DNA of 23,146 nucleotides. Source: a virus. The DNA is taken from positions 1 through 23,146 of IMG/VR virus record IMGVR_UViG_3300040806_002408. The stretch is one strand, 5' to 3'. The position numbers and the translations under genes are program-made. Below are positions 1-23,146 of this stretch, one piece after another (positions within the stretch are counted from its first letter, which is position 1; the number at the start of each line of letters is the position of its first letter). Below the pieces are notes generated by a model. The model had not been told where the DNA came from. It did no database searches and worked only from the letters and a program-made list of their open reading frames with translations.

Positions 1-45
1 TGTGAGAATATGCCTACTAAGTATAATAAGGTTTGGGTGAAATAA
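1..45 (+). CDS. 3' end of an unidentified upstream gene (partial)
   Basis: Frame 1 is open from the window edge to a TAA at 43-45, and gives a 14-residue tail ending in VWVK. The stop shares its last base with the ATG of the next gene (TAATG). This coupling is typical of the other gene junctions on this strand and is the main reason for choosing this frame. Too little is visible to name it, and the other two frames cannot be excluded. Confidence 0.45.
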   Translation, partial: CENMPTKYNKVWVK

Positions 46-251
46 TGGAAGAACTATTAAATCAAATATTCGCAGGTGTAATCCTTATAGTTGCGACAGT
101 CTTTACTTATATCGGATGTCACATGTCTGTTGAGAAAGAGGAAAAGAAACACATCCCTTTACTTTGGGAAAAAGGTGGATTCTTAAATAAACAATATCAT
201 AAGCATTTTGATAAATCTAAAGTAAAGTATTTTGATGGAGATAATACATGA
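45..251 (+). CDS. small single-span membrane protein, hypothetical
   Basis: This 68-residue protein starts at the ATG at 45 rather than the upstream TTG at 33, because the ATG overlaps the previous stop and a GGGTGA element lies just upstream. Residues about 8-28 form one hydrophobic segment (IFAGVILIVATVFTYIG), followed by a charged, Lys-rich cytoplasmic-type tail. It overlaps the next gene by ATGA. I do not recognise the family. An N-terminal membrane anchor with a basic tail is all that can be said. Confidence 0.7.
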   Translation: MEELLNQIFAGVILIVATVFTYIGCHMSVEKEEKKHIPLLWEKGGFLNKQYHKHFDKSKVKYFDGDNT

Positions 252-463
252 AACCTCTTATTGATTATTATACTACCGCAACTGACGCTGTTGTAAGTGG
301 TATTAAGTCAGTGAATTGGAAACGAGTTAGTAAATTGTTATTAGTCGTTCCTTTTGCTCTTATTTGGACACCACTCTATTATGTAATAGATTATATTCAT
401 AAAGGTGCAGTGTGGTTCAATACAGCAGGTGGAGATCTTATTGAGGAGTTTATGAATGATTGA
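248..463 (+). CDS. small membrane protein, hypothetical
   Basis: This 71-residue protein begins at an ATGA overlap with the preceding stop, so the two are probably translationally coupled. One hydrophobic stretch lies around residues 29-48 (LLLVVPFALIWTPLYYVI), after a short basic segment (NWKRVSK). The C-terminus is acidic. The downstream gene starts inside its last codons. Together with the gene before it, it forms a pair of small membrane proteins of unknown role. I recognise no family. Confidence 0.7.
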   Translation: MKPLIDYYTTATDAVVSGIKSVNWKRVSKLLLVVPFALIWTPLYYVIDYIHKGAVWFNTAGGDLIEEFMND

Positions 464-776
464 GATTTTGAAAGAAGTGACTGATTGGAATGATATGAAA
501 ATCAATAATGGTTTCTATCACGTAAATCAAGCTGGGCATTTAATTGCTCATCAGCCTTCAGGTGGTAAACTTAAAGTATTTAAAAATCCACTTAAGCAGT
601 TTTCAAAGTCAAGACGTAAGTTTGTAAAGGTTGGAGATTATCAAGAAAAGAATAATCTCGGAGGTATTCCTGTTCCAGGAAGTAATGGGAATACTTATTA
701 TATTATCGACGGAAAATGTAACTGTAAAGGATTTCAGTTCCGTGGTGATTGTAAACATATAAGGAGCGTAGCATGA
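456..776 (+). CDS. SWIM-type zinc-finger protein
   Basis: This 106-residue protein ends in a clear SWIM zinc-finger signature, CxC-x8-CxH: C88, C90, C99 and H101, within the segment CNCKGFQFRGDCKHI. SWIM fingers bind zinc and are known to mediate DNA or protein interaction in bacterial, archaeal and eukaryotic proteins. Here the finger sits at the extreme C-terminus of a small basic protein, with no helicase or transposase domain attached. The start at 456 overlaps the previous gene, and the stop overlaps the next gene's ATG (ATGA-type). A nucleic-acid-binding accessory role is inferred. The four ligands are seen directly. Confidence 0.75.
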   Translation: MIEILKEVTDWNDMKINNGFYHVNQAGHLIAHQPSGGKLKVFKNPLKQFSKSRRKFVKVGDYQEKNNLGGIPVPGSNGNTYYIIDGKCNCKGFQFRGDCKHIRSVA

Positions 777-1156
777 GTTTCATTGAACAAGCGACAAGAG
801 AAGATGTCATTCGTAAATACTTTGACGCATTTAGTAATAAAGATATTGATGCCTTAGAGAAAATGTTTGATAAAGATGTTACTTTGACAGATTGGGATAT
901 ATCTGCTGAAGGTTTATTGCCTGTATGTAGAGCAAACGAACAAATCTTTAGTTCTGTATTGAGGATCACTGCTATTCCTGAAGAGATTATTATTGACGGA
1001 AATAATGTTTGTGCATTGTTAACGATTGAAATAATCACTGAAGGTGTTGACCCAACAAATGATTTCGCGGAAAACCACGAATCACTTAAAGTCGTAGATT
1101 TAATAACGCTGACTAACGACCTTAAGATTAAATCAATCTCAGCGTTTAAGCAATAA
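773..1156 (+). CDS. SnoaL/NTF2-like fold protein
   Basis: This 127-residue protein has the usual length and pattern of SnoaL-like/NTF2-like proteins. An N-terminal helix pair (VIRKYFDAFSNKDIDALEKMF) is followed by a D-V-T-L-x-D strand, a loop, and C-terminal strands ending in KVVDLITLTNDLKIKSISAF. The family forms a cone-shaped pocket used for ligand binding or isomerase/hydrolase chemistry, and many members have no known substrate. No catalytic residue can be assigned here. It starts inside the end of the SWIM gene, so the two are co-transcribed. Assignment rests on the pattern alone. Confidence 0.65.
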   Translation: MSFIEQATREDVIRKYFDAFSNKDIDALEKMFDKDVTLTDWDISAEGLLPVCRANEQIFSSVLRITAIPEEIIIDGNNVCALLTIEIITEGVDPTNDFAENHESLKVVDLITLTNDLKIKSISAFKQ

Positions 1157-1158
1157 TT

Positions 1159-1335
1159 ATGGACGAAAGAATCTTAAAAGAAATACAACTCGCAAGAAAA
1201 TTGGCAAGAGAGATTCAATGGGTAATTGATTCTGGTGGTGTAATGCCTGTTCAGATTCTTAATCAATACAAACCTCTTAAAAAGTTTTATGACGATTGTA
1301 TTGCCGAAGAAGAAGGCATCTTTTATAAGATGTAA
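1159..1335 (+). CDS. 58-residue hypothetical protein
   Basis: An ATG two bases after the previous stop opens a 58-residue frame (starting MDERILKEIQLARK and ending GIFYKM). It is helix-rich and charged, and the spacing fits the operon upstream. No ribosome site of its own is obvious beyond the end of the preceding gene, so translation is probably coupled. I recognise no family. Confidence 0.55.
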   Translation: MDERILKEIQLARKLAREIQWVIDSGGVMPVQILNQYKPLKKFYDDCIAEEEGIFYKM

Positions 1336-1391
1336 ATATTACAAAAATATTACATAAATTATAATACATTATAAATTTTTTGTATATATAG

Positions 1392-1421
1392 AATTGTAAG
1401 GAAAATGTCTTTCTTACAATT
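1392..1421 (+). other. stem-loop in the leader of the micro-ORF run
   Basis: A perfect 9-bp inverted repeat (AATTGTAAG at 1392-1400, CTTACAATT at 1413-1421) encloses a 12-base loop, ten bases before the ATG at 1431. It lacks a following T-tract, so it does not look like an intrinsic terminator. It could be a translational operator or an mRNA-processing or stability element. The AT-rich stretch before it (1336-1391) may hold a promoter, but none matches a consensus well. Confidence 0.4.
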
Positions 1422-1430
1422 GAGATAAAT

Positions 1431-1526
1431 ATGAACTTTGAAAAATTTAGAGATAGCTTAGAATTATCAATGTTAGTTGGTATATTCATCCTGTCGCTAT
1501 TAGGGGTAAATCCAAATGCTATTTAA
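1431..1526 (+). CDS. 31-residue membrane micropeptide (candidate)
   Basis: The ATG at 1431 opens a 31-codon frame. It has an amphipathic charged start (MNFEKFRDSLELS) and then a hydrophobic segment (MLVGIFILSLLGV), so it looks like a one-pass membrane peptide. It overlaps the next candidate start at 1516, as other genes on this strand do. No strong ribosome site is seen. Too short for homology-free certainty. Confidence 0.4.
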   Translation: MNFEKFRDSLELSMLVGIFILSLLGVNPNAI

Positions 1527-1623
1527 AGGAATACGTAGATTTTTCACCCGAGGGTGGACAAGAACATTCTTTAAGTATTGGATTCAACCCTGGCATCCAA
1601 AGGGATGTATTAAAAACTCGTAA
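1516..1623 (+). CDS. 35-residue basic micropeptide (candidate)
   Basis: A 35-codon frame (starting MLFKGIRRFFTRGW) overlaps the stop region of the preceding micro-ORF. The product is strongly basic and aromatic (several Arg, Trp and Phe), like an amphipathic membrane- or nucleic-acid-binding peptide. The evidence is only the overlap pattern and the compact layout. Confidence 0.4.
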   Translation: MLFKGIRRFFTRGWTRTFFKYWIQPWHPKGCIKNS

Positions 1624-1643
1624 CCAATACAAAGGAGAGGAAC

Positions 1644-1754
1644 ATGAGATCGTTCGCAAAGCGGATTGTTCTCAATAGTGAAATCTGTATCGAGTGTCTG
1701 TTGGTTTCCATTTTCATGGGAATGATGTTTTACAGCATAAGTACGATTGCATAA
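1644..1754 (+). CDS. 36-residue membrane micropeptide
   Basis: A strong ribosome site (AAAGGAGAGG at 1631-1640) sits just before the ATG at 1644. The 36-residue product has a basic N-terminus (MRSFAKRIVLNSE) and a hydrophobic C-terminal half (CLLVSIFMGMMFYSISTIA) consistent with one membrane span. It is the last gene before the terminator at 1783. No family is recognised, but the ribosome site makes it the best supported of the micro-ORFs. Confidence 0.55.
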   Translation: MRSFAKRIVLNSEICIECLLVSIFMGMMFYSISTIA

Positions 1755-1782
1755 CCTGAGTGCAATCCAAACCGGTAAGAAG

Positions 1783-1809
1783 GGTGGTCAAAATAGGCCA
1801 CCTTTTTTT
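1783..1809 (+). terminator. Rho-independent terminator of the left plus-strand run
   Basis: GGTGGTC (1783-1789) pairs with GGCCACC (1796-1802) around a 6-base loop and is followed directly by seven T. It closes the plus-strand genes before the convergent minus-strand operon. In the other direction there is no T-tract, so it should act on one strand only. Confidence 0.85.
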
Positions 1810-2437
1810 ATCTTCTTTGACAGCGCCTTTGCGCTTTTCTTAAAAGCCTAAAGTTATTTACTGTAACTGCACCTGTTGTTAAACCTGAGGCAAGTTTCCA
1901 TCCATACCAAAAATTTTCATCATCAGATGACAAAGCACCAAGTCCACCAATAACAAAAAGTTTTATTCCTATCATTTCATGTATCTCAGGTACTTTTGGT
2001 AGTAATGGATTTGCTTCGCTTATACAATCATATTTTAATCCACGATAAGTTGAATAGACATCAAGTATTTGAGAAGAGAAAAATAAAATATCTATCATTC
2101 GTTTTTCTCTTTCAGTCCAGTGGTCTATTGTAAAATTGTGTTCTTCTTTTACTTGCCATTTTGGGTCGTATCGTAATTGATTGAGTGTAGGAACAAACTC
2201 AGGACCATGAGGTAAATTAATAATTGCACCATTTGACATTATTCTTGCTTTACCAACAACGACTCTTTGTGCTGTTAATTGATTGTAAGGAGCTGTATGT
2301 CCTAGTCTAATAAGTTCTTTTCGTGCTTCTGAGAGTTCAGAAATAAATGGGTCCGTTGGAACAAAGCCTGAGACTGGAACTGCTAATAAAAGCAATCCTA
2401 GTAATAAACTACTTAGTCGTCGCGATAAAAATTCCAT
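1808..2437 (-). CDS. exported/membrane protein at the end of the curli-like operon, hypothetical
   Basis: This 209-residue protein has a signal sequence or anchor at residues about 5-24 (SRRLSSLLLGLLLLAVPVSG). Its C-terminal half contains a hydrophobic region around ILDVYSTYRGLKYDCISEANPL and a second hydrophobic helix (GIKLFVIGGLGAL). The D-x-x-S/T-T-Y-x-G-L...E-x-N-P pattern resembles small membrane proteins of the DUF5658 type, though I hold that loosely. The ATG follows GAGGAA by 5 bases and overlaps the end of the cyclase gene by 29 bases. It is therefore the last gene of the operon and probably works at the envelope. Confidence 0.7.
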   Translation of the reverse strand: MEFLSRRLSSLLLGLLLLAVPVSGFVPTDPFISELSEARKELIRLGHTAPYNQLTAQRVVVGKARIMSNGAIINLPHGPEFVPTLNQLRYDPKWQVKEEHNFTIDHWTEREKRMIDILFFSSQILDVYSTYRGLKYDCISEANPLLPKVPEIHEMIGIKLFVIGGLGALSSDDENFWYGWKLASGLTTGAVTVNNFRLLRKAQRRCQRR

Positions 2438-4454
2438 CCCAGTTCCTCGGCAGATCTTGCGTTTTCATATATTCACAACGCTCAATCCACATTTTGTAAT
2501 AACCTTGCATTTGTCCTTCAAAGCAACCCATAAGGTCATTACATATTTTTATTGCTTTATCAAAATTTTGTTTCTGATAATTTGAATGCATTGCTTCGTG
2601 CATCTCTGCTGGTTTAATATATTTATCTTTATTAAGGTCTAGTACAGTGTATATACCAACTCCTACTGATTTTCCTTTTACAGCAAGATCATCTACTTTT
2701 AAGAAAAGGAATTCTTCAGGATTACATCTCCTAACTGTTTCTTCTCCTAATAAAAGTAAACATCCGTATTCTTTACATTTAGACTCGATTCTTGCAGCAG
2801 TTGATACTGCATCTCCAAGAATGTCGTAACTGTGTCGTGATGTACTTCCCATTTCACCAACATAACCAAGACCGCTATTGATGCCAGCACCCATACCAAT
2901 GGGTGGTCTACCTTGTTTAATAATCTCTTCATTAAATTTCTCTACCGCTCGTAACATATTAATACCAGTCATCACCGCAGTTTTAGCGTGGTCGGTATCT
3001 TCCATTGGAGCATTATGTATATGCATACTTGCGTCTCCAATGTATTTGATAATCATTCCATTTGCATCTAGAACAGGTTGTGTAATGGCATCCATATAAC
3101 CATTCATCAATGTAGTCAGTCCTTTAACGTCATCTCCAAAGCTTTCGCCTAAAGGAGTAAATCCTCGAAGATCCGAGAATACAATACTTACATCTTTTTT
3201 CATTCCGTCCTTGACAAGTGAAGGATTTTGTTGTAAAATAGTAACCACTTCTGGAGAACAATAACCAGCGAACTGTTTCATGATTTCGCGTTTCTCCAAA
3301 AATGTTAAATAGTATTTGTTGAATGAAGATTGTGCAAAAACCACTAAGGAAGCTAATGAAACCAAAGATGCATCAACAAAGGTTAATGAGGAAGTCCAAA
3401 ACCAGTGACTCACTCCGTATCCGGAACCAACGAGAAGAAGACTCGTTATCACCCCAAGAGTTATGGGAAAAACATAGACCGCTACAAGGATTCCTAGACT
3501 TACTAGGACCAGAAAGAAAAGCTCAAATATTGGCTTCCAGTCGGGAATCGTTATTTGAACGCCTGAGAGGACGGTCTGAATTAACTGGGCTTGAACTTCG
3601 TGGGGATACATTGCACCCGTTGGGGTTGGTACTGGATTAGAATAGCCTTCTGCGGTTATTCCAAATACTAAAACTTTACCACTAGGTAATGGTTCTGTTA
3701 TTGACTGCGATGGAAATTGATTCCAAAAGGCAATTGGTATTTCAGCAAAACTATTTGTTGTGATAGGATCTTGCTTTCCTATTCGTACCCATTCAACTCC
3801 ATTAGAGCCTACTTTCATTTGATAGCTTGGTTCTCCTGTGTACACTCGAAGGGTGTCAAGTGCCAAGCTGGGGTACTGTAATCCATTTGCATTGATAACC
3901 AAAGGAGCTCTTCGCACGACGCCGGTGGGTTGGTCAGGGATAGCAACGGTGGCACCAACACCAAAAGCCCAAGAACTGAGAGCATCAATAGGGAATAAAA
4001 GCCCTGGGAATTTATAAAGCCAATTTTCATTTTGTTCTCCGAAAGTAGCAACACCTACAAAGGTGCCAACTCCATCTGATGTTTGTTGAGTGGGAGCAGA
4101 AGATAATACAACAGCTTTTTCTGCCATTGCTTCTGCGAGTAAATGATCTTCTTTAAATCTATCTTCTTCAGAGTATATTACGTTAAGAACATATAAGCTG
4201 TCGCCAGGACCGTTCCGTATGTAATCAGCAACAGAACCACGAGGCCACGGATACTGACCTTCGGCAGAGATTGCTCGTTCGTCGATGTTGACGAGGACAA
4301 TTTCTTCAACAATCTCTTTTTCTTTATTCTGCTGTAGTGAATCATAATATGCATACTCTATACTTTGAACTATTGACGGATTATTTATTGATAAAAGAGC
4401 AAAGCCTGTGATAGTTATTAAAACAGTCCACCATTTTGTTAATTGCTTAAGCAT
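2409..4454 (-). CDS. CHASE2-domain transmembrane adenylate cyclase (class III)
   Basis: This 681-residue protein would make cAMP from ATP under control of a periplasmic sensor. An N-terminal anchor (about 8-24) leads into a CHASE2 domain (about 35-300, with VLVNIDERAI and YPWPRG). A cluster of three membrane helices (about 307-375) and a class III cyclase domain (about 418-605) follow. Catalytic positions visible by family pattern are metal aspartates D428 (FSDLRGF) and D474 (YIGDA), adenine-selecting K470 and D544, and transition-state R555. The partner Asn of the usual GDxVNxAxR motif is Ser551 (GDAVSTAAR), which may weaken catalysis. About 75 extra residues follow the cyclase. It lies 6 bases after the second curlin-like gene. 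The domain call is firm; activity is inferred. Confidence 0.92.
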   Translation of the reverse strand: MLKQLTKWWTVLITITGFALLSINNPSIVQSIEYAYYDSLQQNKEKEIVEEIVLVNIDERAISAEGQYPWPRGSVADYIRNGPGDSLYVLNVIYSEEDRFKEDHLLAEAMAEKAVVLSSAPTQQTSDGVGTFVGVATFGEQNENWLYKFPGLLFPIDALSSWAFGVGATVAIPDQPTGVVRRAPLVINANGLQYPSLALDTLRVYTGEPSYQMKVGSNGVEWVRIGKQDPITTNSFAEIPIAFWNQFPSQSITEPLPSGKVLVFGITAEGYSNPVPTPTGAMYPHEVQAQLIQTVLSGVQITIPDWKPIFELFFLVLVSLGILVAVYVFPITLGVITSLLLVGSGYGVSHWFWTSSLTFVDASLVSLASLVVFAQSSFNKYYLTFLEKREIMKQFAGYCSPEVVTILQQNPSLVKDGMKKDVSIVFSDLRGFTPLGESFGDDVKGLTTLMNGYMDAITQPVLDANGMIIKYIGDASMHIHNAPMEDTDHAKTAVMTGINMLRAVEKFNEEIIKQGRPPIGMGAGINSGLGYVGEMGSTSRHSYDILGDAVSTAARIESKCKEYGCLLLLGEETVRRCNPEEFLFLKVDDLAVKGKSVGVGIYTVLDLNKDKYIKPAEMHEAMHSNYQKQNFDKAIKICNDLMGCFEGQMQGYYKMWIERCEYMKTQDLPRNWDGIFIATTK

Positions 4455-4460
4455 CTTGCA

Positions 4461-5246
4461 TTATTCTTGTAACACACTTACTGAGCAACCACCAACTGTA
4501 TAACAATCCACTGATAAGTTATATGTTTGATTGGTTGTACCCAATTGTCTGATAAGCGCATCCGTTCCGTAAATACCGTCTAAAGTAATATTTGCTGTGT
4601 GGTTTGCGTTAGTGCCTTTTTGTCTGAACGTTAAAGTATTGTCTGAATTGTAAAGTGTAATGTTTGCTTCTTTTGCACCTGAATCTTGTTGTCTTCCATC
4701 TATCCAATTATCAGACCCAGCAACATGTAAGTTAAAATCATGTCCGTCGGTTGCACCGGTTTGATTTGTTTGATGCCACTGAAGGTGGTTATCATTACCA
4801 TATAAATCTATTTCCATATAATGACCACCACCTTCAGCGCCATTATAATTCCAACCTTGTGTGGTATTATCAAAAGCAACACCTTGACCTAATTTAAATT
4901 CATTACCTGTTCCACTGATTTCATCAAACACAATCGTATTATCATTTCCTTCGTTATTATACTGAACAATTAATAAATCAAGTGACGATGCGTTGATATA
5001 CGAATATTGGTCTAACATTTTAACTTCATTATCAGCACCGTATTGCTGAATCTCTAAATTTAGATTATCACCTGTCTGTTCCATAGTAATAAGATTATCT
5101 GCTAAAGCAACTAACGGTAAGGTCATTAAAATACCAAATAACAATCCTATTCCAAAGAATACGAATAAATCATTACTAGTCCAAATGTGTGGGCCGATTG
5201 ATTTACGAAACATCTCCCACGCTCTTTTTTCATTTTCGTCTTTCAT
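4461..5246 (-). CDS. curlin-like secreted repeat protein 2
   Basis: This 261-residue protein has a cytosolic start of about 27 residues. A hydrophobic export segment (FFGIGLLFGILMTLPLVALA) follows, with probable cleavage after ALA near residue 49. The remainder is rich in Asn, Gln, Gly, Asp and Thr, with degenerate repeats of the type G-x-D-N-x-hydrophobic-x-hydrophobic-x-Q (QTGDNLNLEIQQYG, NEGNDNTIVF, YGNDNHLQWHQ, AGSDNWIDGRQ, YNSDNTLTFRQ). These recall the Q-G-N ladder of curlin beta-strands. It ends with a close cysteine pair (CYTVGGC). The start is preceded by AAGGAGG, placed in the last codons of the FecR gene, and one-mismatch late-box-like GATAAATA also lies there. With CsgG/CsgF upstream, it is a likely secreted amyloid-like subunit. 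Repeat homology is inferred. Confidence 0.75.
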   Translation of the reverse strand: MKDENEKRAWEMFRKSIGPHIWTSNDLFVFFGIGLLFGILMTLPLVALADNLITMEQTGDNLNLEIQQYGADNEVKMLDQYSYINASSLDLLIVQYNNEGNDNTIVFDEISGTGNEFKLGQGVAFDNTTQGWNYNGAEGGGHYMEIDLYGNDNHLQWHQTNQTGATDGHDFNLHVAGSDNWIDGRQQDSGAKEANITLYNSDNTLTFRQKGTNANHTANITLDGIYGTDALIRQLGTTNQTYNLSVDCYTVGGCSVSVLQE

Positions 5247-5254
5247 AATATTAT

Positions 5255-6424
5255 TTATCCTCCTTGTCTGATTATAATAATAGAGTTTTGCCCTTGGTTA
5301 AGGTCAATGATTCCTTCGTATCCGTCAACTGAAGTGTCAATCTTTACGGATGCGTCGGATGCTAACGAAATTTGTATAATTCCATCTACGTTTCTAAAGA
5401 ATATTATTCTACCGCTTTGTTCAAATATATTATATTGTGAATCTGAATTTAATCCAAAAGTTGCTCCACGTAATTCTGCTCCTAACGAACTACCTGATAT
5501 TGCACTATCATCAAGCTTGACTGTTGTTTTAACTAATTCTTCAACCACGTCCAATACATCTGTTAAAAAATCAACATCAAGATAATCAATATCAAGCTCT
5601 GTAAATTCTAATGCATCATCCTCAAGATAATCAATATCTAATCCATCAAACTCTAAGAAATCTATATCAAGCAAACCTTGGTCTTTATTTGCGTCATCTG
5701 CCAATTCTTCCTCAATAGCTTCTTTCACTTCAGGAGGTGGTGATACAATAAACATATTATCAATCATAGCAGGAGTAATACCTTGCATTTGAATTTGTCT
5801 TGTGGGAGGAGTATCTAAGCTACTTACCATCGTAGCAGCATAAGCTTCATCTAAGGTAATTGTACCACCAAGATTTGATACCTCTATACTACCTGAAGGA
5901 TTACCATATTGGTCAGGCAAGAGTATTACAAGTGATCTTCCTAACTCATCAATGGTTGTTGTGAAATCTGTTCCACGAACTGATACTGTTGCCGTGGGTG
6001 TTGAAATGTCAATGTTATTCTTATTGACCATTCCTAAACGACCAGACGCAAATCGAGCTGTGCCTAATGCCATACGCATTGTCATTTTTGATTTACTTGG
6101 ATCTGGGTCGTAGTATACTTTGTCTATGTATACTTTTGTGTTTTCTGTTAAACTGAGTTCTGCTTTATCAAGGAACTGAATAAGCATTCGGCCATTCTCA
6201 GTTTCGGCTGTGTCGTTCATTTCAACTTCTGGAACAAATGCACTAGAAACAACAAGCTCTTCACCTGCTTCTCTAATTAAAGAAGCTGAACCTTTATGTT
6301 CAACGATTGCTCCAATTGGATCCGAGCTCGACAATGCCACTCCCGAAAGTAGTAGCAGTGTCGAACACAGAATTAAATTACGAATCGTTTGAACTGTCTT
6401 TCTGATTAATTTGAATTGTCGCAT
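5255..6424 (-). CDS. FecR-domain exported protein with acidic repeats
   Basis: This 389-residue protein has a signal sequence (about 12-32, NLILCSTLLLLSGVALS) followed by a FecR domain (about 36-200). Hallmarks include IGAIVEHKGSASL, a short-strand region around FLDKAELSLTENTKVYIDKVYYD, and STPTATVSVRGTDF. FecR domains sit in the periplasm, and in classical systems they relay signals to regulators. Residues about 251-290 are an acidic repeat built from D-I-D-Y/F-L-E units (LLDIDFLEFD, GLDIDYLEDD, ELDIDYLDVD). At DNA level this carries a 17-bp direct repeat at 5577 and 5622. A beta-rich C-terminal part follows. The start overlaps the upstream curlin-like gene by 47 bases. A sensing or scaffold role for the curli-like system is inference. 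Confidence 0.82.
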   Translation of the reverse strand: MRQFKLIRKTVQTIRNLILCSTLLLLSGVALSSSDPIGAIVEHKGSASLIREAGEELVVSSAFVPEVEMNDTAETENGRMLIQFLDKAELSLTENTKVYIDKVYYDPDPSKSKMTMRMALGTARFASGRLGMVNKNNIDISTPTATVSVRGTDFTTTIDELGRSLVILLPDQYGNPSGSIEVSNLGGTITLDEAYAATMVSSLDTPPTRQIQMQGITPAMIDNMFIVSPPPEVKEAIEEELADDANKDQGLLDIDFLEFDGLDIDYLEDDALEFTELDIDYLDVDFLTDVLDVVEELVKTTVKLDDSAISGSSLGAELRGATFGLNSDSQYNIFEQSGRIIFFRNVDGIIQISLASDASVKIDTSVDGYEGIIDLNQGQNSIIIIRQGG

Positions 6425-7112
6425 TTTCAGAATCTATGTCCAAAGTGATTATTCCATTACAAGTAGTTACACCTGTTGGACAAGTACCACTGATTTGGTT
6501 AATATCAATATCAGCAGAAGAACCAACGTGAGTCACGTTAATTTCATGCTCCGCTCCGTCTTTCTGTAATGTCTTGATATTATTACTTCCACCAGTAATA
6601 TCAAAATTCCAAATTGCGTCGTCAACATCAATGTCGACATCAAAAATGTTACTGTCTCCAATAACTGTTAAATCAAAATCTAATCTTTCAGCACTTGCAT
6701 TATAACCTTGGTCAAAGTCCATAGTGTTAGAATCACCAGTAAAGTCAACATCAAATGTTGAACTATCCGATGAACCAACATAACCTACGTTCCAATCCCA
6801 AATGTTAGAATCTCCAGTCCATAATAAGTTAGCAGTTGTACTGTCACCTATGTATGTTCCGAATAATAAGTTTTCGTTACCAATTTGGTCAATGTTAAAA
6901 GTTAACGATGAACCTGTAATTGGCATAGCGCTTGAGCTTGACGAAAAATCATCTAACCCAATTTTGTTACCGTAACCATATTGGTCGATATACAAAGTAA
7001 GAGTATCACCATCTTGTTCGATGTTGATTTCATTATCGTCAGTCGCTTGTGCGAATGCTACATTGTTGAAAGAGAATAAACATAATAAAGATAGGCCTAA
7101 TATTCTTTTCAT
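6378..7112 (-). CDS. curlin-like secreted repeat protein 1
   Basis: This 244-residue protein has a classic signal peptide (MKRILGLSLLCLFSFNNVAFA, cleavage near 21). The mature part is rich in Asp, Ser, Asn and Gly, with repeated G-D-S-N turns between alternating hydrophobic strands (WTGDSNIWDWN, FTGDSNTMDFDQ, VIGDSNIFDVD, ITGGSNNIKTLQ) at roughly 25-30 residue spacing. Early units keep the curlin-like Q-x-G-x-x-N form (DQYGYGN, DQIGNEN). A cysteine pair (CPTGVTTC) lies near the C-terminus, as in the second repeat protein. Its ATG shares a base with the csgG stop, so it is translated with the secretion channel. It is probably a CsgG substrate. The sequence is too degenerate to call it CsgA outright. 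Confidence 0.75.
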   Translation of the reverse strand: MKRILGLSLLCLFSFNNVAFAQATDDNEINIEQDGDTLTLYIDQYGYGNKIGLDDFSSSSSAMPITGSSLTFNIDQIGNENLLFGTYIGDSTTANLLWTGDSNIWDWNVGYVGSSDSSTFDVDFTGDSNTMDFDQGYNASAERLDFDLTVIGDSNIFDVDIDVDDAIWNFDITGGSNNIKTLQKDGAEHEINVTHVGSSADIDINQISGTCPTGVTTCNGIITLDIDSENATIQINQKDSSNDS

Positions 7113-8056
7113 TATTCTTCCTCTATTTTATTGTTAATAGTCCAGAAGCCACGTTCGTCGCCCTGGTATACCATCTCTAGTACTGCAGCTTCAATTGCTG
7201 TTCGTACTGCATATGTCACACTCTCATTATTTCCAATCCCGTCCTCATATTCAATCAATTGAGTACCTTGCTCTATAAAGCGGAAGACGTCTCCTCCTGA
7301 ACCGTAGCTCAAGATTGATTTCTTTGCTTGGACATTTAATAATATCTCACCTGTAAGAACCGAAACTGCACGCACAGATACTGTGACTACATCTTGACGA
7401 TACTGACGGCTAAAGCTAATACCTAAAGTTCTAGCTCCTCGGCCTCCGGTCTTTACATTACTATCATAACCTATGATGCCGCCCTCAATAATCATTCCTG
7501 CGAATAATAAAGGTCCAACACCTTTTGGTTCTTCGCCCAGTTTCTTCGCCGCTTCATCACGACCTGAACGAATAATCTGTCTTTCTCTAACAAGAGCATC
7601 AATCCCTTGTCTTTCTACAACTCTAAACCAAGTTCCCCCACCTGCTGTTTTCAGAGCGTCTATTAATAATTCTGTTCCACCTTGAGTCACAGCAGTTGAA
7701 AAACTTTGTCCTGTCTGTGAATCTTTTCTTTGTCCTGTTTTATCTATAAAATTGTAAACAGCAACCACAGGCATATTTTCTGCAGGTGGTAAATTCAGTA
7801 AATCAATGTATGAAGGTAACTTTACAACTTCAGGTTGCTCTACACATATTTGTTTTGTCTCAATATATTTACGAGTACCTGTTTTGATTTTATCAATTAC
7901 TAAGCCATCTCCATTTTCATCTCTAACTTTATTAAATCCTTGCGCATACTTACCTTCACCGTATTCACAGTTCGCAGGTCCTTCTGACCACTGCGGCATT
8001 TGCGCACAACTTGCTAAAATTAATGTTGAGAGGAGTGCGGATAATAATTTAGCCAT
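7112..8056 (-). CDS. csgG: CsgG curli-secretion channel lipoprotein
   Basis: This 314-residue outer-membrane lipoprotein of the type VIII (curli) secretion pathway forms a ring pore for curlin export. The ATG at 8056 gives a proper lipoprotein signal with lipobox LASC (Cys17); an upstream TTG would not. Segments match the E. coli protein closely, including VAVYNFIDKTGQRK, FSTAV, FRVVERQGIDALVRERQIIR, GGIIGYDSNVKTGGRGAR, LTGEILLNV, SILSYG and VFRFIE. At the pore loop the Phe of the constriction is kept (F119), but the usual Asn before it is Ser and the Tyr is not conserved. About 60 extra residues follow the lipid Cys, including a calcium-loop-like DENGDGLVID. It overlaps csgF by 8 bases, and a curlin-like gene follows at once. 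Confidence 0.95.
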   Translation of the reverse strand: MAKLLSALLSTLILASCAQMPQWSEGPANCEYGEGKYAQGFNKVRDENGDGLVIDKIKTGTRKYIETKQICVEQPEVVKLPSYIDLLNLPPAENMPVVAVYNFIDKTGQRKDSQTGQSFSTAVTQGGTELLIDALKTAGGGTWFRVVERQGIDALVRERQIIRSGRDEAAKKLGEEPKGVGPLLFAGMIIEGGIIGYDSNVKTGGRGARTLGISFSRQYRQDVVTVSVRAVSVLTGEILLNVQAKKSILSYGSGGDVFRFIEQGTQLIEYEDGIGNNESVTYAVRTAIEAAVLEMVYQGDERGFWTINNKIEEE

Positions 8057-8561
8057 TTGGATCGCTTCCAAAGTTTCCTGTTCCTATCGGAATCTCAATA
8101 ACAGTTGTCGTACCATCTTCATCTACAATTGTCATCTTAATAAATTCTGTACCGTCTGCATTTGTAATAACTTCATATGTTACTGTTGAACCTTCTAAAA
8201 CAAAAGATCCAAACCTTACTGCGTTATCGTTAGAGAACATATTGTCCACCAACTGTTTTGCTAACTGAGCATAAATTCTACTCTCAAGGTTTCTTATAAA
8301 CTTTGATAACGTTGAATTGTCCAATTCTCTTTGTGCTGCACGTTCAGCTGCATCTAATGCATCTCTGATTGCTTTCTTTCTTGTATGTTCTTGATTCTCG
8401 ATAGTGAGATAATGAGCACCAGTTCCAACACCGCTGAAACTTGGATTTTTAAACTTATGTACGATAGGTTCTCCGTATGCTTTACCTGCTGCTAAAAACA
8501 GATACATTATTACAATAACCCAACCTATTCCTAATAAAGCTTTATCAGTCTTGTTGTCCAT
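8049..8561 (-). CDS. csgF: CsgF-like curli assembly factor
   Basis: This 170-residue protein probably caps the CsgG pore and couples secretion to fibre nucleation. The ATG at 8561 has a well-placed GGTGAG and is preferred to a GTG three codons upstream. A hydrophobic export segment (about 11-27) leads to the CsgF N-terminal signature IVHKFKNPSFSGVGTGAHYL, comparable to the F-R-N-P-x-F-G-G segment that enters the CsgG channel in E. coli. A helix (residues about 52-108) and C-terminal strands follow (VTYEVITNADGTEFIKMTIVDEDGTTTVIEIP), also as in CsgF. It is longer than the enterobacterial protein. The overlap with csgG and the shared late promoter fit joint production. Confidence 0.88.
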   Translation of the reverse strand: MDNKTDKALLGIGWVIVIMYLFLAAGKAYGEPIVHKFKNPSFSGVGTGAHYLTIENQEHTRKKAIRDALDAAERAAQRELDNSTLSKFIRNLESRIYAQLAKQLVDNMFSNDNAVRFGSFVLEGSTVTYEVITNADGTEFIKMTIVDEDGTTTVIEIPIGTGNFGSDPNG

Positions 8562-8817
8562 CTTTCTCACCTTTTTTCTTCAATTCTTCTATTTCTTTAT
8601 ACTTAAGAACAACATCAACCTTTTGTTGTAATCTTATAAGATCTTGGTCAAGCATTCTCATTCTATCAATTAACCTAATCAAAGCCATGTGTTGCTTATC
8701 AATTTCCGGCTGAAGCTTGTCGTTTACAAACCTCCAAACAAAATATACAAAGTACCCAAGTCCTACCACCATCACAGCAGGAAATCCGTACTCATTAACT
8801 AAATTCGCAATGTCCAT
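8545..8817 (-). CDS. small membrane protein with coiled coil (holin-like topology)
   Basis: This 90-residue protein has one N-terminal membrane segment (about 10-30, YGFPAVMVVGLGYFVYFVWRF). A heptad-patterned amphipathic helix (about 38-75, LIRLIDRMRMLDQDLIRLQQKV) and a charged tail follow. This topology is shared by small phage holin-like proteins and by many phage membrane accessory proteins. The length and arrangement do not decide between them. It overlaps csgF by 17 bases and lies 4 bases after the gene upstream, so it belongs to the curli-like operon. A role in membrane permeabilisation is possible but unproven. Confidence 0.75.
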   Translation of the reverse strand: MDIANLVNEYGFPAVMVVGLGYFVYFVWRFVNDKLQPEIDKQHMALIRLIDRMRMLDQDLIRLQQKVDVVLKYKEIEELKKKGEKDGQQD

Positions 8818-8821
8818 TATT

Positions 8822-9118
8822 TTAATCTCTTCTTACGTCAACTTTTCCGTCTTCAACAAAATTTTCAGCGCGAGCTACTCTTTCAATATCCGGGTTTAAC
8901 CCTAAGGCACTCGAAACAAGAAGGTCAATCTTGACCATCTCATTGGACATTGTCCTTGCTCGGTTCTCTAATGATTCGGCAAACATTGTTAGTGTACCAA
9001 TGTTATCAATAATTCCTTCAAAGATTTGCTTAATAATAATGAATATAAAGAATCCCATTGTAAGAGCGCCAGCAATAGGTAAACCAACGTCAGATATTAG
9101 TTGAAATATTTCTTCCAT
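8822..9118 (-). CDS. small membrane protein heading the curli-like operon
   Basis: This 98-residue protein begins at the ATG at 9118. A TTG at 9148 keeps the frame open but would place a late promoter inside the gene. One strong membrane segment (about 12-35, GLPIAGALTMGFFIFIIIKQIF) is followed by a helical charged region (ESLENRARTMSNEMVKIDLL). It resembles the next gene in plan: N-terminal helix, then coiled region. The late box TATAAATA ends only 5 bases before the ATG, and no ribosome site is visible, so the message may be leaderless. No family is recognised. Confidence 0.72.
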   Translation of the reverse strand: MEEIFQLISDVGLPIAGALTMGFFIFIIIKQIFEGIIDNIGTLTMFAESLENRARTMSNEMVKIDLLVSSALGLNPDIERVARAENFVEDGKVDVRRD

Positions 9119-9123
9119 ACCGT

Positions 9124-9131
9124 TATTTATA
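9124..9131 (-). promoter_or_regulatory. T4-type late promoter of the curli-like operon
   Basis: The reverse strand reads TATAAATA, a perfect T4-type late box, directly upstream of the first gene of the operon. In T4 transcription begins about 13 bases after the first T, which here falls on or next to the ATG at 9118. Confidence 0.7.
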
Positions 9132-9307
9132 CACAATGAATATACCAATACGAAACCATAAAGCTTAAATTGGCACTTCTAGAGGCTTCAGCTCTGGCGT
9201 ATGATACAATATACTATGATCATTTGTGATTACTAGAGGACATTTTAGAGTGAATAATAATCGCAAATAATATAACAAAAAGTTCTAAAAATAACTGAAA
9301 AAAGTTG

Positions 9308-9336
9308 TTGACATTTCAAGATAAACCTGCCATAAT
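9308..9336 (+). promoter_or_regulatory. sigma70-type promoter
   Basis: TTGACA (9308-9313), a 17-base spacer and CATAAT (9331-9336) precede the gene at 9361. The start site would be near 9343. It opens the plus-strand early/middle-type region, divergent from the late operon. The stretch 9132-9307 between them shows no convincing gene. Confidence 0.75.
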
Positions 9337-9360
9337 ATACATTCAATAATTGAAACAGAG

Positions 9361-9561
9361 ATGGAAAACATGACTTTAGAAACAATCCTAATTGAAGACA
9401 TCAATACTTTTCGTGGTTCTCGACCTGCTGGGTTTGACTTGATTGAATACGAAAAAGGAACTGATCCTATGGATGGATTTGTTCTTTATGGATTTGATGA
9501 AATTGGTATGATGGTTCCTCCATCAAAAGCTGCACATTGTTTTATGAGTACTGGAGTATAA
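9361..9561 (+). CDS. small acidic hypothetical protein
   Basis: This 66-residue soluble protein (starting MENMTLETILIEDINTF) lies first after the promoter at 9308. The ATG at 9361 is used here. The one at 9370 is equally possible, because a GGAAAA stretch precedes it. It is acidic, with Gly/Met-rich patches (YGFDEIGMMVPPSK). The next gene follows with a 2-base gap. No family is recognised. Confidence 0.6.
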   Translation: MENMTLETILIEDINTFRGSRPAGFDLIEYEKGTDPMDGFVLYGFDEIGMMVPPSKAAHCFMSTGV

Positions 9562-9563
9562 TT

Positions 9564-9746
9564 ATGGAAAACATTCAAAACATCGACCGAAAGGTATTAG
9601 CTTTACGAGAAGCTGAAACAGCAATGTTATCTCTTAACAGCCACCTTGGGAAGGAGTATTTCCCTCCTGAAACTTTGGCAATGATTTCTGAGCTTAAAGT
9701 TGATTTGGCTGAAATTCGTTATTCTCAAGAAAATGAAATTTCTTAA
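9564..9746 (+). CDS. small helical hypothetical protein
   Basis: This 60-residue protein begins at the ATG at 9564, with GGAG 8 bases upstream. The longer frame from 9537 would overlap the previous gene without a ribosome site. It is predicted to be mostly helical and charged (MENIQNIDRKVLALREAETA), with no membrane segment. It ends just before the next promoter, and is probably co-transcribed with the gene at 9361. No family is recognised. Confidence 0.6.
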   Translation: MENIQNIDRKVLALREAETAMLSLNSHLGKEYFPPETLAMISELKVDLAEIRYSQENEIS

Positions 9747-9754
9747 AAAAACTA

Positions 9755-9783
9755 TTGACATCATAAAGAAACTATAGTATAAT
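9755..9783 (+). promoter_or_regulatory. consensus sigma70 promoter, copy A of a repeated element
   Basis: Perfect TTGACA (9755-9760), 17-base spacer and TATAAT (9778-9783). The 36 bases from 9751 differ at a single position from the promoter of the large RNA at 14114. Confidence 0.9.
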
Positions 9784-9814
9784 AGTTCTATAAATTGGAA
9801 AAAGGAAATATATT

Positions 9815-10090
9815 ATGTTAACTAAAAATGAAATCTCGCAAATCAACACTTTGTTCTCTAAGATGGAAGGTGGTGATTTTAAAATGGTTGCTTCTTTGTT
9901 CAAGCAACATCAAACTAACGTTGCTCAAATGGCAACAGGAAACTTCTCAACAGGAGATTCCGTATTCTTCGTAAACAGGTCAGGAGAAAAAATCTCCGGA
10001 GTTGTTGAAAAAGTAATGCAAAAGAACATTAAGGTTTCGACTCCTCAAGGTATTTGGAGAGTCCCAGCCACCATGCTTAAAGCATCATAG
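9815..10090 (+). CDS. small protein with KOW/SH3-like C-terminal half
   Basis: This 91-residue protein has AAAAAGGAAA upstream of its ATG and its own consensus promoter. The N-terminal half is helical (MLTKNEISQINTLFSKMEGG). The C-terminal half (about 44-90) reads as a small beta-barrel: F-S-T-G-D-S-V-F-F, G-E-K-I-S-G-V-V-E-K-V, I-K-V-S-T, W-R-V-P-A-T-M-L. The G-D-x-V...G-x-V-x-K-V pattern is typical of KOW/SH3-like RNA- or protein-binding folds, and I know similar small proteins from T4-like marine phages. The strong promoter points to high early expression. Function is unknown. Confidence 0.7.
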   Translation: MLTKNEISQINTLFSKMEGGDFKMVASLFKQHQTNVAQMATGNFSTGDSVFFVNRSGEKISGVVEKVMQKNIKVSTPQGIWRVPATMLKAS

Positions 10091-10112
10091 GTCGTTCTGA
10101 CCAAATCCGAAG

Positions 10113-10138
10113 AGCCTGTCGTCTGATGGGCTTTTCTT
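10113..10138 (+). terminator. possible weak terminator before the tRNA cluster
   Basis: AGCC (10113-10116) can pair with GGCT (10129-10132), followed by a T-rich run (TTTCTTT). The stem is short, so this may instead be a partial terminator or processing site that lets the tRNAs be read from the strong promoter at 9755. Confidence 0.4.
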
Positions 10139-10148
10139 TAGTGTTTAC

Positions 10149-10235
10149 GCCTCGGTGGTGAAATAGGTAAACACAAGAGACTTAAAATCTCTCGCTCGTA
10201 AGAGCTTGTCGGTTCGATTCCGACTCGAGGCACCA
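10149..10235 (+). tRNA. tRNA-Leu (anticodon UAA)
   Basis: It is an 87-nt class II tRNA with encoded CCA. Acceptor GCCTCGG pairs with TCGAGGC. The anticodon stem AGAGA/TCTCT encloses CTTAAAA (anticodon TAA), followed by a long variable arm and a GGTTCGATTCC T-arm. It reads UUA/UUG, favoured in AT-rich genomes. Confidence 0.95.
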
Positions 10236-10240
10236 AATAT

Positions 10241-10316
10241 AGGACTGTAGCTCAATGGTTAGAGCATCCGTCTTATAAGCGGAAGGTCGGTGGTTCAACT
10301 CCACCCAGTCCTACCA
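10241..10316 (+). tRNA. tRNA-Ile (anticodon UAU)
   Basis: It is a 76-nt tRNA with encoded CCA. Acceptor AGGACTG pairs with CAGTCCT. The anticodon stem TCCGT/GCGGA encloses CTTATAA (anticodon TAT), and the T-arm is GGTGG/CCACC. It would read AUA directly, whereas most bacteria use a CAU anticodon modified to lysidine. Confidence 0.92.
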
Positions 10317-10323
10317 AGTAGTA

Positions 10324-10411
10324 GGAGAAGTGGCAGAGTGGTTGAATGCACAGGTCTTGAAAACCTGCGAACTGAAAGGTTCCGTGAGTTCGAATCTCAC
10401 CTTCTCCGCCA
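10324..10411 (+). tRNA. tRNA-Ser (anticodon UGA)
   Basis: It is an 88-nt class II tRNA with encoded CCA. Acceptor GGAGAAG pairs with CTTCTCC, anticodon stem CAGGT/ACCTG encloses CTTGAAA (anticodon TGA), and there is a long variable arm, as expected for serine. Confidence 0.94.
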
Positions 10412-10415
10412 AATC

Positions 10416-10492
10416 CGGAGTATAGCGCAGCCTGGTAGCGCATCTGCTTTGGGAGCAGAGGGTCATAGGTTCGAATCCTATTACTCCGACCA
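10416..10492 (+). tRNA. tRNA-Pro (anticodon UGG)
   Basis: It is a 77-nt tRNA with encoded CCA. Acceptor CGGAGTA pairs with TACTCCG, and the C-start is typical of proline. The anticodon loop TTTGGGA gives anticodon TGG. It is the last of four tightly spaced tRNAs, 5-8 bases apart. Confidence 0.94.
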
Positions 10493-10520
10493 AATTAACC
10501 AACAGAGGAAATGTTTAGTA

Positions 10521-10817
10521 ATGAAAAATCGTTATGGTGATGAGTATCATTGGGAAAAACTCAATGACAAAGAGTACCGGTTTCACATGACTGGTAACTC
10601 AATGAAGTACTGTCGTTTCGGTGGTAAACACCTTGAGGAACATATTGATTATAGTAATCTTGGTATGTTTGACCCAAGCGGCGGCCCGTATGTTGGGATT
10701 GGTTCTAAGATTTACTTTGATGAGATTCAAGGTGGTCAGAAGGGCGATGAACCTTTGATTGTGGAACGCATTCGTTGGACTGATGATGTCATGATTATAG
10801 AGGTGAGTGATGAGTGA
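10521..10817 (+). CDS. 98-residue hypothetical protein
   Basis: The ATG at 10521 lies 10 bases after AGAGGAA and just after the tRNA cluster. The longer open frame upstream runs through the tRNAs and is not coding. The product (starting MKNRYGDEYHWEKLNDKEYRF) is soluble, rich in Gly, Tyr and Asp, and probably beta-rich. It shares an ATG-in-stop overlap with the next gene. It is the first of a run of overlapping small genes to 12.64 kb that may share one message with the tRNAs. Confidence 0.72.
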   Translation: MKNRYGDEYHWEKLNDKEYRFHMTGNSMKYCRFGGKHLEEHIDYSNLGMFDPSGGPYVGIGSKIYFDEIQGGQKGDEPLIVERIRWTDDVMIIEVSDE

Positions 10818-11166
10818 ACAAAACTATTTTCCAGATAACTGGGTTATCCTAAAAATTAAAGAAGGCAAGTATGACAAAGGTTTCTACAAAGTGCTTGCTG
10901 GTTGGTCAGGTGGATATCTTTCAGGTGACAGTTGGCGTATGAACAGTGGTATCACCAAAGTAACCGAAGAAGGCGACCATTTGAAGTTTTGGGGTGCATC
11001 AGGTAGTTGCTATGTGTGTCACAAAAAAGGTTATCGCTTGACAATGGCTAACAGTGGAGTGTATAATCAACTCAAAGAGAATGAAGTATTTGAAGGTCAG
11101 ATTACTCTGATGCCTGAAGATACTAATTGGATGGTATTACAAATGGAGTATGGCCATGAGCGATGA
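10810..11166 (+). CDS. 118-residue hypothetical protein
   Basis: The ATG at 10810 follows AGGTGAG and overlaps the preceding stop. The protein (starting MSEQNYFPDNWVILKIKEGK) has many aromatic and Gly residues and strand-like segments (WVILKIKEG, YKVLAGWSGGYLSG, EVFEGQITLM). It has one C-x-x-C-H motif (CYVCHK, residues about 61-66) that looks like a heme-attachment site but lacks a signal peptide, so a metal site is more likely if the motif is used. No membrane segment. Function unknown. Confidence 0.72.
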   Translation: MSEQNYFPDNWVILKIKEGKYDKGFYKVLAGWSGGYLSGDSWRMNSGITKVTEEGDHLKFWGASGSCYVCHKKGYRLTMANSGVYNQLKENEVFEGQITLMPEDTNWMVLQMEYGHER

Positions 11167-11665
11167 CAAGTATACAGATATTGTGAGCGATGGTGGTATG
11201 GATCCTCGCAATAAACAGTCTGAAGCATTGGATGCACTGACAGAACTAAGCCAAGAAATAGAAAAAGCTCGTAAGCAGTACGAAGACGATAATGACGATT
11301 GGTGGAACGGGCTAACTGAACAAGAACGTGAAGATGCGTTCTATGCTGTGTGTAAGCGTATACACAAAGCAGAGCTACAAGACCGCGGCAGTTATCGTTA
11401 TGCACTGTATGATGTGTTCGGGTTTGACATCAGCATGTATGGTCGTGGTATGGACTGTGGCTACATGGCTATTCACAATGCTATCTTTGATGGCGAGGAC
11501 CTGCAGGCTATGAAATGTGTCACACGCTTTGAAGTAATTGACGATAATGGACGAACTTATGTAAAGTATCTCAATAAAGAAGAAGGAATCTTTTATGCTT
11601 TACAAGATGATAACAGAACATTAAAAGTCTTTATTGACGAGCTAAGTTGGAAGGAATACTTATGA
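11156..11665 (+). CDS. 169-residue acidic hypothetical protein
   Basis: The ATG at 11156 has GGAG 7 bases upstream; the ATG at 11150 is too close to it. The protein (starting MSDDKYTDIVSDGGM) has an acidic helical N-terminal half (KQSEALDALTELSQEIEKARKQ split by charged turns) and a mixed C-terminal half. It overlaps both neighbours. Base use in 10.5-11.98 kb looks a little richer in G+C than the flanking AT-rich genes, which could mark a different origin. No family is recognised. Confidence 0.72.
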   Translation: MSDDKYTDIVSDGGMDPRNKQSEALDALTELSQEIEKARKQYEDDNDDWWNGLTEQEREDAFYAVCKRIHKAELQDRGSYRYALYDVFGFDISMYGRGMDCGYMAIHNAIFDGEDLQAMKCVTRFEVIDDNGRTYVKYLNKEEGIFYALQDDNRTLKVFIDELSWKEYL

Positions 11666-11985
11666 TTACCTACAGCACTAACTGGATGGGTCCAATTAAT
11701 CTTCACTGGTATAAAGAGCGAGGACTGCTTGAAGCCGATAGTGTAACTCCAACTATTCAATACTCAGCCGGACGTATAGACATTCGTGGTCTTGACGAAG
11801 AAGAATATTGGTGTGGTCAGGACGAATACAGTTTGCCTGTGATGCACGGTGAAGACTGGAATGCGTTCAGTGATTGGCTAGATGAGTTTGAATCGGAAGA
11901 ACAAGTACCGTACGATGAACTGATTGCGTTATTTGAAAAACACTACGGCAAAAAGATTAGGTGGGCAGATGACAATGCCAAATGA
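11662..11985 (+). CDS. 107-residue hypothetical protein
   Basis: The ATG at 11662 follows AAGGAA and overlaps the previous stop (ATGA). The product (starting MITYSTNWMGPINLHWYKERG) is acidic and Trp-rich, with a helical C-terminus (FSDWLDEFESEEQV, then YDELIALFEKHYGKKIRW). I recall similar proteins among phage and mobile-element hypotheticals but cannot name a function. Its end overlaps the BPSL0761-like gene. Confidence 0.7.
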   Translation: MITYSTNWMGPINLHWYKERGLLEADSVTPTIQYSAGRIDIRGLDEEEYWCGQDEYSLPVMHGEDWNAFSDWLDEFESEEQVPYDELIALFEKHYGKKIRWADDNAK

Positions 11986-12184
11986 ACGCCGATGGGCTGT
12001 AAATAATACTCGACAGTTTTTAGTTGATTTAATGAATCCTAAAAAGACTCCACGTGTTCCTAAGGAAATTCGCAAAGAAGCATATCGTTGCTTGAAGCAT
12101 TATCCTGGTGATTACTATATGGAAAAAGCGGCCGAACAGGCACCTGAAATTTTTGGCGATTGGGAGTATTACAAAAATGACTAA
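11969..12184 (+). CDS. BPSL0761-like small protein
   Basis: This 71-residue protein (MTMPNERRWAVNNTRQFLVD, then a linker and EIRKEAYRCLKHYPGDYYMEKAA) shows the pattern of the BPSL0761 family. In that family M-T-M-P-x-E-R-x-x-A-V-x-x-T-x-x-F-L is followed by a short linker and a second helix containing x-L-x-H-Y-P. The ATG at 11969 follows AGGTGGG, and an ATG two codons later is also possible. The family is small, alpha-helical and of unknown function, common in proteobacterial chromosomes and mobile elements. It lies directly before an AbrB-like gene with an 8-base overlap. Confidence 0.75.
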   Translation: MTMPNERRWAVNNTRQFLVDLMNPKKTPRVPKEIRKEAYRCLKHYPGDYYMEKAAEQAPEIFGDWEYYKND

Positions 12185-12371
12185 ATACATAGTTAGTATA
12201 GAAGAGGACCCAAAAACTGGAGAACTGATTTTACCTATTCCCGATGAACTAATAGTTGAAATGGGTTGGAGCGAAGGTGACGAGCTCGAATTGGAAGAAA
12301 CCTTAATATGTGAAGAATACAGTGAATATCCTGGATATACCTTGAGGAGGACGTTTGAAAATGAAGGTTGA
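12177..12371 (+). CDS. AbrB/SpoVT-like small protein
   Basis: This 64-residue protein (MTKYIVSIEEDPKTGELILP, then IPDELIVEMGWSEGDELELEE) has the swapped-hairpin signature of AbrB/MazE-type DNA-binding domains: I-x-x-P-D-x-L-x-x-x-x-G-W-x-E-G-D-x-L. Such domains dimerise and bind promoter DNA, often as antitoxins or transition regulators. It is unusually acidic for a DNA binder, and no toxin gene is evident beside it. It overlaps both neighbours. A regulatory role is inference. Confidence 0.7.
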   Translation: MTKYIVSIEEDPKTGELILPIPDELIVEMGWSEGDELELEETLICEEYSEYPGYTLRRTFENEG

Positions 12372-12642
12372 GCTTGAAGTTGATTATAGCACTTGGATTC
12401 GGCCGGAAGGTATTTTAAAATCTATATATGTTGGAGACAATTGCGAGCCCGAATGGGAAGAAGTACATACTTGGAAAGAATTAATTGACAGCAATTTAGA
12501 AGGCTACAAAGTACCTGGAGTAGATAAATTTGCAGAGTATCATAAAGAAGATATAGCATCTCTGATTGAAGGTTTAGAACAAGCTTCTGAATACATAAAA
12601 GCCCGTGTTGAAGAAATAGGCTTTTTTACTATTGACATTTAG
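12361..12642 (+). CDS. 93-residue acidic hypothetical protein
   Basis: The ATG at 12361 lies 10 bases after a strong GAGGAGG; a TTG at 12355 is the alternative. The product (starting MKVELEVDYSTWIRPEGILK) is acidic, with a strand-rich first part and a helical end (IASLIEGLEQASEYIKARVEE). It is the last gene of the overlapping run, and its final codons overlap the -35 box of the next promoter. No family is recognised. Confidence 0.68.
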   Translation: MKVELEVDYSTWIRPEGILKSIYVGDNCEPEWEEVHTWKELIDSNLEGYKVPGVDKFAEYHKEDIASLIEGLEQASEYIKARVEEIGFFTIDI

Positions 12643-12660
12643 TTAAACTTTTGATATAAT
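12632..12660 (+). promoter_or_regulatory. consensus sigma70 promoter, repeated-element relative
   Basis: Perfect TTGACA (12632-12637), 17-base spacer and TATAAT (12655-12660), with the shared ACTATTGACAT core. The ATG of the next gene lies 8 bases after the -10 box, where transcription would be expected to start. Confidence 0.88.
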
Positions 12661-12667
12661 AGACACT

Positions 12668-13231
12668 ATGAATTTATTTATTTTAGATGAAGATCCAATA
12701 TTAGCTGCACAACAACAATGTGATAAGCATGTTGTTAAGATGGTTATTGAATCTGCACAGATGCTTTCAACAACTCATCGTATGTGTGACGGTATAATGG
12801 AACGTAGACCTTCAAGAAGTGGTTCTATGCTACAATATTTTTATCTTGAAGATAAAGAAAGAGAAAGGACACTGTATAAAGCATGTCATTTCAATCATCC
12901 GTGTACTATTTGGACAAGAGAAAATACCGCCAACTATAATTGGCACTATAAACATTTTGTTGCATTGTGTAATGAATATACACATAGGTATGGAAAGATA
13001 CATGCAACCGACAACAAATTAAGAAACGCCTTAAAGGCACCTCCTGAAAATATGAAGAGGTCAAATAAAAGAACACCATTCAGACTTGCTATGGCATCAA
13101 ACCCAGAGTGCATATCTGAAAATGCGGTAGAATCATACCGTGCGTTTTATCATACAAAGCAAAATCGTTTTAGTATGACATGGTCAAAACGTGATATACC
13201 TGAATGGTGGAATGCGACTGAAGTTGCTTAA
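12668..13231 (+). CDS. conserved phage protein, 187 residues, function unknown
   Basis: The start MNLFILDEDPILAAQQQCDK, followed by HVVKMVIESAQMLSTTHRM, is a pattern I know from hypothetical proteins of T4-like marine phages. It has conserved D-x-D-P, C-D-K-H-V-V-K and E-x-A-Q-M-L-S-T elements, plus His/Trp-rich segments later (CHFNHPCTIWTRENTANYNW, then W-H-Y-K-H-F) and a Y-R-A-F-Y-H-T-K motif near the end. The many conserved His, Asp, Cys and Trp suggest an enzyme, perhaps acting on nucleic acid, but I cannot name the reaction. There is no visible ribosome site and the promoter sits immediately upstream, so translation may be leaderless. Confidence 0.78.
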   Translation: MNLFILDEDPILAAQQQCDKHVVKMVIESAQMLSTTHRMCDGIMERRPSRSGSMLQYFYLEDKERERTLYKACHFNHPCTIWTRENTANYNWHYKHFVALCNEYTHRYGKIHATDNKLRNALKAPPENMKRSNKRTPFRLAMASNPECISENAVESYRAFYHTKQNRFSMTWSKRDIPEWWNATEVA

Positions 13232-13264
13232 ATTATAATTAGCAATATAGAAAGGAGAGTTCTT

Positions 13265-13507
13265 ATGGAACAAATAGCAGAGCAATTAATGTACGATGCG
13301 AACAAAGGCTTCATTAATAAAAATGATCTTTTATTAGCTTGTTTGGAAACTATGACAGAAAACCAAATATATAAAATGGCTATTAAAAATGATTTTATTA
13401 TTACTGAAGATGATAGCGCAATTACTAACCCAAGTCAGATAGATGACGACACACAATCAATACAAGAAAAAATTATTGATGCAGTCTTAGCAAGACATGG
13501 AGATTAA
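13265..13507 (+). CDS. 80-residue hypothetical protein
   Basis: A strong AAAGGAGAG lies 8 bases before the ATG. The protein (starting MEQIAEQLMYDANKGFINKN) is acidic and mainly helical, and the hydrophobic spacing L-L-L-A-C-L-E-T-M suggests a packed helical fold. It overlaps the upstream ribosome site of the next gene. No family is recognised; it belongs to the early/middle-type run from the promoter at 12632. Confidence 0.68.
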   Translation: MEQIAEQLMYDANKGFINKNDLLLACLETMTENQIYKMAIKNDFIITEDDSAITNPSQIDDDTQSIQEKIIDAVLARHGD

Positions 13508-13508
13508 T

Positions 13509-13721
13509 ATGGATAATTGGACTTATTGGTTAACTGCTTTAATATTTACTTGTGTAGGTTGGTTTATGGCAAGAAATGAACCTCCTTCATTCAAGCATTC
13601 AAAAAGAATCACTCAAGAAACAATTGATACACTAATTGAAATGGGTTATCTTAAAACTCAAGGATTGGGAGATAACCAAGAATTAGTTAAATGGTACGAC
13701 ACGCAAAAGGAAAATGATTAA
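13509..13721 (+). CDS. small membrane-anchored protein
   Basis: The ATG at 13509 has GGAG 6 bases upstream; the ATG at 13497 overlaps the previous gene without a site. One membrane segment (WTYWLTALIFTCVGWFMA, about residues 4-21) is followed by a soluble, charged domain (KRITQETIDTLIEMGYLKT) that looks helix-turn-helix-like but is too short to assert. The next gene starts at the base after the stop. No family is recognised. Confidence 0.68.
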   Translation: MDNWTYWLTALIFTCVGWFMARNEPPSFKHSKRITQETIDTLIEMGYLKTQGLGDNQELVKWYDTQKEND

Positions 13722-13910
13722 ATGGAAATTACACCAATTAGCCCCACTTGGCCAACTAATTATTTCAACAAAGTTGAATATGATACTCGTGTAATAAAAG
13801 CAGTAACTAAAGTAGGTAACGATTTTCAACAAGAAACAGTATATACGTACGACAAGTATGGCAGATTAGAATCAACTGTCGTTCATAAATCAAATATTAC
13901 TGAAATATGA
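13722..13910 (+). CDS. 62-residue hypothetical protein
   Basis: The start at 13722 follows the previous stop directly and has AAAGGAAAA upstream. The product (starting MEITPISPTWPTNYFNKVEY) is probably all-beta (VIKAVTKVGNDFQQETVYTYD) and soluble. Its stop overlaps the next ATG (ATGA). No family is recognised. Confidence 0.65.
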   Translation: MEITPISPTWPTNYFNKVEYDTRVIKAVTKVGNDFQQETVYTYDKYGRLESTVVHKSNITEI

Positions 13911-14098
13911 TTACTGACTTTACATTATTTAATGTCTCTATTATTAATCCATCCACAATGGAAAAAATTGACCAAGGTGAGATGAGATATAAACATGCAA
14001 GAGATTTTGTTAATAAAATGGATGCAAAAGGAATTCCTTGTATTGTTGAAGCTACCGAGGATTCTGACGTAGCAGATTTCATATTATCAAATAATTAA
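13907..14098 (+). CDS. 63-residue hypothetical protein
   Basis: An ATGA overlap couples it to the preceding gene. The protein (starting MITDFTLFNVSIINPSTMEK) alternates strands and helices (YKHARDFVNKMDAKGIPCIVEATEDSDV split across turns) in a ferredoxin-like plan. Nothing identifies a function. It ends 19 bases before the promoter of the large RNA. Confidence 0.65.
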   Translation: MITDFTLFNVSIINPSTMEKIDQGEMRYKHARDFVNKMDAKGIPCIVEATEDSDVADFILSNN

Positions 14099-14117
14099 AC
14101 TTTTTTCATAAAAACTA

Positions 14118-14146
14118 TTGACATCATAATGAAACTATAGTATAAT
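14118..14146 (+). promoter_or_regulatory. consensus sigma70 promoter of the large RNA, copy B
   Basis: Perfect TTGACA (14118-14123), 17-base spacer and TATAAT (14141-14146). Transcription would begin near 14153. The 36 bases from 14114 match the element at 9751 with one difference. Confidence 0.92.
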
Positions 14147-14152
14147 AGTATC

Positions 14153-14818
14153 ATATTGAGGGAAACACCCCACCAACAGAGACAATTGGTGAATGGATAA
14201 CCTGAGTCGAATAGAAGATCTTATCAATCGGAAGGCTCAAAGATATAGGTGGACAACCCGACTGGCAGCTGAAACTGTTGAGTATATCCAATCGTAACAG
14301 ATATATTCGGCAGAGTAATGAGAGGGCCAGTACTGGAAAGTACGTAATTATACGGGTCAGAACGAATCAATACAGTGGGTATGAAAGCGTCTCCGTGTAT
14401 GAAGAAACGCTCGATACTGAAGTCGGCCGAGAGCCGCGCACTGTGAAAGAGATAGGGTTAGGGTTTGCACCCAAACCGACACAAGACGGCAGTCTAGGAT
14501 CTTTCTCCTTTCACGACAGATAGTAGGTGAGAATCCTACCTGAAGGTCTGGAGTTAACAAGTAACAGATAAGTCCGAGAGACGTACCTACGAATTTTAAG
14601 TTTTTTAGATTAGAATACTACGATTAACAATTCTACACTATTTAACGAATTACGTTAACAAAGTATTCTAATCACCAAGGTAGTTGAAACCCCTGACTAG
14701 TCATCAGGTCCTTTAGAAAGGCAGTAAGACCAATTGACGATTGTGACACTGAAGTTCAATACCTAGGCGGACCTTAACATACCTTTGATAGGCGTATATG
14801 GAAGGTCCGCCGCTTTTT
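14153..14818 (+). ncRNA. large structured noncoding RNA, about 665 nt (GOLLD/ROOL-class candidate)
   Basis: A perfect promoter in front and a strong terminator behind bound about 665 bases with no credible reading frame. The region is clearly richer in G+C than its surroundings and full of short inverted repeats. Stems I can pair include 14171-14176/14186-14191, 14424-14427/14433-14436, 14443-14449/14508-14514 with 14462-14467/14472-14477 inside it, 14523-14527/14535-14539, 14608-14618/14663-14673 (11 bp, enclosing 14642-14647/14653-14658) and 14692-14696/14704-14708. A tRNA follows at once. Size, ornate folding and a tRNA-side location in a phage fit the GOLLD or ROOL giant RNAs. I do not see tmRNA, RNase P or complete self-splicing intron signatures. 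The family name is a guess; that it is a structured RNA is well supported. Confidence 0.78.
14766..14818 (+). terminator. Rho-independent terminator of the large RNA
   Basis: GGCGGACCTT (14766-14775) pairs perfectly with AAGGTCCGCC (14802-14811), and a T-tract follows (GCTTTTT). The 26-base apical part can pair further (ATAC with GTAT), so it may double as the last domain of the RNA. Confidence 0.85.
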
Positions 14819-14822
14819 ATTC

Positions 14823-14897
14823 GGCCCGTTCGTCTAGTGGTTAGGACACATGGTTTTCATCCATGCAACAGGAGTTCGATTCTCCTACGGGCTACCA
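14823..14897 (+). tRNA. tRNA-Glu (anticodon UUC)
   Basis: It is a 75-nt tRNA with encoded CCA. The D-arm region TTCGTCTAGTGG is typical of tRNA-Glu. The anticodon stem CATGG/CCATG encloses TTTTCAT (anticodon TTC), and the T-arm is GGAGT/CTCCT. The terminal acceptor pair is G-T, slightly irregular. It begins 5 bases after the terminator of the large RNA. Confidence 0.93.
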
Positions 14898-14901
14898 GAT
14901 T

Positions 14902-15039
14902 ATGAAAGAGATGATACAATTAATAAGAGAAATCGTTTGGTGCTTTACAGCAATTACAATATTAGCAATGTTAATACTTTGGTATGAAGGAGCTTTTACT
15001 AAAAGTTGCTTTAATTTATTGTGGACAGCAATGGTATGA
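14902..15039 (+). CDS. 45-residue membrane micropeptide
   Basis: An ATG four bases after the tRNA opens 45 codons (starting MKEMIQLIREIVWCFTAITI), with a membrane segment around IVWCFTAITILAMLILWY. Its stop overlaps the next ATG (ATGGTATGA arrangement), as in verified-looking neighbours. It has no strong ribosome site. It is probably the first of three coupled small membrane genes. Confidence 0.5.
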   Translation: MKEMIQLIREIVWCFTAITILAMLILWYEGAFTKSCFNLLWTAMV

Positions 15040-15170
15040 AACGGTTAGCAGAATATTTAAATATATGTAAAAAACATTGGAAAGAAATATTTGCCTTATC
15101 TTTTGTAATGCATTTCATATTTGATTGGTTTGTATTCCTAGCAGGATATCTTATAGGTAAATACTTATGA
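15036..15170 (+). CDS. 44-residue membrane micropeptide
   Basis: This 44-codon frame overlaps both neighbours by 4 bases (ATGA). A basic start (MKRLAEYLNICKKHWKE) is followed by a hydrophobic half (IFALSFVMHFIFDWFVFLAG). The double ATGA coupling is the chief support. Function unknown. Confidence 0.5.
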   Translation: MKRLAEYLNICKKHWKEIFALSFVMHFIFDWFVFLAGYLIGKYL

Positions 15171-15385
15171 AACCAGAGACAAAGAAGATTCACAAAGAAA
15201 CTTCATTTCAAATCGCAACTGGCCTAGCCATAAATTACCCCCTAAACCTCTTTTTGCTCTATATCTATATAGAACGGTTTGGTATAACCGACCCTGTCAT
15301 ACTGGGCACTCTGGTCACTGCTGTAATGACTATTGTAGCATATACACGTATCTTTTTAATTCGTTCCTATTTCTCTAAAAAATAA
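15167..15385 (+). CDS. small two-span membrane protein (DUF7220-like pattern)
   Basis: This 72-residue protein has two hydrophobic segments (about 20-37, INYPLNLFLLYIYIERFG, and about 43-62, VILGTLVTAVMTIVAYTRIF) and a basic end (LIRSYFSKK). The plan N-x-x-L...FG...T-x-x-T...R-x-x-x-x-R-x-x-F resembles small phage/plasmid membrane proteins of the DUF7220 kind. I hold that loosely. It starts by ATGA overlap and ends before the promoter at 15409. Confidence 0.62.
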   Translation: MKPETKKIHKETSFQIATGLAINYPLNLFLLYIYIERFGITDPVILGTLVTAVMTIVAYTRIFLIRSYFSKK

Positions 15386-15408
15386 TTCACTTTTTTCTCA
15401 TAAAACTA

Positions 15409-15437
15409 TTGACATTCGTTGTGAGATAGAGTATAAT
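15409..15437 (+). promoter_or_regulatory. consensus sigma70 promoter, repeated-element relative
   Basis: Perfect TTGACA (15409-15414), 17-base spacer and TATAAT (15432-15437), again with ACTATTGACAT at the -35 end. It drives the two genes up to 16083. Confidence 0.9.
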
Positions 15438-15466
15438 AATTGTATATTAAGGAAAAAGGAGTTTAA

Positions 15467-15766
15467 ATGGAAATAAGAATATTAGGAAACCAACCGGAAC
15501 CATCATTAACAATGGACGGTTACGAAATCGTTGATTTTGAGGTTAGAACAAAAGATGAGAATCTTTTTGAAAAAGGAAAGAAAATCGTCAACGATTATAT
15601 CAATCAAAACCCAACTTGGGAACAATGTCAATTATTCATTGATGACCCAATGACAGTTGGTATCTATCCGCAAGATTCTGAAGGTGCGGCTTTTAACGAA
15701 ATTGTTTTAAAATTAGAAAAACTTGGCTTTTATGGTAAAGCTGCTGGTTATAGAGAGGTTGCTTAA
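15467..15766 (+). CDS. 99-residue hypothetical protein
   Basis: AAAAAGGAG lies 7 bases before the ATG. The protein (starting MEIRILGNQPEPSLTMDGYE) is soluble, acidic, alternating strand and helix, without membrane segments or cysteine motifs. Its stop overlaps the next ATG (TAATG). Its own consensus promoter implies strong expression. No family is recognised. Confidence 0.72.
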   Translation: MEIRILGNQPEPSLTMDGYEIVDFEVRTKDENLFEKGKKIVNDYINQNPTWEQCQLFIDDPMTVGIYPQDSEGAAFNEIVLKLEKLGFYGKAAGYREVA

Positions 15767-16083
15767 TGAAATTATTTGAAAAATGGACTAAACTTGGCAA
15801 TGATACTTTCGGAGATACTTTTGAACAGTGTCAGTTTATCAAAGATGGTAAAAGATACGTAGGTATGATTAAGGAGTTTGGAGAAAATCATATTAGTGTT
15901 AAGCCTATGTCGATTGATTACAAATCAGCAATCTTTATGGAAAATGTTCCTATGGTTAAACTTACAAAAGAGATGTTTGATAAAGTTAACTTAGAACTAT
16001 GGGATGATGCAAGAGGTTGTGACAATTCAGCAATTGGAGTTTCTGGTTGTTATGAACCTTGGACTAATTTTATTTGGGAATAA
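15766..16083 (+). CDS. 105-residue hypothetical protein
   Basis: TAATG coupling joins it to the previous gene. The product (starting MKLFEKWTKLGNDTFGDTFE) has strand-rich segments (KRYVGMIKEFGENHISVKPM) and two cysteines near the end (GCDNS and SGCYEP). It is the last plus-strand gene, convergent with the capsid operon, whose terminator follows at once. No family is recognised. Confidence 0.72.
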   Translation: MKLFEKWTKLGNDTFGDTFEQCQFIKDGKRYVGMIKEFGENHISVKPMSIDYKSAIFMENVPMVKLTKEMFDKVNLELWDDARGCDNSAIGVSGCYEPWTNFIWE

Positions 16084-16110
16084 AAAAAGAGGAACCCCGA
16101 AGGATTCCTC
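16082..16110 (-). terminator. Rho-independent terminator after gp23
   Basis: On the minus strand GAGGAATCC pairs with GGTTCCTC (one bulged base) around a TTCGG-type loop, followed by seven T. It ends the structural operon. The plus strand lacks a T-tract after the stem. Confidence 0.88.
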
Positions 16111-16156
16111 TCAAGTGGTTTAGTTTGACCTAAACTCTTCTTATTATAACGAGTTC

Positions 16157-17467
16157 TTAGAATAAGTTAGCGATTGTAACTTTTCTGTAGTACTTGTTAA
16201 GATCAGCAGTAAGTGCTCCAAGACCTTGGCTAGAAACGTCACCTTGAGCAAATGGGTTTGAAACCATTCCGTAACGTGTCTTAAATCCAATTTTTGGTTG
16301 GAAGCTGTTTTCACCAACCGCACGAACCATTTGTAATGGTACGTATGGGCAGTAGAATAAACCTGCATCAAATGCAGATGAACCCTTGTAACCAACTACT
16401 AAGTAGTTAGCACCTGCGAATGGGTCAACATATACTCTGAATCTACCGTTAAGAACACCAGCAAAAGTATTACCTGTGTCATCAACTTCTAGAGAGTTAG
16501 AGTTTAGAGCAGGAGTGTAATCCAACACACCAGCCATTTGTAAAGCAGAGGCTACGTCAGAAGAACAAATAACAACGTTACCTTTTCCTCTTCTTGTTCC
16601 TTTAGCAATTGCATTAGCTTCTTGCTCGATTTGGAACATTAAACCTTTGAACTTCTCAACAGACCATCTTCCGTTTGCATCAACGTCTAAGTCGAATGTA
16701 CCCGGAGTAGCAGCGCCAGCAGCACCAACAACAGCAACGTCATAAATTGTTCTAATAACTTCACGGTTGATTTCTGTTAAGATTTCAGTTTGAAGAATAT
16801 TAGCTAATTCAGTTTCTGCGTCTAGGCCGTGAACAGCTTTAAGATCTTGAGCAAGCTCAGTTGTGTATTCTGCTTTTAAAGCACGAGTCTTAGCAGCAAC
16901 AGTTACTTTCTCGATAGAGAATGCCATTTCTGCATAGTTAGTACCAGCACCGTCGCCTAAGGCTTCAGCAGCAGCTGTAGTCATACCTGTACCAGTAGTG
17001 ACAGCAGCACCAGGTAAACTATTAGCGTGAGTACCTGTACCAGAGAAGTCTGTATCAGCTTCGTTGTACATTGCTTCTGCACCACCTTGTGAACCATATC
17101 TTGCGCGCATTGCGAAGATTAATCCTGTAGGACCAGTCATAGGCTGAACACCACAGATATCGTATGCGATCATGTTAGGAACAGCACGTCTTACCAATGA
17201 GATAAGAATTGGGTCATAACCTGCACCAGGACCTGCAGCAGCAGAACCACCTGTAAATCCACCGGTTGCGCCGACGTCATTAGTAGGTGCTTCAGAAAGC
17301 AAGCTAGTCATGTTAGCAGATAAGTCACCAGTTTCAGCTAGTGCTCTTTCTGTGTTCTCAAGAATAGTAGCTGTAACTGCTTTTCTATGAGAATCGTTAA
17401 TTGGTGAAAAAGATTCGTGCGCTAAAATTGGCTCCCACTTTTCCACTAGTCTTGTATAGTTATCCAT
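16157..17467 (-). CDS. gp23: major capsid protein gp23
   Basis: This 436-residue protein forms the hexamers of the prolate T4-like head. The N-terminal stretch (about 1-59) ends in LLSE followed by APTNDVGATGG, a fit to the L/I-x-E site cut by the gp21 protease during maturation. Typical gp23 segments follow: YDPILISLVRRAVPNMIAYD, CGVQPMTGPTGLIFAMRARY, GKGNVVICSSDVASAL and the C-terminal KIGFKTRYGMVSNPF. It is shorter than T4 gp23 (about 520) and close to the length in marine T4-like phages. GGAG precedes the ATG, and the gene is followed by the terminator at 16082. It is an excellent marker gene for classification. Confidence 0.97.
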   Translation of the reverse strand: MDNYTRLVEKWEPILAHESFSPINDSHRKAVTATILENTERALAETGDLSANMTSLLSEAPTNDVGATGGFTGGSAAAGPGAGYDPILISLVRRAVPNMIAYDICGVQPMTGPTGLIFAMRARYGSQGGAEAMYNEADTDFSGTGTHANSLPGAAVTTGTGMTTAAAEALGDGAGTNYAEMAFSIEKVTVAAKTRALKAEYTTELAQDLKAVHGLDAETELANILQTEILTEINREVIRTIYDVAVVGAAGAATPGTFDLDVDANGRWSVEKFKGLMFQIEQEANAIAKGTRRGKGNVVICSSDVASALQMAGVLDYTPALNSNSLEVDDTGNTFAGVLNGRFRVYVDPFAGANYLVVGYKGSSAFDAGLFYCPYVPLQMVRAVGENSFQPKIGFKTRYGMVSNPFAQGDVSSQGLGALTADLNKYYRKVTIANLF

Positions 17468-17523
17468 TTTGGATCTCCTTTATTTAATTTAAATTTAATT
17501 AAAAAACCAAATTCAATTATTCT

Positions 17524-18507
17524 TTACTTCTTAGTGTTGAAAGCTTCAACTAGAGCATTAATAGAAGTGTAATCAGAAGCTGGTTTAGTTACTTCCTGTT
17601 CTTCTAGAATAATTTCGTCATTTTCTTCTTGAACATCCTTATTTTCTACAATAGGTTTGTCGCTGAAGAAAGACTCCTTAATTACTTGAAGATTTTCTGC
17701 ATAAGCTTCTAAATCTTCAATATCAAGCTTTTCAGACAATACTTTCAATCTCTCTACCTGGTTCTCAGATAAACCTTCTGAAAGTTCGTCAAATTTTTGT
17801 TCTGCTTTGAAAGTTTGAATTTCTTTCTGTAATTCAATGTTCTCATTTACGAGGTCATTTGCTTTTCCTTCCAATTCAGAAACAGTTGTTTCTAAGTTAG
17901 ACACAACGTCAACTGATTCTTCAGAAACAGTAACATTATGTTCTACGAATAAGTTCTTAAGACCTGACATTAATGATTCCGCCATCTCAACCTTAATTCC
18001 AGATTCGATTGCGATTTCATTCTCAGACATCCACTCAGATACAACGTAATCTAAATACTTATCAACATTCTCAGAAATGGTATCTAATTTCTCAGTTACT
18101 GCTTCTTCTAATGCTTCGTCTAAAGACTTAGTTAATTCTTCACGAATTGTCTCAGTTCTTTTATTTACTTCTTCGTTTAATGCGGCTTCAAATACAAGAC
18201 TAATCTTGCCTTTGAATTCTTCGGATAAATCTTCGCCTTCAATGATTGACTCAATTGAAGATTCTACAACTACTTCCTCTACGGTTTCAACTTCAGCGTC
18301 AACTTCAGTTTCTTCAGCAGTAGGTACAGGCTTGCCTGCATCTGTTTGGCCAGGAACTACTTTCTTACCGTCAGCTGCTCCTTTTGGCTCGTCAGTTGTT
18401 GTCTTCTTCAGCTTGTCCTTTTTACCTTCTCCACCTTCAGGTGTTACAGCATCAGGGACCATTGAGACTCCATCATCAGCAACGAATTTTTCTTCTACGT
18501 TTGCCAT
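17524..18507 (-). CDS. gp22: prohead core scaffold protein gp22
   Basis: This 327-residue, highly acidic, Glu/Lys/Val-rich protein has long helical and coiled segments (VSNLETTVSELEGKANDLV, then ENIELQKEIQTFKAEQ). That is the character of the T4 prohead scaffold, which fills the core and is degraded by gp21. Several L/I-x-E sites are present. Position between gp21 and gp23 supports the call. The N-terminal 95 residues are a low-complexity Lys/Pro/Glu segment. AAAGGAG lies before the ATG, and a perfect late box sits 66-73 bases upstream. Confidence 0.88.
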   Translation of the reverse strand: MANVEEKFVADDGVSMVPDAVTPEGGEGKKDKLKKTTTDEPKGAADGKKVVPGQTDAGKPVPTAEETEVDAEVETVEEVVVESSIESIIEGEDLSEEFKGKISLVFEAALNEEVNKRTETIREELTKSLDEALEEAVTEKLDTISENVDKYLDYVVSEWMSENEIAIESGIKVEMAESLMSGLKNLFVEHNVTVSEESVDVVSNLETTVSELEGKANDLVNENIELQKEIQTFKAEQKFDELSEGLSENQVERLKVLSEKLDIEDLEAYAENLQVIKESFFSDKPIVENKDVQEENDEIILEEQEVTKPASDYTSINALVEAFNTKK

Positions 18508-18572
18508 TATTTTTCTCCTTTAAATTTGTTTTTAAAATTTACAAATATCTTTATAATAAACTTGACTGTTTT

Positions 18573-18580
18573 TATTTATA
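18573..18580 (-). promoter_or_regulatory. T4-type late promoter before gp22
   Basis: The reverse strand reads a perfect TATAAATA. It lies just upstream of gp22 and within a few bases of the gp21 stop, so gp22-gp23 can be made in excess over the upstream genes. Confidence 0.75.
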
Positions 18581-18585
18581 AAAAG

Positions 18586-19263
18586 TTAATTTCTCAAAGT
18601 ACGGATAAATGTTTCAAACATTCTTGTTGCCGTTGCTTCGTCAATAGTTTTTACTACTCTGTTAACCTTTTTCTCAACTTCTTCTTGGATATCCTGAATA
18701 ACTTCAGTAGCTCTCCAATTCCCAGAAGCGATATCGTAGTAATATTCAACGTTCTCCATGATACCATTTACGAACGCGTTTGGTGCTGAAGGGTCAGTAA
18801 CAATATCTACAGTAGAAAGGTGGAAATCCTTCTGCACTTCCATAACTCCATTTCTACCTGCCTTGACCGAACCAAGACCTCGAGTCGAAACTCCAATCTT
18901 TACTCCTTCGTCTAATAGGCTTTTAACGATTTCCCCCATCGGTGTTGATAAGATTTTAGCTTTACCATAAAAATCGTTGCCATCTCGTCTCATGTCAGTA
19001 ATTAGATGTGAAACGCGATCCCCGTTGATTTGTGGACCATCAGGGTGACCTAGTTCTCCAAGAGCACGTTTAGTTTCAATAAACTCTTTATTATAGCGAT
19101 CCATTTCGCTTTCTAAAGTTGCACTTGGATAAATTCTTCCATTGCGATTTTTAATATCGCCTTGCATAAAAATTCCTTCGATAAAGTAATTCTTTTTGCC
19201 GTCTTCTTTAGCTTCAGTAATTACCTCTACGGAATCTTCTCTATATTCTGTAATTAAATTCAT
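18586..19263 (-). CDS. gp21: prohead core protease gp21
   Basis: This 225-residue serine-type protease trims the capsid and scaffold proteins in the prohead. Probable catalytic residues are His73 (LGELGHPDGP) and Ser126 (KIGVSTRGLGSV). An acidic partner lies in DIVTDPSAPNAF (D153 or D157), where the D-P-S-A-P-N-A motif is characteristic of the family. The start NYFIEGIFMQGDIKNRNGRIYP is also typical. Length agrees with T4 gp21 (about 212). It is coupled by ATGA to the upstream gene. Confidence 0.95.
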   Translation of the reverse strand: MNLITEYREDSVEVITEAKEDGKKNYFIEGIFMQGDIKNRNGRIYPSATLESEMDRYNKEFIETKRALGELGHPDGPQINGDRVSHLITDMRRDGNDFYGKAKILSTPMGEIVKSLLDEGVKIGVSTRGLGSVKAGRNGVMEVQKDFHLSTVDIVTDPSAPNAFVNGIMENVEYYYDIASGNWRATEVIQDIQEEVEKKVNRVVKTIDEATATRMFETFIRTLRN

Positions 19264-20399
19264 TGTAGATTCTCCTTCGCAAATGTAAGGATTTCGTTAT
19301 AACCTGCTTCGTCAGCGATTAGAACGTTATACATTTCGGTTGTATTAGTTTCATTTAATTCATCAAACATATTATTTAAAATGTTAGCATCTTCTTCTGA
19401 TACTTCAATTACTTCGTCATTTTGTAATTGAAACTCACCAGCTTCAATTGATTCATAAGCTGCTGTATACATCTTTGCTGCTGATAAAGGTTTACCGTTA
19501 ACCATTTGGTCACCTTTACTATAAGCATACAATGATTTAACATTAGAAAATACTTCTGCTAATTTATTTTGCCACCATTCTTCAGGATCTTGTCCTTCCA
19601 TTTTTAGATATTCTTGGATTTCTTCAGCGGCATAACAAATGAAATGTAGTTGTTTCATCATCATAGGAATTTCTTGTTGGGGACTTTCAAGCAATTCTTC
19701 CTCTGTTGATACTTTTGCTAACATTTCTTTAAATGTCATTGATAATGTTTTACCATTACTATCTTTAATAGTGACTGATGTTGGACCTGTTTTAGGTTTA
19801 CCATCACCTTTTAAAACTTTTTTCTTTTGTACTTCAGGTTCGATAGTTTTAGCAGAATCTGTTTCTGATTCTTTAGTTTCTGCCTTTTTAACAGGTTTCT
19901 TTTCAGCATTTAGCTTATCACCTGAACAACCACCTTCCTCAATACCTTTAATCTCATTGCCACAGCAAGAACATTCTTTACCGATTTCTTCAACCTTATG
20001 TTCTCCACCACAGTGTTCACAAGATTCGTCGCAACCGCAAGAAGCCTTTAATTCTTCTTCCATTGATTCTTCGTCATCTCTCTTTTCGTCTTTCTTTTTA
20101 TTGACTCCAAGAATTTCTGTAATAGATTTTTGTTCAGCAACTTGCTTACCTGCACCTGCACGTTGTGGCAAAGTTTGAGCAATTTTAGTTTTATACGCTA
20201 AGTCGTAACTCGTATCGCCTTCTTGGTCAGCAGGTCGCTTACCATCCTTACCTACTCTTCCAGGAATCTCACCAGTAAAAACGTGGTCAGGAGCAACAGG
20301 ATGTTTAATCACCTCAATTGTATGTTGGTCCTTAAAGCGTCTTTCTTCAGGTGCTTTTGGTTGAGCAATTTCTGAGACGAGATCTTTAAAATTTTTCAT
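19260..20399 (-). CDS. core-region protein between gp20 and gp21, with cysteine-rich insert
   Basis: This 379-residue protein occupies the place of T4 genes 67 and 68. The N-terminal part (about 1-100) is basic and Pro-rich. Residues about 119-160 hold a cysteine-rich patch (C121, C123, C127, C130, C143, C145, C146, C158; CxC and CxxC pairs plus His134), which looks like a zinc site. A charged Lys/Glu linker follows. The C-terminal part (about 220-379) contains LHFICYAAEEIQEYLKMEGQ and DPEEWWQNKLAEVF, which I know from the matching protein of T4-like marine phages. A prohead-core role is inferred from position. The ATG is 34 bases from a perfect late box, and the end couples by ATGA to gp21. 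Confidence 0.82.
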   Translation of the reverse strand: MKNFKDLVSEIAQPKAPEERRFKDQHTIEVIKHPVAPDHVFTGEIPGRVGKDGKRPADQEGDTSYDLAYKTKIAQTLPQRAGAGKQVAEQKSITEILGVNKKKDEKRDDEESMEEELKASCGCDESCEHCGGEHKVEEIGKECSCCGNEIKGIEEGGCSGDKLNAEKKPVKKAETKESETDSAKTIEPEVQKKKVLKGDGKPKTGPTSVTIKDSNGKTLSMTFKEMLAKVSTEEELLESPQQEIPMMMKQLHFICYAAEEIQEYLKMEGQDPEEWWQNKLAEVFSNVKSLYAYSKGDQMVNGKPLSAAKMYTAAYESIEAGEFQLQNDEVIEVSEEDANILNNMFDELNETNTTEMYNVLIADEAGYNEILTFAKENLQ

Positions 20400-20432
20400 A
20401 TTTAGTCCCTAGTTTTATTTACACTATACTTT

Positions 20433-20440
20433 TATTTATA
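20433..20440 (-). promoter_or_regulatory. T4-type late promoter before the core-region gene
   Basis: The reverse strand reads a perfect TATAAATA in the short gap after gp20. It would start a message about 28 bases before the ATG at 20399. Confidence 0.75.
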
Positions 20441-20443
20441 TTA

Positions 20444-21964
20444 TTAATATGCATCATCTTCTGCATGTCCACCTTGAGCCTTTTCATCTGCAATTTCATC
20501 TTCCATTCTTTGCGCATCTTCTTCAGACATTTGCAGAATATTTTGAGTAATCCACTGATGAGAGAAATACTTTCCTGTGTAATCGGATATATCCCTTAAA
20601 GTATTCAATCTTTCTCTCAGAATCTCAGCTTCCTTTAATTCCTCAAAATAATTATCTTTAACAAAATCATAACGTATATCATTACGGATTTCGTTAAATT
20701 CCTCAGGTGTTAAAATTCCTTTTAGAATTAATTGTTTCTCTAATACCATATTGAATATCCATGAGAAACGTGCACGAATTCTTCTAATAAATTTACCAAA
20801 CTTCAGTTCATCTCGAGTAATCTCTGATGTTCTACCGAAGGTTGCCATTGCCTCTGGTTCTAAACGCGATAAGGGTACTTTCAACGCTTTATATAATTTA
20901 CGTTGAAAATACTCTAAGTTTTCGTTACCACTCAACCCTGGTGCATTACCTCCTGCGAGGGTATCAACTTCAGTTGACCTTTCTCCACCACGACGAGGGA
21001 ACCAAAAGTCCTCAGTCATTGTTAGCATCTTACGAGAATCAGTAATCTGTCCTGATTCTGAATTGTACTGTAACTTGTTCTTATGTCGAGCCATCATATC
21101 TCTAAGATATTGCTCTGCCTTATTCTTTGGCAAGTTACCTACATCAATATAAAAAATTCTTCTTTCTGGTGCTCTTGTTAACGTGTATATTACAACAGCA
21201 TCTTCCAACATTCTCAGCTGATTTAAAGCTTTACCTGCTGGATGTAAATGAGATAATACTAAACTATTATTCTCATTCATCAATCCTGAAGTTACTCTTG
21301 CTATAGAGTCCTTCGCAATCTTTACACCTGTTGTACTTGAAGTACCACCGGCTCCTGTACCCGCATTCTGAAACCCATTTTCAGAATACATATAATACTC
21401 ATTTTTAACTTTCTTAACAGGTATTCCTGAATGCTTATCTTTACTCTTCTTGTCTACTTCTCGTATCAATTTTAGTTTACGAGGGTCAACATATCTTAAT
21501 TCTAAAACACCTTTCTTTACATCCTCAGGGTCAATAATAATATGATAATTTAATCTTCCGTCAACGTAGAACTTGAAAAACATATCATATGCATTGTTTG
21601 TAAAATCAAATAATGCAAGTATATTGTCAAATTCTTTAACAACCGACTTCTTTACTTTATCTGATAAAACTGTTTCTCCTAAAGAGATTTCAACAACTCT
21701 ATCATTTGTATCAACACTAATTGCCTCATTCACAATGTCATCAATTGCCTGAGAAACCTCAGGCTGCATTGACATGTGACGATATCTTGTAATTAACTCA
21801 GATTCCGTTTTAGCGGAACCTTCCATATCAAGTATCGTATTATAAAAACCACCTAGAGCATTACCAACCGTAATCGCTCCATCATCATTAGAGGGTTCGG
21901 CAAAAGAAACCGGTAAAGTGGTCTCCTCCTCTGCCCTCTTTATATCAAAGCCAAAAATTTTCAA
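20444..21964 (-). CDS. gp20: portal vertex protein gp20
   Basis: This 506-residue protein forms the dodecameric portal through which DNA enters the head and to which the neck and tail attach. Recognisable T4-portal segments include SELITRYRHMSMQPEVSQAI, DDIVNEAI, LRMLEDAVVIYTLTRAPERR, FYIDVGNLPKNKAEQYLRDM, EDFWFPRRGGERSTEVDTL and KFGKFIRRIRARFS. Length matches T4 gp20 (about 524). The gene appears to start at TTG (21964), with AGGTGA upstream; no in-frame ATG occurs before residue 48, which would delete the conserved start. It follows gp19 by 19 bases. Confidence 0.96.
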   Translation of the reverse strand: MKIFGFDIKRAEEETTLPVSFAEPSNDDGAITVGNALGGFYNTILDMEGSAKTESELITRYRHMSMQPEVSQAIDDIVNEAISVDTNDRVVEISLGETVLSDKVKKSVVKEFDNILALFDFTNNAYDMFFKFYVDGRLNYHIIIDPEDVKKGVLELRYVDPRKLKLIREVDKKSKDKHSGIPVKKVKNEYYMYSENGFQNAGTGAGGTSSTTGVKIAKDSIARVTSGLMNENNSLVLSHLHPAGKALNQLRMLEDAVVIYTLTRAPERRIFYIDVGNLPKNKAEQYLRDMMARHKNKLQYNSESGQITDSRKMLTMTEDFWFPRRGGERSTEVDTLAGGNAPGLSGNENLEYFQRKLYKALKVPLSRLEPEAMATFGRTSEITRDELKFGKFIRRIRARFSWIFNMVLEKQLILKGILTPEEFNEIRNDIRYDFVKDNYFEELKEAEILRERLNTLRDISDYTGKYFSHQWITQNILQMSEEDAQRMEDEIADEKAQGGHAEDDAY

Positions 21965-21983
21965 AATATCACCTATTATTTAA

Positions 21984-22517
21984 TTATGTAGTTGGAATAC
22001 CAGTATTTCCTTCGACTGTCCATAAGTCATAGTCGAAGCCTACTGTAAATTCCTGAATACCTGCTGCGGTATCCCATCCCATTGCCATTGAGCTAACGGA
22101 TGTTGGGAATAATCCCTCAAATTTATATGTTCTAAGAGGATCTCCATTTTTACTGAAATGCGTAATTAATGCATCAGTTTTATAATCCTGGGGTAAACCA
22201 GAAATATTTCCTTGGTGTGAATTAATAGAATTCATCCACGCTTCCATAGAATTGCGAATTTGATAATCCTCATCATTAATAACTGTCACTTCCCAAGTAG
22301 CGAATGTTCTATCACCTGCATATGCAATCTGTCTTCCGAAATAATTCACTTTGTAAGAAGCGATATCGGAAGCAGGAATGTTTGCACCTTTAACCATGAA
22401 TGGAATTTTGAAATCAGCCACCGGGTCAACAGGGTTTAGAATTTGCACTTGGAAAAGATTAGCTCGAGCACCACCGCCAGTTAACTGGGATTTGAACTCA
22501 TTAATATTAAACGCCAT
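21984..22517 (-). CDS. gp19: tail tube protein gp19
   Basis: This 177-residue protein builds the inner tube of the contractile tail. The start MAFNINEFKSQLTGGGARAN and the segments LFQVQI, FMVKGANIPAS, KVNYFGRQIAYAGDRTFATW and EVTVINDEDYQIRNSMEAWM are those of T4-like tail tubes. Length is close to T4 gp19 (163). AAAGGAG precedes the ATG. Its place between gp18 and gp20 matches the T4 order. Confidence 0.96.
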   Translation of the reverse strand: MAFNINEFKSQLTGGGARANLFQVQILNPVDPVADFKIPFMVKGANIPASDIASYKVNYFGRQIAYAGDRTFATWEVTVINDEDYQIRNSMEAWMNSINSHQGNISGLPQDYKTDALITHFSKNGDPLRTYKFEGLFPTSVSSMAMGWDTAAGIQEFTVGFDYDLWTVEGNTGIPTT

Positions 22518-22541
22518 TCTTATTCTCCTTTATTTAATAAT

Positions 22542-22549
22542 TATTTATT
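22542..22549 (-). promoter_or_regulatory. possible late promoter before gp19 (one mismatch)
   Basis: The reverse strand reads AATAAATA, one base off the T4-type late box, at the gp18-gp19 junction. In such AT-rich sequence a single-mismatch hit can arise by chance. Confidence 0.35.
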
Positions 22550-23146
22550 ATGTTAGTGACCCAACGATTTCATCAAACTCTACACCGCTTCTTGTTGCCA
22601 CGAAAGTTAATTCGATAACATTAATTGAACGCGCAGGTTTAATAAAGATATTAGCTCTGAACTTACCTTGGTCAATAACCGCAGGTGTATTAACAGTTGT
22701 ATCAGAAACTACTCTAAAATCAACAATTCCTCTTTTACCTTGAATGTCTCTTAAGAATGGTTCAACGATTCCTTTGAATTGTGATTGAGTAAACTCATCG
22801 TTCAATTCAAATAAGAATCCTTCGGCTGCATTGGCAATTGCCTTTTCAACCGCTATAAACAATCTTCTAACATTAATACTATCAAATGCAGAGTTAGCAC
22901 CTAATCCTGTTTTATCACCGAATAGAACAATTCCTCGTCCTACCTGAGCCATAACTGGATTAATATTTGAACTATACAATTGGTCTCTTTGAGCTTTGTT
23001 AGGATTGAAAGCAAGCTTGACAACATTCTTAATTACACCCTTACGGAAACCGGCAGGAGATTCAAAAGGTTCAACTCTTGAAGCAAGACCTGCGATATCA
23101 CCGTTAAGTGGAGTATATCTATATACATCGTTATATCTATCGTATC
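22548..23146 (-). CDS. gp18: tail sheath protein gp18 (C-terminal part, cut by window edge)
   Basis: The frame is open from the right edge to the stop at 22548 and encodes the last 199 residues. Sheath signatures are plain: YDRYNDVYRYTPLNGDIAGL, then SPAGFRKGVIKNVVKLAFNP, NKAQRDQLYSSNINPV and GRGIVLFGDKT, with the C-terminal strand TVNTPAVIDQGKFRANIFIK. This is the conserved part that wraps and interlocks subunits around the gp19 tube. No internal start is used; the rest of the gene lies beyond the window. Confidence 0.95.
   Translation of the reverse strand, partial: YDRYNDVYRYTPLNGDIAGLASRVEPFESPAGFRKGVIKNVVKLAFNPNKAQRDQLYSSNINPVMAQVGRGIVLFGDKTGLGANSAFDSINVRRLFIAVEKAIANAAEGFLFELNDEFTQSQFKGIVEPFLRDIQGKRGIVDFRVVSDTTVNTPAVIDQGKFRANIFIKPARSINVIELTFVATRSGVEFDEIVGSLT

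Follow-up and report, generated by a model that had tools for sequence, protein, structure and literature searches.

A Large Structured RNA Gene in T4-Related Ocean Phages, Best Read as a New Class

The stretch of DNA analysed here in full (hereafter, the window) is a 23,146-base fragment of IMG/VR record IMGVR_UViG_3300040806_002408, and its positions 14118–14818 almost certainly constitute a real gene for a structured RNA. A preliminary description of the window had proposed that a large, structured noncoding RNA is made here from a promoter of its own and ended by its own terminator; this was borne out by a promoter with a 12/12 match to the consensus, a terminator made of a 10-bp stem and T5, and a fold that covaries among relatives. 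Judged from sequence comparison, the RNA is best read as a new class distinct from both GOLLD and ROOL, and it is carried by several dozen T4-related, uncultivated phages of the ocean, a subset of the T4-like marine phages. Few structured phage RNAs are as large as GOLLD and ROOL, whose roles are still unexplained; an unrelated, similar family from a different phage lineage, with many diverged natural variants, allows the question of why phages produce RNAs of this kind to be asked independently, and the compact size of its core (about 400–490 nt) makes structure work feasible.

The RNA Gene and Its Transcription Signals

The main elements of the locus, all on the plus strand, are the following:

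14118–14146, plus strand: sigma-70 consensus promoter TTGACA-17-TATAAT (12/12 match, 17-bp spacer), driving the RNA
14153–14818, plus strand: whole RNA, about 666 nt, delimited from the promoter, the terminator, the homologues, and the lack of a conserved ORF
14153–14591, plus strand: conserved core RNA (about 400–490 nt), from alignments of 22 and 40 distinct members
14478–14502, plus strand: most conserved stretch, GACACAAGACGGCAGTCTAGGATCT, which served as a search motif
14592–14818, plus strand: accessory 3' extension, lost or exchanged in other lineages
14608–14673, plus strand: 12-bp stem (14608–14619/14662–14673) with a conserved cap (ACGATTAACAATTC...GAATTACGTTAACA)
14766–14818, plus strand: terminator, with a 10-bp stem (14766–14775/14802–14811), the conserved loop CATACCTTTGATAGGCGTATATGG, and T5
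14823–14897, plus strand: tRNA-Glu (UUC), beginning 5 nt past the T tract, with no promoter of its own seen in between

The start of the RNA was placed at 14153 from the distance to the -10 box, and ATATTGAGGG at that position begins 6 nt past the promoter end. Perfect promoter sites are expected at 0.02 per strand, according to mononucleotide shuffles of the window. At the other end, the arms GGCGGACCTT (14766–14775) and AAGGTCCGCC (14802–14811) are followed by GC and T5 (14814–14818); this terminator escaped the automatic scan on account of its loop of more than 8 nt, and compensatory variants of its stem were found among relatives (GGCGGACCTT, GGCGGATCTT, and GGCGGAACTT). The downstream tRNA-Glu would probably be transcribed via read-through of the terminator. 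The region had also been taken for a stem-rich, G+C-richer stretch without genes, and so it proved: G+C content was 0.45–0.46 in the core versus about 0.31 in the adjoining genes, and the two ORFs within 14118–14818, of 81 aa (plus strand, TTG start) and 67 aa (minus strand), were not preserved in relatives. The full transcript folded better than 20 out of 20 shuffles, a moderate effect (z = -2.2).

Perfect TTGACA-17-TATAAT promoters were detected on the plus strand of the window at 9755, 12632, 14118, and 15409, each with ACTA immediately 5' of its -35 box, and those at 9755, 14118, and 15409 have a T-rich upstream stretch in common. They may represent a promoter class used across the phage.

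Relatives in Marine Phage Genomes

The gathering of homologues and the check for covariation that the preliminary description had called for yielded 58 loci beyond that of the window, with compensatory changes among them. The first relatives were retrieved through protein similarity of the adjoining capsid genes, and the set was enlarged via motif scans of IMG/VR and profile searches. There were 40 distinct complete cores including that of the window, with 55–100% identity to the latter, and core alignments were made with 22 and later with 40 distinct members. The RNA was found once per record, including a record of 156 kb. Members with long inserts, excluded when a covariance model was built from part of the core, were recovered by that model with E values of about 5e-14 to 3e-15.

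The promoter, with its 17-bp spacer and ending exactly 6 nt before the RNA start, was present in all 55 relatives having enough upstream DNA, with -35/-10 match scores of 12/12 (42 relatives), 11/12 (12), and 10/12 (1); part of the member set had been picked by a motif containing TATAAT, and the members found through RNA-internal motifs showed the same promoter.

Searches outside this set gave no further members. The cultured T4-like phages HTVC008M, Mosig, Melnitz, phiN3, AG-345-F15, and C48C1 had no match below E = 0.28, and when five diverse members, whole or in part, were compared by blastn with 50,697 phage records, the search returned nothing or only terminator-like stretches. An overly lax motif scan of GTDB genomes gave no confirmed member among the matches listed, and no match was found in 397 genomes of the order of one Pelagibacteraceae genome, searched without a positive control. 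The RNA family was described nowhere in the open-licence papers covered by literature searches.

Conserved Fold of the Core

The core is predicted from the alignments to fold into two domains closed by long-range pairing, with these helices:

14154–14159/14367–14372, plus strand: closing helix of domain I, TATTGA/TCAATA, unvarying in 22 sequences
14263–14266/14326–14329, plus strand: stem TGGC/GCCA in an arm of domain I of variable length, covarying
14388–14393/14578–14583, plus strand: long-range closing helix of domain II, CGTCTC/GAGACG, from RNAalifold, with changes on both sides
14396–14418, plus strand: hairpin with the conserved 13-nt loop GAAGAAACGCTCG (14401–14413) on a covarying stem (14396–14400/14414–14418)
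14441–14444/14564–14567, plus strand: inner long-range helix, CTGT/ACAG, significant against a phylogeny-aware null
14450–14453/14499–14502, plus strand: helix AGAT/ATCT, paired in 100% of cells, with A-U/G-C/G-U and U-A/C-G variants
14456–14477, plus strand: hairpin whose base pairs GGT (14456–14458) with ACC (14475–14477), with changes on both sides

A compensatory change from U-A to C-G was found in the closing helix of domain I in members L014 and L083 (CATTG/CAATG). The closing helix of domain II corresponds to columns 266–274/517–526 of the RNAalifold alignment, and in member L189 it takes the form CCCAAC/GTTGGG. In the hairpin at 14396–14418, four of the five stem pairs change on both sides, and its arms paired at 0.96 with their own partners versus 0.72 when exchanged (p = 0.0002); the hairpin at 14456–14477 gave the same p value on arm exchange (p = 0.0002), with all three counted pairs varying on both sides. 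The same test, with a simple arm definition, was not significant for the hairpin that follows ACACA (p = 0.09). When three helices were tested jointly, 98.9% of the cells were paired and 9 of the 12 pairs were altered on both sides, a joint score reached by none of 500 shuffles, and shifting the partner by 1–3 columns brought pairing down to 30–50%.

Against a phylogeny-aware null, three independent helices scored above every null alignment, namely a hairpin absent from the copy in the window, the stem 14396–14399/14415–14418, and the long-range helix 14441–14444/14564–14567, and the helix 14263–14266/14326–14329 was weakly above it (E = 0.20). The per-pair version of this test, which singled out one pair only, is underpowered, and the helix-based version was adopted for that reason. 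Since the phylogeny-aware null clears three helices and, per pair, a single pair, support for much of the fold comes from counts in the alignment. In addition, a resemblance of GGATCTTTCTCCTTTC (within 14495–14515) to the 16S rRNA 3' end was considered and dropped, as the pyrimidine stretch is not CCUCC in relatives.

Modular 3' Part

The locus had been regarded as a single unit of about 665 nt; the gene is real, and it turned out to be modular, with the RNA proper at 14153–14591 and an accessory part at 14592–14818. In many members (among them L083, L264, and L268) the RNA ends directly after the core, and in L082, L110, and L141 it ends at the counterpart of the hairpin at 14608–14673, which in L082-like members is the terminal hairpin and is followed by a T tract. 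The group of the window continues into an additional 3' part, and the terminator loop of this part is kept even in L215 despite a separate, later terminator. Member L134 retains both ends and lacks most of the core. This pattern looks like an exchange of modules between phages.

The perfect stem of 11 bp proposed at 14608–14618/14663–14673 does exist and extends to 12 bp (14608–14619/14662–14673), with a fold z of -5.4 versus shuffles. The arms by its cap paired in all 10 distinct sets, with 40 of 40 pairs formed versus 23.4 after exchange (p = 5e-5).

Comparison with Known RNA Classes

Kinship with GOLLD or ROOL, which the preliminary description had evoked, found no support in the searches: at E <= 10, the GOLLD model (RF02032) matched nothing in the record of the window and four member records, and the ROOL model (RF03087) gave no match at this threshold either, the control searches for ROOL being likewise without a match. 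The alternative it had left room for, a new class, is the probable one, as the homologues form a family of their own and Rfam has no match to it. With Rfam 15, only tRNAs were found in the window, and the RNA region gave chance-level matches at a permissive threshold (E <= 10), none of them to GOLLD or ROOL; the window and eleven family loci together, at gathering and permissive thresholds, gave only tRNAs or chance matches.

Having its own promoter and terminator, a conserved fold, and no ORF, the RNA can be placed among the large free-standing structured noncoding RNAs of phages, which are a functional kind and not a sequence family. GOLLD, which occurs in phages and prophages and frequently close to tRNA genes, is likewise a large structured RNA with one end conserved and the other variable (PMC12286853), although its universal part is the 3' one and here it is the 5' one. 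ROOL, frequently near tRNA genes as well, is also a phage or prophage RNA with a role unexplained, and measures about 600 nt (PMC12286853), whereas the core described here has only about 400–490 nt. OLE is another large stand-alone structured RNA, in its case from Bacillota and not from phages, and it binds the ribosomal protein bS21 (PMC12054373); some members of the present family adjoin a phage bS21 gene, where binding would be hypothetical, and the Rfam OLE model had no match by cmscan in the RNA region or in further members.

Pelagibacter phage Mosig (EXVC030M) provides a parallel for a sizeable RNA gene in a T4-like marine phage, in its case a cultured one, since it carries a permuted tmRNA gene (L434:6142–6480). 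A tmRNA, recognizable by a tRNA-like end and a tag-coding frame, was detected neither by ARAGORN nor by Rfam, be it in the window or in the scanned members.

Gene Settings and Proposed Function

The closeness to a tRNA gene noted in the preliminary description is true of the copy in the window and is not a trait of the family, as other members precede hemC, bS21, or other genes. In the group of the window, the RNA lies 5' of tRNA-Glu and small genes, with gp23 convergent; the tRNA-Glu follows the RNA in this window-like subset only, and many relatives have no tRNA there. In 14 loci, the RNA lies 5' of hemC (Pfam Porphobil_deam), in 6 it lies 3' of gp23 on the same strand, and in 12 it lies 3' of a gene with a nuclease domain. 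A bS21 gene was found 0.6–1.1 kb past the RNA start in ten loci, all with the nuclease gene upstream; in this nuclease-linked subset, to which the adjacency is confined, the bS21 gene is preceded by a promoter of its own. In HTVC008M, bS21 is present and the RNA absent. Such differing gene settings around an intact RNA unit favour an action in trans.

The existence of an own transcription unit, a conserved fold, several gene settings, and no match in Rfam points to a trans-acting structural RNA of a new class, and we lean towards the view that it would be made early in infection and act through its fold. The RNA probably has a job of its own in infection, as GOLLD and ROOL do, and the strong expression and importance to infection put forward in the preliminary description may be surmised from the promoter. 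The host RNA polymerase would transcribe it early from the consensus promoter, and the product would act in trans via its own three-dimensional shape, either by itself, in an assembly of several copies, or together with a protein; GOLLD and ROOL are broadly thought to act likewise through their own shape. The likeliest sphere of action would be host takeover or translation, because one subset adjoins a tRNA gene and another a phage bS21 gene, neighbours that suggest a testable link with translation. Formation of a homo-oligomeric nanocage is a trait of GOLLD, and nanocage assembly is one of ROOL. Whether the present RNA makes a third such phage family, as an RNA-only particle or an RNA–bS21 complex that would alter the host ribosome or shelter phage tRNA, is a more speculative extension, which we hold to be rather unlikely.

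Among other explanations, the one with most credit, albeit limited, is that of an RNA decoy, which would bind and thereby tie up the ribosome or some protein of the host or phage, such as bS21, RNA polymerase, or a defence nuclease. The conserved loops on covarying stems (GAAGAAACGCTCG and the cap at 14620–14661) resemble recognition sites, and the adjacency of bS21 in one subset agrees with the binding of this protein by OLE RNA (PMC12054373); however, a simple decoy would not require such a size or domains closed over a long range. A ribozyme or a catalytic RNA derived from an intron would fit with the complex conserved core and its long-range pairing, but it is improbable, as the Rfam models of group I introns, group II introns, and RNase P gave no match (E <= 10 in the window, E <= 1 in eleven further loci) and there are no exons around the RNA, because its 5' end lies 6 nt past the -10 box and a terminator closes the other end. 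Very improbable, too, is a leader acting in cis, as attenuator or riboswitch, on the tRNA-Glu or hemC gene that follows: the former begins 5 nt past the T tract and the latter is the next gene in 14 loci, but the downstream genes vary (tRNA-Glu, hemC, bS21, structural or small ORFs), and several members have a strong terminator and then a new promoter. Finally, the transcript can hardly be an mRNA for small proteins despite the 81-aa TTG ORF in the window, which is lost in relatives, where stop-free stretches vary between 41 and 107 codons, frames are shifted by indels, and conservation lies in stems and not in codons.

The starting substrate of the C5 pathway of tetrapyrrole synthesis is tRNA-Glu; a phage-encoded porphobilinogen deaminase (HemC) lies just 3' of the RNA at L082:1082–1906 and in 13 other loci, and in L086 tRNA-Glu and hemC adjoin. 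In addition, a further RNA-like unit, free-standing and about 190 nt long, was found 3' of the bS21 gene (L105:4787–4980, and also in L102, L148, L218, and L220), and L120 has a variant of it about 0.95 kb past the RNA start. This unit has a perfect promoter and pairing ends (GGTTGGTGG/CCACCAACC) followed by T6; it had no match in Rfam, and its overall fold was no better than that of shuffles.

The Phage and Other Features of the Window

The window encodes T4-type head proteins, all on the minus strand: gp23 (16157–17467), the scaffold protein (17524–18507), the prohead protease (18586–19263), and the portal protein (20444–21964). The nearest capsid proteins from cultured phages have only 60–65% identity to its gp23. 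Also on the minus strand are genes for the curli secretion proteins CsgG (7112–8071) and CsgF (8049–8570), which are known from pelagimyophages (PMC7029224), and relatives of CsgG are present in phages HTVC008M and Melnitz. From these parallels, SAR11 or a similar marine bacterium would be a plausible host, although not an established one given the low capsid identity.

The block that contains CsgG, CsgF, and a FecR-domain protein also includes a gene (2409–4454, minus strand) for a 681-aa protein of this T4-like phage with CHASE2 and adenylate/guanylate cyclase domains. Four tRNA genes (Leu, Ile, Ser, and Pro) are clustered at 10149–10492, about 4 kb 5' of the RNA. Finally, G+C content rises to 0.40 at 1510–1808, amid AT-rich DNA where clear genes are scarce, and a possible terminator lies near 1790–1808.
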